Positions 1 to 64,000 of a DNA stretch of 64,000 nt are shown here, piece by piece (position 1 is the stretch's first letter; each line of letters opens with the position of its first letter). The notes beneath the pieces were generated by a model that saw nothing but the letters and a program-made list of their open reading frames with translations, ran no database searches and was not told the DNA's origin. This DNA comes from Alcaligenaceae bacterium. GTDB lineage: Bacteria; Pseudomonadota; Gammaproteobacteria; Burkholderiales; Burkholderiaceae_B. The DNA lies in contig JAUNUJ010000002.1 in assembly GCA_030538235.1 (NCBI GenBank), forward strand, positions 299,802 through 363,801, written 5' to 3'. The translations under genes were made by a program, and so were the position numbers.

Positions 1-1
1 T

Positions 2-1399
2 TTAGAGCTATCCCCTCTGGCAGCGTTAAATATGTACGATAACGACGCGCCTGCGGCCGGTTTAATTACCGGTATTGGTCGTATTAGCGGTGTCGAGTGC
101 TTAATTGTCTGTAACGATCCGACCGTCAAGGGCGGTACTTACTACCCAATGACCGTCAAAAAGCACATTCGTGCTCAAGAAATTGCCGAACAAAACAACT
201 TACCTTGTGTGTACTTAGTCGACTCGGGCGGTGCTTTTTTGCCTAAGCAAGACGAGGTATTCCCGGATCGTGATCACTTCGGTCGTATTTTCTACAACCA
301 AGCTGTGATGTCTTCTAAGGGTATCCCACAAATTGCTGCGGTTCTAGGTTCATGTACTGCGGGCGGTGCTTATGTACCGGCCATGTCTGACGAATCCATT
401 ATTGTTAACAATCAGGGGACTATTTTCCTTGGTGGCCCGCCATTAGTTAAAGCGGCAACCGGTGAGGAAGTGACCGCTGAGGATCTCGGTGGCGGTGATG
501 TCCATACTCGTCTATCCGGTGTGGCTGATCACTTAGCTCAAAATGACAGCCATGCTTTGCAATTAGTACGTCAGTCAGTCTCACGTCTCAATCGCAAAAA
601 AGACAACCCGCTCTTAACCGTTAAACCACGTGCTCCTTTATACGATGTTGAGGAATTAAACGGCATTATCCCGACTGATACTCGTAAGCCATTTGATGTG
701 CGCGAAGTGATTGCTCGTATCGTTGACGGTTCCGAGTTTGATGAGTTCAAAGCTCGCTTCGGTCCTACCCTTGTCTGCGGTTTTGCTCATATTGAGGGCA
801 TGCCGGTCGGTATTATTGCCAACAACGGTATTTTATTCTCTGAATCGGCACAAAAAGGCACACACTTCATTGAGCTTTGCTGCCAACGCAAGATTCCTTT
901 AGTGTTCTTACAAAACATCACCGGCTTTATGGTGGGTCGCAAGTATGAAAATGAAGGTATCGCTCGTCACGGCGCAAAAATGGTAACCGCTGTCTCTACA
1001 GCCAAAGTACCTAAATTTACTGTACTAATCGGCGGCTCTTTCGGTGCCGGTAACTACGGCATGTGCGGTCGCGCCTTTAGTCCACGCTTCCTGTTTATGT
1101 GGCCAAATGCCCGTATTTCAGTGATGGGCGGCGAGCAAGCAGCTAGTGTATTAGCCACGGTCAGACGTGACGGTATCGAGCAAAAGGGTGAGACTTGGTC
1201 TGCCGAAGAAGAGGAAAACTTCAAAGCCCCGATCCGTGATAAATACGAACACGAGGGTCACCCTTATTACGCCACTGCGCGCATGTGGGATGACGGCATT
1301 ATTAAACCGGCGGATACGCGTCGTGTCTTAGCGCTAGCTTTATCAGCTTCGCTTAATGCCCCTATTGAAGATACTAAGTTCGGTATCTTCCGTATCTAA
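2..1399 (+). CDS. mccB: Methylcrotonyl-CoA carboxylase, carboxyltransferase (beta) subunit, 5' partial
   Basis: Carboxyltransferase half of 3-methylcrotonyl-CoA carboxylase, which moves CO2 from biotin to 3-methylcrotonyl-CoA in cytosolic leucine breakdown. The frame is open to the first base, and the in-frame residues before the first Met ([10 protein letters not shown]) match this family, so the gene is cut by the window edge and about 70-80 N-terminal residues are missing. Crotonase-fold carboxyltransferase motifs are visible: [44 protein letters not shown] and, in the C-terminal half, [16 protein letters not shown]. It is followed 18 bp later by the biotin subunit gene on the same strand, as in liu/mcc operons. 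Propionyl- or geranyl-CoA carboxylase beta are alternatives, but the [12 protein letters not shown] signature favours MCC. Confidence 0.9.
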
Positions 1400-1417
1400 T
1401 ATCACCGGAGTTGCTTT

Positions 1418-3454
1418 ATGTTTAAAAAGATATTAATTGCTAACCGCGGTGAAATTGCTTGCCGCGTTGCCAGCACTGCCCGTCAAATGGGCATTGCTAC
1501 GGTTGCTGTTTATTCAGACGCTGACCGTCACGCAGCCCACGTTCAGGCTTGCGATGAGGCGGTTTATATTGGTGGCTCTGAGCCTGCCAACAGTTATTTA
1601 CGCATTGATGCCATTATTGATGCGGCCAAACAAACCGGCGCCGAAGCCATTCACCCAGGTTATGGTTTCTTAGCGGAAAATGGTCAGTTCGTCGAGGCTT
1701 GTAACCAAGCCGGCATCAAGTTTATTGGCCCGTCAGCTGCTGCCATGGAAGCCATGGGTTCCAAATCTGCTGCTAAAGCCTTAATGGATGAAGCCGGTGT
1801 GCCTCTGGTTCCTGGTTATCACGGTGACAACCAAGAGCCTGCTTTCTTACACGCAGAGGCTGATAAAATCGGCTATCCGGTATTAATTAAAGCCAGTGCC
1901 GGCGGTGGCGGTAAGGGCATGCGTATCGTTAACAATAGCGGTGAGTTCATCAGCATGCTGGAATCATGTCAGCGCGAAGCGCGTAGCAGCTTCAGCAACG
2001 ACCGTGTACTGATTGAGCGCTATGTCACCAAGCCTCGCCATATTGAAATTCAGGTTTTCGGTGACGAACAAGGCAATTACGTGTACTTATTTGAGCGTGA
2101 CTGCTCAGTCCAGCGTCGCCACCAAAAAGTCATCGAAGAGGCCCCGGCCCCCGGTATGACCGAAGATCGTCGTCGCGCCATGGGTGAAGCCGCTGTTAAC
2201 GCCGCTCGTGCGGTGAATTACGTGGGTGCCGGTACAGTCGAGTTTATTGCTGAGCAAGACGGTACCTTCTACTTTATGGAAATGAACACTCGCCTACAAG
2301 TTGAGCACCCGGTGACCGAGATGATTACCGGTTACGACTTGGTCGAGTGGCAACTGCGCATCGCCAATAATGAAGCAATTCCTGTGCAACAAGAGGAATT
2401 AGCGATTAATGGCCACGCAATTGAAGTGCGTATTTATGCAGAGAACCCGGACAATGACTTCTTACCGTCTATCGGTCAATTAAGTCACTTAAGCTTCCCT
2501 GCACACCTTAGCTTTGTTAACGCGCCATGTCGTGTAGATAGCGGTATTCGCCAAGGCGATAGCATCAGTCCATTCTATGACCCAATGATTGCCAAGTTAA
2601 TTGTTTGGGGTGTAGATCGTGAGCAAGCCATTGCTCGCATGCGTCAAGCCTTATTAGGCACGCATATTATCGGTCTTCACACTAACGTGGACTTCCTCTA
2701 TCGTCTGATGACCAATGACTCTTTTGTCAATGCGGACTTAGATACCGGTTTAATTGAAAAGAATCAGGAAGTGCTGTTTCCGCCTGCTCGTCCGACCTCT
2801 GTTAAGGCTCTGGCCTATGCAACAGCCGGTTATTTGGCTAATCACGGTCTTAAACATAGCCGTGCCGCCAAAAATGCACCAAGCACTTACATCGATCCTT
2901 GGGCCAGCGCTGATTACTGGCGTGTGCGCAAGGGCGAAGGCACCACCATCACCGTAGCGGATGCGGATACTGACTACCAAATCAAAGTCGATCAGCGCGG
3001 TGGCGATAATTGGATCCTAGCGCTTGACGGTGTTGAGCATAGTTTCGGTTGGGAAGTTAGTAGCGACGATGATGCACAGCAATTTGATATTAAATTAGCG
3101 CTAGATGGCGTTCTTAGCCAGGGCAAAGTCGTACTTGACGGCGAGGATCTCTACCTCTATAGTCAAGACGGTCAAATTCGCCTTAGACTGCCTGACACCC
3201 TAGCTCATGCCGGCGAAGGTGATGAGGTTGGCGGTGGTGGCTTAACTGCACCTATGCCGGGTAAAGTGATTAATATCTTGGTCAATGTCGGTGACCAGGT
3301 CGAAGCCGGTGACGTACTGTTGGTGATGGAAGCCATGAAGATGGAGCACTCAATTACTGCTGACGAAGGCGGTGTGGTTGAGGAGCTATTCTTTGCTGTT
3401 GGCGACCAAGTAACCGAGGGCGCCGAGCTAATTAAATTAACCACCGAAGAGTAA
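1418..3454 (+). CDS. mccA: Methylcrotonyl-CoA carboxylase, biotin-containing (alpha) subunit
   Basis: 678-residue biotin carboxylase subunit: it carboxylates its own biotin with ATP and bicarbonate and passes CO2 to the preceding beta subunit. The order is biotin carboxylase N-domain (FKKILIANRGEIACRV at the start), ATP-grasp domain with the glycine-rich loop KASAGGGGKGMRIV and the catalytic segment MNTRLQVEHPVTEM, a middle domain, and a C-terminal biotinyl domain with EAMKMEH, the biotin-accepting lysine being about K641. The length is usual for MccA/PccA. An SD-like ACCGGAG lies before the ATG. It is the last gene of the rightward operon and is followed by a hairpin terminator. Propionyl-CoA carboxylase alpha is the main alternative; pairing with an MCC-type beta subunit supports MccA. 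Confidence 0.9.
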   Translation: MFKKILIANRGEIACRVASTARQMGIATVAVYSDADRHAAHVQACDEAVYIGGSEPANSYLRIDAIIDAAKQTGAEAIHPGYGFLAENGQFVEACNQAGIKFIGPSAAAMEAMGSKSAAKALMDEAGVPLVPGYHGDNQEPAFLHAEADKIGYPVLIKASAGGGGKGMRIVNNSGEFISMLESCQREARSSFSNDRVLIERYVTKPRHIEIQVFGDEQGNYVYLFERDCSVQRRHQKVIEEAPAPGMTEDRRRAMGEAAVNAARAVNYVGAGTVEFIAEQDGTFYFMEMNTRLQVEHPVTEMITGYDLVEWQLRIANNEAIPVQQEELAINGHAIEVRIYAENPDNDFLPSIGQLSHLSFPAHLSFVNAPCRVDSGIRQGDSISPFYDPMIAKLIVWGVDREQAIARMRQALLGTHIIGLHTNVDFLYRLMTNDSFVNADLDTGLIEKNQEVLFPPARPTSVKALAYATAGYLANHGLKHSRAAKNAPSTYIDPWASADYWRVRKGEGTTITVADADTDYQIKVDQRGGDNWILALDGVEHSFGWEVSSDDDAQQFDIKLALDGVLSQGKVVLDGEDLYLYSQDGQIRLRLPDTLAHAGEGDEVGGGGLTAPMPGKVINILVNVGDQVEAGDVLLVMEAMKMEHSITADEGGVVEELFFAVGDQVTEGAELIKLTTEE

Positions 3455-3479
3455 TCACGGTTCTTAATTGATTGAAGCA

Positions 3480-3510
3480 AAAACGGGATGCCTTTAAAGC
3501 ATCCCGTTTT
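3480..3510. terminator. Bidirectional intrinsic terminator between mccA and the hydrolase gene
   Basis: A 12-bp perfect stem (AAAACGGGATGC paired with GCATCCCGTTTT) around a 7-nt loop, with A-run and T-run flanks. It lies between convergent genes, so it can serve both strands. Confidence 0.85.
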
Positions 3511-3511
3511 G

Positions 3512-4390
3512 TTATCTGGTCTTATCTAAGCTCTGCTGACATAAGTCCAACCAGGCGCGAATAGTCTCTAGCGCCTCAGGCTCATCAAGAAACGGCACAT
3601 GTGCGCGATCTCTAAGCGTCGTCGCCAAGATATCAGGGCGCCTCGTTTGCATCTCAACTACCGTCTCTGCACTGAGAATATCTGAACTCTCACCACGAAT
3701 CACCGCTAACGGTTTATTTTCCAGAAGATCAAATAAAGCCCAAATTGGCGGTATATCAGCCGCATCCACATCAACCATGCTGGCAACAAAACCATCGCGC
3801 AAAGCCGGATCGTAAAACAACTCAACGCTATCTTCACCCTGCAGATATTGATGTTGAGCTTCCTCTAGCCAACGTGAATCAGGCACATGATTAAAACCAC
3901 TGCGACTGCCCTTTAAGACCTCGGCCATCTCCTGCAAAGTCTGGGCCTGGGGTTGAACCCCTAGATAATCACCGATTTTTTGCAAACCGGCAAACTCAAG
4001 CACCGGCCCAATATCGTTAAATAAAACCCCGACAATGCGCTCAACAGCGGCATAGGCCAAGCTCATCGAAATCAGTCCGCCGCGCGAGGTACCAATAAAA
4101 GCGGCACGCTCAATCGCTAATTGATCCATCACCTCTAAAACATCAGCTGCTTCTTGAGCCACCGTATAATTGCTCGGATCACTCCAATCAGAATGACCAC
4201 GGCCACGACTATCAATACGAATTAAGCGAATTTTAGGATCAAAATGAGCGACGAGATACTCAAAATCAAGACTGTTACGTGTGAGACCGGCTAAGGCAAT
4301 CACAGTCAGGCCCTGATACGATTCAGGATGACTGTCGCGATAAAAGATCTTAGTACCATCTTGTAGATTAAGTGTATGCTCACTGCTCAT
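3512..4390 (-). CDS. Alpha/beta hydrolase
   Basis: 292-residue single-domain alpha/beta hydrolase of unknown substrate. Visible features are an oxyanion-region segment (ALAGLTRNS near residues 32-40), the strand-4 motif RIDSRGRGHSD, the nucleophile elbow GTSRGG with Ser about 102, and a C-terminal DRAHVPFLDEP segment supplying the probable catalytic His. I chose the ATG preceded by GGAG with 6-nt spacing; a TTG four codons upstream would overlap that SD and is rejected. It is the last gene of the pta-ackA operon, 24 bp after the kinase. The neighbours suggest acyl-ester or acyl-CoA-related chemistry, but this is inference only. Confidence 0.75.
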   Translation of the reverse strand: MSSEHTLNLQDGTKIFYRDSHPESYQGLTVIALAGLTRNSLDFEYLVAHFDPKIRLIRIDSRGRGHSDWSDPSNYTVAQEAADVLEVMDQLAIERAAFIGTSRGGLISMSLAYAAVERIVGVLFNDIGPVLEFAGLQKIGDYLGVQPQAQTLQEMAEVLKGSRSGFNHVPDSRWLEEAQHQYLQGEDSVELFYDPALRDGFVASMVDVDAADIPPIWALFDLLENKPLAVIRGESSDILSAETVVEMQTRRPDILATTLRDRAHVPFLDEPEALETIRAWLDLCQQSLDKTR

Positions 4391-4414
4391 TTTAAACTCC
4401 AAAGCTGTTACGGC

Positions 4415-5629
4415 TTAAGCCACATCAGGTGTACTGCTTAAAGAGACCAGTTCGCGCGCAGCACGCACAATCACAATCTCTTCATCGGTAGGAATGACCA
4501 TTACCTTAAGCTTAGAGCTTTCAGAGCTGATTAAACGCTGACCATTGCCTTCGGTGTTACTGACATCATCAAAGTCTACCCCTAACCACGCTAGACCCTC
4601 ACATACCTTGCGACGAACTAAGGCTGAGTTCTCACCAATGCCGGCGGTAAAGACCAACAGATCGATACCCTGCATCGTTGCGGCCATCGAGGCAATACCT
4701 GAACGTACCTTGTTAACAAAGTAATCAATTGCACGGTCTCCGGCCTCGGTGCCGGCTTCACCCAAAGTACGCATATCATTAGATAAACCACCGGACAAGC
4801 CTAATAAACCTGACTCATAGTAGAGCATATGACTGACCTCAGCCACACTCATCCCCTCTGTTTCCAATAAGTGGAAGATCACACCCGGATCAATCTGGCC
4901 ACAGCGGGTACCCATCGGCAGACCGTCAAGCACACTGAAACCCATAGTGGATGCCTTACTCTTGCCGCCTTCAATAGCACACAGAGACGTGCCATTGCCC
5001 AAGTGAGCAACCACCACCTTGCCCTGATGCAATTCAGGCGCAATACGCTTTATTTCACTATTGATATAGTCGTAGCTTAAACCATGGAAACCGTAGCGCA
5101 GCACACCCTCTTCGTAAAAACGATAAGGAATAGCAAAGCCTTGATTAACAAACTCTTGAGTACGATGAAAAGCCGTATCAAAACACGCTAACTGTGGAAT
5201 ATCGGGAAAATACTCCATCGCCGCATTAATACCAGAGAGGTTATGCGGTTGGTGCAAGGGTGCCAGTTTAGTAAACGACTTCAGCTTATCTAATACCTCT
5301 GGGGTAATAAGCACCGGACGGTCGTAAGCGTCTCCACCATGAACCACTCGGTGGCCCGCAGCTGTTACCACGACATGTGGGAAATGCATTTCAAGGGCAT
5401 CAATAACAACCTGCATCGCTGCCCCATGGTTTTGCAAATCGCACTTTTCAGGAAGCGTCAGCAGCTCGCCATTGACATCTTTAATTTTGACGGCACCACC
5501 GGAACCAATGCGTTCGCAGAGACCGACCATAATCGGTGTGTCCTGACCGGCGAGGTAAAGAGCAAACTTCAGGGAAGATGAACCGGCATTAAGCGCTAAA
5601 AAGCCTTTATTATTTAAACTATTTGTCAT
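4415..5629 (-). CDS. ackA: Acetate (or propionate) kinase
   Basis: 404-residue acetokinase-family enzyme that interconverts acyl phosphate plus ADP with carboxylate plus ATP. The N-terminal nucleotide-binding motif NAGSSSLKF, the RVVHGGDAY segment, the FDTAFH motif, GFHGLSY, AHLGNGTSLCA and the C-terminal VFTAGIGENS are all present, and the length is normal for AckA. It lies 27 bp downstream of the phosphotransacylase gene on the same strand, so the pair forms an acyl-CoA to acyl-phosphate to ATP route. The fused MaoC partner leaves open butyrate or propionate rather than acetate as main substrate. Confidence 0.92.
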   Translation of the reverse strand: MTNSLNNKGFLALNAGSSSLKFALYLAGQDTPIMVGLCERIGSGGAVKIKDVNGELLTLPEKCDLQNHGAAMQVVIDALEMHFPHVVVTAAGHRVVHGGDAYDRPVLITPEVLDKLKSFTKLAPLHQPHNLSGINAAMEYFPDIPQLACFDTAFHRTQEFVNQGFAIPYRFYEEGVLRYGFHGLSYDYINSEIKRIAPELHQGKVVVAHLGNGTSLCAIEGGKSKASTMGFSVLDGLPMGTRCGQIDPGVIFHLLETEGMSVAEVSHMLYYESGLLGLSGGLSNDMRTLGEAGTEAGDRAIDYFVNKVRSGIASMAATMQGIDLLVFTAGIGENSALVRRKVCEGLAWLGVDFDDVSNTEGNGQRLISSESSKLKVMVIPTDEEIVIVRAARELVSLSSTPDVA

Positions 5630-5656
5630 ATATTCACCTTTTTTAGGCTAATTTAC

Positions 5657-7036
5657 TTATTTATTTTTATAAGCATATTGTAAACTAACGACGGCACAAG
5701 AGGCTAAACGCGACATCTCGCTATCCGCACGTGAGTTAAGAATTACAGGCACCTTGGCACCAAGCACTAAACCGGCACCTTCGGCATGAGCTACATAGGT
5801 CATTTGCTTGATAAACATATTACCGGCGTCTAAATCAGGCATCACAAGGATATTTGCGCGACCAGCGACTTCACTCACAATACCTTTGGTGCGAGCGGCA
5901 TTTTCGTCAATGGCATTGTCCATAGCTAAAGGACCCTCAACCAAACCACCCTTAATCTGACCGCGATCAGCCATTTTTGATAATAAAGCAGCATCTACTG
6001 AAGATTGAATCGCAGGGTTAACCATTTCGACCGCAGACAATACCGCCACACGCGCTTCCATACCTAAAGAAACCGCTAAATCAATGGCATTTTGTGCGAT
6101 ATCGACTTTGGTGTTTAAATCCGGGTAAATATTAATCGCTGCATCACTAATATGGAGCAATTCAGGACGACCCGGTGCATCCATGATAAAGACATGAGTA
6201 AAGCGACGACCGACTCGTAAACCAGTCTCCTTATTCAACATGGCACGTAGTAGATCATCCGTATGCAGGTGACCCTTCATAATCGAGACCGCACGACCTT
6301 CGTGTACCATCTGACAAGCGTAGCTTGCAACCGCCTGATCGCTACCCGGTACTTCGATAATTTCCATCTTGGAAATATCTTCGCCCATGCTGTCAGCTGC
6401 TTTACGAATCTTTTCCTCATTGCCCAGAAGAATAGGGATAATGATGCCCTCTTTGGCGGCAAGAATCGCGCCACCTAAAGAGTTTTTGTTGTGTGGACAA
6501 ACCACGGCTACCGGGATTGGATCGCACTCTTTGGCACGACGTAACAACTCTTCAAAATGGCGATGACGCTGAACCAACAAACCAGGTACCTCAAGGTTTT
6601 CACGCTCATACTTAATGGTCGGCGCATGGACATCCGTATAGCCATCGAGAATTAGCGTCTCATCTGAGGTGCGAGTAACAGAAAACTTTAAGCTAATAAC
6701 ATTAGCTTCTTTTTTATCTGTTACTTCAACTTCAATCAGCATTTCATCACCTGGGTGAGCGCGTGCATAGGATTCAAAATGGTAATTTTTAAAGGCCGCA
6801 CCAGGTCCAGGCAAGATATTGCCCACCACAGCAGAAACGATAGAGGCCACAAACATGGTCGGAGCCATATTTTCCGGCTCACCATCACCATCAACATCGT
6901 GATTAGGCAGACTCAGTGGATTGTAGTTACCGGAGGCGGAGGCAAACACATATAAATCATCCACCGTAATCAGGCGGCGTAATTCGGCTTTTTCACCTAC
7001 TTGTAACTCATCAAAGGTGCGGTTTACTAAACGCAT
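5657..7036 (-). CDS. MaoC-like hydratase domain fused to phosphate acetyl/butyryltransferase
   Basis: 459 residues in two parts. Residues about 1-145 form a MaoC-like hot-dog domain (ASGNYNPLSL in the hydratase-motif region, with an added VDGDGEPEN segment). Residues about 160-455 are a phosphate acyltransferase domain (VVCPHNKNSLGGAILAAKEG, IMKGHLHTDDLLRA, FIMDAPGRPELLHISDAAIN, VEGPLAMDNAID). The second domain converts acyl-CoA plus phosphate to acyl phosphate, which the downstream kinase uses. AGAGGAA lies upstream of the ATG. Such fusions are known in proteobacteria; whether the MaoC part is catalytic or only structural cannot be judged. It is the first gene of a three-gene operon whose promoter should lie in the 450-bp gap upstream. 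Confidence 0.88.
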   Translation of the reverse strand: MRLVNRTFDELQVGEKAELRRLITVDDLYVFASASGNYNPLSLPNHDVDGDGEPENMAPTMFVASIVSAVVGNILPGPGAAFKNYHFESYARAHPGDEMLIEVEVTDKKEANVISLKFSVTRTSDETLILDGYTDVHAPTIKYERENLEVPGLLVQRHRHFEELLRRAKECDPIPVAVVCPHNKNSLGGAILAAKEGIIIPILLGNEEKIRKAADSMGEDISKMEIIEVPGSDQAVASYACQMVHEGRAVSIMKGHLHTDDLLRAMLNKETGLRVGRRFTHVFIMDAPGRPELLHISDAAINIYPDLNTKVDIAQNAIDLAVSLGMEARVAVLSAVEMVNPAIQSSVDAALLSKMADRGQIKGGLVEGPLAMDNAIDENAARTKGIVSEVAGRANILVMPDLDAGNMFIKQMTYVAHAEGAGLVLGAKVPVILNSRADSEMSRLASCAVVSLQYAYKNK

Positions 7037-7407
7037 AATTTAAATTCCTCTATTAATTGATATCGCGCAATATGATTAAAAATGGCTGTTTGCTACTGAC
7101 GAAACCGCCATAAAACTCTTAAAAGATGTCCAGCGTCGAACTCTCGACTGACATCACAAAACTCACTAATACCAAGACTATAAAACGATCTGAATGGTTT
7201 ATCACCCTCAATCACACTATGACCCTGAGCAGACGAGCGGATAAGCAAATTGGCGTCGTTTATAAAATAAGCAAATAAGCTTAGCGGCAAGGCGAGACAT
7301 GATGTGCCGGAGATAAAAAACTGTGTTGGGGTGAGATTTTACCACGTGGCCATGACATGTTTTTGACACCATGCCATTAAGTTTTTAGCTACTACTAATA
7401 TAACAAA
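7037..7407. other. Non-coding gap upstream of the phosphotransacylase operon
   Basis: About 370 bp between the phosphotransacylase start and the metQ terminator. It probably carries the promoter of the leftward pta-ackA operon. No convincing gene was seen; a 65-codon leftward frame has only a TTG start, no clear SD and no recognisable similarity. Confidence 0.5.
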
Positions 7408-7440
7408 AAGCCCCACTAACCATATGGCTAAGTAGGGCTT
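7408..7440 (-). terminator. Terminator of the metNIQ operon
   Basis: A long imperfect inverted repeat, AAGCCCCACT with AGTAGGGCTT, centred on a CCATATGG palindrome. On the leftward strand it is followed by TTTTGTTA. It lies 48 bp past the metQ stop. Confidence 0.7.
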
Positions 7441-7487
7441 AGTTGATCCTGATTAACTGCCTAAGCAATAATTGCTAAAATTAACGA

Positions 7488-8276
7488 TTAGAAGGCCGGA
7501 ACGACCGCTCCCTTGTACTGCTCTTCGATGAATTTTTTGACTTCATCACTATTAAGCGCTTTGATTAACTTCTCAACGCGGGGATCCTTTTCATTGCCCT
7601 CTTTAACAGCAACTAAGTTGGCATAAGGAGACTCTGAACCCTCAATTAATAAGGCATCTTCTAGTGGATTTAAACCGGCTTCCAAAGCGTAGTTTGTATT
7701 GATTAACGCCAAATCCACATCATCGAGAATACGCGCTAAGGTCGCGGCTTCCAATTCCGTGAAACGCAGTTTCTTAGGGTTCTCAGAGACATCTCTGGCA
7801 GTGGCCAATAAATTATCCGGATCTTCTAATTTGATAAGGCCATTTTGTTCCAACAATAAAAGTGCACGAGCACCATTAGATGGATCGTTAGGTATAGCAA
7901 CACGAGCACCCTCTTTTAAGTCCTCGATCTTGTCAATTTTTTTGGAGTATGCACCAAACGGCTCAACGTGCACTAAGGCCACGCTCACTAAATCCGTGCT
8001 ACGCTCCTGATTGAAGCTATCCATATACGGCCTGTGCTGAAAGAAGTTGACATCAATCTGCCCATCGACCACTTGTTGATTTGGCTGCACATAGTCAGTA
8101 AAGACTTTAATATCCAAATCCACGCCCTCGTCCTTAAGGGCCGGCTTAATATGCTCAAGGATTTCAGCATGAGGCACCGGAGTTGCTGCAATACTTAATT
8201 TATCGGCCGCCAAGCTCGGTTGTACAGCCACAGCAGCAGTGAGTGCTAAGGCAGAAAAAATAGACTTTAACTTCAT
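7488..8276 (-). CDS. metQ: D-methionine-type ABC transporter substrate-binding protein
   Basis: 262-residue NlpA/MetQ-family periplasmic binding protein for methionine. A signal peptide (about residues 1-23, ending PSLAADK) precedes the mature start KLSIAATPVPHAEILE, a family hallmark; FFQHRPYMDSFN and the ALINTNYALEAGL ligand-site region follow. There is no lipobox cysteine at the cleavage site, so unlike E. coli MetQ it appears to be a soluble periplasmic protein. It is the last gene of a leftward metN-metI-metQ operon, separated from metI by about 110 bp. Length and motifs are normal. Confidence 0.9.
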   Translation of the reverse strand: MKLKSIFSALALTAAVAVQPSLAADKLSIAATPVPHAEILEHIKPALKDEGVDLDIKVFTDYVQPNQQVVDGQIDVNFFQHRPYMDSFNQERSTDLVSVALVHVEPFGAYSKKIDKIEDLKEGARVAIPNDPSNGARALLLLEQNGLIKLEDPDNLLATARDVSENPKKLRFTELEAATLARILDDVDLALINTNYALEAGLNPLEDALLIEGSESPYANLVAVKEGNEKDPRVEKLIKALNSDEVKKFIEEQYKGAVVPAF

Positions 8277-8389
8277 AAAATATTCTCCATTGATCTTGAA
8301 ATATTTTTAATAGTATATAAAAACCAAGAAAAAAGCCATAAAAACAATCGTTTATATAACTTGTGATTATAAAGATATAATTGCAGCGA

Positions 8390-9049
8390 CTATTTACGGT
8401 TCATTTTAGAGACCAAACGATCGCCGAACATCTGAATCACTTGCACCATCACCACAAGAATTACCACGGTAATCAACATGACCTCAACTTGGTAGCGTTG
8501 ATAGCCGTAGCGAATGGCAATATCACCCAGACCGCCACCACCAACCACGCCACTCATGGCAGTGTAACCAATCAGCGTAATCGCCGTGACCACCACGGCA
8601 CTGATCACGCCGGTGGTCGCTTCCGGTAAGAGAGCATAAAAAACCGTTTGTCGAGGCGTGGCACCCATGGCTTTACAAGCCTCGGAAATACCCGGATCCA
8701 ATTCACGCAGCACATTTTCCACCAAGCGCGCAAAAAACGGCGCCGCCCCCACCACTAAGGGCGGTATAGAGCCGGGTACTCCCAACGCCGTGCCCATCAC
8801 AAAGCGGGTAAAGGGAATTAACACAATCAGTAAAATTAAAAATGGCACTGAACGCAACACATTAACCACTAAAGACAGCACTTGATAAATCGGCTTATTG
8901 GCCAATAACTGCCTTTCGCTGCATAAAAATAAATAAACCCCTAGTGGCAGACCGATCAAAACCGTAAAAAACAGTGACCAACCGGTCATAATCAAGGTGT
9001 CTAGGGTCGCTTCACCAATTAGCCCCCAATCAACTCGTTGAAAGTTCAC
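8390..9049 (-). CDS. metI: Methionine ABC transporter permease
   Basis: 219-residue inner-membrane permease of the MetI type with about five hydrophobic segments and the EAA-loop sequence EACKAMGATPRQTVFYALLPEA that contacts the ATPase. GTG start: the start overlaps the metN stop in a GTGA arrangement (4 bp), indicating translational coupling. It works with MetN and MetQ to import methionine. C-terminus and length agree with the family. Confidence 0.92.
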   Translation of the reverse strand: MNFQRVDWGLIGEATLDTLIMTGWSLFFTVLIGLPLGVYLFLCSERQLLANKPIYQVLSLVVNVLRSVPFLILLIVLIPFTRFVMGTALGVPGSIPPLVVGAAPFFARLVENVLRELDPGISEACKAMGATPRQTVFYALLPEATTGVISAVVVTAITLIGYTAMSGVVGGGGLGDIAIRYGYQRYQVEVMLITVVILVVMVQVIQMFGDRLVSKMNRK

Positions 9050-10062
9050 GACTGCAATACCTCATAAGCGACATTATTATTTTTCAAAAACTGAGTTACT
9101 TGCTCTTGCTGAGCCGCTTCACCCTCAATGGAAACCACCAATTGGCCATAAGCAATCTCCTTTAATTGACCAACGGTGCCCTGCAAAATACTGACTTGCA
9201 CATCAAGCTCTTTAGATAAACAACTAATTAAAGGCTGCGCCGTCGTCTCACCTCTATAACTTAAACGTAGCACCTGCGCTCCCGAACCGCCAACTAAGCG
9301 CTTCCAAGCCTCGGCATCAACGCCACTGCTCTCGTGTAATAAGGACTGCGTTGTGGCGTGCTGCGGATGCAAAAAGACATCGATAACATCACCCTCTTCG
9401 ACCAAATAACCATGATCCAGTACCGCAACCTTATCGCACACACTACGAATCACGTCCATACTATGCGTAATCAACACAATGGTGATACCTAGACGCTGAT
9501 TAATATCCATTAGCAAAGCTAAAATGGCCTGGGTGGTTTCGGGATCCAGAGCACTTGTCGCCTCGTCACACAACAAAAGCTCAGGATTATTGGCTAAAGA
9601 ACGGGCAATGCCCACGCGTTGCTTCTGACCACCGGATAATTGTGCCGGGTACTTATGCGTATGCTCAGTCAAACCGACAATTTCCAACAACTCCAACGCC
9701 CGTGCTTCACGCGCTTTTTTAGGCACACCGACTAAACGCAATGGCAGACAGACATTTTCCAACACGGTACGTGAACTCAGCAAATTAAAATGCTGAAAAA
9801 CCATGCCGATACGGTGACGCAAGGCTCGTAATTGAGCCCCCCTAAAAGAACTGATGTCCTCACCATTTAAGTAGACCTTGCCACTGCTAGGTCTTTCGAG
9901 AAGATTCAAGAGACGAATTAAAGTAGATTTCCCGGCACCCGAACGACCAATGATGCCGTAAATCGAACCTCTGTCGATTTGCAAATTAACATCACTGAGT
10001 GCGACATGCTCTGGTCTACCCTGAGTCACAAAACGTTTATAGATATGTTCTAGACGAATCAA
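9046..10062 (-). CDS. metN: Methionine ABC transporter ATP-binding protein
   Basis: 338-residue ATPase energising methionine import. Visible are Walker A (GRSGAGKST), the signature LSGGQKQRVGIARSLA, Walker B LLLCDEATSALD and the switch His region ITHSMDVIRSVCD, followed by a C-terminal NIL/ACT-like regulatory domain (about residues 260-338), which in E. coli MetN binds methionine for trans-inhibition. Start is TTG with only a weak upstream GGAAAA, so initiation may be inefficient. It is first in the operon and faces the betaine-type transporter operon across a shared 420-bp intergenic region. Confidence 0.92.
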   Translation of the reverse strand: MIRLEHIYKRFVTQGRPEHVALSDVNLQIDRGSIYGIIGRSGAGKSTLIRLLNLLERPSSGKVYLNGEDISSFRGAQLRALRHRIGMVFQHFNLLSSRTVLENVCLPLRLVGVPKKAREARALELLEIVGLTEHTHKYPAQLSGGQKQRVGIARSLANNPELLLCDEATSALDPETTQAILALLMDINQRLGITIVLITHSMDVIRSVCDKVAVLDHGYLVEEGDVIDVFLHPQHATTQSLLHESSGVDAEAWKRLVGGSGAQVLRLSYRGETTAQPLISCLSKELDVQVSILQGTVGQLKEIAYGQLVVSIEGEAAQQEQVTQFLKNNNVAYEVLQS

Positions 10063-10485
10063 GATTTTTCCAAAAAATTTTTAATAGCAAATATTGTAAA
10101 CAATTTAATCAATCAATAGGATGTTGACCGCGCTTTAAGCAAGGCTTAGTCGATGTGTCGACAAGTTTTACCGAACTTTATTATGGTCAGATTCAATTAG
10201 TTTAAGCTGAAAGTTAATTTGCAATCTTTTTTTAGATGGGTTATTTTAATAGGCTGTTATAAAATTTCCTCTGTGTACTTGTAGTTAGTTTGAGTTAATT
10301 TAAACATAAACTTTATTTAAATTAATTAAACCTTTAATGACTACGGTATCTGTCAACTTAGAGATTGATCTCTCTGTCTTGTATTGACGACCCATTTGTT
10401 GTCGTTTTCCGCAAAACCCTTGGCATACGCAGTTACCTACGAATTTATTTGTATGAACAATGTAAGACTTAAGGAGCTTTTCAAT
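10063..10485. promoter_or_regulatory. Divergent regulatory region metN / betaine-type transporter
   Basis: AT-rich 423-bp gap between divergent operons, presumably carrying promoters for both. It contains a near-perfect palindrome (CTTAGTCGA-tgt-GTCGACAAG-like, positions 10145-10165) and a short GAGATTGATCTC repeat near 10360. I compared the metN leader by eye with SAM-II riboswitch sequences and found no convincing match. Confidence 0.4.
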
Positions 10486-11496
10486 ATGTTATTTAGCAAG
10501 AAGAAACTACTATCGACGGCGCTTGCCGCCGCTGCATTAAGCGTTGGGGTCAGCAACACAGCCGCTGCCGAAGAAGCTACTTGCGAAGTCGATCGTACCG
10601 TTAATTTTGGCGGTATGAGCTGGGAGTCAAATTTAGTGCTGAGCGATGTGCAGCGTCTAATCCTTGAACATGGCTACGGTTGTGAAACCGAGGTCCTCCC
10701 AACCGAAACGTTACCCGCATTAGCCGCCCTGGAACGTGGCGATTTAGATGTCAATACCGAGATCTGGTTAAACTCCATGGGTACCATTTGGGATGACGCG
10801 GTTGAACGCGGTCGTGTGATCCGTTCAGGGGATTTATTCCTCGGTGGCGAGGCTTGGTTTATCCCGAAATATGTGCAAGAACGTTTCCCTGACTTAAAAG
10901 CAGCATCCGATCTGCCTAAGTATAAGGAAGAATTCAAAGATCCTGAAGATCCGACTAAAGGTCGTTTCTACGGCTGTCCTGCCGGTTGGGCTTGTGAAGT
11001 GGTTAGTACCAACTTATTCAAGGCCTTGGAATTAGCTGATGATTTCACGTACTATCAACCCGGCACCGGTGCCGCTCAAAAAGCCGCCTTGCTGTCTGAT
11101 TATCGTCGCAAAAACAATATCGCTTTCTACTACTGGTACCCCACCCCTCTGGTCGGTTCTTTAGACCTAGTGGAGCTGGAATTACCAGAGTATGACGAAG
11201 CCAAACATAAATGCCTGACGGATGTCGATTGTGACAATCCGCAAGCCTCTGCCTATCCTAATAATCCGGTGTTTGTTGGTTTAAATAAGAAATTCGCCGA
11301 TGAAGCTCCGCAACTAAAGGCCTTCTTTGATAAGAACACAGTGCCTTTAGAGGTGATTAACGAGACCCTAGCCGAAATGGAAGACTCGGGCGATGATTCC
11401 ATCGATGTAGCCAAGTGGTTCCTAGCTGAGTACCCGGAAGTCTGGACTGAGTGGGTGCCTGCAGACGTTGCCGAGCGCGTAAAAAAAGCCCTCTAA
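10486..11496 (+). CDS. Glycine betaine/proline-type ABC transporter substrate-binding protein, copy 1
   Basis: 336-residue ProX/OpuAC-family periplasmic binding protein, probably for a quaternary amine such as betaine, choline or carnitine. A signal peptide (about residues 1-28, ending NTAAAEEA) precedes the domain start NFGGMSWESN, LPTETLPALAALERGDLDV and EIWLNS. The longer open frame begins 34 codons earlier, but the ATG chosen has AAGGAG 9 nt upstream, and its MLFSKKK start matches the paralogue that follows. Several cysteines (CEVD, CPAGWAC, CLTDVDC) could form disulfides. It begins a four-gene operon with a paralogue, a permease and an ATPase. The exact ligand is not determinable from sequence. 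Confidence 0.88.
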   Translation: MLFSKKKLLSTALAAAALSVGVSNTAAAEEATCEVDRTVNFGGMSWESNLVLSDVQRLILEHGYGCETEVLPTETLPALAALERGDLDVNTEIWLNSMGTIWDDAVERGRVIRSGDLFLGGEAWFIPKYVQERFPDLKAASDLPKYKEEFKDPEDPTKGRFYGCPAGWACEVVSTNLFKALELADDFTYYQPGTGAAQKAALLSDYRRKNNIAFYYWYPTPLVGSLDLVELELPEYDEAKHKCLTDVDCDNPQASAYPNNPVFVGLNKKFADEAPQLKAFFDKNTVPLEVINETLAEMEDSGDDSIDVAKWFLAEYPEVWTEWVPADVAERVKKAL

Positions 11497-11535
11497 ACCC
11501 CTAATTTTACGATAAATAACTATAACGAAGCCTAA

Positions 11536-11557
11536 CTTGAAGACTGCGGTCTTCAAG
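11536..11557 (+). promoter_or_regulatory. Intercistronic stem-loop between the two binding-protein genes
   Basis: A perfect 9-bp stem, CTTGAAGAC and GTCTTCAAG, with a TGCG tetraloop, 40 bp after the first binding-protein stop and 45 bp before the next start. No T-run follows, so it is more likely an mRNA-stabilising or processing element than a full terminator. Confidence 0.6.
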
Positions 11558-11601
11558 CACGGGCATAAGATCAATAGAGAGTTTAAAGAGCAAACAAAAC
11601 T

Positions 11602-12609
11602 ATGCTATTTAGCAAAAAAAATATCACAGCAATCCTTACGACCGCTACCCTAAGCTTGGGCACAACCACCACAGCGCTTGCTGCCGAAGCCGTCTGTGAA
11701 GTTGATCGTAGCGTTAATTTTGGTGGCATGAGTTGGGAAAACAACCTACTTATGGTCGATATTCAACGTTTTATTTTAGAACATGGCTACGGTTGTGAAA
11801 CCAGTGTCCTACCAACAGAAACCCTACCCGCTTTAGCCGCCTTGGAACGTGGCGATCTGGATGTTAATAGCGAAATCTGGCTTAACAGTCTGGGCGGTTT
11901 ATGGAATGCCGCTTTAGAACGGGGTCGGATTGTTCGTTCCGGTGGACTGTATGTGGGTGTTGAAGCGTGGTTTATCCCCAAATACGTACAAGAACGCTTC
12001 CCAGATTTAAAGGCGGCCACCGATCTGCCTAAATATAAAGAAGAATTCAAAGATCCCGAAGAACCGAACAAAGGACGTTTTTATAGCTGCCCCGCCGGTT
12101 GGAATTGCGAAGTGGTGGATTCAAACCTTTTCAAGGCCTTAAATCTAGGTGAACATTTCACCCTCTACCAACCGGGCACTGCAGCCGCCCAAAAAGCGGT
12201 GCTGCAATCTGAGTATCGTCGCAAAAACAATATTGCCTTTTACTACTGGCACCCAACACCCTTGGTGTCAGGTATGGACTTGGTGGAGCTGGAATTGCCA
12301 GAATACGATCCTGAAAAAATGCAATGCCTAACCGATGTCGAATGTGAAGACCCACAAGCTAGTGCTTATCCTCACAGTCAGGTATTTATTGCCCTCAACA
12401 AGCAATTCTCTGAAGACGCGCCCAAATTAAAGGCCTTTTTCGATAATCACAGTATGCCACTAGAAGTGATGAGTGCAATGCTGGCTGAACTCGAAGAATC
12501 CGCTGAGGAAACCATGGAAATTGCCAAGTGGTTTTTGAACAAACACCCCGAGGTTTGGACCGAGTGGGTTACAGAGGACGTGGCTGAACGCGTTAAACAG
12601 GCGCTTTAA
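11602..12609 (+). CDS. Glycine betaine/proline-type ABC transporter substrate-binding protein, copy 2
   Basis: 335-residue paralogue of the preceding gene, colinear over its whole length with the same start (MLFSKK), the signal peptide ending TTALAAEAV and the same motifs (NFGGMSWENN, LPTETLPALAALERGDLDV, EIWLNS). Differences cluster around positions such as GGLYVGVEAW versus GDLFLGGEAW and PAGWNCE versus PAGWACE. This arose by tandem duplication. It lies in the same operon as one permease and one ATPase, so the two proteins may feed the same channel with different ligands or affinities. The upstream SD is weak (AAAGAG at long spacing). Confidence 0.88.
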   Translation: MLFSKKNITAILTTATLSLGTTTTALAAEAVCEVDRSVNFGGMSWENNLLMVDIQRFILEHGYGCETSVLPTETLPALAALERGDLDVNSEIWLNSLGGLWNAALERGRIVRSGGLYVGVEAWFIPKYVQERFPDLKAATDLPKYKEEFKDPEEPNKGRFYSCPAGWNCEVVDSNLFKALNLGEHFTLYQPGTAAAQKAVLQSEYRRKNNIAFYYWHPTPLVSGMDLVELELPEYDPEKMQCLTDVECEDPQASAYPHSQVFIALNKQFSEDAPKLKAFFDNHSMPLEVMSAMLAELEESAEETMEIAKWFLNKHPEVWTEWVTEDVAERVKQAL

Positions 12610-12662
12610 GTCAGCCTATCTCTTCACTTTAAAAATAAACTTTATACAAAATAATATAAATT

Positions 12663-13517
12663 ATGTTTCCCGAAATATTTTCAGCTCGCGATGCAAGACG
12701 AGCAATTGACGGCTTTGTTGATGACTTAGTCGTCAATTACGCGGACTCACTTACCGCCATGTCCCAACCTTTTCTTAAAGCCTTGGTTTGGATCGAACAA
12801 GTTTTACGTGGTGCCCCTTGGTGGAGCATCATCTTAGTCGTCATCATACTGGCCTATTTAGCCAGTCGCCGTATTGCTTTTTCAATTAGCATGGGGGCCC
12901 TGCTCTTTTTAATGGGCTCTATCGGTCTGTGGGACGCAGGTATGGAAACCCTCTCCCTGATGATCATGGCAACCGGTCTCTCCGTGCTGGTGGGTATTCC
13001 GTTAGGGATTATTACCGGCAAATCTAAAATTGTCCGCTCAGTTATGTTACCGGTTTTAGATGTGATGCAGACCTTGCCTAGTTTTGTCTACTTAATTCCG
13101 GTAGTGATGCTATTTGGTCTGGGCAAGATCCCGGCGATTATCGCTACGGTCATTTATGCGGTGCCGCCCCTAATTCGTTTAACCGATTTAGGGATTCGAT
13201 TGGTCGATACCGAAGTCTTAGAGGCATCACGCTCTTTTGGCGCTAACTCTATGCAACAGCTATTTGGCGTTCAGCTGCCACTGGCTCTGCCTAACATCAT
13301 GGCAGGCCTTAACCAAACCACCATGATGGCTCTTTCGATGGTGGTGATTTCATCAATGATTGGGGCAAGAGGTCTAGGCTATGAAGTCCTCCTAGGTATC
13401 AACCGCCTAGAAGTGGGTCGAGGCTTATTAGCAGGTATCGGTATTGTGATTCTGGCCATTATCTTTGACCGCATCTCACAGTCTTACGGCAAACGCATTC
13501 AAGAACGGAAATCCTAA
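12663..13517 (+). CDS. Glycine betaine/proline-type ABC transporter permease
   Basis: 284-residue ProW/OpuAB-type permease with about six to seven hydrophobic segments. The ATPase-contact EAA loop is EASRSFGANSMQQLFGVQLPL, and the segment PVLDVMQTLPSFVYLIPVVM is typical of betaine permeases. It forms the membrane channel for the two upstream binding proteins. The stop overlaps the next gene's start by one base (TAATG), so the ATPase is translationally coupled. It could equally serve choline or carnitine. Confidence 0.9.
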   Translation: MFPEIFSARDARRAIDGFVDDLVVNYADSLTAMSQPFLKALVWIEQVLRGAPWWSIILVVIILAYLASRRIAFSISMGALLFLMGSIGLWDAGMETLSLMIMATGLSVLVGIPLGIITGKSKIVRSVMLPVLDVMQTLPSFVYLIPVVMLFGLGKIPAIIATVIYAVPPLIRLTDLGIRLVDTEVLEASRSFGANSMQQLFGVQLPLALPNIMAGLNQTTMMALSMVVISSMIGARGLGYEVLLGINRLEVGRGLLAGIGIVILAIIFDRISQSYGKRIQERKS

Positions 13518-14800
13518 TGAGCAAAATTGAAGTAAAAAATATTTATAAAATTTTCGGCAAAGATCCGAAAAAATGGCTCAACCCTGTCAAAGAGGGAATG
13601 AGTAAACAAGAACTACTGGAAAAAAGTGGTCATACCCTAGGTTTAAAGAATATTAGTTTAAACATCGAAGAAGGAAGCATTTATGTGATTATGGGGTTAT
13701 CGGGTTCCGGTAAATCCACCCTAATTCGCCACTTTAACCGCTTAATCGACCCCACTGCCGGACAAATTCTGGTGGATGGCGTAGATGTTATGAGCTTAAA
13801 CAAAAGCGAATTACAAGAATTCCGCCGTAAGACCATGAGCATGGTATTTCAACGCTTCGGTCTATTGCCGCATAAAACGGTATTGGATAATGCGGCTTAC
13901 GGCTTAATCACCCAAAAGATGTCTAAAAAAGAAGCCCGAGAAAAAGCCAAATATTGGCTTGAACAGGTAGGTTTGGAAGGTTTTGAAGATCAATATCCCA
14001 ACCAATTATCCGGCGGTATGCAACAGCGCGTCGGTCTAGCTCGCGCCTTGGCAACCGACACAGAAATCATCCTGATGGATGAGGCATTTTCAGCTCTTGA
14101 CCCCCTAATTAAGCGTGAAATGCAAGATCAGTTAATCGAGCTGCAAGATCGCTTGAACAAAACCATTGTCTTTATTACCCATGATTTAGATGAAGCCTTA
14201 CGCTTGGGTAATCGCATTGCCATCTTAAAAGATGGTGCTCTGGTACAAGAAGGCACACCAGAAGATATTTTATTGTCTCCGGAAACTAGCTATATTGAGA
14301 ACTTTCTACAGGATGTGAACCGTGGCAAAGCACTAAACGCCGCGCATGCTATTAATACACCTCGCCTGAAATTGACAATGCGTGCGCGCCCGGCTCATGC
14401 TTTTGAGCGTATGAAGGCCTTGGACCTGAACTATGCGCCGGTATTGGACGGCAAGATATTTGCCGGTATTATCAAACGTCGTTCAGCTGAAGACGCCATG
14501 CAGCGAGGTGTAAGAGATATTTCCAGTCTAGTGGTTGAGGCGGCGACGATTTCCAGCGAAGCCAATCTAGAAGATGTGCTACCTCATATGATTCAAACCG
14601 ATAGGGATGAACCGGTGGTGGTGACGACAGATGATGACGAGTTAATCGGTGTTGTCTCCAGAGCCAAGGTCGCTGAACTGGTGGCCAGTGCGAACGCTGA
14701 AGAAGCCTTAGGTGTGTCACCGAGCAATGCTAAGAATCAGGGCGCTGAGGTCACAAACAACAGGCCTAAAGTGACAGAACACACTGTAGAAGAGTATTAA
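13517..14800 (+). CDS. Glycine betaine/proline-type ABC transporter ATP-binding protein with CBS domains
   Basis: 427-residue ProV/OpuAA-type ATPase. The nucleotide-binding domain has Walker A GLSGSGKST, the Q-loop MVFQRFGLLPHKTV, the signature LSGGMQQRVGLARALA and Walker B IILMDEAFSALDP, then ITHDLDEALRLGNRIAILKDG. From about residue 280 it carries two CBS-like repeats, which in OpuA-type ATPases sense ionic strength, suggesting osmotic gating. A polar tail ends in TEHTVEEY. Last gene of the operon and followed by a strong hairpin terminator. Confidence 0.92.
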   Translation: MSKIEVKNIYKIFGKDPKKWLNPVKEGMSKQELLEKSGHTLGLKNISLNIEEGSIYVIMGLSGSGKSTLIRHFNRLIDPTAGQILVDGVDVMSLNKSELQEFRRKTMSMVFQRFGLLPHKTVLDNAAYGLITQKMSKKEAREKAKYWLEQVGLEGFEDQYPNQLSGGMQQRVGLARALATDTEIILMDEAFSALDPLIKREMQDQLIELQDRLNKTIVFITHDLDEALRLGNRIAILKDGALVQEGTPEDILLSPETSYIENFLQDVNRGKALNAAHAINTPRLKLTMRARPAHAFERMKALDLNYAPVLDGKIFAGIIKRRSAEDAMQRGVRDISSLVVEAATISSEANLEDVLPHMIQTDRDEPVVVTTDDDELIGVVSRAKVAELVASANAEEALGVSPSNAKNQGAEVTNNRPKVTEHTVEEY

Positions 14801-14843
14801 GCCTAAAGCTTAGGGCTTGACGCCTTGCTAAACCCTAGATAGT

Positions 14844-14878
14844 AAAACGGCGTGACTTGATGAAGGTCACGCCGTTTT
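14844..14878 (+). terminator. Terminator of the betaine-type transporter operon
   Basis: A 13-bp perfect stem (AAAACGGCGTGAC with GTCACGCCGTTTT), a 9-nt loop and a T-rich tail, 44 bp past the ATPase stop. Confidence 0.88.
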
Positions 14879-14900
14879 GTTTTGCCTTAAAGAGGTAGGC

Positions 14901-14940
14901 ATTTGCTTGCTCTGCTTCTTCGCTAACAGAGCAAGCAAAT
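14901..14940 (-). terminator. Hairpin at the 3' end of the copper-receptor gene
   Basis: A 14-bp perfect stem (ATTTGCTTGCTCTG with CAGAGCAAGCAAAT) two bases from the stop of the leftward receptor gene. No long T-run follows on that strand, so it may act with the neighbouring hairpin or stabilise the mRNA end. Confidence 0.6.
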
Positions 14941-14942
14941 TC

Positions 14943-16946
14943 TTAGTAGGTCCCTTGTAAACGAAGCCAGAACTGACGACCCGGTTCGTTTATTTGTTGA
15001 CCAATGATTGGGTTATAGCCGGAGATATCTGCTGAACCGCGGTTAATAAATTCACGATATTTACGGTCAAAGATATTGTCCACACCGCCACTTAAACTGA
15101 AATTCTTCGTTAACTGATAAGAGACGTTAGCCGAAAACACAGTAAATCCTGAAGATGGTCCGGTGTCTGTGCCGACAATATTGCCCTGTCCCTTGGCATA
15201 ACGGCTTTGCTTAGCGACATTACGCATTAGAAAATTCGCGGACAAGGTGCCATCGTCATAGCCAATATAGCTATTTGCTTCTAAAGGCGGTGTTTGGGCC
15301 AAAGCTCGTTTATCCGTGCGGTTCTGACCATGGGTATAGGCGATCGAGGTGCCGATATGCCAATTAGGACTGAACTCATAATCAATCTCACCCTCGAAAC
15401 CATAGCGGCGGGCTTTGACATTGCGCGCTCTATCACCGTCAATCAAAATAAAGTTTTCTAACTGACTGGCAAATACAGTTAGAGAAGCCTCTAGAGACTG
15501 ACCACGGTAAATTAAGCCTAAATCAATTTCATGGTTGGTTTCAGGTTTGAGGTTTTCGCCCAAGACCTTATTACGCTCCCAGAAGTCGGGAGCACGTTGA
15601 GCCACGCCGTATCCTGCGTAGAAGGTGAAATTATTTATATCATGCTCATAGCGCAAAAAGCCCGCGCCCGTATGATAGGTTTTCTTCATCTGATCCGGAC
15701 GAGTATCAAAAAGCGCCGTGCCTCGACCCATTTCATCAAAGTACTTTGCCGTGGTTCGGTCATAGCGTAGACCACCAATCAAACGCTGCTCCGTATTGAG
15801 GCGCCAAGTGGTTTCAGCAAAAATACCCCATTGATTAAACTTCTGATTTTCCTTGCGTTCGGCTAGCTTATAATTCCGATCTGCCATGGCACGCGTCATA
15901 CCACGACCATTGCGACCGCGGTGCGTATCCCACATAAAATCAAGACCCATTTCGGTCGTTGTATTGCCGAAATCAAGTGTTGCCTTAAGACGTGCATTTT
16001 GCGTGCGACGATCCGGGTTCATGGCCATATACATTGGCGCTGTATGCGTACGGTAACTGTAATTATCCATCACATGATCAACGTAGCTGTAGCCATAATT
16101 AAAGCTTAGCTCAGATAACCAGGACGTGATATTGCGTTTTTCTGCACGTACGCTAAAGGCATCGCGATCAAATAAAGTACCATCCATCGCGCGGTCACCA
16201 TAAGCGGCCCAACCTCTAGAGCGCTGATAACCGAATTCAAGTACCGTATCCGGATCCGGCGTAATCCCAAAAGCAAACTGCTGTGAATGGCGCTGATAAG
16301 CGGAATGCACACGCTCGCCGTCACCGTCTTTATAATCATGCGAGGTATTGCGAGTGGCATTAGCGTGGATATAGCCCCAAGGCATACCAGCAGTAAAGGA
16401 ACCATAACCATCGAAACGGTTAAAACTACCCACGGTTAAACTACCGTCAGCTTCAATACCGGGTTCCGCAAAATAATACGGTTTGCGGTTGAACTGTACG
16501 GAACCGGCAATTTGACCAGGTCCGGCCACTACCGTCTGAGGACCTTTGGTTAAAATCACCTCATCATAGGTCTCAGGGAAGATATAGGCTGTCGGTGGGT
16601 CCATACGACCCGGGCAACCACCATAAAACTGACTATCATTAGAGTAAATACCTAAACGCGAACCGCCAAGACCTCGAAATAGTGCTTCGCCGGACATGCC
16701 GCCCTTGCGTGCCACACTCATATTCGGAATGGATTTCAATAAACCGGCGCCGTCAGTTGCAGGCATCGGTTGGAAGGCATTTTTGGGGTTTAAAACGACT
16801 TTATTAGGTTCAGTCGTCGGTGCCACCATCACAACTAAATCTTGTAATTTCTGAACTTCCGGCTCTTCGACGTCTGTGCCCTGACCATAAGCGACGCCAG
16901 CAAAGGCGTAAGCTAAAACTATAACCAATGTCTTACGAGATAACAT
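14943..16946 (-). CDS. oprC: TonB-dependent copper receptor, OprC/NosA-like
   Basis: 667-residue outer-membrane receptor: signal peptide (about 1-21, ending VAYGQG), plug domain (about 50-165) and a beta-barrel ending in aromatic FWLRLQGTY. The segment YGGCPGRMDPPTAY is characteristic of OprC/NosA; it contains Cys111 and Met115 in the CxxxM spacing that binds copper in Pseudomonas OprC, and an H291-x-M293 pair (DHVMDNY) may supply the other ligands. It probably imports copper, for example for denitrification or oxidase enzymes. It lies downstream of, and on the same strand as, a RegAB-type two-component pair, with a 93-bp gap that could hold its own promoter. General siderophore uptake is much less likely. 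Confidence 0.88.
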   Translation of the reverse strand: MLSRKTLVIVLAYAFAGVAYGQGTDVEEPEVQKLQDLVVMVAPTTEPNKVVLNPKNAFQPMPATDGAGLLKSIPNMSVARKGGMSGEALFRGLGGSRLGIYSNDSQFYGGCPGRMDPPTAYIFPETYDEVILTKGPQTVVAGPGQIAGSVQFNRKPYYFAEPGIEADGSLTVGSFNRFDGYGSFTAGMPWGYIHANATRNTSHDYKDGDGERVHSAYQRHSQQFAFGITPDPDTVLEFGYQRSRGWAAYGDRAMDGTLFDRDAFSVRAEKRNITSWLSELSFNYGYSYVDHVMDNYSYRTHTAPMYMAMNPDRRTQNARLKATLDFGNTTTEMGLDFMWDTHRGRNGRGMTRAMADRNYKLAERKENQKFNQWGIFAETTWRLNTEQRLIGGLRYDRTTAKYFDEMGRGTALFDTRPDQMKKTYHTGAGFLRYEHDINNFTFYAGYGVAQRAPDFWERNKVLGENLKPETNHEIDLGLIYRGQSLEASLTVFASQLENFILIDGDRARNVKARRYGFEGEIDYEFSPNWHIGTSIAYTHGQNRTDKRALAQTPPLEANSYIGYDDGTLSANFLMRNVAKQSRYAKGQGNIVGTDTGPSSGFTVFSANVSYQLTKNFSLSGGVDNIFDRKYREFINRGSADISGYNPIIGQQINEPGRQFWLRLQGTY

Positions 16947-17039
16947 AAACCCCTCTGATATATTTATTTACATTTCAAGAGAGATTATGGACGATTAAAG
17001 ATGCATTGAACATGCGACATATTGTCGCAGGGTGCTTTT

Positions 17040-17573
17040 TTACTTCTTGACCGGACGTTTACTTAACATGCGTTGCAAGGTGCGGCGGTGCATACCAAGG
17101 ACTCTGGCGGTCGCGGAAATATTACCGTCATTAGCCTCCAGAGTATATTGTATATGCTCCCACGTCATACGCTTGAGCGAGGGTTTTTCATAGGTCTCGG
17201 GGCTTATGGCCTGTTCAGGAATTTGATCTTCGAAAGCCTGTAAAATGCCGTCAACATTAGTCGGCTTCGGTAGGTAATTGCTCGCCCCCATCTTGATGGC
17301 ATTGACCGCCGTACTAATACTGGCATAACCGGTAAGAATCAAAATCTTCGTTTCAGGATAATGCTCCAAGAGCTGTGGCAACAGCCTTAAGCCGCTTTCT
17401 TCACCCAAGTTTAAGTCTAAAATAATACCTTCATAAGGACCATGTTTCTCTAACGCCTCTTCGCCATTTTGCGCCCATTGCAACTCCAAACCTTGACGAC
17501 TAAAGCCGCGCATCAATAAAGAGGCAAAGGCATCGTTATCATCAATTAACAAATACGACTGCACAGATGACAT
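17040..17573 (-). CDS. regA: RegA/PrrA/ActR-type response regulator
   Basis: 177-residue redox-type regulator. A receiver domain (acidic DD near residues 11-12, phospho-acceptor Asp about 53 in LDLNLGEES, conserved Lys in YLPKP) joins a short proline-containing linker and a Fis-like helix-turn-helix tail. The C-terminal NISATARVLGMHRRTLQRML is almost diagnostic for the RegA/PrrA/RoxR family, which controls respiration, denitrification and carbon metabolism in response to electron flow. It starts 3 bp after the kinase stop, so the two are co-transcribed. Possible target: the adjacent receptor gene (inference). Confidence 0.9.
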   Translation of the reverse strand: MSSVQSYLLIDDNDAFASLLMRGFSRQGLELQWAQNGEEALEKHGPYEGIILDLNLGEESGLRLLPQLLEHYPETKILILTGYASISTAVNAIKMGASNYLPKPTNVDGILQAFEDQIPEQAISPETYEKPSLKRMTWEHIQYTLEANDGNISATARVLGMHRRTLQRMLSKRPVKK

Positions 17574-17576
17574 AAT

Positions 17577-18947
17577 TTACTCCCCCAATTCTGCCAGTAC
17601 TTGCAAAGGCAAATTAATTCTCGCCATCACCCCACCCTCGCTATGATTGCTTAAGTCCAGACTACCACCCAAGCGCGACAAACTGGCATGAGCCAAACGC
17701 ACCCCCAAGCCCAAGCCAAAGGGTTTATCAGACTCAATGATATTAAGCCCGGCCTTACTGAGTTGCTGCTGGCTTAGATGACCCTCACGATTATAAATGG
17801 TGATGAGCAGTTCATTATCAGGAGCCAGTTCTGTATGCAACTCTATGGTCTGCTCACCGGCATCGGCGGCATTATTTAAAATATTGAAAAAAGCATACCA
17901 GAAACCTTCATGCAGCACCACTTGGTAATCCTTGGCGTCGGTAGAGCCCTTTTGCCAAAGACAATGCGCATCGGGTCGCAAATTGCGCCAACGCTGCAAG
18001 CGCTCCTGCAGTTCCTGATACAGAAAAATGATTTTTTCTTGTGGTGGCGTAAAGGCTTTCAAACGGGTGAGACTCGCCTTGCTCTGTTCAAGCTGCGCCG
18101 CCATCAGGGCCACATCCGCTTGCGCAGAGGGCGGTAAATCAGAGTGATTATGCAATTCTTCATAGATCAACTCCAAATTATTAAGAGGGGTAGAAAGCTC
18201 ATGCGCCAAGGTTGCCGTTTGCATCCCCATCGTCAACCAATATTCATCTTCCTGTTGACGTTGATAGGCTGCCTGTAATTCCAACTCATGATGACGCACC
18301 GTTTGCACTAGATTGGAGATCCACATCATGGCCAGAAAAGCCGATAGTGAAAAGGTAATCCACATCCCAATTAAATGGATCAGCATGGAATTATCATCGC
18401 CTTGCATGGCATGCGTTTCATGACCATGGGCACTATGATCCATTGCTGCTCCATGTTGACTCATATCATGTTCAAAAATTGATAAAGGCCAATAATGAAA
18501 AAACAACAGCAAATAGCAGAAAATAATGGCTAATGTCAGTAAACGCGCAAAGCGTGGCGTGCAAAACAAGGCCGCATTAATAATGGGTAATAAATACAGC
18601 ACCGTCACCGGATTTGCCGCCCCACCGGTAAAGTAAATCAACTCGGTCAGCAAGATAGCATCCATCACCAGACCGAATCGAATCAGCTGATCGGAAGAGT
18701 AATCTCGTTGATCGGCATAAAACAAAAGCACACTTACCAGAGCCATGGTCAAGGCAATCTGTATCAGCGCGATTATCGGCAATTGCCACGAGTTAGAGAT
18801 GACTAAGGCATAGGTAATAATTAACAGCAGCAGCAAACTAAGACCTAAACGTCCATAGGACATCAGTTTTATATAATGCTCCTGACTTGGAAGCGAAGGG
18901 ATAAAACCTTGGGTCGCTAAACGCTGATTACTGTGCTCTTTCAACAT
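17577..18947 (-). CDS. regB: RegB/PrrB-type sensor histidine kinase with His/Met-rich loop
   Basis: 456-residue membrane kinase. About six hydrophobic segments lie in residues 30-212; the sequence GGAANPV (108-114) matches the quinone-binding GGxxNP(F) element of RegB. The phospho-acceptor His is about 249 in TLAHELSTPLNN, followed by a HATPase_c domain with N-box NILNNAADAG and G-box GLGLGVRLA. Unusually, the loop between two membrane segments (about 159-188) holds seven histidines and several methionines (EHDMSQHGAAMD, HSAHGHETHAM), a pattern typical of copper-binding regions. It forms an operon with regA. The family senses redox state through quinones; direct copper sensing here is inference. 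Confidence 0.88.
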   Translation of the reverse strand: MLKEHSNQRLATQGFIPSLPSQEHYIKLMSYGRLGLSLLLLLIITYALVISNSWQLPIIALIQIALTMALVSVLLFYADQRDYSSDQLIRFGLVMDAILLTELIYFTGGAANPVTVLYLLPIINAALFCTPRFARLLTLAIIFCYLLLFFHYWPLSIFEHDMSQHGAAMDHSAHGHETHAMQGDDNSMLIHLIGMWITFSLSAFLAMMWISNLVQTVRHHELELQAAYQRQQEDEYWLTMGMQTATLAHELSTPLNNLELIYEELHNHSDLPPSAQADVALMAAQLEQSKASLTRLKAFTPPQEKIIFLYQELQERLQRWRNLRPDAHCLWQKGSTDAKDYQVVLHEGFWYAFFNILNNAADAGEQTIELHTELAPDNELLITIYNREGHLSQQQLSKAGLNIIESDKPFGLGLGVRLAHASLSRLGGSLDLSNHSEGGVMARINLPLQVLAELGE

Positions 18948-19142
18948 GGCAATAACACGCTTTAAAAAACTCTTTTGACTTTAACACTGAATCAAAAGAA
19001 GGTCTTTAGAATCATCCTCGGGTGAGAAAATCAACAACCCGGGACTAGGACAATCAACGACCCAAGCGACAACAGCAGGCCTACGACTGATCAGCACCAA
19101 CCAACGGCATCAAGACCGAGTTTATCGCTAATGACAGAGAGT

Positions 19143-19158
19143 CATTTTCAAGAAAATG
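19143..19158. repeat. Short palindrome 3' of the SET-domain gene
   Basis: Perfect 16-bp palindrome CATTTTCAAGAAAATG, about 18 bp beyond the SET-gene stop. It could be part of a weak terminator or a protein-binding site. Nothing else clear was found in the gap to the kinase gene. Confidence 0.35.
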
Positions 19159-19175
19159 GTCTTTAAGCGAGCCGT

Positions 19176-19718
19176 CTAAACTTCTTCCGCTTTTTTATCA
19201 GACTTATCAAAGGAAGCCAAATTAAGCATGGTGCCGCGACATTGCTCGCTGCCACAGAGGCATTGGTAGCTAGTTTTCAGTTCTTCAGTGAGCTCATCAT
19301 CGATGATTAAACCATAATCAAAGGACAGCTCCTCACCCTTTTTAATATCTCGTAGGCTGTAGATATAAACTCGATGACCGCTTTTTCCCTCGCGAGCTTC
19401 GCAATTCGGCTCACAGCTGTGATTGATCCACTTCGCGGCATTGCCTTTGGTGCCGCCATCGATGGTTTCTCCACTACTGAGTGAAAAGAAAAAGGTATGG
19501 TAGGGATCGTCAGGGTCAACCGGCCACATTTCATCGGCCTCTGCGGAGCTAATACGACGACCGGTATACTCAATAATCAAAGTATCCTCAGGAATATCTT
19601 TGATAGCAAACACTCCGCGACCGTGTACCGCTGAACGGCGAACCTTGACCCAAGGTTCGCCAGGAATTTGACGTGCTTTTCTGTAACGCTTTTCGGGGAT
19701 GCCCTTTTTTTTGGTCAT
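19176..19718 (-). CDS. SET-domain lysine methyltransferase-like protein
   Basis: 180-residue protein that is nearly all SET domain: start VRRSAVHGRGVFAIKDI, the SAM-binding/catalytic knot NHSCEPNC (residues 99-106), the catalytic tyrosine segment ELSFDYG (Tyr about 135) and a post-SET zinc motif CLCGSEQCRG (C153, C155, C160) which with C106 should bind zinc. All key residues of an active eukaryote-like protein-lysine methyltransferase are present. The N-terminus is lysine/arginine-rich. Its start overlaps the panB stop by one base (TAATG), so it is translationally coupled to pantothenate synthesis, with no obvious functional link. The bacterial substrate is unknown. Confidence 0.88.
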   Translation of the reverse strand: MTKKKGIPEKRYRKARQIPGEPWVKVRRSAVHGRGVFAIKDIPEDTLIIEYTGRRISSAEADEMWPVDPDDPYHTFFFSLSSGETIDGGTKGNAAKWINHSCEPNCEAREGKSGHRVYIYSLRDIKKGEELSFDYGLIIDDELTEELKTSYQCLCGSEQCRGTMLNLASFDKSDKKAEEV

Positions 19719-20539
19719 TATTTCTTAACGCCAAAACAATGATCTAAGGTCGGGAAGCTACCCTCACGTACACCATCTGCATACGCTGTGACGCCCTCAC
19801 GAATGGCCGCTGCGACATCACTGAATTGTTGAGCAAACTTCGGAATGCGACCATGGGTCAAATTGAAGATGTCCTCAGCCACTAAGACCTGACCATCACA
19901 GTCAGGCGAGGCGCCAATACCGATGGTTGGAATCTTAACCGCTTCAGTAATGCGACGAGCTAATGGCTCAGCCGTGCCCTCAATCACGATACCCCACGCA
20001 CCAGCTGCCTCTTGGGCCAAGGCATCCTGATAAATGCGCTCGGCGGCTTCGTCGCTCAGACCCTGCGCCTTAAAACCGCCCATGGTATTAAAGTATTGAG
20101 GCATCAGACCCACGTGCGCTAAAACCGGAATACCACGATCAACTAAGAAGCGTGTTGTTTCTGCCAAGTAGACTCCGCCCTCAATCTTGACCGACGCAGC
20201 ACCACTGATTTGCAACATCTTGACGGCGTTACGGAAAGCCGTTTCAGGCGATTCTTGGAAACTGCCAAAGGGCATATCGACCACCACAGCACAGCGCTGA
20301 GTGGCATTGACTACCGCTTTGGCGTGTTGAGCCATCATATCAACAGTGATAGATAAGGTATCGGGCATATCGTAGCCAACCATGGCCGTGGAATCACCGA
20401 TCAAAATAAAATCAACCACCTCATCCAAGATACGCGCAAAAGGTGCCGTATAGGAAGTCAGGGAAACGATTTTTTGCGCGCCCTTCATGGCTTGCAATTG
20501 GGGGATAGTAAGACGCTTAACGTCCGAGTGAACGCTCAT
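19718..20539 (-). CDS. panB: 3-methyl-2-oxobutanoate hydroxymethyltransferase
   Basis: 273-residue PanB: adds a hydroxymethyl group from methylene-tetrahydrofolate to ketoisovalerate to give ketopantoate, first step to pantothenate and CoA. Motifs VSLTSYTAPFARILD, LIGDSTAMVGYDMPDT, VVDMPFGSFQ and the catalytic region IPTIGIGASPDCDGQVLV are intact. The open frame extends 18 codons upstream, but the ATG chosen has AGGA at good spacing and gives the usual family N-terminus. Its substrate ketoisovalerate comes from the valine pathway started by acetolactate synthase, encoded divergently next door. panC is not in the window. Confidence 0.93.
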   Translation of the reverse strand: MSVHSDVKRLTIPQLQAMKGAQKIVSLTSYTAPFARILDEVVDFILIGDSTAMVGYDMPDTLSITVDMMAQHAKAVVNATQRCAVVVDMPFGSFQESPETAFRNAVKMLQISGAASVKIEGGVYLAETTRFLVDRGIPVLAHVGLMPQYFNTMGGFKAQGLSDEAAERIYQDALAQEAAGAWGIVIEGTAEPLARRITEAVKIPTIGIGASPDCDGQVLVAEDIFNLTHGRIPKFAQQFSDVAAAIREGVTAYADGVREGSFPTLDHCFGVKK

Positions 20540-20734
20540 AACAATCCTCAATTTGAGACTGATTGTGCTGATTTGCCGGATTCGCAACAGCAATAGGAAC
20601 TTATAAGTTTAAGCATAGCACCTGTGCAATGCAAGTATCTATATTCAGTTAAGGTTAAAATCAAATAAATATCTTTTACATTAATAATTTAGTCATATTT
20701 TATTTATTTCAAAATAAACCATACGAGAGTTTTT

Positions 20735-22507
20735 ATGAGTTCACAGCAAAGCCAAGCGGTCCAACAAAGTCTTCAGCAAAAACTGTGTTTTAATGGCGCC
20801 CAAGCTTTACTTGAGACCCTGATTGAATTAGGCGTTGATACCATCTTCGGTTATCCCGGTGGTGCGGTATTACCACTCTATGATGCGATCTATGCGGAGC
20901 CCCGTATCCGCCATATTTTAGTCCGCCACGAGCAGGGTGCCGTGCATGCGGCCGAGGGTTATGCGCGCAGTACTGGCAAACCCGGTGTGGTGCTCGTGAC
21001 CTCAGGCCCCGGGATGGCGAACACCACCTCCGGCTTATTGGATGCCATGTGTGACTCGATTCCTGTTTTATGCATTAGCGGACAGGTCGCCACCGGTGCG
21101 ATCGGCACCGACGCCTTCCAAGAATGCGATGCTATCGGTATTTCACGTCCGGTTACTAAGTGGAACGCTCAGATCAAGCGCTCTGAAGATGTGATTCCCC
21201 TCGTCTCTAAGGCTTATCAAATGACCACTGAGGGTCGCCCAGGTCCGGTCTTAATTGATTTCCCTAAAGACATTCAAATTCAAGCAATTGATAAATCCAC
21301 GGTCACTATCGAAAAGCGCGCCGAAAAGGTCGCTGAAGTTCCGGCTCCTACGATGTTAGCCAATATCAAGCGGGCAGCCGATTTGATCGCAAATGCTCGT
21401 CGTCCGGTCTTTTACGGCGGTGGTGGTTTAATTAATTCCGGTGCCGCAGCATCCGAAGTGTTTACCAATCTGGTGCGTTACACCGGTGCGCCCTGTACCC
21501 TGACCCTGATGGGCCTAGGCGCCTTCCCGGCCAATGACCCGCAGTTTGTTGGTATGCTCGGCATGCATGGCACGCTTGAGGCGAATCTCGCCATGCACCA
21601 TGCTGACTTAATTGTCTGTATCGGCGCGCGCTTTGATGACCGTATTACCGGTAGACTCTCCGATTTCTGTCCACACGCCCTGAAAATTCACCTAGATATT
21701 GATCCGGCTTCTATTGATAAAGTGGTGCGAGCTGACGTACCGTTGGTGGGTGATTGTTATAACGTCCTTACACAACTCTTTAATGAAGTTAAAGCGTTAC
21801 CGATGGATCGAACTCGTCTGGATGATTGGTGGCAAAGCATTGAAAAATGGCGCAGCATGGACTGTTTAGCCTTTACGCCTTCAGAAACCGAGATTCTGCC
21901 ACAGGAACTATTGAGTTGTATTAATCGTAAAATTGAAGATAAAGACGTTATTGTCAGTACCGATGTGGGTCAACACCAAATGTGGTCTGCACAATACCTG
22001 AAATTTAATCAGCCTAATCGCTGGCTCACTTCAGGAGGCGCCGGCACCATGGGTTACGGTATGCCGGCGGCAATCGGCGCGCAAATCGGTAACCCTGATA
22101 ATCTGGTTGTCTGTGTTACCGGTGATGCCTCGATTCTGATGAATATCCAGGAAATGGCCACGGCGATTCAGCACCGCACCCCGATTAAGGTTGTGCTCTG
22201 CAATAACCAGTACATGGGAATGGTACGCCAGTGGCAGGAACTCATCCACGAGGGACGCTATAGTCACAGCTACAACGATTGCATGCCTGACTTTGTCGCG
22301 TTAGCAAAGTCCTTTGGTTGGCAAGCCGCCATGGTCAGCGATCCGAAACAATTAGATGCTGCTCTGGACCAGTGCTTTGATTCTGAAGGACCGTATTTCC
22401 TTGATGTACGAGTACAAGCACAGGAAAACTGCTTCCCAATGATGCCGGCCGGCTACGGTCACCAACAGGTGATGCTGTCGGAAGACAACTGGTATGTTGA
22501 GGATTGA
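20735..22507 (+). CDS. ilvB: Acetolactate synthase large (catalytic) subunit
   Basis: 590-residue thiamine-diphosphate enzyme condensing pyruvates to acetolactate (valine/leucine) or pyruvate with 2-oxobutyrate (isoleucine). Visible are the catalytic Glu66 in RHEQGAVHAAEGYAR, the FAD/quinone region, and the ThDP-Mg motif GDASILMNIQEMATA ending at CNNQYMGM. GDA instead of GDG is a known variant. No regulatory subunit gene (ilvN/ilvH) follows; downstream is a convergent PaiB-like gene. The organism may carry another ilvBN elsewhere, or the small subunit is encoded apart. IlvB, IlvI and IlvG cannot be told apart here. Confidence 0.9.
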   Translation: MSSQQSQAVQQSLQQKLCFNGAQALLETLIELGVDTIFGYPGGAVLPLYDAIYAEPRIRHILVRHEQGAVHAAEGYARSTGKPGVVLVTSGPGMANTTSGLLDAMCDSIPVLCISGQVATGAIGTDAFQECDAIGISRPVTKWNAQIKRSEDVIPLVSKAYQMTTEGRPGPVLIDFPKDIQIQAIDKSTVTIEKRAEKVAEVPAPTMLANIKRAADLIANARRPVFYGGGGLINSGAAASEVFTNLVRYTGAPCTLTLMGLGAFPANDPQFVGMLGMHGTLEANLAMHHADLIVCIGARFDDRITGRLSDFCPHALKIHLDIDPASIDKVVRADVPLVGDCYNVLTQLFNEVKALPMDRTRLDDWWQSIEKWRSMDCLAFTPSETEILPQELLSCINRKIEDKDVIVSTDVGQHQMWSAQYLKFNQPNRWLTSGGAGTMGYGMPAAIGAQIGNPDNLVVCVTGDASILMNIQEMATAIQHRTPIKVVLCNNQYMGMVRQWQELIHEGRYSHSYNDCMPDFVALAKSFGWQAAMVSDPKQLDAALDQCFDSEGPYFLDVRVQAQENCFPMMPAGYGHQQVMLSEDNWYVED

Positions 22508-22558
22508 TCCTTAGTAAAGCTTAGCGGTGAGTGCCTTATGTTATGGCACCGCCGCTAA

Positions 22559-23233
22559 CTAAGAGGATTTCGACGCAAGATCACTCGCGCTGTCTTCTGA
22601 TTCATCCAGTCTTTTTTGCATCACCTCAGCCATACCCTCTTCGCCACGGATTTTTAGACTTTGTACAATACCCTGAACATCTGATTTTGTGTCGTTTTGA
22701 TTGAGTTTTGATTTGGCTAGAACTTTAGTAATGGTGACATCAAAGGCCACCGTATGCTCAATCTGCTCCATAATATAATCCAATGGCGCATCCGACATTT
22801 TCCAAGCCTCACTGCCATGAGTCTGTCTTTCGATTTGTTTAGTCAAAAAACCAATGGCGGCCAACCTCGAACGCTTATCCTCATAAAAGCGGATTTTCCC
22901 ATACACATGAACCACTTGGTAATTCCAGGTCGGCACATGCTTGTCTTTGGCTTCTTTTTTAGGGTAGTCTTTGGCAGAAATATAAGCATCTTCGCCTCTA
23001 AAAATGCATAAGACCTCCTGATCTCGCTCCACTAATTGGGGCAGATTGTTTTTCTTGGCTAAATGACCCATCAAATAAATATCCCCCTTAAGAATTAAAG
23101 GAATATGAGTGGCAATTAAACCTTCGGACGTATTTGCGACCATACACGCTAGGGGATACTCTTTAATCAGTCGTTCAATCTCCTCTGTGCGAACTTCTTT
23201 GAAATCATCAGGTATGTACATAAATTTACTCAA
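22559..23233 (-). CDS. PaiB-like FMN-binding transcriptional regulator family protein
   Basis: 224-residue protein of the PaiB/FMN_bind_2 family with a split-barrel flavin-binding fold: the family start MYIPDDFKE, then LIATHIPLIL, LMGHLAKKN and the signature VPTWNYQVVHVYG with KMSD further on. The B. subtilis homologue represses sporulation and protease genes, but for most members binding of FMN or haem degradation activity is all that is suggested. It is alone on its strand. The tail beyond residue 190 is longer and polar. Confidence 0.8.
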   Translation of the reverse strand: MSKFMYIPDDFKEVRTEEIERLIKEYPLACMVANTSEGLIATHIPLILKGDIYLMGHLAKKNNLPQLVERDQEVLCIFRGEDAYISAKDYPKKEAKDKHVPTWNYQVVHVYGKIRFYEDKRSRLAAIGFLTKQIERQTHGSEAWKMSDAPLDYIMEQIEHTVAFDVTITKVLAKSKLNQNDTKSDVQGIVQSLKIRGEEGMAEVMQKRLDESEDSASDLASKSS

Positions 23234-23549
23234 TAAGATTGGGCTAATAAGCCCAGCTAAGACATTGATTTTATTAACGCATACTTAGCCATTGGTGGTC
23301 AATGATGACCCCTATTTTAAATGGGGTAACCGCCCATGTGGTGAGATTGTTAGGGGGCTGGAAATAAGTCATCAATTAAGCTCAAAGTAAATTTTAATCA
23401 TGGCTTTCTCTCTATATGTCCCCTTTTCAAACGACCCCTCAAAAGCTTATCATTCATCACAAATACCTTAATTAATCACCTGATAATAGACGCTAATTTC
23501 CGGAAAAAGGCTACAATATACGCCATCAAAATTAAGGAAAAATTAAAAA
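23234..23549. promoter_or_regulatory. Divergent promoter region PaiB-like / sstT
   Basis: 316 bp between divergent genes. It contains a small inverted repeat ACCCC...GGGGT near 23308-23327 and a TACAAT element about 35 bp before the sstT start, which could be a -10 box, without a good -35 partner. No gene or RNA was recognised. Confidence 0.4.
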
Positions 23550-24767
23550 ATGAACGTCAATCAATTTAGTCACGCTTTTTTGCGTGGCAATATCGTTAAA
23601 CAAGTCCTAGTCGGTTTGATTTTAGGCGCAATCATCGGTGTTATGTGGCCTGCTTTTGGATTGAAAATGGCCCTGTTAGGTACGATTTTTGTGGGTGCCC
23701 TAAAATCAGTAGCTCCTATTTTGGTATTTATCTTAGTCATGGCTGCCTTGGCCTCGCAAGACATCAACACCAATTCCAATATGCGACCCATTATTGTTTT
23801 GTACCTGGTCGGCACCTTAGCAGCATCCATTGTGGGTGTGACGGTGAGTTTCCTCTTCCCAACGACCTTAACGCTACCTAATCCTGAAAGCGGTGTGAGT
23901 AATGCGCCAACCGGAATTATCGAGGTATTGCATACACTTGTTTTAAAGATTGTTGATAACCCGGTCAATGCCTTAATCTCTGCCAACTATATCGGTATTT
24001 TGACGTGGGCGATTTTACTTGGCTTTGCTCTCCGTCTGGTGGCCCCTAGCACTAAAAACATAATCTCGGATCTGTCTTTTGCCATGACCAAAATCGTCCA
24101 ATGGATTATTCGCTTAGCTCCTTTCGGGGTCTTTGGTATTGTCGCTTCCACCGTGGCCGCTACCGGCTTAACTAGCTTATTAAGTTACGCCAAATTAGTG
24201 TTGGTCTTAGTCGGCGCAATGGCCTTTGTTGCCTTGGTGGTTAATCCATTTATTGTTTGGACTAAAATTCGTCAAAATCCCTACCCATTGGTAATGCAAT
24301 GTTTAGCTGAAAGTGGCATGATGGCTTTTTTCTCGCGCAGTTCGGCGGCAAATATTCCAGTCAATATGGATTTAGCCAAAAAACTCGGTTTGCGTGAAGA
24401 AACCTACTCCGTCTCTATTCCTTTAGGCGCCACCATTAATATGGCGGGTGCTGCGATTACCATCTCGGTACTCACCCTGGCGGCTGTCAATACCTTAGGC
24501 ATTGAGGTCGATATAGCATCAGCCTTTTTACTTAGTCTGTTGGCGACCGTTGCCGCTTGCGGCGCTTCCGGCGTACCGGGTGGCTCACTACTGTTGATTC
24601 CCATGGCAGCCAGTTTATTTGGCGTGAGTAATGATGTCGCTGCGCAGGTGATTGCGATTGGGGTGACCATTGGCGTGATTCAGGACTCTGTGGAAACCGG
24701 TCTAAACTCATCGACTGACATCCTCTTTACCGCCGCAGTGGATATCGCTGAGCGTCGTAAGGCTTAA
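23550..24767 (+). CDS. sstT: Serine/threonine:sodium symporter
   Basis: 405-residue inner-membrane dicarboxylate/amino-acid:cation symporter family (DAACS) protein closest to SstT, importing serine and threonine with Na+. Evidence includes the start [21 protein letters not shown]-like region, [16 protein letters not shown], the substrate/sodium motif [20 protein letters not shown] and [13 protein letters not shown], the distribution of eight hydrophobic segments plus re-entrant loops, and typical length. Single-gene unit, followed by two hairpins. Confidence 0.93.
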
Positions 24768-24783
24768 TTTCAACCCCACAAAA

Positions 24784-24828
24784 AAACAATGACTGAATCA
24801 GTTTAATCACTGACATCAGTCATTGTTT
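24784..24828. terminator. Hairpin downstream of sstT
   Basis: 13-bp stem AAACAATGACTGA with TCAGTCATTGTTT, about 19-nt loop. Seven A residues precede it, so on the leftward strand it ends in a T-run; it could terminate the PhoX-family gene as well as sstT. Confidence 0.65.
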
Positions 24829-24834
24829 AATTCC

Positions 24835-24871
24835 TAAATAAGGTACCACCAAAGCAGTGGTACCTTATTTA
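24835..24871. terminator. Second hairpin between sstT and the PhoX-family gene
   Basis: Perfect 15-bp stem TAAATAAGGTACCAC with GTGGTACCTTATTTA and a CAAAGCA loop. Situated between convergent genes, 32 bp past the PhoX-family stop. AT-rich stem flanks stand in for a T-run. Confidence 0.7.
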
Positions 24872-24902
24872 AAGGCGTTGTCGCTTTTAGAGATTCACCT
24901 AA

Positions 24903-27005
24903 TTAAGCGAAAGTACCTACTACATCACCATCTTCACGCCAAATCACAACAGTGGCCGGACGTGGACGATGAGCTGATTCACCTTCTGGCCATGTAGAGA
25001 CTGCGGTTGGATTTTCTTGCGCGTCTTCTAGCGTTTGACCTTCACCCGGGTGCTGAATATTAACGAAAATGTATTTCATATCCGGCGTCCAAGTAATACC
25101 GGTCACCTCACAACCCTTTGGACCAACTAAGAAGCGGCGAATTAATTTAGTTTCAGGGTCAGCAACTAACATGCTGTTATTACCCTGACCTTCGTACTCA
25201 CCACTATTAGAATAGTTACCATCGGTCTGAATCCACAATAAACCACGAGGGTCAACGGCTAAGCCATCCGGGCTATTAAAGGTATTACGCTTGTCGATAT
25301 TGTCCGAACCGGCATAAATATCACTATGGATATTCGGGTTACCGGCTAAAAGGAATACATCCCACTCAAAGCTATCAGCAGTCGCATCATTGCCGGCTTC
25401 ATGCCAACGTACAATCTGACCATAGGCGTTTTTGCTACGAGGATTAGGACCGAACGTCTCAGGGTGATTTGGACCACCCGGGAAACGCTCTTTATCCGTA
25501 CCGCGATGAGAGTTATTGGTCAGGGTCACAAAAACTTCTTTGGTGTGAGGGTGAACCGCAACCCACTCAGGACGATCCATTGGTGTTGCACCAACTGCGT
25601 CAGCTGCTTGGCGAGTACTGACAAGCAACTCACCCATATCGGCAAATAGATCAGATAAACGACGACCATCGACCGTTGGCGTCTCTAATACTAACGGCAC
25701 CCACTTACCGGAACCCATGTAATTGCCATCAGTGGCTTCGTTATCACTGAAAACAGCAACGAAAAGCGTGCCTTCATGTAAAAGCTTACGGTTTGCAGCT
25801 TCGTTATTTGCATCAAATTTTCCGCTGGAAATGAATTTGTAGATGTACTCACTACGCTGGTCATCACCCATGTAAATTACCACGTGGTTATCCGGCGCTA
25901 AGGTAATTGCTGCGTTTTCATGCTTGAAACGACCCAAAGCGGTTAATTTCTTAGGCGTTGATTCAGGGTCAAAAGGATCAATCTCTACCACCCAACCAAA
26001 ACGGTTTACTTCGTTTGGTTCTACGGTCCAGTCAAAACGCTCGTCATGAGTATCCCAACTGTAGGTATCGTCAGCAGTTTTGCTGGAACCTTTATAGCGC
26101 TTAAGACCGGCAATCTGCTTTTCATTTAAGAAAGAAGAGTACTCAACGTCATCGGCTTTTTTAGTACCAATACCAAAATAATCCGTAAAGTTTTCTTCAC
26201 AGGTTAAATAAGTATTCCAGAACGTATAGCCATTACCACAGTTACCGAAAGTACCGTAAACATCACGACCGGCTGAGTCTTTGTTAGTACGTACTAAATC
26301 CGTACCGGCAGCCGCGCCCACTAATTCCATTAAGGTATTAGCGTTGATATTGCGGTTGTACTTGGAATCAAGCACAGGTTCCCATAAACCTTGTGCGTTC
26401 AAACGCACATGTACAACAGAGGCGCCCTGAGCGTGTTGTGATTTACGTACCCAATCCGCATTCCAGCCATCACCACCCGGTGTTACGCCTTTTGGAAAGA
26501 AGAACTCAGGTGTTACGTACTCATGGTTTGTAACTAATAGACCCTCTTTGCTGCTACCGCTCACGCTGTCTTTAGAGTCAATAGGGAAGAAATGCATACC
26601 ATCATGGTTATAACCAATCTGATTTAACTGCGCTGCTGCGTCATCCGCTGCATCCCCACGGAAATCCGGTGAGTTTGTATGCAACTTATCACCCCAACGG
26701 TTAATTACCGCGTATTTATACCCTTCAGGGATGGTGATATTGTCCAAAACATCAGCTTCTAAGCCAACAAAGGATTTAAGCTCTTCGGCATTGAATTTAG
26801 GCAGACCTAGCTGTGCGGAAGCCGCTGTTTCTGCACCTTTAGTGCTAGCAAAGGCATTTAGACCTAAACCAAAGAATCCAATGGCACCCAAGCCTAATCC
26901 AGCTTTTAAAAAACCGCGACGAGACTGTGCAGCCTCGACTAGCTCATGAAACGGCGTGGTTTCTGCTTTATTTGCAGGGATATCATCCATATCAAAATCT
27001 TTCAT
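24903..27005 (-). CDS. phoX: PhoX-family protein with Tat signal (alkaline-phosphatase-like)
   Basis: 700-residue exported protein of the PhoX/DUF839 family, whose characterised members are calcium/iron-dependent periplasmic phosphatases. The N-terminus carries a twin-arginine signal (SRRGFLKAG, about residues 28-36, followed by a glycine/leucine-rich core). The conserved GNCGNGYTFWNTYLTCEEN block (which in PhoX includes the metal-ligating cysteine), DPFDPESTPKK and HKENA-like RFKHENAAIT segments support a PhoX beta-propeller. No convincing Pho box was seen upstream. Genes of this family are sometimes not phosphate-regulated, so the substrate remains to be shown. Confidence 0.85.
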   Translation of the reverse strand: MKDFDMDDIPANKAETTPFHELVEAAQSRRGFLKAGLGLGAIGFFGLGLNAFASTKGAETAASAQLGLPKFNAEELKSFVGLEADVLDNITIPEGYKYAVINRWGDKLHTNSPDFRGDAADDAAAQLNQIGYNHDGMHFFPIDSKDSVSGSSKEGLLVTNHEYVTPEFFFPKGVTPGGDGWNADWVRKSQHAQGASVVHVRLNAQGLWEPVLDSKYNRNINANTLMELVGAAAGTDLVRTNKDSAGRDVYGTFGNCGNGYTFWNTYLTCEENFTDYFGIGTKKADDVEYSSFLNEKQIAGLKRYKGSSKTADDTYSWDTHDERFDWTVEPNEVNRFGWVVEIDPFDPESTPKKLTALGRFKHENAAITLAPDNHVVIYMGDDQRSEYIYKFISSGKFDANNEAANRKLLHEGTLFVAVFSDNEATDGNYMGSGKWVPLVLETPTVDGRRLSDLFADMGELLVSTRQAADAVGATPMDRPEWVAVHPHTKEVFVTLTNNSHRGTDKERFPGGPNHPETFGPNPRSKNAYGQIVRWHEAGNDATADSFEWDVFLLAGNPNIHSDIYAGSDNIDKRNTFNSPDGLAVDPRGLLWIQTDGNYSNSGEYEGQGNNSMLVADPETKLIRRFLVGPKGCEVTGITWTPDMKYIFVNIQHPGEGQTLEDAQENPTAVSTWPEGESAHRPRPATVVIWREDGDVVGTFA

Positions 27006-27116
27006 CGCTAACTCTCTTTTAGAAAAAAAGTAAAAAATAAGTAGCGATATTCTTCCACAAGAGTATGTACTTTTTATGACTGTTTGCTCTTGAAATCAGC
27101 TTGGACCGAACAAATA

Positions 27117-27140
27117 CGGCGCCCATCTCTCTAGGCGCCG
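27117..27140 (-). terminator. Probable terminator of nadA
   Basis: GC-rich 7-bp stem CGGCGCC with GGCGCCG and a 10-nt loop, 34 bp past the nadA stop, followed on the leftward strand by TATTTGTT. Confidence 0.55.
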
Positions 27141-27173
27141 CAGAAAATTTCTTGATTCTGAAGGAGGCAATTT

Positions 27174-28358
27174 TTAAGCTGCACCGACTTTAGCAAATAA
27201 ATGCATATCTTGACTAAGATCGCCACTGGCACGCACATGTTTTTTATAAGCTTCAGCAAAATCCAACAGACGATTGATTGGTTTTCTCGCTGCCGTTGCC
27301 AATTCTTCAGATAGTTGAATTTCTCCACTACCCTCTTCTAAGCAGCGACGAATACCTATCAAATCATTCATAGCCATCCAAGGACAAAAGGCACAACTCT
27401 TACAAGTCGCACTTTCACCGGCCGTTGGTGCAGCAATAAATGTCTTATTTGGCGCCTTTTGACGCATCGCATGCAAAATACCCTGATCGGTGGCCACAAT
27501 AAATGTGTCGCCCTCGAGTTCCGTCACAGCCTGAATAAGACGACTGGTAGAGCCCACAACATCAGCCATAGCAATCACTTCGGCATTTGATTCCGGGTGC
27601 ACCAGTACATGTGCTTGAGGATATTGTCGTTTTAACTCAAGTAACTCCTGAGCCTTAAACTCGTTATGTACTGTACAAGAACCCTGCCACATCAACATAT
27701 CGGCACCGGTCTCTTTTTGAATGTAGTTACCCAGGTGACGATCCGGACCCCAAATGATTTTTTTACCTTGTTGGTGTAAAAAGGTCACGATTTCCAGTGC
27801 AATAGAGGATGTAACAACCCAATCGGCACGCGCTTTAACCTCTGCACTGGTATTGGCATACACCACTACCGTTCGCTCAGGATAGGCATCACAGAAAGCA
27901 CTAAACTCCTCAGGCGGACAACCTAAATCCAAGGAACAATTGGCCTCCAGATCAGGCATAAGAATTGTTTTATCGGGACTTAAAATTTTAGCGGTTTCAC
28001 CCATAAACTTAACGCCGGCCACAATTAAAGTGCTCGCCGGGTGGTCGCGACCGATGCGGGCCATTTCTAAAGAGTCGCCTACACAGCCACCGCTTTCTAT
28101 GGCTAAGTCTTGCAATTCCGGTGCAACATAGTAATGCGCCACTAAAGCCGCGTTTTTCGCTTTAAGTAATTTAATAATCGCTTGTTTATGCGCTGCCATC
28201 TGCTCTGTACTTATGGGTTCAGGCACACGCGCCCACGCCTCTTTAACGGTATAAGTCGCCTGCTTTGTATGTGTGGACCCTTGGTCCTGAGTAACAGGAA
28301 AGTCGACCGGAACAGTCATGTTACTAGCTGAATTTGTAGGGGTAGAAAATACGCTCAC
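27174..28358 (-). CDS. nadA: Quinolinate synthase
   Basis: 394-residue iron-sulfur enzyme condensing iminoaspartate with dihydroxyacetone phosphate to quinolinate for de novo NAD synthesis. The three [4Fe-4S]-ligating cysteines are visible: about C141 in [11 protein letters not shown]228 in GSCTVHNEF and C325 in [12 protein letters not shown]. Other landmarks are [15 protein letters not shown] and [16 protein letters not shown] start with an excellent AAGGAG at 7-nt spacing decides the start; the first 40 residues are low in conservation. nadB and nadC are not adjacent. It faces a NadQ-like regulator gene across a palindromic operator, so NAD-responsive control is likely. Confidence 0.95.
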
Positions 28359-28384
28359 GGGAACTCCTTGCTATCGCTTTTCTT

Positions 28385-28415
28385 TATGTTTAAATCAAAA
28401 TTTTTGATAAACATA
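28385..28415. repeat. Imperfect palindrome in the nadA leader
   Basis: Inverted repeat TATGTTT-(aa)-ATCAAAA-t-TTTTGAT-AAACATA: both arms match apart from a two-base insertion. It lies 27 bp upstream of the nadA start, on the downstream side of the main operator, and could be a second binding site or an mRNA structure. Confidence 0.4.
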
Positions 28416-28438
28416 GGACATATGATTAAATAGGACTA

Positions 28439-28463
28439 TATTATGCTCACTTTGAGCATAATA
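28439..28463. promoter_or_regulatory. Palindromic operator between nadA and the NadQ-like gene
   Basis: Perfect 11-bp half-sites TATTATGCTCA and TGAGCATAATA with a 3-bp spacer CTT. It sits about 80 bp from nadA and 94 bp from the regulator start, a position suited to control both divergent promoters. Assignment to the NadQ-like protein is inference from location. Confidence 0.7.
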
Positions 28464-28556
28464 AGTAAAGCATTATTTGTTTTTTGTCTGATTTATCAAA
28501 CAAGTCTGGGTAAAACCATCTGTTAGAATATGAGCAATCTGTGAAGGAAATGGCTT

Positions 28557-29504
28557 ATGGAATCAAGTACCGTCGCGTCTACATCAAATACATCAGAAGG
28601 TGTCGCCGAAGTGGTGGCAGTCCTGGTCGCGGTCACCGATTTAAGTGCCAGGGTGCTCACTGTTGAGCAGGGCATTGCTTTACCCTATGGCCCCTTAAGT
28701 CCGGTTCATCGCTCTTTACAAGCAGGCGTTCGAGCTTGGGTCAATGACCAAACGCAACAACCCATGGGTTATGTAGAGCAGCTCTATACTTTTGTCGATA
28801 TTATGCGCACTCGTGCCTCAGGTCATCCGGTGCTCTACATTAGCTATCTTGGTCTAGTCCGCGAGGCTGAGGAAGCCTTGCTTGAAAGCGAGGCTAAGTG
28901 GCAGGATTGGTATCTTTATTTTCCATGGGAGGACCAACGCCAAGGCAGACCGACGTACATTGAACAGCTCTTTTTACCTTATTTTAAAAAGTGGATTGCC
29001 TTTGCTGAAAATGATTTGATCCGTCAGCACCGACAACGCCGAGTCGACCTGTGTTGGGGCTTTGGTAATAACGAATGGCTAGAGGACAACGTCCTCTCAC
29101 GCTATGAGTTGATGTACGAAGTGGGGCTTATACCGGAGTCGCCCTTATTTGATCAGAGTTTGTCTGAGGAGTTTGTCGGGACCTTTATGAAACACGATCA
29201 TCGCCGTGTTCTGGCGACCGCTATTTCCCGGCTCAGAGCAAAAATCAAGTATCGACCAGTGATCTTTGAACTAATGCCCAAAGAATTTACCCTACTGCAA
29301 TTACAAGAAAGCATCGAAAGCTTGGCCGGTATGGAGCTACATAAACAAAATTTTAGACGCCTGATACAGCATCAGGATCTACTAGAAGCCAGCGGTAAAA
29401 GTATTGTGGTGGGTCGCGGACGACCCGCACAACTCTATAGTTTCAAGAAAACGGTATTATTAGAGAGTGTTTTGTCAGGCAATAAGCTGCCCTTGAGTAA
29501 ATAA
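28557..29504 (+). CDS. NadQ/NrtR-like NAD biosynthesis regulator (Nudix-related, winged-helix)
   Basis: 315-residue protein. The first about 210 residues resemble a Nudix-fold ligand domain (VVAVLVAVTDLSARVLTVEQG, LPYGPLSP, YVEQLYTFVD), but no intact Nudix catalytic box (Gx5Ex7REUxEExGU) is present, suggesting a sensor rather than an enzyme. The C-terminal part (about 225-305: MPKEFTLLQLQESIE, NFRRLIQHQDLLE, GRGRPAQLYSF) looks like the winged-helix domain of NrtR-type regulators. The architecture and divergent nadA neighbour fit the COG4111/NadQ group of NAD regulators. An SD (AAGGAAA) precedes the ATG. Assignment is from architecture and context, not from a search. Confidence 0.7.
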   Translation: MESSTVASTSNTSEGVAEVVAVLVAVTDLSARVLTVEQGIALPYGPLSPVHRSLQAGVRAWVNDQTQQPMGYVEQLYTFVDIMRTRASGHPVLYISYLGLVREAEEALLESEAKWQDWYLYFPWEDQRQGRPTYIEQLFLPYFKKWIAFAENDLIRQHRQRRVDLCWGFGNNEWLEDNVLSRYELMYEVGLIPESPLFDQSLSEEFVGTFMKHDHRRVLATAISRLRAKIKYRPVIFELMPKEFTLLQLQESIESLAGMELHKQNFRRLIQHQDLLEASGKSIVVGRGRPAQLYSFKKTVLLESVLSGNKLPLSK

Positions 29505-29531
29505 GCGAGCTTTGCGTTTGATGGGTTATTT

Positions 29532-29572
29532 CACTTTAATATACTCATCTTGAGTATATTAAAGTGTTTTTT
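29532..29572 (+). terminator. Terminator of the NadQ-like gene, with operator-like core
   Basis: Perfect 16-bp stem CACTTTAATATACTCA with TGAGTATATTAAAGTG, a 3-nt TCT loop and TTTTTT tail, 28 bp past the stop. Its core ATACTCA-tct-TGAGTAT closely resembles the operator core ATGCTCA-ctt-TGAGCAT upstream of the same gene. Confidence 0.85.
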
Positions 29573-29585
29573 GTCTTTTCAGTGA

Positions 29586-30542
29586 TTAAATATCAAGAAC
29601 CAAACGCTGACTTTTAGCGCCTGAACAGCAGACCATCATTGATTTATTTTGAGCTCGTTCCCTATCACTTAAGATAGCATCACGATGATCGACTTCACCC
29701 TCTAATACGGCAACTTCCCAACACCCACAAATTCCCTCTTGGCAAGAGTATTCAATAGCAACACCTTCTTCGAGAAGCACATCCAGGATACTGGAACCTT
29801 CGGGAATTGCTACTTCTTTGCCGCTACGCGCCAAAGCCACAACAAAACCGCCATCTAAAGCAATGGACTCTTTAGCAGCAAAGCGTTCCATATGAACAGA
29901 TTCGGGTTTGCGTTCAGAAGTCACTCTCTCATAAGCATCCAGCATAGGACCCGGACCGCAACAATAAAAATGTGCCTCAGGACTAGCCGCACTTATTATC
30001 GCCTGCATATCCATCACCCTTCCGGCCTCATCATCAACATGCAGATTTACCTTAGGACCCAAAGCTTCTAACTCTTTCAAGAAAGCCACATCCGCACGTG
30101 ATCGTACGCTATACCAAAGTTCCCACGAAGCGCCTACCTTTTCCAGAAACTGGCTCATACACCAGATAGGTGTGATACCAATACCACCGGCAATTAACAC
30201 ACTATGTTGGGCAGATAAGTTCAAGGGAAAATGATTACGCGGTCCACTGACTGTTAATAGATCGCCAACACGCAATTGTTCATGCACATATCTCGAACCG
30301 CCCCGACTAACTGCATCTTTTTTAATCCCTACCACATAACAGAATGATTGCTCATCAGCCCTAACTAAGGAATATGAGCGGATAAGTCCGTTGGGTAAGT
30401 GCAAGTCGATATGTGCACCTGGCGTTACTTCCGGCAATCGACGCCCGTCGACAGCACACAGCTCAAGCAAATAAGTGTCCTTGGCCGCATAGCTAATCGA
30501 CTGTACTCTTAATTCCAGTTTATTATCGTTGCTTGTGCTCAT
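29586..30542 (-). CDS. PDR/VanB-type ferredoxin-linked oxidoreductase
   Basis: 318-residue reductase in the phthalate-dioxygenase-reductase order: flavin domain (SYSLVRAD), NAD domain (VLIAGGIGITPIWCM, YCCGPGPMLDAYE) and a C-terminal plant-type [2Fe-2S] domain (EYSCQEGICGCWE, DHRDAILSDRE, final Cys in MMVCCSGAKS). Such proteins pass NAD(P)H electrons to Rieske oxygenases, such as VanA or carnitine monooxygenase. Odd: the usual Cx4CxxC motif reads C-x4-C-G-C-W, so the third cysteine is one residue early and a Trp takes its place. I chose the ATG with GAGG upstream (gap 9), which overlaps the end of an FAH-like remnant. No oxygenase gene is adjacent. Confidence 0.82.
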   Translation of the reverse strand: MSTSNDNKLELRVQSISYAAKDTYLLELCAVDGRRLPEVTPGAHIDLHLPNGLIRSYSLVRADEQSFCYVVGIKKDAVSRGGSRYVHEQLRVGDLLTVSGPRNHFPLNLSAQHSVLIAGGIGITPIWCMSQFLEKVGASWELWYSVRSRADVAFLKELEALGPKVNLHVDDEAGRVMDMQAIISAASPEAHFYCCGPGPMLDAYERVTSERKPESVHMERFAAKESIALDGGFVVALARSGKEVAIPEGSSILDVLLEEGVAIEYSCQEGICGCWEVAVLEGEVDHRDAILSDRERAQNKSMMVCCSGAKSQRLVLDI

Positions 30543-30543
30543 A

Positions 30544-30630
30544 TCATTTTGCCTCATTAAAGACACGAACTTCCATCGCTCCGATGGATTCAATTTCAGC
30601 GCGCATCACATCGCCATCAACCACAGCGTA
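30544..30630 (-). pseudogene. C-terminal remnant of an FAH-family (fumarylacetoacetate hydrolase-like) gene
   Basis: Immediately upstream of the reductase, an open frame ends in VVDGDVMRAEIESIG followed by AMEVRVFNEAK and a stop, resembling the C-terminus of FAH-family hydrolases (GDVVxVEIEGIG pattern). Upstream of this the similarity ends and I see no start codon, SD or the catalytic domain. The stop sits 1 bp from the reductase ATG, the spacing of a former operon. I infer a deletion that removed most of the gene. The match is short and by eye. Confidence 0.5.
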
Positions 30631-30735
30631 TAAAACGATAGATAATATGAAAAGATCAGCGCCACCTTGACGCACAATCTATTCATAGTTAATAGATAAT
30701 ATGTTGATATGAGAAATAAGCGTATTCGTTGATGA

Positions 30736-31422
30736 TTACATCATCCCTGTTTCCACGATTTCGCCCATGCTCAGGGTGTAATAACGGTCGGCCACTTGCT
30801 TAGCTAGGTGATAGTTTTGTTCGGAAATTAAAATACTGATGCCCTTTTGTTTCAACGCCACGATCATTTCAATCATTTGATCCACAATCACCGGCGCCAC
30901 CCCCTCTGAAGGCTCATCCAATAACAGCATAAAGGGATTGCCCATCAGACTACGAGCCACACTTAACATTTGCTGTTCGCCCCCACTCATCTTGCCGCCA
31001 GGGCGATCAATCATTTTGCCAAGGTTAGGAAAGAGTTGATACAAGGCCTCTTCGGTCCAATGATAAACCGCCTCACCGTCAGACCAACGGCGCTCAGCTT
31101 GTCGTCCAGTCAGGAGATTTTCTTTAACCGTTAACTCACTAAAAACGCGCCTATCTTCCGGCACATAACCTAAACCGGCGCGAGCAATTTTATAGGAAGG
31201 CGCTTTACTGATATCTTGACCATTAAAAAAGACCTGTCCCTCTTTGCGATCCATCATATTCATAATGGCTTTTAGGGTGGTGGATTTACCGGCGCCGTTA
31301 GCCCCCATCAAGGCCACCACCTCACCCTTTTGAACCTCAAAATTCAGATCAAAAATCGCTTTAGCGCGACCATACCAAGCAGAGAGGTTATTAACACTCA
31401 ATAAGCTAGTTGAATTATTCAT
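30736..31422 (-). CDS. Branched-chain-type ABC transporter ATP-binding protein (LivF-like)
   Basis: 228-residue ATPase of the LivF type: Walker A GANGAGKST, ARAGLGYVPEDRRVF, the signature MSGGEQQMLSVARSLM, Walker B MLLLDEPSEGVAP and the ISEQNYHLAKQVADR switch region. It pairs with the LivG-like domain fused in the preceding gene; ATG immediately follows that gene's stop. It completes a HAAT-family importer whose ligand may be an amino acid, amide, urea or an aromatic acid. Last gene of the operon. Confidence 0.9.
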   Translation of the reverse strand: MNNSTSLLSVNNLSAWYGRAKAIFDLNFEVQKGEVVALMGANGAGKSTTLKAIMNMMDRKEGQVFFNGQDISKAPSYKIARAGLGYVPEDRRVFSELTVKENLLTGRQAERRWSDGEAVYHWTEEALYQLFPNLGKMIDRPGGKMSGGEQQMLSVARSLMGNPFMLLLDEPSEGVAPVIVDQMIEMIVALKQKGISILISEQNYHLAKQVADRYYTLSMGEIVETGMM

Positions 31423-34164
31423 TTAAGCCTCGACCCCCTCTGCAAATAGGCTGGTTCCAAGGTAAATGGCCCGAACCTGCTCATCCTTGGCGATCTCCAC
31501 TGCAGTGCCTTCAGCAATTAAACTACCTTCTGCCAGCACTAAAATGCGATCGGCATAATTAAAGACCACATCCACGCTATGCTCAGTAAATAAAACAGCC
31601 ATTTGTCGTTTCAACGATAAGGATTTAACCAATTTCATCAACAAGTGACGCTCTTCCGGTGCCATACCGGCGGTTGGCTCATCCATAAGTAATAACTCCG
31701 GACTATGGGCTAAAGCCATGCCTAATTCCAAACGCTTCACATCGCCATAGGCCAACTCACTAGCTAAACGATTAGCCACAGCGCCCAGACCCACTTGATT
31801 CAGCATATCTTGCGCTGCACTGACCGTTTCAAAACCTTTGGAACGCGCTTGATGTAATGCTACCTGCATATTTTCCAACACCGTCATCGAGTTAAAGACG
31901 GTCGATATCTGGAAGGTACGGCCAATGCCTTTGGACCAAATGCCTGCTGCATCTAAGCCATTTAACGACTCACCTTTAAAAACAATTTCACCACCGGTCG
32001 GTTCAAACTGACCACCCACCATATTAAAAATGGTTGATTTACCGGCACCGTTTGGACCAATCAGAGCTAGCATCTCACCACGTTTAATATCAAAAGAGGT
32101 GTCATTAACTGCCCAGAATGCACCATAGCGCTTGGAAATATCCTTTACTCTTAAAATAGTTTCTCGCGATACTTGAACTTGTGCTACCACGTTCGTATCT
32201 ACAGACTCCGCTTCAATCACTTCCGTGGCCTCGGCAAGCACTGAACTAAGCACCTTATCAGCGGACTTTGACGATCGCCTATCAGTATCCCCACCAACAA
32301 AACTGAACCAGTTTTTTATACTGACCAAACCGCCCGGCAAGAGTAACACCAGCAGCAAAATAATCGCTCCTAATAACGCCTTCCAGTAATCGCTAAACAG
32401 ACTGACCCAATCATGCAAAACCACGTAAGTCACAGCACCCACTAAAGGACCCGCAACCGCTTGTATGCCCCCTAGCAAGACCATGACTAGACCGTCGACC
32501 GAGCGGGCAACGCTAAGTTCATCGGGTGAAATGCTGCCCTTGGAATACACATAGAGCACACCGCTGATACCGGCAAAAAAGCCCGCCACCACAAAGGCTT
32601 GCCATTGCACCCGTTTGATCTTGATACCGATGGCCTGAGCTCGCATTGGCGCATCACGGGTCGCACGCATGGCGTAACCGAAAGGTGTAAATAGTAGCCG
32701 GCGAATAATCAACACCGCTGCCACCACCACCACGAGGGTGAAATAATAGAAGTTACGCGGATCGCCTAAAACACCGTCGGGCCAAATGCCGATAAGACCA
32801 TTAGAGCCCCCAGTAAAGCCATCCCATTGGAAAATAACCGACCAAATAAACTGCGCAAAGGCAAGCGTCAACATGGCCATATAAATGCCTGTTAGACGCA
32901 CACTGAACCAGCCAAAAATCACCGCTGCAGCTAATCCACCCAGGGGCGAGAGCAGCATCACTAACCACATTGGCCAAGCTAACTGTGTCACCAACAGGGC
33001 AGCCGTATAAGCACCGACCCCGAAATACGCAGCATGGCCAAAAGACACCATACCGGCCGGTCCGGCAATAAAATACAGGCTACTGGCAAAGAGCATCATC
33101 ATTAAACCGTCTTGCATAATCAGCATTAAATACGGCCATTGCTCCTCCAGTGATGGGAAGGTCGCTAGAACCACAAATATCACTAAGGCAACGATTTTAT
33201 ATGCAGTAGATGCAGGATTTAAGGGCGGTTCGCTATGCAAGGCACGTGGCATGCTTTGTTGCGGTTTGCCCAGTAAGCCCCAGGGACGGAAGATCAGTAC
33301 CAAGGCCATCAGTACAAACTGCATCACTAAGGTCAATTGACTAAATTCAATGGTCAGCCCAAACATCGTTTGTGAACCTAACCAAATACAAATCGCCTTA
33401 ATTTCCGAGATCAGCAAGGCGGCTAAAAAGGCCCCAGGTATCGAACCCATGCCGCCAATGACCACCACCGCAAAGACATCACCGATCAAATTCAAATCAA
33501 TGCTTAAGCTAGCCGGTTCGCGCGGTAATTCAAAGCCTGCCGCCAGCGCCGCTAAAAAACTGCCCAAGGCAAAAACAGCAGTAAATAACCAGGCTTGATT
33601 AACCCCTAAAGCGCCGAGCATTTCCCTATCGTGAGTGGCTGCACGTACATATAAGCCGAAACGAGTAAAGCGTAATAAGGCCCAAACCGCAATTAATATC
33701 GCCGGTCCCAACACAATCAGCAATAAATCATACTCAGGAAAAGAGCGGTTTAGAATTTGCACCGCCCCCTCTAAACCGGGTGCCTTAGGACCTAATAAAT
33801 CCTCCGGTCCCCACATCCATAGGGCAAAATCACTGATAATTAATAAAATAGCAAAGGTTGCCAGTAACTGAAAAAGCTCAGGCGACTTGTAGATCCGCCG
33901 TAATACCAACATTTCAATCAGAGCACCGAGCACCGCCACGATCACCGAGGCCGCTAGGATGCTACCCCAAAATCCCCATACCGAATTGGCCCCCCAACCG
34001 GTGCTCAAACTATAGGCAATATAAAGACCGAGCATATAGAATGAGCCGTGGGCAAAGTTAACCACACGACAGACTCCGAAGATAATCGTCAGTCCTAAGG
34101 CCGCTAAAAATAAGGTAGAGGTGCTCGCTAGACCATTGAGCAGCTGAATTAATAACGCTTCCAT
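31423..34164 (-). CDS. Fused LivH-LivM permeases and LivG ATPase of a branched-chain-type ABC importer
   Basis: 913 residues, about the sum of three usual Liv proteins. Residues about 1-300 are LivH-like (GLTIIFGVCRVVNFAHGSFYMLG; AALAAGFELP; GGMGSIPGAFLAALLI; ends FRPWGLLG). About 315-625 are LivM-like (GPAGMVSFGHAAYFGVGAYT; AMRATRDAPMRAQAIGI; LLGGIQAVAGPLVGA). A polar, acidic linker of about 40 residues follows, then LivG from about 665 (Walker A GPNGAGKST, GRTFQIST, ELAYGDVKRLELGMALA, LLLMDEPTAGMAPEE, FTEHSVDVVFNYADR). I see no stop or frameshift at the joins. It lies between the binding-protein and LivF-like genes. Confidence 0.92.
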   Translation of the reverse strand: MEALLIQLLNGLASTSTLFLAALGLTIIFGVCRVVNFAHGSFYMLGLYIAYSLSTGWGANSVWGFWGSILAASVIVAVLGALIEMLVLRRIYKSPELFQLLATFAILLIISDFALWMWGPEDLLGPKAPGLEGAVQILNRSFPEYDLLLIVLGPAILIAVWALLRFTRFGLYVRAATHDREMLGALGVNQAWLFTAVFALGSFLAALAAGFELPREPASLSIDLNLIGDVFAVVVIGGMGSIPGAFLAALLISEIKAICIWLGSQTMFGLTIEFSQLTLVMQFVLMALVLIFRPWGLLGKPQQSMPRALHSEPPLNPASTAYKIVALVIFVVLATFPSLEEQWPYLMLIMQDGLMMMLFASSLYFIAGPAGMVSFGHAAYFGVGAYTAALLVTQLAWPMWLVMLLSPLGGLAAAVIFGWFSVRLTGIYMAMLTLAFAQFIWSVIFQWDGFTGGSNGLIGIWPDGVLGDPRNFYYFTLVVVVAAVLIIRRLLFTPFGYAMRATRDAPMRAQAIGIKIKRVQWQAFVVAGFFAGISGVLYVYSKGSISPDELSVARSVDGLVMVLLGGIQAVAGPLVGAVTYVVLHDWVSLFSDYWKALLGAIILLLVLLLPGGLVSIKNWFSFVGGDTDRRSSKSADKVLSSVLAEATEVIEAESVDTNVVAQVQVSRETILRVKDISKRYGAFWAVNDTSFDIKRGEMLALIGPNGAGKSTIFNMVGGQFEPTGGEIVFKGESLNGLDAAGIWSKGIGRTFQISTVFNSMTVLENMQVALHQARSKGFETVSAAQDMLNQVGLGAVANRLASELAYGDVKRLELGMALAHSPELLLMDEPTAGMAPEERHLLMKLVKSLSLKRQMAVLFTEHSVDVVFNYADRILVLAEGSLIAEGTAVEIAKDEQVRAIYLGTSLFAEGVEA

Positions 34165-34230
34165 TGTGTACTTTTAAAATAAAATCGGCCCCTTGCTAAC
34201 AACACAAGTAGGCCGATTTATTTACCTCAA

Positions 34231-35442
34231 TTAGTCCTCAACGGGACGTAACTTAGCGACTTCTTCGTCCGTCGGTTGAACATCTTTGCCGTCGACGTAC
34301 TCAATATTGGTCATAATCCCTTGGCCGTCTTTAATATCCAGCGTACCAACATAAGCGCCCATAGTGGATTGATGATCCTGAGGACGGTAATAAATCAGAC
34401 CTAAAGGCGACATATGCTCAAGCCCACGAAAACCGGTTATTAAGTCCTCAGTATCCGTTGAACCGGCTCTCTCGATACCGGCAGCCAGCGATTGAACCAT
34501 CATATAACCAACGATAGAACCTAAGCGCGGATAATCATCAAACATATCCTGATAGGCAGTTAAAAAGGCCTTGTGCTCCGGTGTATCAATCGCGTACCAA
34601 GGGTAACCCGTCACAAACCAACCAATTGGGGTATCCTCGCCCAAGGTATCCAAATACTCCGGCTCACCGCTCAACATACTGACAGTTGGTAAATCATCAA
34701 AGACATTGCGTGTTTGACCGGCACGCACAAACTTCGTTAAATCAGTGCTGAAGAGTACATTGAATAAGGCCTCTGCACCGGAATCCGCCAAGGCTTGCAC
34801 CACACTGCCGGCATCGATTTTGTTCAAAGGGACCGCTTGTTCAAGCACAAACTCAATATCCGGTTGCTGCTTGCGCATTTCTTCCTTAAACGTTTCGATG
34901 GCTGATTGACCATATTCGTAGTTAGGGTAAATCAAGGCCCAGCGCTTTTTCTTGAACTCTACCGCCGCCGGAACCAGCATACGAGTTTTCATATAAGTGG
35001 AGTCGCGTAAACGGAACGTATAACGATTGCCATTACCCCACGTCATTTTATCGGTCAATGGCTCACCCGCTAAGAAGAAGACTTTGCGTTGACGAGCAAA
35101 ATCAGAAATGGCCAGAGCGATATGCGATAAAAAACTGCCCGATAACATATCGACCTTGTCACGGCTCAGAAGATTTTGCGCTTCGCGCACCGCCGCTCCC
35201 GGGTTACCGCCGTCATCACGAATAATGACTTCGAGTTTCTTACCGCCGAGCAAACCACCGGCCTCATTTACCTCATGCACCGCCAGTTCAATACCTTTTT
35301 TATAGGGTTCTAAAAAAGAAGGAATTGTTTTATAACTATTAATCTCACCAACTCTAATCACATCCTTGGCAAGGGCGGCATTGCCACCTAATAAGAAAAG
35401 GCTAAGCACAGCACTTTTAAATAAGCTTGAGAAGCGGGCCAT
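34231..35442 (-). CDS. Branched-chain-type ABC transporter substrate-binding protein
   Basis: 403-residue periplasmic binding protein (Peripla_BP_6/LivK family). A signal peptide (about residues 1-25, ending AALAKDV) precedes IRVGEINSYKTIPSFLEPYKKG, VIIRDDGGNPGAAVREAQNLL, WALIYPNYEYGQSA and later GYPWYAIDTPEHKAFL. It is first in a leftward three-gene operon with the fused permease/ATPase and the LivF-like ATPase, 66 bp upstream of the fusion. Divergence from LivK suggests a ligand other than leucine, such as an amide or aromatic acid; that is open. Confidence 0.88.
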   Translation of the reverse strand: MARFSSLFKSAVLSLFLLGGNAALAKDVIRVGEINSYKTIPSFLEPYKKGIELAVHEVNEAGGLLGGKKLEVIIRDDGGNPGAAVREAQNLLSRDKVDMLSGSFLSHIALAISDFARQRKVFFLAGEPLTDKMTWGNGNRYTFRLRDSTYMKTRMLVPAAVEFKKKRWALIYPNYEYGQSAIETFKEEMRKQQPDIEFVLEQAVPLNKIDAGSVVQALADSGAEALFNVLFSTDLTKFVRAGQTRNVFDDLPTVSMLSGEPEYLDTLGEDTPIGWFVTGYPWYAIDTPEHKAFLTAYQDMFDDYPRLGSIVGYMMVQSLAAGIERAGSTDTEDLITGFRGLEHMSPLGLIYYRPQDHQSTMGAYVGTLDIKDGQGIMTNIEYVDGKDVQPTDEEVAKLRPVED

Positions 35443-35494
35443 CGTTTACTACCTCTTATAAATGATTTAAAATCAAATCGTTAATTTGAAATAA

Positions 35495-35522
35495 CTTTGT
35501 ATTATAGAGAAGCAATACAAAG
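35495..35522. repeat. Inverted repeat upstream of fpr
   Basis: Perfect 9-bp arms CTTTGTATT and AATACAAAG with a 10-bp spacer, in the 185-bp region between the divergent binding-protein gene and fpr. The spacing is typical of a dimeric regulator site. Confidence 0.4.
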
Positions 35523-35562
35523 ATTGGTTCAAATAGTTTAAAACTGAGATTCGCTTTACAAT

Positions 35563-35578
35563 TAAACTAATTAGTTTA
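35563..35578. repeat. Perfect palindrome upstream of fpr
   Basis: 16-bp perfect palindrome TAAACTAATTAGTTTA about 50 bp before the fpr start. The AT-rich sequence could be an operator or could overlap promoter elements. Confidence 0.45.
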
Positions 35579-35627
35579 GCTGCAAAAGTCTATAAAAAAA
35601 AATCTCCACTCATACGGAATACATAAT

Positions 35628-36401
35628 ATGTCAGCTTTTTTAGAAGGCAAAGTACTTAGTGTTCATCACTGGACTGATACATTATTTAGCTTTACCACCA
35701 CACGTGATGAAGCCTTACGTTTTAAAAACGGTCATTTTATTATGATTGGTTTACCGGTCGATGGCAAACCTCTTTTACGTGCTTATAGTGTCGCTAGCGC
35801 AAATTACGAAGATCATCTGGAGTTTCTAAGCATTAAAGTACCTGATGGTCCCTTAACTTCTCGCTTACAACATATCAAAGTGGGCGACAGCATCATTGTC
35901 GGTCGCAAACCTACCGGCACTCTGGTGTTGGATTATTTATTACCAGGTAAGCGTCTGTATTTATTATCCACCGGAACCGGTCTAGCGCCGTTCTTGAGTA
36001 TTACTCGCGATCCTGAGACCTATGAAAAGTTTGATGAAGTCATTCTGGTTCACGGTGTACGCACAGTCGCTGAACTGGCTTACTATGATATGTTCACCAA
36101 AGAACTGCCAAACCACGAGTACTTAGGCGAGATGGTTAGCCAACAACTTAAATACTACCCGACAGTTACTCGTGAGGAGTTCGTTAATCGCGGTCGTATT
36201 ACGCAGCACATCGAAACCGGTAAGTTATTCGAGGATTTAGGCGTGCCGCCACTTAATCCGGCAGAAGACCGTGTGATGATCTGTGGTAGCCCTGAAATGC
36301 TCCGCGATCTTAAGGACATGGTTGAAGCGCGTGGCTTTATTGAGGGCAATACCTCAACGCCCGGACAATTCGTGATTGAACGTGCTTTTGCTGAGCAGTA
36401 A
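35628..36401 (+). CDS. fpr: Ferredoxin/flavodoxin-NADP+ reductase
   Basis: 257-residue Fpr of the bacterial subclass I type: FAD-binding RAYSVASANYEDHLEF, the NADP site region STGTGLAPFLSI, VHGVRTVAELAY, and MICGSPEMLRDL, ending in the FVIERAFAEQ tail expected in this group. It shuttles electrons between NADPH and ferredoxin/flavodoxin in the cytosol and is often induced by oxidative stress. Upstream are two palindromes. Single-gene unit with a weak terminator. Confidence 0.94.
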   Translation: MSAFLEGKVLSVHHWTDTLFSFTTTRDEALRFKNGHFIMIGLPVDGKPLLRAYSVASANYEDHLEFLSIKVPDGPLTSRLQHIKVGDSIIVGRKPTGTLVLDYLLPGKRLYLLSTGTGLAPFLSITRDPETYEKFDEVILVHGVRTVAELAYYDMFTKELPNHEYLGEMVSQQLKYYPTVTREEFVNRGRITQHIETGKLFEDLGVPPLNPAEDRVMICGSPEMLRDLKDMVEARGFIEGNTSTPGQFVIERAFAEQ

Positions 36402-36415
36402 TTGCTTAGAAGATG

Positions 36416-36448
36416 GCAAGGTTTTCTCTTAGAACGCCTTGCTATTTT
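36416..36448 (+). terminator. Probable terminator of fpr
   Basis: Short stem GCAAGG with CCTTGC, a 15-nt loop and a TATTTTT tail, 15 bp past the fpr stop, between convergent genes. Confidence 0.55.
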
Positions 36449-36460
36449 TGTATGTGGACC

Positions 36461-38302
36461 TTAAAAATAACTCTCCCAAAATTGTAAGTGCCTTTTTACT
36501 CGGGTCAGACCGACATAATATTCATTGCGGGCGCTTTCTTCGCCCACCTTGCGGGGCAAAAAGCTCTGCTCATCTGCACTAAAAAGCACCACATAATCAA
36601 ATTCCTTGCCCTTAGCCTGAGCGACTGTCAAGCATTGCAGGCCAGAGCGATCATTCCAAGAACGATAGAGCGATTGGCTAATCTGTGGCCAAGTTTCAAA
36701 CGTGGTGCCTAGGGAATGCAGAATCTTCAATAAAATACGCCAAGCACTAAAGTGATACTCAGAGGACAAACCGGCCGTCTCAATCGCTCTAAAGATACCC
36801 GCCTGTTCGGCAAAGTCATTTAATAAAGGGGCTAAAGGCTGCTGCATATTGCTTTTTAACACACCACGCAAAGCAGTCACCATAGCCTCGCTAAACGCAG
36901 GATTCTGTTGATTATTGGCCATATGCATAAAAGCATAACTCTGAAAACTCTGCGCATTGGCCGCCTTAATCACTTCTGCTTTGGCTTCAGCACTTAAAAA
37001 ACAATACTCACCCTGATAAAAACGCTTCAAATCATAAGAAAAAGCGGTTTTGGCAGCATTTAAAGAAAGGCTTGGCGACACTGCTAAGGTGCGGTCCTCT
37101 GGATTTGGAAGCTCCACCAACAAAGGCAACTTAGCGGTTTTCAAGGCATACAGTACATTAACTAAACTGACCACATGTAATTGCGATAAGCTATAGCTAA
37201 ATTTATAAGCCCCACGAGTATGCATCCAGATTTGCCAAGCGGCTTTCATTAGTTGAAGTTGATTTTGAGCAATCAAAGCCACTCGTTTACGCGGTTTTGA
37301 AAGCAATTCGGGAAATAAATTCTTAGGACATGCATCAATTGCGACCATAGGCTTAGCCGCTGCTTCAATGACTTTAGAGCTCGCTTCGGAAGCTAAAGCT
37401 GCAATCCGCTGATCAAAGCGATGACTATAATTTTGTTCCACCACACCGGCTTGATACTGTTCAATAAACTGGTTAAAAACCACTTCTGTATCAGCACCAC
37501 GCCAAGCAAAAACGTTTTGATAACGATCCCCCACCGCCATCACAAAACTGTCATCACGAATCAGTCGCTGTATAAAGTCTAATTGCAGAGGTGAGACATC
37601 ATGAAACTCATCAATAAAGATAAAGCGATAGCCTTGCAAGGATGCGCTATTAACAAAATCACTGTGATGATATAAATCACTGACCGCTTCGGATAGTCGC
37701 CTAAAGCCCTCACGCTCTCGATAACCGCTTAAGCTGGCTTCACTACGACTATACCAAGTCCAACGCAATTCCTCATATCGCTCAAAACAACGAGCCACCA
37801 GATTCAGATCAAAATTTAAACGATCACCGCAAATATCCAATTGCTCTTCAAAAGAATTCGCTTTAAACGCCATGGTGGCACGAAAATAATCGAAGTCTTC
37901 TAACAGCAACCACATATCCTGATCGCTTAATTGCGGTGCAATGAAGTCCAACTCATAGAGTCCTTCACAAACCTCTTCGACTAAGGATGGCAAAATTCGC
38001 TCCACCACCTCATTGGAACTCAACAAATGACGCTCATCGCCTAGCTCCTGCAAGGCCTCCATGGCCAAGGCATCAATGGTTGAAATTTTATGATTTTCAT
38101 CTAAAGGCAGACCCAAATGACTCGTATACTCTCTCAACACATCCGCACCGGCGCGACTAAAGGCAAGCATTAAGCGCTTACCCGGTTCATCGCGGTGAAG
38201 TAGCATTTGTTTTGCCAACAGGGTGGATTTACCGCTACCGGCCACACCCTCAATTAGAATCGCACGTTTATTTTGTTGTACGAAAAAAGATACATCAGTC
38301 AT
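36461..38302 (-). CDS. UvrD/Rep-like SF1 DNA helicase, divergent
   Basis: 613-residue superfamily 1 helicase: motif I GVAGSGKST (residues 19-27), Ia LMLAFSRAGADVLREY, motif II FIFIDEFHDVSPLQ, motif III AVGDRYQNVFAWRGAD, motif IV region NYSHRFD, motif V-like TVAQAKGKEFDYVVL and motif VI NEYYVGLTRVKRHL. All ATPase motifs look intact, but the body between III and V is short and unlike UvrD or Rep. No nuclease domain is seen. It sits 17 bp downstream of the pseudouridine synthase gene on the same strand. Role unknown: repair, replication restart or defence are possible. Confidence 0.8.
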   Translation of the reverse strand: MTDVSFFVQQNKRAILIEGVAGSGKSTLLAKQMLLHRDEPGKRLMLAFSRAGADVLREYTSHLGLPLDENHKISTIDALAMEALQELGDERHLLSSNEVVERILPSLVEEVCEGLYELDFIAPQLSDQDMWLLLEDFDYFRATMAFKANSFEEQLDICGDRLNFDLNLVARCFERYEELRWTWYSRSEASLSGYREREGFRRLSEAVSDLYHHSDFVNSASLQGYRFIFIDEFHDVSPLQLDFIQRLIRDDSFVMAVGDRYQNVFAWRGADTEVVFNQFIEQYQAGVVEQNYSHRFDQRIAALASEASSKVIEAAAKPMVAIDACPKNLFPELLSKPRKRVALIAQNQLQLMKAAWQIWMHTRGAYKFSYSLSQLHVVSLVNVLYALKTAKLPLLVELPNPEDRTLAVSPSLSLNAAKTAFSYDLKRFYQGEYCFLSAEAKAEVIKAANAQSFQSYAFMHMANNQQNPAFSEAMVTALRGVLKSNMQQPLAPLLNDFAEQAGIFRAIETAGLSSEYHFSAWRILLKILHSLGTTFETWPQISQSLYRSWNDRSGLQCLTVAQAKGKEFDYVVLFSADEQSFLPRKVGEESARNEYYVGLTRVKRHLQFWESYF

Positions 38303-38319
38303 TGTTAAACATCTTGATA

Positions 38320-39231
38320 TTAATTGATGGCTGCTAGTAAGGCTAAATCACGTGCACTTTCAAAACAGCGCAGCTCACCGGTAATCGGGTCTTTAAATTC
38401 AATAGCGCGCGCCAGTAATTGCAGCGGATCACTAAAATCATCGGCTGCCCGCATCGCTTGTAGTTCAGGATAGAAATTATCATGACAAATCGGCATACCG
38501 AGAGCGCTCATATGCACTCGAAGCTGGTGCTTTCTACCGCTTAAGGGCGCCAGACGATAGTGTGAGAGTTGCTCACCACGTTTTAAAAGCTCAATCCTTG
38601 TCTCACTGTTAGCTGCTCTATCAACTTCCATCATAGTGAAATACTGTGGACTTTTAACGAGATGACTTTGATAAACAAGCGGCAAGGTCAATCCCTTGAC
38701 AGTTGGCGCAATGGCCTCGTAAAATTTTTCTACCTCGCGACTTTGAAAAAGGCTTTGATACGCCCCACGATCCTCTGGTCGCAAACTAAATAACAGCACA
38801 CCGGCGGTTTCTCTATCCAAGCGATGAAGCGGTGAAATATCAGCTAAATCAAACTGTTTACGCAGTCGCGACAACGCTGTTTCATGCAAATAACGACCAC
38901 TGGGGATACTTGCCAAAAAGTGCGGTTTATCAACCACCAGTAAGTGTCTATCTTGATAGAGAATCTCTAATTCAAAAGGCACCTCAACCTCATCAGGCAC
39001 ATCACGGTAGTACCACAGCCAAGTATCGGGTACAAAGTCACTTTGAAGAGAGTAAGACTGCCCCTCGGAATTTACCATTTCACCGGCAGCTAAACGCGCC
39101 TTGATGATGTCGGCAGGCATAAAGGGAAAACGCTCGAGCAAGAAGCTCAGCAAGTCGGGCCATTGACCATCACGAGGCAGATATAAACGACTGGGATTAA
39201 CGCCACCCCGCATGGGCAATGGTACTTTCAT
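38320..39231 (-). CDS. RluA-family pseudouridine synthase
   Basis: 303-residue enzyme isomerising uridine to pseudouridine in rRNA or tRNA. The catalytic motif HRLDRETAGVLL contains the essential Asp; LVVDKPHFLAS and GRKHQLRVHM are also family blocks. The N-terminal about 90 residues hold an S4-like segment. The frame can start at a TTG five codons earlier that abuts the upstream stop; I prefer the ATG, though neither has a clear SD. The target position cannot be assigned. It is in a row with the helicase gene downstream and the metal-binding protein gene upstream. Confidence 0.85.
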   Translation of the reverse strand: MKVPLPMRGGVNPSRLYLPRDGQWPDLLSFLLERFPFMPADIIKARLAAGEMVNSEGQSYSLQSDFVPDTWLWYYRDVPDEVEVPFELEILYQDRHLLVVDKPHFLASIPSGRYLHETALSRLRKQFDLADISPLHRLDRETAGVLLFSLRPEDRGAYQSLFQSREVEKFYEAIAPTVKGLTLPLVYQSHLVKSPQYFTMMEVDRAANSETRIELLKRGEQLSHYRLAPLSGRKHQLRVHMSALGMPICHDNFYPELQAMRAADDFSDPLQLLARAIEFKDPITGELRCFESARDLALLAAIN

Positions 39232-39246
39232 AAAACAATAAGGCAA

Positions 39247-39456
39247 TTAGTCCACTAAATCGTAGCCGGCCTCATCAAGCGCCGCACGAATCACCTCGAT
39301 ATCAATGGCTTCACTGGATTGAATGGTGGCGCCGGCCTTGTCGAGGCTAACCTCAACATGCTCAACACCGGGTATATCAGACAGAGCCTCGCTTACATGC
39401 TTAACGCAGTTATTGCATGACATACCGTCAACACGAACAAATTTCTCTTGCATCAC
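39247..39456 (-). CDS. Heavy-metal-associated (CopZ-like) small protein
   Basis: 69-residue HMA-domain protein with the metal-binding motif GMSCNNC (Cys pair near residues 14 and 17) and the ferredoxin-like beta-alpha-beta pattern ending AALDEAGYDLVD. Such free-standing domains carry Cu(I) or other soft metals to P-type ATPases or partners in the cytosol. No metal ATPase gene is next to it. The second Met may be the true start, since the SD (AGGAG at 39462-39466) lies close upstream. It precedes the pseudouridine synthase by 15 bp. Confidence 0.88.
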   Translation of the reverse strand: MMQEKFVRVDGMSCNNCVKHVSEALSDIPGVEHVEVSLDKAGATIQSSEAIDIEVIRAALDEAGYDLVD

Positions 39457-39522
39457 CGACTCCTAAAGGAAAATAAATAGAACCATCAGCCATGACTTTA
39501 TCATGAAGTCGCAATAAAAAAC

Positions 39523-40254
39523 CTAATTTATACGAGCAACTCTTGACTCATTGATACCGTCTTCCTCGCCGGCCTTAAGAATCGAACCATCTAGAGCAGT
39601 CACACCACGCAAACCCACTGAATAGACCTCAAAACCTAAGCGCTCAAAATGAGACCTATAGTCATAGCAATCATGATGATGCCCATGAAACACAGCACTC
39701 ACACCCATCTGTCTAGCTAAACGATCAATGACCGAAAAGCCAAAGCGATTACAGGAGGGTGCCTCATGAGAAACCAAAATATCGGCCTTTTGACTGCGCA
39801 AAGCCATATAGGTCTCGGGGAAAATCGAACTTCGATTGCGTAAAGACACCCCACCACGCCACAACTGACGCGGATGAGCATCCTGCACATAGTCGTCAGG
39901 TGAAAAATAATTCCAGCACTCACTCGCCGGATGCCAGATCTTGCCTCTGAATACACCACCTAAACCGCCAATGCGTAAACCGGCAATCTCAACCACCCGA
40001 CCATCCAGATTGTATTGAGCCATTTCTGAATCATAGAGATTATCAAAGAAATGCTCTCTATCCGTATCATGATTGCCGTGAATCCACCAGACGTCAGTGA
40101 GCTCTCTGACCTCGCGAATCACTTCATGCAATGGTTCGGGAGCCTCTAAATCACCAAGCAAAACGATAGCCTTCGGTCGATATTGCTGCACTATTGGTAA
40201 GCAATGATCGAAGCCGCCATGAAGGTCCCCGAAAAACAATACTTGATGTTTCAT
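39523..40254 (-). CDS. Calcineurin-like metallophosphoesterase
   Basis: 243-residue protein with the full metallophosphoesterase ligand set: FGDLHGG (D10, H12), LLGDLEAPEP (D35), HGNHD (N61, H62), LVSHEAPSC and FHGHHHDCYD. It hydrolyses phosphoester bonds of an unknown substrate; nucleotides, nucleic acid ends and phosphoproteins are all possible. No signal peptide, so cytosolic. Possibly co-transcribed with the downstream HMA protein gene (66-bp gap), although no functional link is apparent. Confidence 0.85.
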   Translation of the reverse strand: MKHQVLFFGDLHGGFDHCLPIVQQYRPKAIVLLGDLEAPEPLHEVIREVRELTDVWWIHGNHDTDREHFFDNLYDSEMAQYNLDGRVVEIAGLRIGGLGGVFRGKIWHPASECWNYFSPDDYVQDAHPRQLWRGGVSLRNRSSIFPETYMALRSQKADILVSHEAPSCNRFGFSVIDRLARQMGVSAVFHGHHHDCYDYRSHFERLGFEVYSVGLRGVTALDGSILKAGEEDGINESRVARIN

Positions 40255-40481
40255 AGATGTGAATAATAACTAATCTTATTTAATAATTATAACGTATCTT
40301 GAGTACTACGCTTAATTAGTGATCACTTATACACATTAGGATTAACCATAGGATAGTATTTACGAGCCTTCAATAAACGCCTAAAACTCATTAATATCAA
40401 GGAGCTATCTCGTTAATTTAAAAAGATCTGAACCATCAGACGAAAAATTCCAAAGCAACTCTCTCGTTAGGAGGAGACTTT

Positions 40482-42269
40482 ATGAAGTCCTTACTTCGAT
40501 CCACCCGTCCCGCTAAATTCTTTCTCTTTAGCGCCATGGCAACTAGCCTGGCACTATCTTCCGCAGCTTGGGCTCGTGAAGCTAATATCAAAATTACAGC
40601 ACCCACCAGTGCCGTTGCTACCCACAATTATGACTATGAAATAAACGTCTTTCACCCAGTCGAAGCCACTCAGGGCATGGTTGCAACCGAGCAAAACCTG
40701 GCCAGTCAAATCGGTTTAGAAATCCTTAAAAAAGGCGGTAATGCTGTAGATGCCGCTGTCGCTATCGGTTTTTCTTTGGCTGTCAGTTTACCCAATGCCG
40801 GTAATATCGGCGGTGGCGGTTTTATGATTGTGCATGATGCGGCCAGTAATAAAACCATCGCGTTAGACTTCCGTGAAAAAGCACCGGGCGCAGCCACTGA
40901 AACCATGTATCAAGACAAAGATGGAGAAATTATCCCTCGCAAATCTTGGTATACCCACCAAGCCATAGGTGTACCCGGCACCGTTGCCGGTCTCACCAAA
41001 GCCCTCGATCAATGGGGTTCCATGCCGTTAGCCGAGGTCATGCAACCGGCGATAGACTTAGCCGAACAAGGCTACGAAGTCAGCCCAACCATGGCCAAAT
41101 TGCTGCAAGTCGAAAAAGACAACTTGGGCAAATGGCCATCTACCAAAGCAATCTTCTTTAATGGTGACGAGCCTTTAGCCACTGGAGCTAACTTGGTACA
41201 AAAGAACTTGGCAGAGAGTTTAAAACTGATTGCCCAAAAAGGCGCCGACGCTTTTTATAAAGGTGCCATTGCCGATGAAATTGTGCGTGACCAAGAAGCT
41301 CACGACGGTTTAATTACCAAAGAGGATCTAGCCAATTACGAAGCCATAGAGCGCGAGGTAGTACGTGGTAATTACCGAGGTTATGAGATCGTTTCCATGC
41401 CCCTACCCAGTTCCGGCGGCATTCATATTGTGCAAATCCTCAATGCTTTAGAGCATATGCCGATTAAGGAATCCGGTGTTAACAGCGCAAAAACCATCAG
41501 CCTAATTGCTGAGACGATGAAACGGGCTTACGCTGACCGTTCTGAGTACTTAGGCGACAGTGATTTTGTCGATGTGCCAATCCAAGAATTAATCAGCAAA
41601 GACTATGCCAAAGTCATTGCCGACGAGGTTCTCAAAGGCGATATCACTCCAGCGCAAGAAATTAAGCCCGGTGATTTAGCGCCTTATGAAAGTGATCAAA
41701 CCACGCACTACTCAGTGGTCGACAAAGAGGGGAATGCCGTTGCCGTGACTTATACTTTAAATCTAAACTTTGGTAGTGGTATTGTGGCCGGTGAAACCGG
41801 AATTCTGATGAATAATGAGATGGACGACTTCTCATCCAAACCCGGTGTACCAAATGCCTTTGGTCTCATCGGTGGTAAAGCCAATGCCATTGAAGCCAAT
41901 AAGCGACCACTCTCCTCGATGTCGCCGACGATGGTATTAAAAGATGGTAAACCTTGGTTAGTAACCGGTAGTCCCGGTGGCGCACGTATTATCACGACCG
42001 TGCTGCAGCAAATTATTAATACAGTGGATTTCGGCATGAACCCTGCTGCTGCCACTAACACCCCACGCTTCCATCACCAGTGGTTACCGGATGAGCTGCG
42101 TCTGGAGTTGGGCTTTAGTCCTGACACCATCCAATTACTGGAAGATGCGGGCTACAAGGTCGGTGTCAAAGCCAGTATGGGCCGTACCCAAACCATCCAA
42201 GTTATTGATGGCACCATGTACGGCCACTCTGACCCACGCAACCCGGACGGTGCGGCGGTAGGTTATTAA
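40482..42269 (+). CDS. ggt: Gamma-glutamyltransferase
   Basis: 595-residue periplasmic Ntn hydrolase transferring or hydrolysing gamma-glutamyl groups of glutathione and glutamine. A signal peptide (about 1-31, ending SAAWARE) is followed by a heavy subunit and, after self-cleavage, a light subunit starting at the catalytic Thr about 407 in TTHYSVVDKEGNAVAVTYTL. The oxyanion/substrate motifs RPLSSMSPTMV and TGSPGGARI are present. A strong AGGAGGAG ribosome-binding site precedes the ATG. Single-gene unit closed by a terminator. Confidence 0.95.
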   Translation: MKSLLRSTRPAKFFLFSAMATSLALSSAAWAREANIKITAPTSAVATHNYDYEINVFHPVEATQGMVATEQNLASQIGLEILKKGGNAVDAAVAIGFSLAVSLPNAGNIGGGGFMIVHDAASNKTIALDFREKAPGAATETMYQDKDGEIIPRKSWYTHQAIGVPGTVAGLTKALDQWGSMPLAEVMQPAIDLAEQGYEVSPTMAKLLQVEKDNLGKWPSTKAIFFNGDEPLATGANLVQKNLAESLKLIAQKGADAFYKGAIADEIVRDQEAHDGLITKEDLANYEAIEREVVRGNYRGYEIVSMPLPSSGGIHIVQILNALEHMPIKESGVNSAKTISLIAETMKRAYADRSEYLGDSDFVDVPIQELISKDYAKVIADEVLKGDITPAQEIKPGDLAPYESDQTTHYSVVDKEGNAVAVTYTLNLNFGSGIVAGETGILMNNEMDDFSSKPGVPNAFGLIGGKANAIEANKRPLSSMSPTMVLKDGKPWLVTGSPGGARIITTVLQQIINTVDFGMNPAAATNTPRFHHQWLPDELRLELGFSPDTIQLLEDAGYKVGVKASMGRTQTIQVIDGTMYGHSDPRNPDGAAVGY

Positions 42270-42292
42270 TTTGTTTTGATTTTGAAGTTTGG

Positions 42293-42328
42293 AAATGGCT
42301 ATGCTTCCATGAGGAACATAGCCATTTT
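42293..42328 (+). terminator. Terminator of ggt
   Basis: 11-bp stem AAATGGCTATG with CATAGCCATTT, extended by TTCC/GGAA with a one-base bulge, ending in TTTT; 24 bp past the ggt stop. Confidence 0.85.
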
Positions 42329-42859
42329 GCTGTCTACTGGCTTAAGAAAAATTCAGTTCAACTGCGCTTAGTTCACCTTAATTATGAGTCACTGAAGTCT
42401 GAAAAATCACTCCGTCAATCATGCACTATCTCGTTTAAAAACTACGCTTCAAAAACGCTCTACAAATCATGAGCAAACTCTTTTTCAAAGCTTAATAAAT
42501 CTTCTTATAATCTCTACAAAATTCAAAGGCTGAGCACAAAAGACTCTGACACTACCAAAATACCGACCTACCGATAGTATCTACGAAGCCAAGGCGGTCT
42601 TGTGTTATTCAGCGTACCCGTAGTCGCTCAACTAGTGCTTTTTTATCTCTGCCCAAAGTTATTCTTCGAACACCCCGCTTGGTTAAATTTACGCATCGAA
42701 TCATTCCCTTCACCATTTAATTTAGCGTTTCAATTCATCCTAAATCTCTTGGTGACGAGATTTAATGTCTTCCTCTTAAGCTTAGTAAGCAAAGGCTTTT
42801 ATCGATTTATCCAAGCGCTAAATCCTAACAACCTCAACAATAAGCAACTGCAGACCCAC
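42329..42859. other. Unassigned 530-bp gap between ggt and gyrB
   Basis: Between the ggt and gyrB terminators. A rightward 99-codon frame with a GTG start (from 42602) is hydrophobic in its N-terminal half, but its last codons run through the gyrB terminator hairpin, it lacks a good SD and I recognise no family. I regard the stretch as non-coding or decayed. Confidence 0.4.
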
Positions 42860-42896
42860 AAAAAAATGGCTGAGCTCCTCTCAAGAAACTCAGCCA
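42860..42896 (-). terminator. Terminator of the dnaA-dnaN-gyrB operon
   Basis: On the leftward strand, stem TGGCTGAG with CTCAGCCA around a 14-nt loop, then seven T residues; 35 bp past the gyrB stop. Confidence 0.88.
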
Positions 42897-42930
42897 CCTA
42901 AGCTAAAACAAATCTAAACCTAAACCTAAA

Positions 42931-45396
<2,466 letters not shown>

Positions 45397-46551
45397 TTAA
45401 ATGCGCAAAGGCATCACGACGTATTTAAAATTATCGTCGCTTAGTAAATTGATGATGACTGACGAACCTGCGGTAGGCTTGACGGATACTGCGATATCCT
45501 CATCCTTTATCACAGACAGTACATCTAATAAATAATTGACATTAAATCCAATTTCCAGTGGCTCATAAGGATACTCAATCTCTAAGCTATTAGTCGCTTC
45601 CTCTTGATCTTGGTTGTTTGAGTAAATTTTTAATTGGTTGTCATTAAAATTCAGCTTAATTCCGTGAAGACGGTCATTGGCCACCAGAATTCGACCACGC
45701 TGAAGGTTGGCTTGAAATTCTTCACGATTAATTGTCAAATGACGATCATAATCAGTAGGAATCACACGCTTGTAATCAGGGAAACGACCCTCAATCAGTT
45801 TAGAGACCAACACAATATCGCCAAAAGCAAAGCGAATTTGTGAATGCTTGGAATCTTTGTGCAGGCTGATATAAACCGGCTCATCGGATTCATCTAAGAG
45901 ACGCTGCAGCTCAATTACGGTCTTAGCAGGCAGAATTAACTGCTGCTCTTCGGTGACCGGTGTTTCGATATCTTCGGATAAATGCGCTAAACGGTGACCG
46001 TCAGTCGCCACGGCGCGAACCTTGTCCGGCTCCACCACTAATAAGATACCATTTAAATAATAGCGAATATCTTGCTTAGCCATGGCAAAAGACACCATAT
46101 TAAACAGACGTTTAAGGGTCTTTTGTGGTAACACAAAGGTATTAGGCAAATCGGCAGGATCGATATTATCGCGCCAACTCTCCGGTTGATCTACTGGAGG
46201 AAAGTCTTCACCTGGCATGGTTTGTAAGCTAAAACGACTACGACCACAGACAATCTGTAACTTGGCGTCTTCCTGCGTAATATCAACGACACCACCTGCC
46301 GGTAAGGCACGTAAGACTTCAAGAAACTTGCGCGCAGATACGGTAACTAAAGTGGATTCATCGCCCACCCCGATATCGGCACTGGTACTAATTTCCACCT
46401 CCAAGTCGGTGGCGGTAAAATCGACACGGTTGCCATTTTTCTTAATCAATATATTGGCTAAAATCGGCATCGTGCTGCGACGCTCAACAATACCTATGAC
46501 CGTGTTTAGCGGCTTTATTAAAACTTCACTACTAGCCTTTAGTAATTGCAT
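45397..46551 (-). CDS. dnaN: DNA polymerase III beta sliding clamp
   Basis: 384-residue processivity clamp with three topologically similar domains; landmarks are the start LLKASSEVLIKPLNTVIGIVERR, TDLEVEIS, ATDGHRLAH, FPDYKRVIP and the C-terminal VVMPLRI, the last typical for DnaN. It encircles DNA and tethers polymerase III. It lies between dnaA and gyrB with 15-bp gaps on both sides, the classical order. Confidence 0.98.
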   Translation of the reverse strand: MQLLKASSEVLIKPLNTVIGIVERRSTMPILANILIKKNGNRVDFTATDLEVEISTSADIGVGDESTLVTVSARKFLEVLRALPAGGVVDITQEDAKLQIVCGRSRFSLQTMPGEDFPPVDQPESWRDNIDPADLPNTFVLPQKTLKRLFNMVSFAMAKQDIRYYLNGILLVVEPDKVRAVATDGHRLAHLSEDIETPVTEEQQLILPAKTVIELQRLLDESDEPVYISLHKDSKHSQIRFAFGDIVLVSKLIEGRFPDYKRVIPTDYDRHLTINREEFQANLQRGRILVANDRLHGIKLNFNDNQLKIYSNNQDQEEATNSLEIEYPYEPLEIGFNVNYLLDVLSVIKDEDIAVSVKPTAGSSVIINLLSDDNFKYVVMPLRI

Positions 46552-46566
46552 GACTTTCCCTTTGAA

Positions 46567-48234
46567 TTATCCCTTTAGTGATTGCTCTAATACGCGTAAA
46601 TGATGATTTAGCTCCTGATCACGTATTCTCTCTTGGGTAATTTTCTTCACCGCACTCAAGACAGTACTATGATCACGACCACCAAAAGTGTCGGCAATTT
46701 CGTTAAGACTCTTTTGGGTTAGTTCCTTGGCTAAATACATCGCAACGTGACGTGGCACAACAACTGTTCGATGACGACGTTTCGATTGCATATCGGATAC
46801 TTTGATTTTATAGTATTCCGCCACCGTTTTCTGAATATTCTCAATTGTAATCTGTCCTATCGATGCACTTAGCAAATCTTTGAGTGCTCCGCGACAAATT
46901 TCTACTGTTAATTCCTTATTACCGTAAAAACCAGCATAAGCAATCACTTTAGTTAAGGCACCCTCTAATTCTCGAACATTACTACGCACATGCTTGGCAA
47001 TAAAAAACGCCGATTCATCGAGTAATTTGAACTCGCGATGGTCCTCAGCCTTTTTGTGCAAAATCGCCACACGTAATTCCAGCTCCGGCGGTTCCACACT
47101 CACCGCTAAACCGGAATCGAATCGAGTGGTCAATCGCGGGTTCATATCCTGCAGTTGTCGCGGATAGGTATCGGAGCTAATAACAATCTGCTTATTGTCA
47201 CGCACCATTCTTTCGAAAATATGGAAGAATTCTAGTTGGGTGCGCTCTTTACCACTGAAGAATTGAATATCATCAATTAATAAAAGGTCAAGACTTAGAT
47301 AATCGCGTTGCCAGGCGTCATTTGTTTTACGCTTAATAGAGTCGACCATGCTGGTGAAATACTCATTTGCGTGAATATACCGTATACGTAGACCCGGTTT
47401 CTTTTTTAAAATAGCATTGCCCATGGCATGCATAACGTGGGTCTTACCAAGACCGGTGGCCCCATAAATATAAAATGGGTTATAGCCTAATTCATTGCCC
47501 GAATAGTCATCAACGATCTTTTTAGCGGCGGTCACGACCAAGGCATTTGAACGACCTTCAACCAAATTATCAAAAGTTAATTCTTTGAGTAAATTGGTTT
47601 TTTCATAAGAATTTTGAGTGTTTAACTCAGCGACCAGTGCATCTTCATCCATACTCTGAATATGGACTGAAGGCATAGTGATCGCTTCATCGGAGGCTAG
47701 TTCTGATTCTGAGTAAAGCTCTTTTAAGGCGCCAATCACTTCTGATAAATCAGAAGATGACTGTGATAGCTGATCAGCCGCTGCCTGTGTTTGTTGCTTT
47801 TTTGCTTGAGCTAATGCAGCCGCTTGGCGAGCCAACTCAACCGCCTCCAGCAGTCGCGTGGATTTTCCGGTGGCCTCGGCTGCTGCTTCAGTCGCGGACT
47901 CCACAGCAATAGAAGCCGCTGATGGGACCGGCTCTAATTCAACAGCCGGTGGTTCTGGGACTCTAGCGACAGGACGTGACACTCGTGCACCCGCTAAGAT
48001 AATATCGACCCGGATATCGTCACGCTTGTACCACTGCTCGGCAATGGTCTGAATACGCTCCGAGTAAGTTTCTCTGGCCCACTTTTGCTTAATCGGATTT
48101 TGAGCTGATAGGGATAACAAGCCGGAATCCTCATCAAAAGACAAAAAGTCCAACGGCTCAATCCATGCTCTTACTTGCTCTACGGGATACTCACCCGCTA
48201 GTATAGAAAAGCAATGCGACCAAAAACCACTCAT
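46567..48234 (-). CDS. dnaA: Chromosomal replication initiator protein DnaA
   Basis: 555-residue initiator. Domain I (about 1-85, FWSHCFSILAGEYP), a long Ala/Ser/Gln-rich domain II linker (about 90-200, longer than in E. coli DnaA at 467 total), AAA+ domain III (TFDNLVEGRSN, Walker A GATGLGKTHVMHA, LLLIDDIQFF) and DNA-binding domain IV with the DnaA signature RHVAMYLAKELT and GGRDHSTV. I place the start at an ATG four codons inside the longest frame: the upstream GTG abuts the only SD-like GGAG. Upstream are three close DnaA boxes, suggesting autoregulation. Confidence 0.97.
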   Translation of the reverse strand: MSGFWSHCFSILAGEYPVEQVRAWIEPLDFLSFDEDSGLLSLSAQNPIKQKWARETYSERIQTIAEQWYKRDDIRVDIILAGARVSRPVARVPEPPAVELEPVPSAASIAVESATEAAAEATGKSTRLLEAVELARQAAALAQAKKQQTQAAADQLSQSSSDLSEVIGALKELYSESELASDEAITMPSVHIQSMDEDALVAELNTQNSYEKTNLLKELTFDNLVEGRSNALVVTAAKKIVDDYSGNELGYNPFYIYGATGLGKTHVMHAMGNAILKKKPGLRIRYIHANEYFTSMVDSIKRKTNDAWQRDYLSLDLLLIDDIQFFSGKERTQLEFFHIFERMVRDNKQIVISSDTYPRQLQDMNPRLTTRFDSGLAVSVEPPELELRVAILHKKAEDHREFKLLDESAFFIAKHVRSNVRELEGALTKVIAYAGFYGNKELTVEICRGALKDLLSASIGQITIENIQKTVAEYYKIKVSDMQSKRRHRTVVVPRHVAMYLAKELTQKSLNEIADTFGGRDHSTVLSAVKKITQERIRDQELNHHLRVLEQSLKG

Positions 48235-48246
48235 ATAATTAACCAC

Positions 48247-48560
48247 TCCAACTCATGAACCAAAAGAGTAATCTATTTTACTCTTCTAAAAAAAAGTTAT
48301 CCACAATGTGGATAGATTGTGGATAAATCGAACTCGATTGCTGTATTAACGACATATTTGCTGTTTTTTGTGGTAAATACCGCGCTAGTCTATTGACTTT
48401 ATTGATGTTTTTTGCCATAATTTATGGTTTTCACTAATTCAGCTTTTAGGTATTAGTTTATTGCCTTAAAAATACATAAATAAATCAATAAATTATTTAC
48501 CCAATAAATTATTTACCGCATATTGCCCTAGCAAATTAATTATTACAAAGGAATCTTGAC
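48247..48560. promoter_or_regulatory. dnaA-rpmH divergent regulatory region with DnaA boxes
   Basis: AT-rich 314 bp between divergent dnaA and rpmH. It includes three DnaA boxes in 30 bp: TTATCCACA at 48297-48305, its inverted variant TGTGGATAG at 48307-48315, and TGTGGATAA at 48318-48326, about 65-90 bp upstream of dnaA. This fits DnaA autoregulation; it may also be a secondary origin element. Confidence 0.75.
48393..48421 (+). promoter_or_regulatory. Probable sigma-70 promoter of rpmH
   Basis: -35 TTGACT and -10 CATAAT separated by exactly 17 bp, about 140 bp upstream of rpmH and reading toward it. Confidence 0.6.
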
Positions 48561-48695
48561 ATGAAACGTACTTATCAACCTTCAGTTACTCGTCGCAAAC
48601 GTACTCACGGTTTCCGTGTTCGCATGAAAACTAAAGCCGGCCGTGCAATCATCAATGCTCGTCGTGCAAAAGGTCGTAAGCGCTTAGCTGTTTAA
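48561..48695 (+). CDS. rpmH: Ribosomal protein bL34
   Basis: 44-residue, highly basic large-subunit ribosomal protein: starts [20 protein letters not shown] and ends [10 protein letters not shown], an essentially diagnostic sequence. It is too short for usual length cut-offs. An AAAGGA ribosome-binding site lies 9 nt before the ATG. First gene of the rpmH-rnpA-yidD-yidC block, divergent from dnaA as is usual. Confidence 0.98.
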
Positions 48696-48807
48696 TCATT
48701 GCTTGTTTTGCCCTATATCGTCTATTAAGCAATCTTTCCTGTCGCACCTTTGGTGACATGGGATCCTAGTCCCTCCAAGATCTCTGCAATAACAGGACCT
48801 AAAAGCA

Positions 48808-49170
48808 ATGAACGGCGCCACATTTCCTAAATCTGCGCGCCTACTGCGCCCCAGCGAATTCACTTTGGCCCTTAGGGGCAAACGGATTGGTCGTGGGGCG
48901 TTTTTTATGCTCAGTCGATATATCCACTACTCCTCACCTGACAGTACTGCCAGATTAGGTTTAATTATTGCTAAACGCAATGCTCAACGAGCTAGCAGCC
49001 GCAATGCCATTAAGCGAGTGATCAGAGAATCCTTTAGGTTACGCCGTCATCAGTTACCGCCCGGTGATTATATTGTCAGGCTTCATCAGAAAATCCCTGA
49101 CTGTACTTTAACTGAACTTAAGAAAATCACTCGCCAAGAGCTCGATAACTTATTTGATTCAGTTAAATAA
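48808..49170 (+). CDS. rnpA: Ribonuclease P protein component
   Basis: 120-residue basic protein cofactor of RNase P, which matures tRNA 5' ends. The RNR region AKRNAQRASSRNAIKRVIRE is typical, as is the start FPKSARLLRPSEF. It follows rpmH by 112 bp and precedes yidD by 17 bp, the standard order. Confidence 0.95.
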   Translation: MNGATFPKSARLLRPSEFTLALRGKRIGRGAFFMLSRYIHYSSPDSTARLGLIIAKRNAQRASSRNAIKRVIRESFRLRRHQLPPGDYIVRLHQKIPDCTLTELKKITRQELDNLFDSVK

Positions 49171-49187
49171 ACCGGAATCGGCTGTTT

Positions 49188-49415
49188 ATGCTTAAAAAAT
49201 TGTTTATCTTGCCTATCCGCTTTTATCAATACTTCCTCAGTCCTTGGATAGGACAGTCATGTCGCTTTACACCAAGCTGTTCTAACTATATGATCGAGGC
49301 AATTGAAACCCACGGTGCTTTCAAGGGTCTATGGTTAGGAACAAAAAGAATTTGTCGTTGCAATGCTTTTTTCAAAGGTGGCCACGATCCGGTACCACCT
49401 AAGAAAACTCGTTGA
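49188..49415 (+). CDS. yidD: Membrane protein insertion efficiency factor
   Basis: 75-residue YidD with the motif set RFYQYFLSPWIGQSCRFTPS followed by CSNYMIEAIETHGAFKGLWL and the C-terminal GGHDPVPPKK. It assists membrane insertion by YidC at the inner membrane through an amphipathic N-terminal helix. Placed between rnpA and yidC as usual. Confidence 0.96.
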   Translation: MLKKLFILPIRFYQYFLSPWIGQSCRFTPSCSNYMIEAIETHGAFKGLWLGTKRICRCNAFFKGGHDPVPPKKTR

Positions 49416-49534
49416 AACGCATAGCTTTTCTATAATTAACTCCTCTTTATATTTAGCAAAGGACTAATGTGGGTTAAACTGTTGTGTTTACTTTTGAAAG
49501 AACATTTTCCCACCGATTTAGCAAGAAATAACTA

Positions 49535-51202
49535 ATGGATACTAGACGCTCCATCCTCTGGATGATTTTTGTATTTTCTTTGTTCATGATTTGGAATAAC
49601 TGGATGAGTTTCCGCAATCCGCCACTTCCACAACCAACTGAACAACAACTGCAGGACGCTCGTCAACCCGATCTTGCCACACCAAGCTCCATCCCTTCAG
49701 CAACTGCCGAAGATGGTAGCCAACAAGTCGCAGCAATGACAGACAGCGCGGCTCCCACCGATTCCGCTCAAGAAATTATTAACATTCGTACTGACTTATT
49801 TAATATTTCTTTTGACACCAAGGGCGCACAAATTGTTGGTGCAGAACTCTATCTGAGCCGCCCCGAAGATCCTGAAGCAATTCACAACTTTGTTTTACTG
49901 GAAAACGGCACCAATACCTTTACCGTACAAAGCGGTTTAGTCGGTTCCGAGGGCAAGAACTACCCTAATCAGAACACAATTTTCCGTATGATTTCCACCG
50001 ACACCGAGATGAGCGGTGACACCCTCCCGGTGGTTTTTGAAGCCGAAAGCGATGGTCTCAAACTAACACGCACCTATACTTTCCACCGTGGTACCTTCAA
50101 AATTGATGTTAATGACACCGTCACTAATATCAGTTCAGAAGCCCAAAGCCCATCACTTTATCTGCAAATTACACGCGATGATCATGATGCAGCTGGCGGT
50201 ACGTATTTCTACAAAACCTTCTCTGGTTTTGCGATGTACACGGATCAAAATCGCTTCGAGAAAATTTCTTTCTCCGATATTGATAAAAATAATCTCTCAC
50301 ATGCCAGTCAAACCAATGACGGTTGGATTAGTTTTATTCAGCACTTCTTTGTGACCGCTTGGGTGCCTGAAGAGGGCAAAGAGCGTCATTACAATATCCG
50401 TAAAATTGCTAATAACCTTTACGCTATCAGCACCATTGAGCCTCTAGGCACTATTGAACCTACAGCGACAGTCAGTAGTAATTCCGTGCTATGGGCCGGT
50501 CCACAAGCACAAGAGATGCTCTCAGAAATCAGTCCGGGTCTAGATTTAGTTGTTGACTATGGTTGGTTGACCATTATCGCCAAACCAATGTTCAAGTTCA
50601 TGACTTGGTTACATTCTTTTATTGGTAACTGGGGTTGGACTATTGTGGTCTTGACCATCATTATCAAGATTGTGCTGTACCCTCTATCCGCCGCTAGTTA
50701 TCGCTCAATGGCCCGTATGAAAAATGTTGGCCCTCGTATGCAAGCGATTAAAGAAAAGTATGGTGATGACCGTCAAAAAGTCAATCAAGCCATGATGGAG
50801 CTATACCGTACCGAAAAAATTAATCCGCTCGGTGGTTGTTTACCGATTGTGCTTCAAATCCCGATTTTCTTAACCTTATATCGAGTGATTTTAGCCAGCG
50901 TGGAGCTACGTGGTGCCCCATGGATCCTATGGATTCAAGACTTGGCCGTGGCTGACCCGTACTTTATCCTACCGGCAATCATGACCGCAACCATGTTCTT
51001 GCAGTTCAGACTGAACCCAACCCCACCAGATCCAATGCAAGCGCGCATCATGATGATTATGCCGTTAGTCTTCGGTGCCATGATGTTCATGTTCCCTGCC
51101 GGTTTAGTACTTTACTGGGTAGTTAACAATATCTTGTCAATTGCACAGCAGCAATTTATTACTCGACGCCTAGCTCGCGTCGCTAACGATAGCAAGATGT
51201 AA
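49535..51202 (+). CDS. yidC: Membrane protein insertase YidC
   Basis: 555-residue Oxa1/YidC insertase of the Gram-negative type: N-terminal transmembrane helix (RRSILWMIFVFSLFMIWNNW), a low-complexity linker, the large periplasmic P1 domain (about 85-340), then the conserved core with five membrane segments (YGWLTIIAKPMFKFMTWLHS; GWTIVVLTIIIKIVLYPLSA; LGGCLPIVLQIPIFLTLYRV) and a basic tail. It inserts and folds inner-membrane proteins. Terminated by a strong hairpin, so it is not co-transcribed with mnmE, which lies farther off on the opposite strand. Confidence 0.97.
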   Translation: MDTRRSILWMIFVFSLFMIWNNWMSFRNPPLPQPTEQQLQDARQPDLATPSSIPSATAEDGSQQVAAMTDSAAPTDSAQEIINIRTDLFNISFDTKGAQIVGAELYLSRPEDPEAIHNFVLLENGTNTFTVQSGLVGSEGKNYPNQNTIFRMISTDTEMSGDTLPVVFEAESDGLKLTRTYTFHRGTFKIDVNDTVTNISSEAQSPSLYLQITRDDHDAAGGTYFYKTFSGFAMYTDQNRFEKISFSDIDKNNLSHASQTNDGWISFIQHFFVTAWVPEEGKERHYNIRKIANNLYAISTIEPLGTIEPTATVSSNSVLWAGPQAQEMLSEISPGLDLVVDYGWLTIIAKPMFKFMTWLHSFIGNWGWTIVVLTIIIKIVLYPLSAASYRSMARMKNVGPRMQAIKEKYGDDRQKVNQAMMELYRTEKINPLGGCLPIVLQIPIFLTLYRVILASVELRGAPWILWIQDLAVADPYFILPAIMTATMFLQFRLNPTPPDPMQARIMMIMPLVFGAMMFMFPAGLVLYWVVNNILSIAQQQFITRRLARVANDSKM

Positions 51203-51232
51203 TTAAGTTTCAGTAATATTCTGATATTAAAG

Positions 51233-51258
51233 CCGGGAAATTTTATTTCCCGGTTTTT
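51233..51258 (+). terminator. Terminator of the rpmH-yidC operon
   Basis: 8-bp stem CCGGGAAA with TTTCCCGG, 5-nt loop and TTTTT tail, 30 bp past yidC. Confidence 0.88.
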
Positions 51259-51309
51259 CTATGAGAAAAACATATTTAATCAACTTAAGTCAAAATAACA
51301 AGTCATTAT

Positions 51310-52227
51310 ATGAACCAACACAAATCGACTCAATCTCCTACCGTGGCCACCGGCACCCGTGTGGGCTTTGTTGCGATTGCCATATTCGGGACCCTCGCGC
51401 TACTGACTACCTTGACAGGAGGTGCTATACCGCCCTTTCAAATGATGGCCATGTGCTTTAGTATTGTCTTTATTTTGATTTGTCTGCGGTGGTTTAAAAA
51501 TCAAGACAATGGTCTACGTTATTTAAAGCAACCGTTATTTTCTTGGCTTATCGGTGTCGGTGGTCTTTTCGGTTTTCATTTTTTCTATTTCAAAGGTATG
51601 AGTATGGCGCCGGCCGTTGAAGTGAGTCTGATCACCTATCTATGGCCATTATTAATTGTGCTCTTTAGTTCTTTTTTACCTGGAGAAAAACTACGTTTTT
51701 ACCATCTCTTAGGTGCTCTACTCGCCTTAATAGGTTGCTACGTATTAATTAGCGGTCATGGTGAACTTGGCTTTGAGACAAAATACCTGCCCGGCTACCT
51801 CTATGGCTTAGGAGCGGCTATTAGTTGGGGACTCTATTCCACTCTAAGCCGTCTGGTTCGCAATGTCCCGACTGACGCCGTAGCATGGTTCTGTGCAGCA
51901 ACCGCCTTACTTGCTTTGATATACCACCTTGTATTTGAAACGACCGTGTGGCCGACAGATATTTATCAATGGGTCGGTATCATCGGTTTAGGTCTAGGAC
52001 CGGTAGGTGCCGCTTTTTTCTTCTGGGACTACGGGGTTAAATACGGCAATATTCAACTGATCGGCACCCTCGCCTATATCACCCCATTAATTTCTACTTT
52101 ATTATTAATTGTCGCCGGTCATGCTGAAGCAACATTTGCTGTCATCGCATCGGGTCTATTGATAGTTAGTGGCTCTGTGGTCGCTTCAGGACTATGGTTA
52201 CGATTGAAGAAAACTGATAAATCATAA
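51310..52227 (+). CDS. EamA/DMT-family transporter
   Basis: 305-residue inner-membrane protein with about ten hydrophobic segments in two EamA repeats (first about 20-145, second about 155-300). LITYLWPLLIVLFSSFLPGEKL and YITPLISTLLLIVAGHAE are the family's repeat ends, and WGLYSTLSRLV resembles the aromatic amino acid exporter YddG group. It probably exports a metabolite; the substrate is unknown. Lies between the yidC terminator and its own hairpin. Confidence 0.85.
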   Translation: MNQHKSTQSPTVATGTRVGFVAIAIFGTLALLTTLTGGAIPPFQMMAMCFSIVFILICLRWFKNQDNGLRYLKQPLFSWLIGVGGLFGFHFFYFKGMSMAPAVEVSLITYLWPLLIVLFSSFLPGEKLRFYHLLGALLALIGCYVLISGHGELGFETKYLPGYLYGLGAAISWGLYSTLSRLVRNVPTDAVAWFCAATALLALIYHLVFETTVWPTDIYQWVGIIGLGLGPVGAAFFFWDYGVKYGNIQLIGTLAYITPLISTLLLIVAGHAEATFAVIASGLLIVSGSVVASGLWLRLKKTDKS

Positions 52228-52228
52228 A

Positions 52229-52262
52229 AAAAGCGACTACTTAATATATATAGTCGCTTTTC
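52229..52262. terminator. Terminator between the EamA gene and nitronate monooxygenase
   Basis: AAAAGCGACTA with TAGTCGCTTTT around an AT-rich loop; A-run before and T-run after, so it can act on both convergent transcripts. Confidence 0.85.
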
Positions 52263-52288
52263 TATGAGAATAAAACCAGAACTGTCTG

Positions 52289-53275
52289 TTAATTATTTTT
52301 AAAATTAGCGACGCGTTCAATCGCCCCAAGGTACTCTTTTTCCAACTGATCAACGATCATTGAAATTGGCTGTATGCTATCTATCAAACCCACACCTTGA
52401 CCGGCACCCCAAATATCCTTCCAGGCTTTGACTTTAGAGCCGCCCGCAGCGAAATTCATCGTGTTTTTATCGCCAGCTTGTAGATTGTCCGGATCAAGGC
52501 CCGATCTAATCACACTTTCTTTTAAATAATTTCCATGGACACCGGAAAAATAATCGCTATAAATAATATCCGCAGCACTCGCATTAACTATCGCTTGCTT
52601 ATATTCATCTAACGCGTGAGCTTCATCGCTAGCAATAAACTTTGTACCAATATACGCGAGATCAGCACCCATCACTTGAGCCGCTAAGACCGCATCGCCG
52701 GTAGAAATAGCACCCGACAATATAACTGGACCGGAAAATATCTGCTTAACCTCGCCCACCAAAGCCATCGGCGACATAGTCCCGCCATGACCACCGGCAC
52801 CCGCAGCCACCACGATCAAACCATCCACACCCGCCTCAATCGCTTTTTGTGCATGGCGTAGATTAATCACATCATGTAAAACAATGCCACCATAAGAATG
52901 CACCTGATCAATAATCTCAGGCAATGGTGCCCGTAAAGAAGTAATAATAATCGGCACCTTATGCTTAACGCACAGCCCTAAATCCTCAGCTAAACGAGGA
53001 TTAGAGTCATGAATGATTAAATTCACACCGATTGGACCGATAATGGCCTCAGGATTATCCTTTTTATAGCTTTCAAGCTCAGCATTTATCTCAGTTAACC
53101 ACTGATCCAGTAAACCATCACCACGTGCATTTAACGCAGGAAATGAACCGACAATACCAGCCTTACACTGGGCTGTGACCAACTCAGGGTAACTGACGGT
53201 AAACATAGGTGCACCGATAACCGGTATTCTCAGATTTTGTAAAACAGGTGGGATAGTATTTCTTGTAAAAGCCAT
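52289..53275 (-). CDS. Nitronate monooxygenase family protein
   Basis: 328-residue FMN-dependent TIM-barrel enzyme of the 2-nitropropane dioxygenase family. Motifs: IPVIGAPMFTVSYPELV at the start, VNLIIHDSN, VVAAGAGGHGGTMSPMALV (phosphate/flavin site), ILSGAISTGDAVLAA and GADLAYIGTKFIAS. It probably oxidises alkyl nitronates such as propionate-3-nitronate, or is a related quinone reductase. Lies 57 bp downstream of the SMR pump gene on the same strand. Confidence 0.88.
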   Translation of the reverse strand: MAFTRNTIPPVLQNLRIPVIGAPMFTVSYPELVTAQCKAGIVGSFPALNARGDGLLDQWLTEINAELESYKKDNPEAIIGPIGVNLIIHDSNPRLAEDLGLCVKHKVPIIITSLRAPLPEIIDQVHSYGGIVLHDVINLRHAQKAIEAGVDGLIVVAAGAGGHGGTMSPMALVGEVKQIFSGPVILSGAISTGDAVLAAQVMGADLAYIGTKFIASDEAHALDEYKQAIVNASAADIIYSDYFSGVHGNYLKESVIRSGLDPDNLQAGDKNTMNFAAGGSKVKAWKDIWGAGQGVGLIDSIQPISMIVDQLEKEYLGAIERVANFKNN

Positions 53276-53332
53276 TAAAACAGTCTCCTTTGATTAAATA
53301 GCAATTGCTAAACATATTTTAAACTTGTGATT

Positions 53333-53686
53333 TTAACCATGACTGACAGATTTTGAAAATAGGTTAATCACTACTACACCGACAATAATTAATGCAATTC
53401 CTAAGATCGCCGGTAAATCCAATCGTTGTTTAAAAAAAATAAAACCGATCAGCGTTATACCGACTATACCAACCGCACTCCATAAAGCATACGCAATACC
53501 AATTGGTATATACTTTAAACTTAAAGAAAGAAAATAAAATGAAGCACCATAAAAAGAAAGGACCAAGACGGACGGAATTAAACGCGTAAATTGCTCAGTT
53601 TTAATTAATAATCCCGTTCCTGCTATCTCAAAGAAAATGGCAATAGCAAGTAAAAGATAAGCCGTCATAATAGTGGTGGGCTGCAT
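53333..53686 (-). CDS. Small multidrug resistance (SMR/EmrE-like) transporter
   Basis: 117-residue protein with four hydrophobic helices and the essential membrane Glu (about E20 in AIFFEIAGT) that couples proton and drug in EmrE. YALWSAVGIVGITLIGFIFF is the typical third/fourth-helix block. The ATG with GGAG at 5-nt spacing decides the start. It could export quaternary ammonium compounds, or guanidinium in the Gdx branch; sequence reading alone does not decide. Confidence 0.9.
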   Translation of the reverse strand: MQPTTIMTAYLLLAIAIFFEIAGTGLLIKTEQFTRLIPSVLVLSFYGASFYFLSLSLKYIPIGIAYALWSAVGIVGITLIGFIFFKQRLDLPAILGIALIIVGVVVINLFSKSVSHG

Positions 53687-53725
53687 AAAGACTCCTCCAG
53701 ATCAGAGCTAAGAATGATTAGATTA

Positions 53726-53741
53726 TGTTTTACGTGGAACA
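53726..53741. promoter_or_regulatory. parS-like site (degenerate)
   Basis: TGTTTTACGTGGAACA, two differences from the canonical parS TGTTTCACGTGAAACA. It lies upstream of the SMR gene, outside coding sequence. Confidence 0.45.
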
Positions 53742-53832
53742 ATATAGAAAATAAGTTTATTCTTTAAATCACAGTTTCAGCTTAGTTAAAGCTAATCAAT
53801 AAACACGAAATAAAAACATATCACATGAAGAA

Positions 53833-53872
53833 AAAACCGGCGTTCTATCTAAGATTTAGAGACACCGGTTTT
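53833..53872 (-). terminator. Terminator of mnmE
   Basis: On the leftward strand, AAAACCGG and CCGGTTTTTT flank a long, partly self-complementary loop; 34 bp past the mnmE stop. Confidence 0.75.
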
Positions 53873-53905
53873 AAAAATTTTTTGATATGAGAGACAAGCT
53901 CTACC

Positions 53906-55294
53906 CTACTTTCCTATACAGAAAGAGGAGAAGATCTCACCTAATAAATCATCGCTAGTAAACTCACCTGTGATCGAATTTAAAGCTTCATGTGATAAAC
54001 GTAATTCTTCGGCAAATAAATCCAACACACGGTCATCTTGTTGAGCAAAATCATGCGCCTGATTCAAATGTTCCATGGATTGTTTTAGTGCAACTAAATG
54101 CCTTTCTCGAGCTAACCAAGGTGTTTCCTGCTGTACCTGTAAACCGGCAATAGACAGCAATAATTCAGTCAGCTGATTTAAACCCTGTTGTGCTTTGGCA
54201 GATAAGAAAATCGTATTAGAGTAGGCATTACTTTCTTTTAATTGAAGTAGCGATTCCTCAGCCAACAGATCAATCTTATTAAAGACAGTAATTACAGGTG
54301 TATTAGTCGGCATTTTTGCGAGAATATCCTCGTTTGCATCTAAATCGGGTTCTGAGGCATCTTGTAAATGCAAGATCACGTCGGCCTTAGCGATTTCTGC
54401 CCAGCTACGCTCAATACCGATGCTCTCAACCGTATCCTCAGTTTCACGAAGACCCGCAGTATCTACAATATGTAAAGGCACACCATTTAAGTGGATCTGT
54501 TGCACCACCCTATCACGCGTAGTACCGGCAATCGGAGTCACAATCGCTACCTCATCTCCGGCAAGTGCATTTAAAAGACTCGACTTGCCTACATTAGGCT
54601 GACCTGCCAGCACCACATGTAGACCCTCTCGAAGAATCATACCCTGCTCTGATACATGTAAAATATGCTGTAACTGCTGCTGTAAAGCAGTTAATTTAGG
54701 TACAGCATCATATTTTTCTAAAAACTCAATTTCTTCTTCAGGAAAATCTAAGGTTGCCTCTACTAACATCCGCAGATAAATAATACTATCGGCCAAGTCA
54801 TTGACTAAGCGAGAAAACTCCCCACTTAACGAAGCCATAGCGCTACGCGCTGCAGATTCTGAGCTGGCATCGATCAAATCCGCTACCGCTTCAGCTTGGG
54901 CTAAATCAAGTCGACCATTAAGAAATGCACGCTGAGTAAATTCACCAGGCTCGGCAGGTCTTAAACGCTGTTGATTAGCGGGTATTTCCATACAACGTTT
55001 AATTAACCGCTTTAAGACCGCCGGACCACCATGCCCTTGCAATTCAAGAACATCTTCACCAGTATAAGAATTAGGACCTTTGAAGTATAAAGCAATTCCC
55101 TCATCAATGGCATCACCATCTGCATCATTGAATGGCAAATAATAAGCATGGCGAGGTGTTAAATCACGGCCAAAAAATGCATTGATATAAGTCGATAAAT
55201 CTTTGGAGGAAACACGAACCACGCCAATGCCACCACGACCCGGCGCAGTAGCAATAGCAACAATAGGATCTTCTTGAATTTTTAAGACAGACAT
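53906..55294 (-). CDS. mnmE: tRNA uridine-5-carboxymethylaminomethyl modification GTPase
   Basis: 462-residue MnmE (TrmE), which with MnmG modifies U34 of some tRNAs. N-terminal tetrahydrofolate-binding domain ([19 protein letters not shown]), helical domain, inserted G domain (G1 [13 protein letters not shown]2 TTRD, G3 DTAGLRE, G4 NKID) and the invariant C-terminal CIGK. Its partner mnmG lies 3.3 kb away, divergently. It reads leftward, whereas in many relatives yidC and mnmE are co-directional; three genes now separate them. Confidence 0.97.
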
Positions 55295-55308
55295 TTTTAA
55301 GCTAGTAG

Positions 55309-55728
55309 TTATTCAATATATGAGGCGATTTCTTTAGCTAAGGCAATCAATTCTTCCGGATTGCCTGCAACTCTGGCATGTGCTTTATTTGTCTGACCTT
55401 TGTAGACAGGCAACATATGACAATGTAAGTGATAAACCGTCTGACCAGCAGCTGCGTGATTATACTGACTGACGATCAAGCCATCAGCATTGGTCGCTTT
55501 CATCAAGGCCGGTGCAATTTTTTTGCATGTTTTGGCACAAGCAGCGATTGCATCATCACTAATATCAAAAATATTAACAGCGCCCTCTTTTGGCAAGACT
55601 AATAAATGCCCTCTTGACTCTGGCATGATATCCATCATCACATAGGTTTGTTCATCCTCGTAAACCTTATAAGAAGGTGCTTCATTGTTTAAGATTTTCG
55701 CGAAAATATTATCGTTTTGGTATTCCAT
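55309..55728 (-). CDS. HIT-family (histidine triad) hydrolase
   Basis: 139-residue HIT protein with the triad motif YHLHCHMLP (H-x-H-x-H) and the usual start [34 protein letters not shown]. Family members are nucleotide hydrolases/transferases, HinT-type purine nucleoside phosphoramidases among them. GGGAG lies 5 nt before the ATG. Gap to mnmE downstream is 14 bp, so they are co-transcribed. The upstream flank is the origin-like region. Confidence 0.9.
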
Positions 55729-55790
55729 TTTATCTCCCTCGATTGAAAATTAAGAAAAACAGCTTGTGGATATGCTCTATGATAGCGCAA

Positions 55791-56000
55791 TGTGGATAAG
55801 TCGTGACTCAAGTCAGACTAAACAATGCTTTAGTCAAAGTATGCAAATCTATCCACTATCAGAGCATGATTCAACGATACGTTTATCCACATAAATAAAA
55901 ATTTTAAGGTATTGATTTTAAACTTAATTAATGACTTATCCTAGTTATCCACTGAGCATAACAATAACAAAAGGTATTTATAATTAATAATGTATTAACA
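55791..56000. repeat. DnaA-box module, copy A
   Basis: 210-bp unit, starts TGTGGATAA, ends TGTATTAACA. DnaA-box-like 9-mers at offsets 0 (TGTGGATAA), 58 (CTATCCACT), 92 (TTATCCACA), 145 (TTATCCTAG) and 154 (TTATCCACT). The last 65 bp (GAGCATAACAATAACA and TTAATAATGTATTAACA) are AT-rich, a possible unwinding element. Colinear with copy B. Confidence 0.75.
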
Positions 56001-56462
56001 ACGATGATCAATGGCTTAATAATCAAATCCAAATATTGGAAGCTTTTGTGCTTTAAATATAACTACCAAGAAAATTAAATATTCAAAGCTAGTTTAAAAA
56101 ATGCTTAGGTTGATAATTCTAATTTTGTACGAATGAGATAAATGCTAATTAAACTTATGTGAATTAGTAAGGCTTGATACATGGCGACCACACAATAATG
56201 CTCAAAGTAAAAACAGCATGACATAAAAATTATCGCTATAGTGTTTTGGCCACTTATAGATAAACGACATGTCACTTAGTGTTGAGATTTCACTTTTAAA
56301 GACTCACAGAGCGTTTTACACGTCTTAATGCTTTTTCTTGTCATTCCCATATTATGAGTCCAGGGCTGATTGAAGCAGTCCAATTAAGGCCTATTACAAA
56401 GCCAGCTTTTTAGTAAAAGAAATTATTCATTTATTTCATGATAGTTAATACCGAAAATTAAT

Positions 56463-56501
56463 AAACCCTTATGCCTATCTAGAAAATAGTCATAAGGGTT
56501 T
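56463..56501. terminator. Hairpin between the two origin modules
   Basis: Stem AAACCCTTATG with CATAAGGGTTT (11 bp), with an inner CTAT/ATAG pairing, ending in T-rich sequence on both strands. It may end leftward transcripts from the aminotransferase gene before copy A. Confidence 0.6.
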
Positions 56502-56551
56502 TGATTAATTATGATAAAAATCACACAACGGTTAAGTTGATAAGGTAATTC

Positions 56552-56761
56552 TGTGGATAACAGGTGCTTGTTATTAGACTAAGTCTAACTTCCTAAGGTC
56601 TGGTGATATTTATCCACCATCGAGTCTACTTACAACACTAAGCTTATTCAAATAATTTTAACGTTTAAGTCATTGATCTTAAATTTATTTATCGACTTAT
56701 CCCAGTTTTCCACAGAGCATAACAATAACAACAGCTTTATATAATTAATAATGTATTAACA
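56552..56761. repeat. DnaA-box module, copy B
   Basis: 210-bp unit starting 761 bp after copy A. Same offsets: 0 (TGTGGATAA), 58 (TTATCCACC), 92 (degenerate TTATTCAAA), 145 (TTATCCCAG) and 154 (TTTTCCACA). The right third is near-identical to copy A (GAGCATAACAATAACA, AATTAATAATGTATTAACA), the middle has diverged but without net length change. Confidence 0.75.
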
Positions 56762-56767
56762 TCCAAC

Positions 56768-57955
56768 TTAAAACACACTTAAAAGTTCAATAGCTTTTTC
56801 TAAGGTTTCATCACTCTTCGCAAAACAAAAACGCAACATCTGATTATTAGCATCTGAAGATTTTGTATCTTGATAAAAAGCGGATACTGGGATCAAGGTA
56901 ACCCCTACTTCTTTAGTTAAATAAATTGCAAAATCAGCTTCTAATTGATCGGAAATTTCACTGTAATCGGCTAATAAGAAAAAGGTACCGTCACTAGCAA
57001 TCGGTTTAAACTTAGTTTTTTGTAATCCCTCAAATAAAAGATCGTGTTTTTTTTCATAAAACTTGGATAAATTAAGATAATGTGAAGGATCTTGCATGAA
57101 CTTAGCCAACGCTATTTGCATTGGGGTATTAACTGAAAACACTGTAAATTGATGTATTTTTCTAAATTCGACTGTTAAGCTTTGAGGCGCGATGCAGTAG
57201 CCAATCTTCCATCCCGTGTTATGGTAAGTTTTACCAAAAGATGAAATCGCAAATGTCTTTTCTCTCAATTCCGGATGCGTTAAGAAACTCAAAAATCGTT
57301 TTGATTTAAAAATAATATGTTCATAGACTTCATCAGCAATCAAAAAGATATTTTTATCTCTAACTATCTCAGCCAGAGTATCCAAATCTTCCTGTTCAAG
57401 GGTAATACCGGTTGGATTATGTGGGAAGTTCAAAATAATTAGTTTAGTTTTTGATGTAATTGCCTCTTTTAATTGTTGCCAGTTCATGCTGTAACTTGTT
57501 TTATTTTTTGTAGGCTTATTTAGTTGTACATAAACTGGTATACCCCCCGCTAGACGAATACAAGGAACATAAGAGTCATAATTAGGTTCGATGATAATAA
57601 CTTCATCACCCGGGTGTACAACTGCTTGTATTGCAACCATCAAAGCTTCCGTGGCCCCACTAGTTACCGTAACCTCGGTATCAGGATTTATGTCGTGTCC
57701 GTAAAGTATCTTTATTTTTTTTGCAATCTCATGTCTTAATGCTGGGATACCCGGCATTGGTGCATATTGATTATGCGCCTTCATCGCCTCATTGACTAAT
57801 TCGAGTAATTGTTCATCCGGATTAAATTCAGGAAATCCTTGACCTAGGTTAATCGCTTTGTGGTCAACAGCGAGTTGACTCATAACAGTAAAAATAGTTG
57901 TTCCAATATCAGGAAGCTTAGATTTAATCTTTAAAGACTGATTTTCTGTCGTCAT
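56768..57955 (-). CDS. PLP-dependent aminotransferase (class I/II, YbdL-like)
   Basis: 395-residue fold-type I aminotransferase. Landmarks: INLGQGFPEFNPDEQLLEL, YAPMPGIPALRHEIA, VTSGATEALM, the Asn/Pro motif NFPHNPTGITL, ADEVYEHIIF and the PLP lysine in SSFGKTYHNTGWKIGY. The N-terminal start IKSKLPDIGTTIFTVMSQLA matches the methionine/kynurenine aminotransferase group (E. coli YbdL). It sits alone between two origin-like AT-rich gaps, and its stop lies only 6 bp from copy B of the DnaA-box module. Confidence 0.9.
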   Translation of the reverse strand: MTTENQSLKIKSKLPDIGTTIFTVMSQLAVDHKAINLGQGFPEFNPDEQLLELVNEAMKAHNQYAPMPGIPALRHEIAKKIKILYGHDINPDTEVTVTSGATEALMVAIQAVVHPGDEVIIIEPNYDSYVPCIRLAGGIPVYVQLNKPTKNKTSYSMNWQQLKEAITSKTKLIILNFPHNPTGITLEQEDLDTLAEIVRDKNIFLIADEVYEHIIFKSKRFLSFLTHPELREKTFAISSFGKTYHNTGWKIGYCIAPQSLTVEFRKIHQFTVFSVNTPMQIALAKFMQDPSHYLNLSKFYEKKHDLLFEGLQKTKFKPIASDGTFFLLADYSEISDQLEADFAIYLTKEVGVTLIPVSAFYQDTKSSDANNQMLRFCFAKSDETLEKAIELLSVF

Positions 57956-58123
57956 AATACCCTCTTAATTTAATTTATCCACAAATAAGGATTTAATCAA
58001 TAAATTTTATCAACTATTTAAATACCTTAATTACAAGTACTTATATAGCTTAAGCACAGTTTATACAGTCTAATCCCAACTTAATAACAGAGTTATCCAG
58101 AAAGTTATCCACAATTAACTGTT

Positions 58124-58139
58124 TGTTCCACATGGAACA
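58124..58139. promoter_or_regulatory. parS-like site (degenerate)
   Basis: TGTTCCACATGGAACA, three differences from the canonical parS, nearly self-complementary. It is the exact reverse complement of the site at 58451-58466. Confidence 0.45.
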
Positions 58140-58227
58140 TATTATTATCTTATTTGATTTAAGCTTTGCATTTAAATAGTACGTTTATTGATTCTATACT
58201 TTATTGGCAAGTGTAGATAGCTACGAT

Positions 58228-58243
58228 TGTTTCACGTGGAACC
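58228..58243. promoter_or_regulatory. parS-like site
   Basis: TGTTTCACGTGGAACC, two differences from canonical parS, with the central CACGTG intact. Confidence 0.55.
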
Positions 58244-58450
58244 TTTGCTTCTATTGCATATAGATTGTTATGTGCAAAAGACGACTAAGCTAATTATGTT
58301 AAAATATTTTTTTATAAGCTTGTTAAATATAATAAGTGGCTGTTCAAGAACTATATAGATAAAAATTAGTCAAACAAATGCATCTAAAAAAACTGCTCAA
58401 CTGAGACCATTTAACAAAATCAAATAATAAAGTTTATTGCTCATTGTGGA

Positions 58451-58466
58451 TGTTCCATGTGGAACA
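58451..58466. promoter_or_regulatory. parS-like site (degenerate)
   Basis: TGTTCCATGTGGAACA, three differences from canonical parS; reverse complement of the site at 58124-58139. Confidence 0.45.
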
Positions 58467-58592
58467 ATTTAAAAGTTATAGTTTTGCTGCAATCATTATT
58501 TAAGTTACAAAAAACGCTGGACGAGTAGAAAATTATCTTTGTCTTATTAAAAGCGCTTCATATTATTAATTGTTTAATTTATATTAAATATC

Positions 58593-60500
58593 ATGGAATT
58601 TCCAAATACATTTGATGTTATTGTTGTTGGTGGAGGTCATGCGGGAACTGAGGCTGCATTGGCTTCCGCACGCATGGGGTCTAAAACCTTATTAATAACG
58701 CACAATATTGAAACTTTAGGTCAGTTGTCTTGTAATCCTTCAATTGGTGGGATTGGCAAAGGTCATTTGATCAAAGAAATTGATGCGCTTGGTGGTGCAA
58801 TGGCTAAGGCTATTGATAAAGCCGGTATTCAATTCAGAATTCTAAATAGTTCAAAAGGCCCGGCTGTTAGGGCTACTCGAGCTCAAGCTGATAGAGTGCT
58901 TTATAGAAACGCCATTCGATATATTTTGGAAAATCAGGAAAATTTATTTCTGTTTCAGCAAGGTGTCGATGATCTTTTAGTAGAAGGTGATCGTGTTGTC
59001 GGTGCAGTTACTCAAATTGGCCTCAAATTTTATGCCCCTGTGGTGATATTGACTGCAGGTACCTTCTTAAATGGCAAGATTCACGTGGGGTTGGATAATT
59101 ACTCTGGGGGTAGAGCCGGGGATCCTCCATCGATAAGTTTGGCTCATCGTTTGAAAGAGATGAATTTACCTCAAGGCCGTTTAAAAACCGGTACACCACC
59201 TCGTTTAGATGCTAGAACAATTGATTTCACACATTTAATTGAACAGCCTGGAGACACTGATCCTATTCCGGTTTTTTCTTATTTGGGACGTAGTGAAGAA
59301 CCTCCTCGCCAAATATCCTGCTGGATTACTCATACTAATGAACAAACTCATGACATTATCCGTAGTGGATTTGATCGTTCACCCATGTTTACCGGAAAGA
59401 TTGACGGCGTAGGGCCGCGTTATTGTCCATCAGTAGAGGATAAAATTAATCGATTCGCTGATAAAGACTCTCATCAGATATTCTTAGAGCCTGAAGGTTT
59501 ATATACGCACGAAATTTATCCTAACGGTATTTCGACTAGTCTGCCTTTTGATATTCAATTTAAATTAGTACGTAGTATTCGTGGTCTAGAAAATGCTCAT
59601 ATTTTACGTCCGGGTTATGCTATTGAATATGATTATTACGATCCTCGTGAATTGAAGTCTAGTCTCGAAAGTAAACATATAAAAGGTTTGTTTTTAGCCG
59701 GACAGATTAATGGCACCACAGGTTATGAAGAGGCTGCTGCTCAAGGATTATTGGCTGGCATTAATGCGTGTTTACTGCTACAAGGCAAAGATAGCTGGAC
59801 ACCACGCCGAGATGAGGCTTATTTAGGGGTTTTAGTTGATGACTTGATTACTCGTGGTGTTAGTGAACCATATCGTATGTTCACTTCACGAGCAGAATAT
59901 CGTCTGAGTTTACGCGAAGATAATGCTGATTTCAGATTAACGGAAATTGGTTATCGTTTAGGTGTTGTTCCACAGGAACGTTGGGATGCTTTTGACGCCA
60001 AACGCAATAATGTAAAAAAAGAAATAGATCGTTTGAGTTCAATCAGAATTCATGGTGAAACCTATGACCGTGAAGCAGCGACTGAGGTTCTAGGTAGGGC
60101 ACCAGAAAAATCTTATGTTTTATCTGAATTATTAAAACGTCCTAATGTTGATTATCAGTCTTTAATGAATTTAGCGACTAAAGAGGGCGAGTTATTTTCT
60201 TCAGAAGAAGCATTAACAGTTGATGAGATTGAGCAGGTCGAAATTCAAATTAAGTATGCTGGTTATATAGACAGGCAACAAGAAGAGGTTAAGCGCCAAC
60301 AGCAATTTGAAAATATGAAAATACCTGCTGATTTTGATTATGATTCTATAGCGAACTTATCAATTGAGGCGCGTTCTTTTCTTAATAAACATCGACCGGA
60401 GACCATTGGTCAAGCGACTCGTATCTCTGGGATGACACCGGCCGCTATATCTTTACTATTAATTCATGTTAAGCGTGCACAACAGAGCATAAAAGCTTAA
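58593..60500 (+). CDS. mnmG: tRNA uridine-5-carboxymethylaminomethyl modification enzyme, FAD subunit
   Basis: 635-residue MnmG (GidA), FAD- and NADH-dependent partner of MnmE. FAD motif [40 protein letters not shown]-like [21 protein letters not shown] region, the second signature [22 protein letters not shown], and the helical C-terminus ending with the [12 protein letters not shown] segment. First gene of a rightward run mnmG-rsmG-parA-parB. The ATG has no strong SD. Third-position base use is visibly more AT-rich than in genes at the left of the window. Confidence 0.98.
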
Positions 60501-60587
60501 TACTTTATTCACTTTTTGATTAACACAAAAGCTTCTAAAACCATAAATTGACATTTTGTTTTAGAAGCTTTTGTCATCAAAAATAAA

Positions 60588-60603
60588 TGTTTCACGTGAA
60601 ACA
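60588..60603. promoter_or_regulatory. Canonical parS centromere site
   Basis: Perfect 16-bp palindrome TGTTTCACGTGAAACA, identical to the widely conserved chromosomal parS. It lies 31 bp before rsmG and within 1.6 kb of parB, whose product binds it for origin segregation. Confidence 0.93.
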
Positions 60604-60634
60604 ATAACAAATTAATCAATGTAGGCAGGTTTAT

Positions 60635-61288
60635 ATGGCTGACTTTAATGTTCGTTTATCACAAGCAGCGGAGAAAATGCATTTAACGCTTGATGATAAA
60701 CAAAAGCAGGATATTTTGCTCTATCTTGAGCTTATCCAAAAGTGGAATAAAACGTATAATATTACTGCGATTAAAAATGCTGAACAGATATTAATTCAGC
60801 ATATATTTGATAGCCTTTCAGTGATACCCGCTTTACAAAAAAAAATTGACTCGACAACCGAGAGGACTGTGTTGGATGTAGGGTCAGGTGGTGGCTTACC
60901 AGGCGTTATTATTGCTATTTGCTGCCCACAATGGCATGTCACCTGTATCGATGCTGTTGAAAAAAAGACCAGTTTTATCACAATGGTTGCAGGACGTCTG
61001 GGTCTTGAGAATCTTCGTTCAAAACACGTTAGAATTGAAGATTATGTATCAGCCGAAGCGGATTTAGTGATATCTAGAGCTTTTGCGTCTTTAAGTGACT
61101 TTGCTAATTGGTCGGGTCACACGGTCAATGAACATGGTTTTTTAGCTGCGATGAAAGGTCATTATCTTGAGGATGAAGTCAGCGAGTTGCAACAAAACAG
61201 TGATTGGTGTCTTAGTTCTTGGCAAAAAATCGAAGTGCCTGATATGGATGCCGAGCGTTGTTTAATATGGATGAGTAAAAAGGGTTAG
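60635..61288 (+). CDS. rsmG: 16S rRNA (guanine-527-N7)-methyltransferase
   Basis: 217-residue RsmG (GidB). Rossmann methyltransferase with the SAM loop VLDVGSGGGLPGVIIAI, the N-terminal YLELIQKWNKTYNITAI and LIQHIFDSL blocks, and ADLVISRAFASL. It methylates G527 of 16S rRNA; loss often gives low-level streptomycin resistance. Placed between mnmG and parA in the common order, 9 bp before parA. Confidence 0.95.
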   Translation: MADFNVRLSQAAEKMHLTLDDKQKQDILLYLELIQKWNKTYNITAIKNAEQILIQHIFDSLSVIPALQKKIDSTTERTVLDVGSGGGLPGVIIAICCPQWHVTCIDAVEKKTSFITMVAGRLGLENLRSKHVRIEDYVSAEADLVISRAFASLSDFANWSGHTVNEHGFLAAMKGHYLEDEVSELQQNSDWCLSSWQKIEVPDMDAERCLIWMSKKG

Positions 61289-61297
61289 GGGGTTAAA

Positions 61298-62074
61298 TTG
61301 CCTAAAATATATTGTGTAGCAAATCAAAAAGGTGGTGTGGGTAAGACCACCACAGCGGTAAACTTGGCTGCCGGTTTAGCAGTTAATAAGAAGAAGGTTC
61401 TTTTAATAGACTTAGATCCTCAAGGCAATGCAACCATGGGTTCAGGTGTCGAAAAAAGTGATTTAAATTCAAATGTTTATCATGTATTGATTGGTCAAGC
61501 AGGTATTAATGACACCCTGGTTAACGCTGAAAATAGCGGTTATGACGTATTACCTAGTAATCGTGAATTATCAGGTGCTGATATTGACTTGATGAATCTT
61601 GAAGACAGGGAGTATCGTTTAAATAATGCGATTCAAGAACTAGAAAAAGATTATGACTTTATTTTAATCGATTGCCCTCCAACCTTATCCTTACTTACCA
61701 TTAACGCCTTAGCAGGAGCTGATGGGGTGATTATTCCTATGCAGTGTGAATATTTTGCACTGGAGGGTCTATCTGATTTAGTAAATACAGTAAAGCGTGT
61801 TTACCAACATATTAATCCCAATCTTGAAATCACCGGTTTACTACGTGTCATGTATGACCCGAGAATGACTTTACAACAACAAGTTTCTGATCAATTAGAA
61901 GAATACTTTGGCGACAAGGTATTTAAAACAGTGATCCCTCGCAATGTACGTTTAGCTGAAGCGCCAAGTTATGGGATTCCGGGCATTCAATATGATAAGT
62001 CTTCACGTGGTGCTCAAGCTTATCTGCAATTTGCCAAAGAGCTATTAAAAATTAGCAAAGCAAAAAAACAATAA
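61298..62074 (+). CDS. parA: Chromosome partitioning ATPase ParA (Soj)
   Basis: 258-residue deviant-Walker ATPase: KGGVGKTTTAVNLAAGLA, IDLDPQGNATMGSG, LIDCPPTLSLLTINAL and the DNA-binding basic C-terminal half (RNVRLAEAPSYGIPGIQYD). It binds nucleoid DNA as an ATP dimer and is stimulated by ParB to move origins. Start is TTG, preceded by AGGGGG at 5-nt spacing, unusual but well supported as the second codon begins the conserved fold. Co-transcribed with rsmG and parB. Confidence 0.97.
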   Translation: MPKIYCVANQKGGVGKTTTAVNLAAGLAVNKKKVLLIDLDPQGNATMGSGVEKSDLNSNVYHVLIGQAGINDTLVNAENSGYDVLPSNRELSGADIDLMNLEDREYRLNNAIQELEKDYDFILIDCPPTLSLLTINALAGADGVIIPMQCEYFALEGLSDLVNTVKRVYQHINPNLEITGLLRVMYDPRMTLQQQVSDQLEEYFGDKVFKTVIPRNVRLAEAPSYGIPGIQYDKSSRGAQAYLQFAKELLKISKAKKQ

Positions 62075-62118
62075 AAATAAATGCTTTAAAATTAAACTTT
62101 TAAACAAACAATAGAGAT

Positions 62119-63147
62119 ATGATCAATAAATCAGCGAGTAAAAAAACAGCAGCAAAAAAAATTGTAGCGAAAAAAACAATTGCCAAGAAAGCAGCAGCTC
62201 CTAGAAAACAAGCTAAAGGTCTAGGTCGTGGTTTAGGCGCCTTATTGGGTGATGATATTGGTATTACTCAAGTCATTAGGGGGGATGCAAGCCTTGAGAC
62301 TGTGACAGACAAAGATCAAGCAACTACCGCAAACGATACAAATGCAGGCAATACATTGCAATTAAAGCAATTACGTGCTGGAAAGTATCAACCTCGCACA
62401 AAAATGGAACAGGAAAAGCTCGAAGAATTGGCTGATTCCATTGCGCGCGAAGGCATTATGCAGCCTTTATTAGTGCGACCTTTAGTAGGTCAAGAGGGTG
62501 TATTTGAGATTATTGCCGGTGAAAGACGATTTAGAGCCGCAAAAATCGTAGGCTTAAATGAAGTTCCTGTATTAATTCGTGATGTCAGTGACGAGCAAGC
62601 CGCTATTATGGCTTTGATCGAAAATATGCAACGCGAGGATCTAAATCCCCTAGAAGAGGCTAGAGGGATTCGTCGCTTAATCGATGAGTTTAATTTCACC
62701 CATGAGCAAGCCGCTGAGAGTATTGGTCGTTCGCGTTCCTATACATCTAATTTATTGAGATTAGTTAATTTAGCCGAGCCGGTGCAAGAGATGTTACTTG
62801 ATGGGCAAATTGATATGGGCCATGCGCGAGCCTTATTAGCGGTTAGTTCGGCTGAACAGATTCTACTGGCTCATCAAGTAGTGGCCAAGGGATTATCAGT
62901 AAGAGAAACTGAACGGCTGGTTAAGCAGTTCTTAAATCAGGCTAATCAGATCAGCAAAAGTCCAGCTAAAGAAAGAAGTCGCGATGTGGTACGACTTGAA
63001 GAGGCTTTGTCTGATTATCTAGGCACCAAGGTCTCAATCAAGGTAAATGCTAAACAAAAAGGTCAATTGCTGATTGATTTTCATGATTGGGAGCAGCTAA
63101 ATACCTTGTTAGAAAAGCAAGGCCTAGCGGATGTCATTGAAAATTGA
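62119..63147 (+). CDS. parB: Chromosome partitioning protein ParB with Lys-rich N-terminal extension
   Basis: 342-residue CTPase clamp that loads at parS. A 33-residue tail has KK pairs at 8/9, 13/14, 18/19 and 23/24, an exact five-residue period (SKKTAAKKIVAKKTIAKK), before the usual start GLGRGLGALLGDD. Core motifs follow: LRAGKYQPRTKM, CTP-binding GERRFRAAKI, ENMQREDLNPLEEA, the helix-turn-helix (HEQAAESIGRSRSYTSNLLRL) and the C-terminal dimer domain. The tail resembles histone H1-like/AlgP repeats and may give extra nonspecific DNA binding. Closed by a terminator. Confidence 0.96.
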   Translation: MINKSASKKTAAKKIVAKKTIAKKAAAPRKQAKGLGRGLGALLGDDIGITQVIRGDASLETVTDKDQATTANDTNAGNTLQLKQLRAGKYQPRTKMEQEKLEELADSIAREGIMQPLLVRPLVGQEGVFEIIAGERRFRAAKIVGLNEVPVLIRDVSDEQAAIMALIENMQREDLNPLEEARGIRRLIDEFNFTHEQAAESIGRSRSYTSNLLRLVNLAEPVQEMLLDGQIDMGHARALLAVSSAEQILLAHQVVAKGLSVRETERLVKQFLNQANQISKSPAKERSRDVVRLEEALSDYLGTKVSIKVNAKQKGQLLIDFHDWEQLNTLLEKQGLADVIEN

Positions 63148-63155
63148 AAGAATAG

Positions 63156-63191
63156 CTCAGGGCAGTCATTTTATTCGCCCTTTGAGTTTTT
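63156..63191 (+). terminator. Terminator of the mnmG-parB operon
   Basis: CTCA-GGGC paired with GCCC-(tt)-TGAG and a 13-nt loop, then TTTTT; 8 bp past parB. Confidence 0.75.
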
Positions 63192-63328
63192 CTTAAAATA
63201 CATGGAGATGTTTTTCGGTGGTTTATCAAAGTGAAGTGTAAATACAACAAAACCACAACAGATAAATTAAGTTTATTAATAGTATTTGACAAATCAAATT
63301 AAACTGTTTATCATAATTAATTCTTTGC

Positions 63329-63414
63329 GGTGGAGTGTCCGAGTGGCTAAAGGAGGCAGACTGTAAATCTGTTGGCTAACGCCTACGTTGGTTCGAATCC
63401 AACCTCCACCACCA
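63329..63414 (+). tRNA. tRNA-Tyr (GTA)
   Basis: 86-nt class II tRNA with a long variable arm, encoded CCA, acceptor stem GGTGGAG/CTCCACC, T-loop GTTCGAATC, and anticodon GTA at 63363-63365. Confidence 0.97.
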
Positions 63415-63502
63415 AAGATTGTTGCTTAGTGCCTAATGATTTATAGATATAAGGCCGTGGGTCCCGTGGGTCGTTAGATAGTTATTTTTTAGGTATCCCA
63501 TT

Positions 63503-63576
63503 GCGGGTGTAGCACAATGGTAGTGCAACAGCCTTCCAAGCTGACGGCGTGGGTTCGATTCCCATCACCCGCTCCA
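63503..63576 (+). tRNA. tRNA-Gly (TCC)
   Basis: 74-nt tRNA with acceptor stem GCGGGTG/CACCCGC, T-arm GGGTTCGATTCCC, encoded CCA and anticodon TCC at 63535-63537. Confidence 0.96.
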
Positions 63577-63817
63577 GACTTATTTATGTCTATATTCTCG
63601 CTAAGACTAGCAATCAAGCTTTAAAAAAGATAATTATCCCAGATAATTAGAGTAAATAATCTGTACTTACACAAATGATTTACTCTAGCTATTTGTAGCT
63701 AATAAGAATTGTTGTTTTGAGTGTTGCGCAATTTTATAAATTGCAAATCGGTAGTTATTAAAAAAGTTTTAATACCTTAGCGGCATCACAATAATCAAAG
63801 CATCAAATATTCCTAGT

Positions 63818-63892
<75 letters not shown>

Positions 63893-63945
63893 CAAATACT
63901 TATTAATTCTAACACTAACTGTCAGGAATCTTTCAGGAGTAGGTC

Positions 63946-64000
63946 ATGGCAAAAGGTAAGTTTGAACGTACCAAACCCCACGTAAACGTCGGTACAATCG
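63946..64000 (+). CDS. tuf: Elongation factor Tu, 3' truncated by the window
   Basis: The first 18 codons of EF-Tu (MAKGKFERTKPHVNVGTI), the GTPase that brings aminoacyl-tRNA to the ribosome. AGGAG lies 6 nt before the ATG. The remainder lies outside the window. It is probably co-transcribed with the tRNA cluster just upstream, as in other betaproteobacteria. Confidence 0.97.
   Translation, partial: MAKGKFERTKPHVNVGTI

Follow-up and report, generated by a model that had tools for sequence, protein, structure and literature searches.

Bacterial chromosomes have, almost as a rule, a single origin. The stretch of DNA analysed here (the window, 64,000 nucleotides) holds two segments that each resemble the core of an origin, and the question raised by the locus is whether this chromosome carries its origin twice, as an earlier note on the same DNA had proposed under the name of a duplicated oriC core. 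The region is probably the chromosomal replication origin of an Oligella species, with two modules of which at least one opens.

Module A (55791-56000) and module B (56552-56761) are each 210 bp long, lie in the same orientation and start 761 bp apart, exactly as the earlier note had placed them. In an ungapped alignment they are identical at 144 of 210 positions (68.6%). The control for this comparison, 2000 pairs of first-order shuffles, gave an identity of 29.6% ± 3.1% with a maximum of 41.4%, which rules out chance similarity. Every other offset of at least 211 bp within 55001-58600 gave 43.3% or less, and identity in the 60-bp flanks falls to 30%. A recent duplication or an assembly repeat is likewise ruled out, because the copies are 31% diverged and are common to congeners. 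The right ends had been called the best conserved parts, and the last three 30-bp blocks do agree at 25, 27 and 26 of 30 positions. The spacer between the modules (56001-56551) contains no open reading frame of at least 60 amino acids and has an inverted repeat at 56463-56501. Searches for structured RNA or tRNA at the modules found none. The window as a whole holds 29 DnaA-like 9-mers (one mismatch allowed), where shuffles give 15.7 ± 3.7, and 10 of the 29 fall in 55765-58113.

The alignment also upholds the proposed box offsets of 0, 58, 92, 145 and 154. At offset 0 both modules carry the inverted box TGTGGATAA (minus strand, 55791-55799 in A and 56552-56560 in B). The box at +58 is weak in both, CTATCCACT in A (55849-55857, plus strand) and TTATCCACC in B (56610-56618, plus strand), while that at +92 is TTATCCACA in A (55883-55891, plus strand) and TTATTCAAA, decayed as the note had said, in B (56644-56652, plus strand). 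On the right, a half box at +145 (TTATCCTAG in A, TTATCCCAG in B) stands in tandem with an R1-like box at +154 (TTATCCACT in A, TTTTCCACA in B), together covering 55936-55953 and 56697-56714 on the plus strand. The extent given earlier for the core holds for the 210-bp repeat and fails at its left limit. An outer R4-like box, TGTGGATAT, lies at -26 of module A (55765-55773, minus strand) and is lost in B, so that the complete oriC-like module A runs from the outer box to the end of the AT-rich end (55765-56000, plus strand). An IHF-like site had also been missed. By the IHF consensus, it is TAAGGTATTGATT in A (55905-55917, minus strand), 40 bp before the right box, and its counterpart in B (56666-56678, minus strand) differs at the last consensus base. 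Read from right to left, a module thus consists of an AT-rich end, a run of DnaA trios, the R1-like box with its tandem half box, the IHF-like site, the weak boxes and the inverted box or boxes.

Several features of known origins can be looked for in this layout. According to the available part of PMC8287927, a basal unwinding system (BUS) consists of a DnaA box, a spacer of at most 16 bp and at least three NAN trios. Both modules have this arrangement, with a spacer of 5 and five NAN trios after the right box. The trio run and the AT-rich putative unwinding element occupy 55954-56000 in A and 56715-56761 in B (plus strand), and the AT-rich ends adjoining the right boxes, at 19% and 21% GC respectively, have the composition of an AT-rich element; even so, DNA of lower stability occurs in the window, at 46 and 146 overlapping 40-bp positions. 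The distance from the outer to the right box of A is 180 bp, equal to that between R4 and R1 in the E. coli record NC_000913, and module A therefore shows the E. coli-type layout of opposed boxes about 180 bp apart with an IHF-like site near R1. Module B keeps the IHF-like site; of the inverted boxes the outer one is missing, and the inner one, 154 bp from the right box, is all that remains. The many GATC sites of an E. coli-type origin (Dam/SeqA control) are absent: module A has none, although the stretch counted for it has one just beyond the module end, and module B has one. Such near-absence gives no sign of SeqA-type sequestration.

The surroundings are those of a chromosomal origin. The gene order is dnaA (-), yidC (+), mnmE (53906-55294, -), a gene for a HIT-domain protein (55309-55728, -; Pfam HIT, 3.1e-22), modules A and B, a methionine-aminotransferase-like gene (56768-57955, -), parS-like sites, and then mnmG, rsmG, parA-like and parB-like genes (58593-63147, +; the parA match is under the curated cut-off of its best model). 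Further DnaA boxes at 57975, 58093 and 58105 (57975-58113, plus strand) lie outside any module match. Three palindromes at 58124, 58228 and 58451 (58124-58466) and a fourth at 60588 are parS-like by the parS consensus. The DnaA-box cluster therefore lies in intergenic DNA beside replication and partition genes. It also lies at a switch of GC skew, for which the earlier note had suggested looking: the cumulative minimum of the one contig profiled (363.8 kb, of 14 contigs) is at window position 58131, 1.37 kb to the right of module B, with only 5.9 kb of the contig beyond it. The minimum is good only to a few kb and cannot separate A from B. Three DnaA-like boxes at 48297-48326, just upstream of dnaA, are expected for an autoregulated promoter. 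A plasmid or mobile origin was considered and rejected, since the best match in each of 17 plasmid records (17 of 23 matching places listed) covers part of mnmG, mnmE or the aminotransferase gene and not the modules.

The source organism is an Oligella. In two named relatives, O. ureolytica DSM 18253 (G001) and O. urethralis DSM 7531 (G002), the HIT and aminotransferase genes likewise enclose two modules, and the inner-to-right spacing is 154. The distance from start to start is 761 bp in the window, 497 in O. ureolytica and 350 in O. urethralis. Among nine Oligella copies the inner and right boxes are exactly 154 bp apart in eight; the ninth (copy A of G004) is without the inner box. Mean column conservation over the nine is 0.92 in the boxes, 0.81 in the IHF-like site and 0.81 in the trios and AT-rich end, against 0.60 in the rest of the module and 0.64 in the left flank. 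G004 has three copies across two contigs, and two of its right ends (L045:150-224 and L046:449-520) are near-identical over about 70 bp with left parts less alike, which looks like gene conversion. G005 also has three modules (L047:8307-10550), one inverted relative to the other two, with spacings of 153-155, boxes of the TTATGCACA/TTATACACA type in all three and an alpha/beta-hydrolase-like gene (named by eye) between modules. No module was found in three of the eight genomes labelled Oligella (G003, G006 and G007, which are 93, 84 and 87% complete; best E 0.007-0.13); these three also gave no match to the HIT neighbour and only distant matches (24-28%) to the aminotransferase. In the tree of Oligella copies, the first copies group at 53/85 support and none of four constraints is rejected, a result compatible both with orthology of A and B by position in each species and with their homogenisation. 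The tandem state is thus kept in congeners with constant spacing within modules and a changing gap between them, which agrees with the suggestion of selection on architecture. By this pattern of conservation, the duplicated modules have apparently been kept by selection.

The module is also found beyond the genus. The pattern TGTGSATAA-N143..147-TTATSCACA matches 21 of 200 genomes of the family and its reversed control none; in its exact form it misses the window's own modules. A sequence-only profile, R1, was built from 27 modules of 20 genomes, which match it by construction, and matches 179 of the 200 at E <= 0.01; of the matches to the exact pattern, those of G079 and G016 (L067 and L068, no trios), G001:C37 and the second of G221 (C304) were left out of its alignment. 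Modules A (132 bits, 1.4e-39) and B (108 bits, 2.6e-32) were both in the training set, so that their own scores follow by construction. Forty near-complete genomes were chosen from the 200 for having few contigs (at most 10), not all such genomes being taken, and modules were counted at a cut-off of our own choosing (180 or more model positions, E <= 1e-9). A tandem same-strand pair is present in 18 of the 40, in 10 of 22 genera, with the modules 358-4253 bp apart; only G025 and G164 among these 18 contributed a module, one each, to the training of R1. The other 22 comprise one genome with two modules far apart (G190), 15 with a single module and six with none by the cut-off, and all 40 match R1 at E <= 0.01, some weakly. 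G134 has two opposite-strand matches at E 1-3e-9, narrowly below the cut-off. The earlier note had held that a tandem duplicated core would be unusual; among the family genomes examined it is not, and a single origin module per chromosome is the rule neither here nor in those 18 relatives. Of 120 genomes from the order, which include four or more from the family, 50 match at E <= 0.001, mostly weakly, and a few have close repeats (G042, G253, G225 and G271).

In most of 40 family loci compared, no more than about 6 kb separates the module or modules from the aminotransferase gene, and where mnmG is also seen, the modules lie on its strand, except in G134 and G005, which have both orientations. 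A calcineurin-like phosphoesterase gene (Pfam on one fragment) lies between the tandem modules of G008, G154, G034 and G177 (L180, L214, L215 and L216). Over 65 modules, with box positions fitted within a few bases and one row (G004c) misplaced at its right box, the IHF-like pattern occurs at -39 to -41 in 31 and elsewhere within modules just four times. The misplaced row was replaced before trees were built. In the tree of the 65, paralogues of the same genome are often nearest each other (G005, G091, G164, G161, G016 and G117), and copies group by position in g2, g66 and Advenella, which implies that both copies were kept there through speciation. DnaA boxes of another kind were seen in G000, where four GTTATCCACAGNNNNNNTGGATAA dyads with spacings of 303, 295 and 295 bp (G000:C9:210488-211404; L048:5489-6405) lie between UspA-like and malate-synthase-like genes (named by eye). 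One such dyad each occurs in four others of 61 family genomes and none in the rest, the 61 including two other members of the genus. The array is possibly a datA-like DnaA reservoir.

Evidence on whether a module can act by itself comes from Advenella (genus g64; in G175, 20 kb of a 23,610-bp contig match the A. mimigardefordensis DPN7 plasmid NZ_CP003916.1 at 100% identity). A second complete module is present at another locus in four of ten Advenella genomes (G142, G189, G070 and G221). In three it is inverted and lies 67 kb (G142:C14:214880-215130, L202), 73 kb (G189:C23:165220-165470, L204) and 89 kb (G070:C4:90086-90335, L200) from the canonical one, and in G221 the two modules are on different contigs. 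In G070 and G142 the far module has a TctC-type receptor gene on one side and a sulfide:quinone-reductase-like gene on the other (families tested in G142). The far modules of all four genomes were in the R1 training set and the canonical ones were not, so the higher scores of the former in G070, G142 and G189 prove nothing. With 20-kb flanks, the top two skew-switch peaks are at 213.9k and 284.1k in G142 (modules 215.0k and 282.3k), at 164.0k and 239.3k in G189 (modules 165.3k and 238.6k) and at 180.5k and 89.5k in G070 (modules 178.7k and 90.2k), that is, 0.7-1.8 kb from a module throughout; right flanks were shorter near contig ends, down to 5 kb, which affects the window and, in G070, the canonical module. 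The second peak of G189 shifts to 233.2k when the flanks are 15 kb. G175, a control with a single module, has one strong peak 1.7 kb from it. In G142, G189 and G070 the skew reaches its global minimum at the canonical module.

An old inversion or translocation, rather than initiation, could have produced the switch at the far module, and we give this reading a chance somewhat short of even. The far module has the inverted orientation, the skew climbs for 15-30 kb between the two modules before it falls, and strong switches also occur without a module, as in the third peaks of G189 and G142 and at about 162-164 kb of G000:C10, the second-strongest switch of that contig, where there is no module match. 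The second match of G190 is partial and on the opposite strand, about 109 kb away when counted across the record start, and no strong skew switch coincides with it. Against a rearrangement, a gene of the metallo-beta-lactamase fold lies 2.4-3.3 kb from the far module in all four genomes, G221 included; the distances between modules differ; the skew of third codon positions (crude ORF calls) also changes direction at the far module in the contigs of G142, G189 and G070; and the two strongest peaks are at modules in all three contigs. The skew supports two active origins in these Advenella genomes, short of proof, and the position of the two top switches at the two modules suggests that one module by itself can serve as an origin.

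In the proposed working of the window's origin, DnaA would bind the inverted R4-like box or boxes on the left and the R1-like box on the right, IHF would bend the DNA between them, and DnaA would spread from the right-hand tandem boxes onto the trios, so that the AT-rich right end might open and admit the helicase. Module A is likely able to start replication. For module B, the same capacity is about an even question. If either can start, the starts would be redundant or paired within 1 kb, and firing at one module would passively replicate the other. A single profile, by which the origin locus is recognised in most of the family genomes searched, fits both copies, and the skew turns here, so the sequence supports the earlier proposal of a duplicated oriC core. 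What speaks against a two-module origin is that B has neither the outer box nor an intact +92 box and that its right box is TTTTCCACA against TTATCCACT in A; for these reasons B may be weaker or only regulatory.

The main rival to a two-start origin builds on that asymmetry: one module, probably A, would be the origin and the other a retained helper that recruits or titrates DnaA, as part of a bipartite origin in the wide sense or in the manner of datA. Pairs elsewhere in the family are unequal as well (93 against 63 bits in G008, 107 against 48 in G091 and 104 against 62 in G015), and bipartite origins have precedent in B. subtilis and H. pylori (PMC4403523, available part). A helper that only titrated DnaA would need no unwinding element, yet in both copies the AT-rich end ranks with the best conserved stretches, and each copy keeps its own IHF-like site, R1-like box and trios. 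A helper of this kind is a real possibility, at roughly one chance in three.

A relic, in which the origin was once duplicated and the second copy is decaying without function, is improbable: the 31% divergence, the boxes lost in B and the inner box lost in copy A of G004 are what decay would leave, but nearly all Oligella copies have the exact spacing, conservation is much higher in the boxes than in the remaining sequence, and the copies of g2, g66 and Advenella have kept their positions across speciation. Slightly less probable still is an origin in the box and parS region between the aminotransferase gene and mnmG (57956-58592) with the modules as accessories, for that region contains the skew minimum and two perfect and one near-perfect DnaA boxes, but it has no module match while the module is the part conserved in the family, the minimum is imprecise, and an Advenella skew switch also lies at a module whose surrounding 20 kb contain neither mnmG nor par genes.

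The wider reading is that two complete DnaA-type origins naturally run on one chromosome in this family, with both tandem modules firing in Oligella and many relatives, and with two separate active origins 67-89 kb apart in three species of an Advenella clade, whose forks would meet between them; we advance it tentatively, below an even chance. A recurrent and apparently selected doubling of a whole origin module in one family bears on the one-origin rule. Relatives with a single copy, and a clade with a second copy at a second skew switch, offer natural experiments on why there is usually one origin, how two are coordinated, and whether the members of a tandem pair are redundant or work as one machine. 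In practical terms, profile R1 singles out about 250 bp of sequence in most of the family genomes searched. The parts are known already. Among the matches listed in the open-access literature, no paper was recognised as describing tandem oriC modules in the family, or a doubling of whole modules maintained across a family.

Several known systems share parts of this arrangement. The oriC of E. coli has the same succession of unwinding element, R1, IHF-like site, weak boxes and inverted R4, with mnmG on the side of the unwinding element. It differs in that here the module stands twice in tandem, a further inverted box lies 26 bp inward of the outer one, a tandem half-box adjoins R1, the IHF-like site is 9 bp farther from R1, and an aminotransferase gene separates the modules from mnmG. 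The BUS of the B. subtilis type has tandem DnaA boxes, a short spacer and NAN trios (PMC8287927, available part), as each module has. Here it occurs twice in one origin. Bipartite origins have box groups split around dnaA and the unwinding element in one part; in the strict sense, as we understand the term, two box groups share a single unwinding element, whereas each module here has its own trios and AT-rich end. Such origins are known in B. subtilis and H. pylori (the part of PMC4403523 available), and two neighbouring DnaA-box groups are the likeness. In the present locus each part is complete and dnaA does not lie between them. The two origins of two-oriC strains of Vibrio cholerae are of different types, joined by chromosome fusion. 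These are natural single-chromosome strains with two functional oriCs (PMC10225481, in part). Two origins on one natural chromosome are the likeness, and the difference is that the copies here are of one type. Burkholderia cenocepacia belongs to the same family. For its chromosome 1, the available part of PMC4948915 leaves the origin position uncertain, describes no duplicated module and remarks on a second DnaA-box cluster, the closest hint in the literature. The putative double origins of DoriC (Gao 2015, PMC4403523, as far as available) raise the same question of two origins per chromosome, in other organisms and other arrangements, such as two dnaA loci or distant box clusters.
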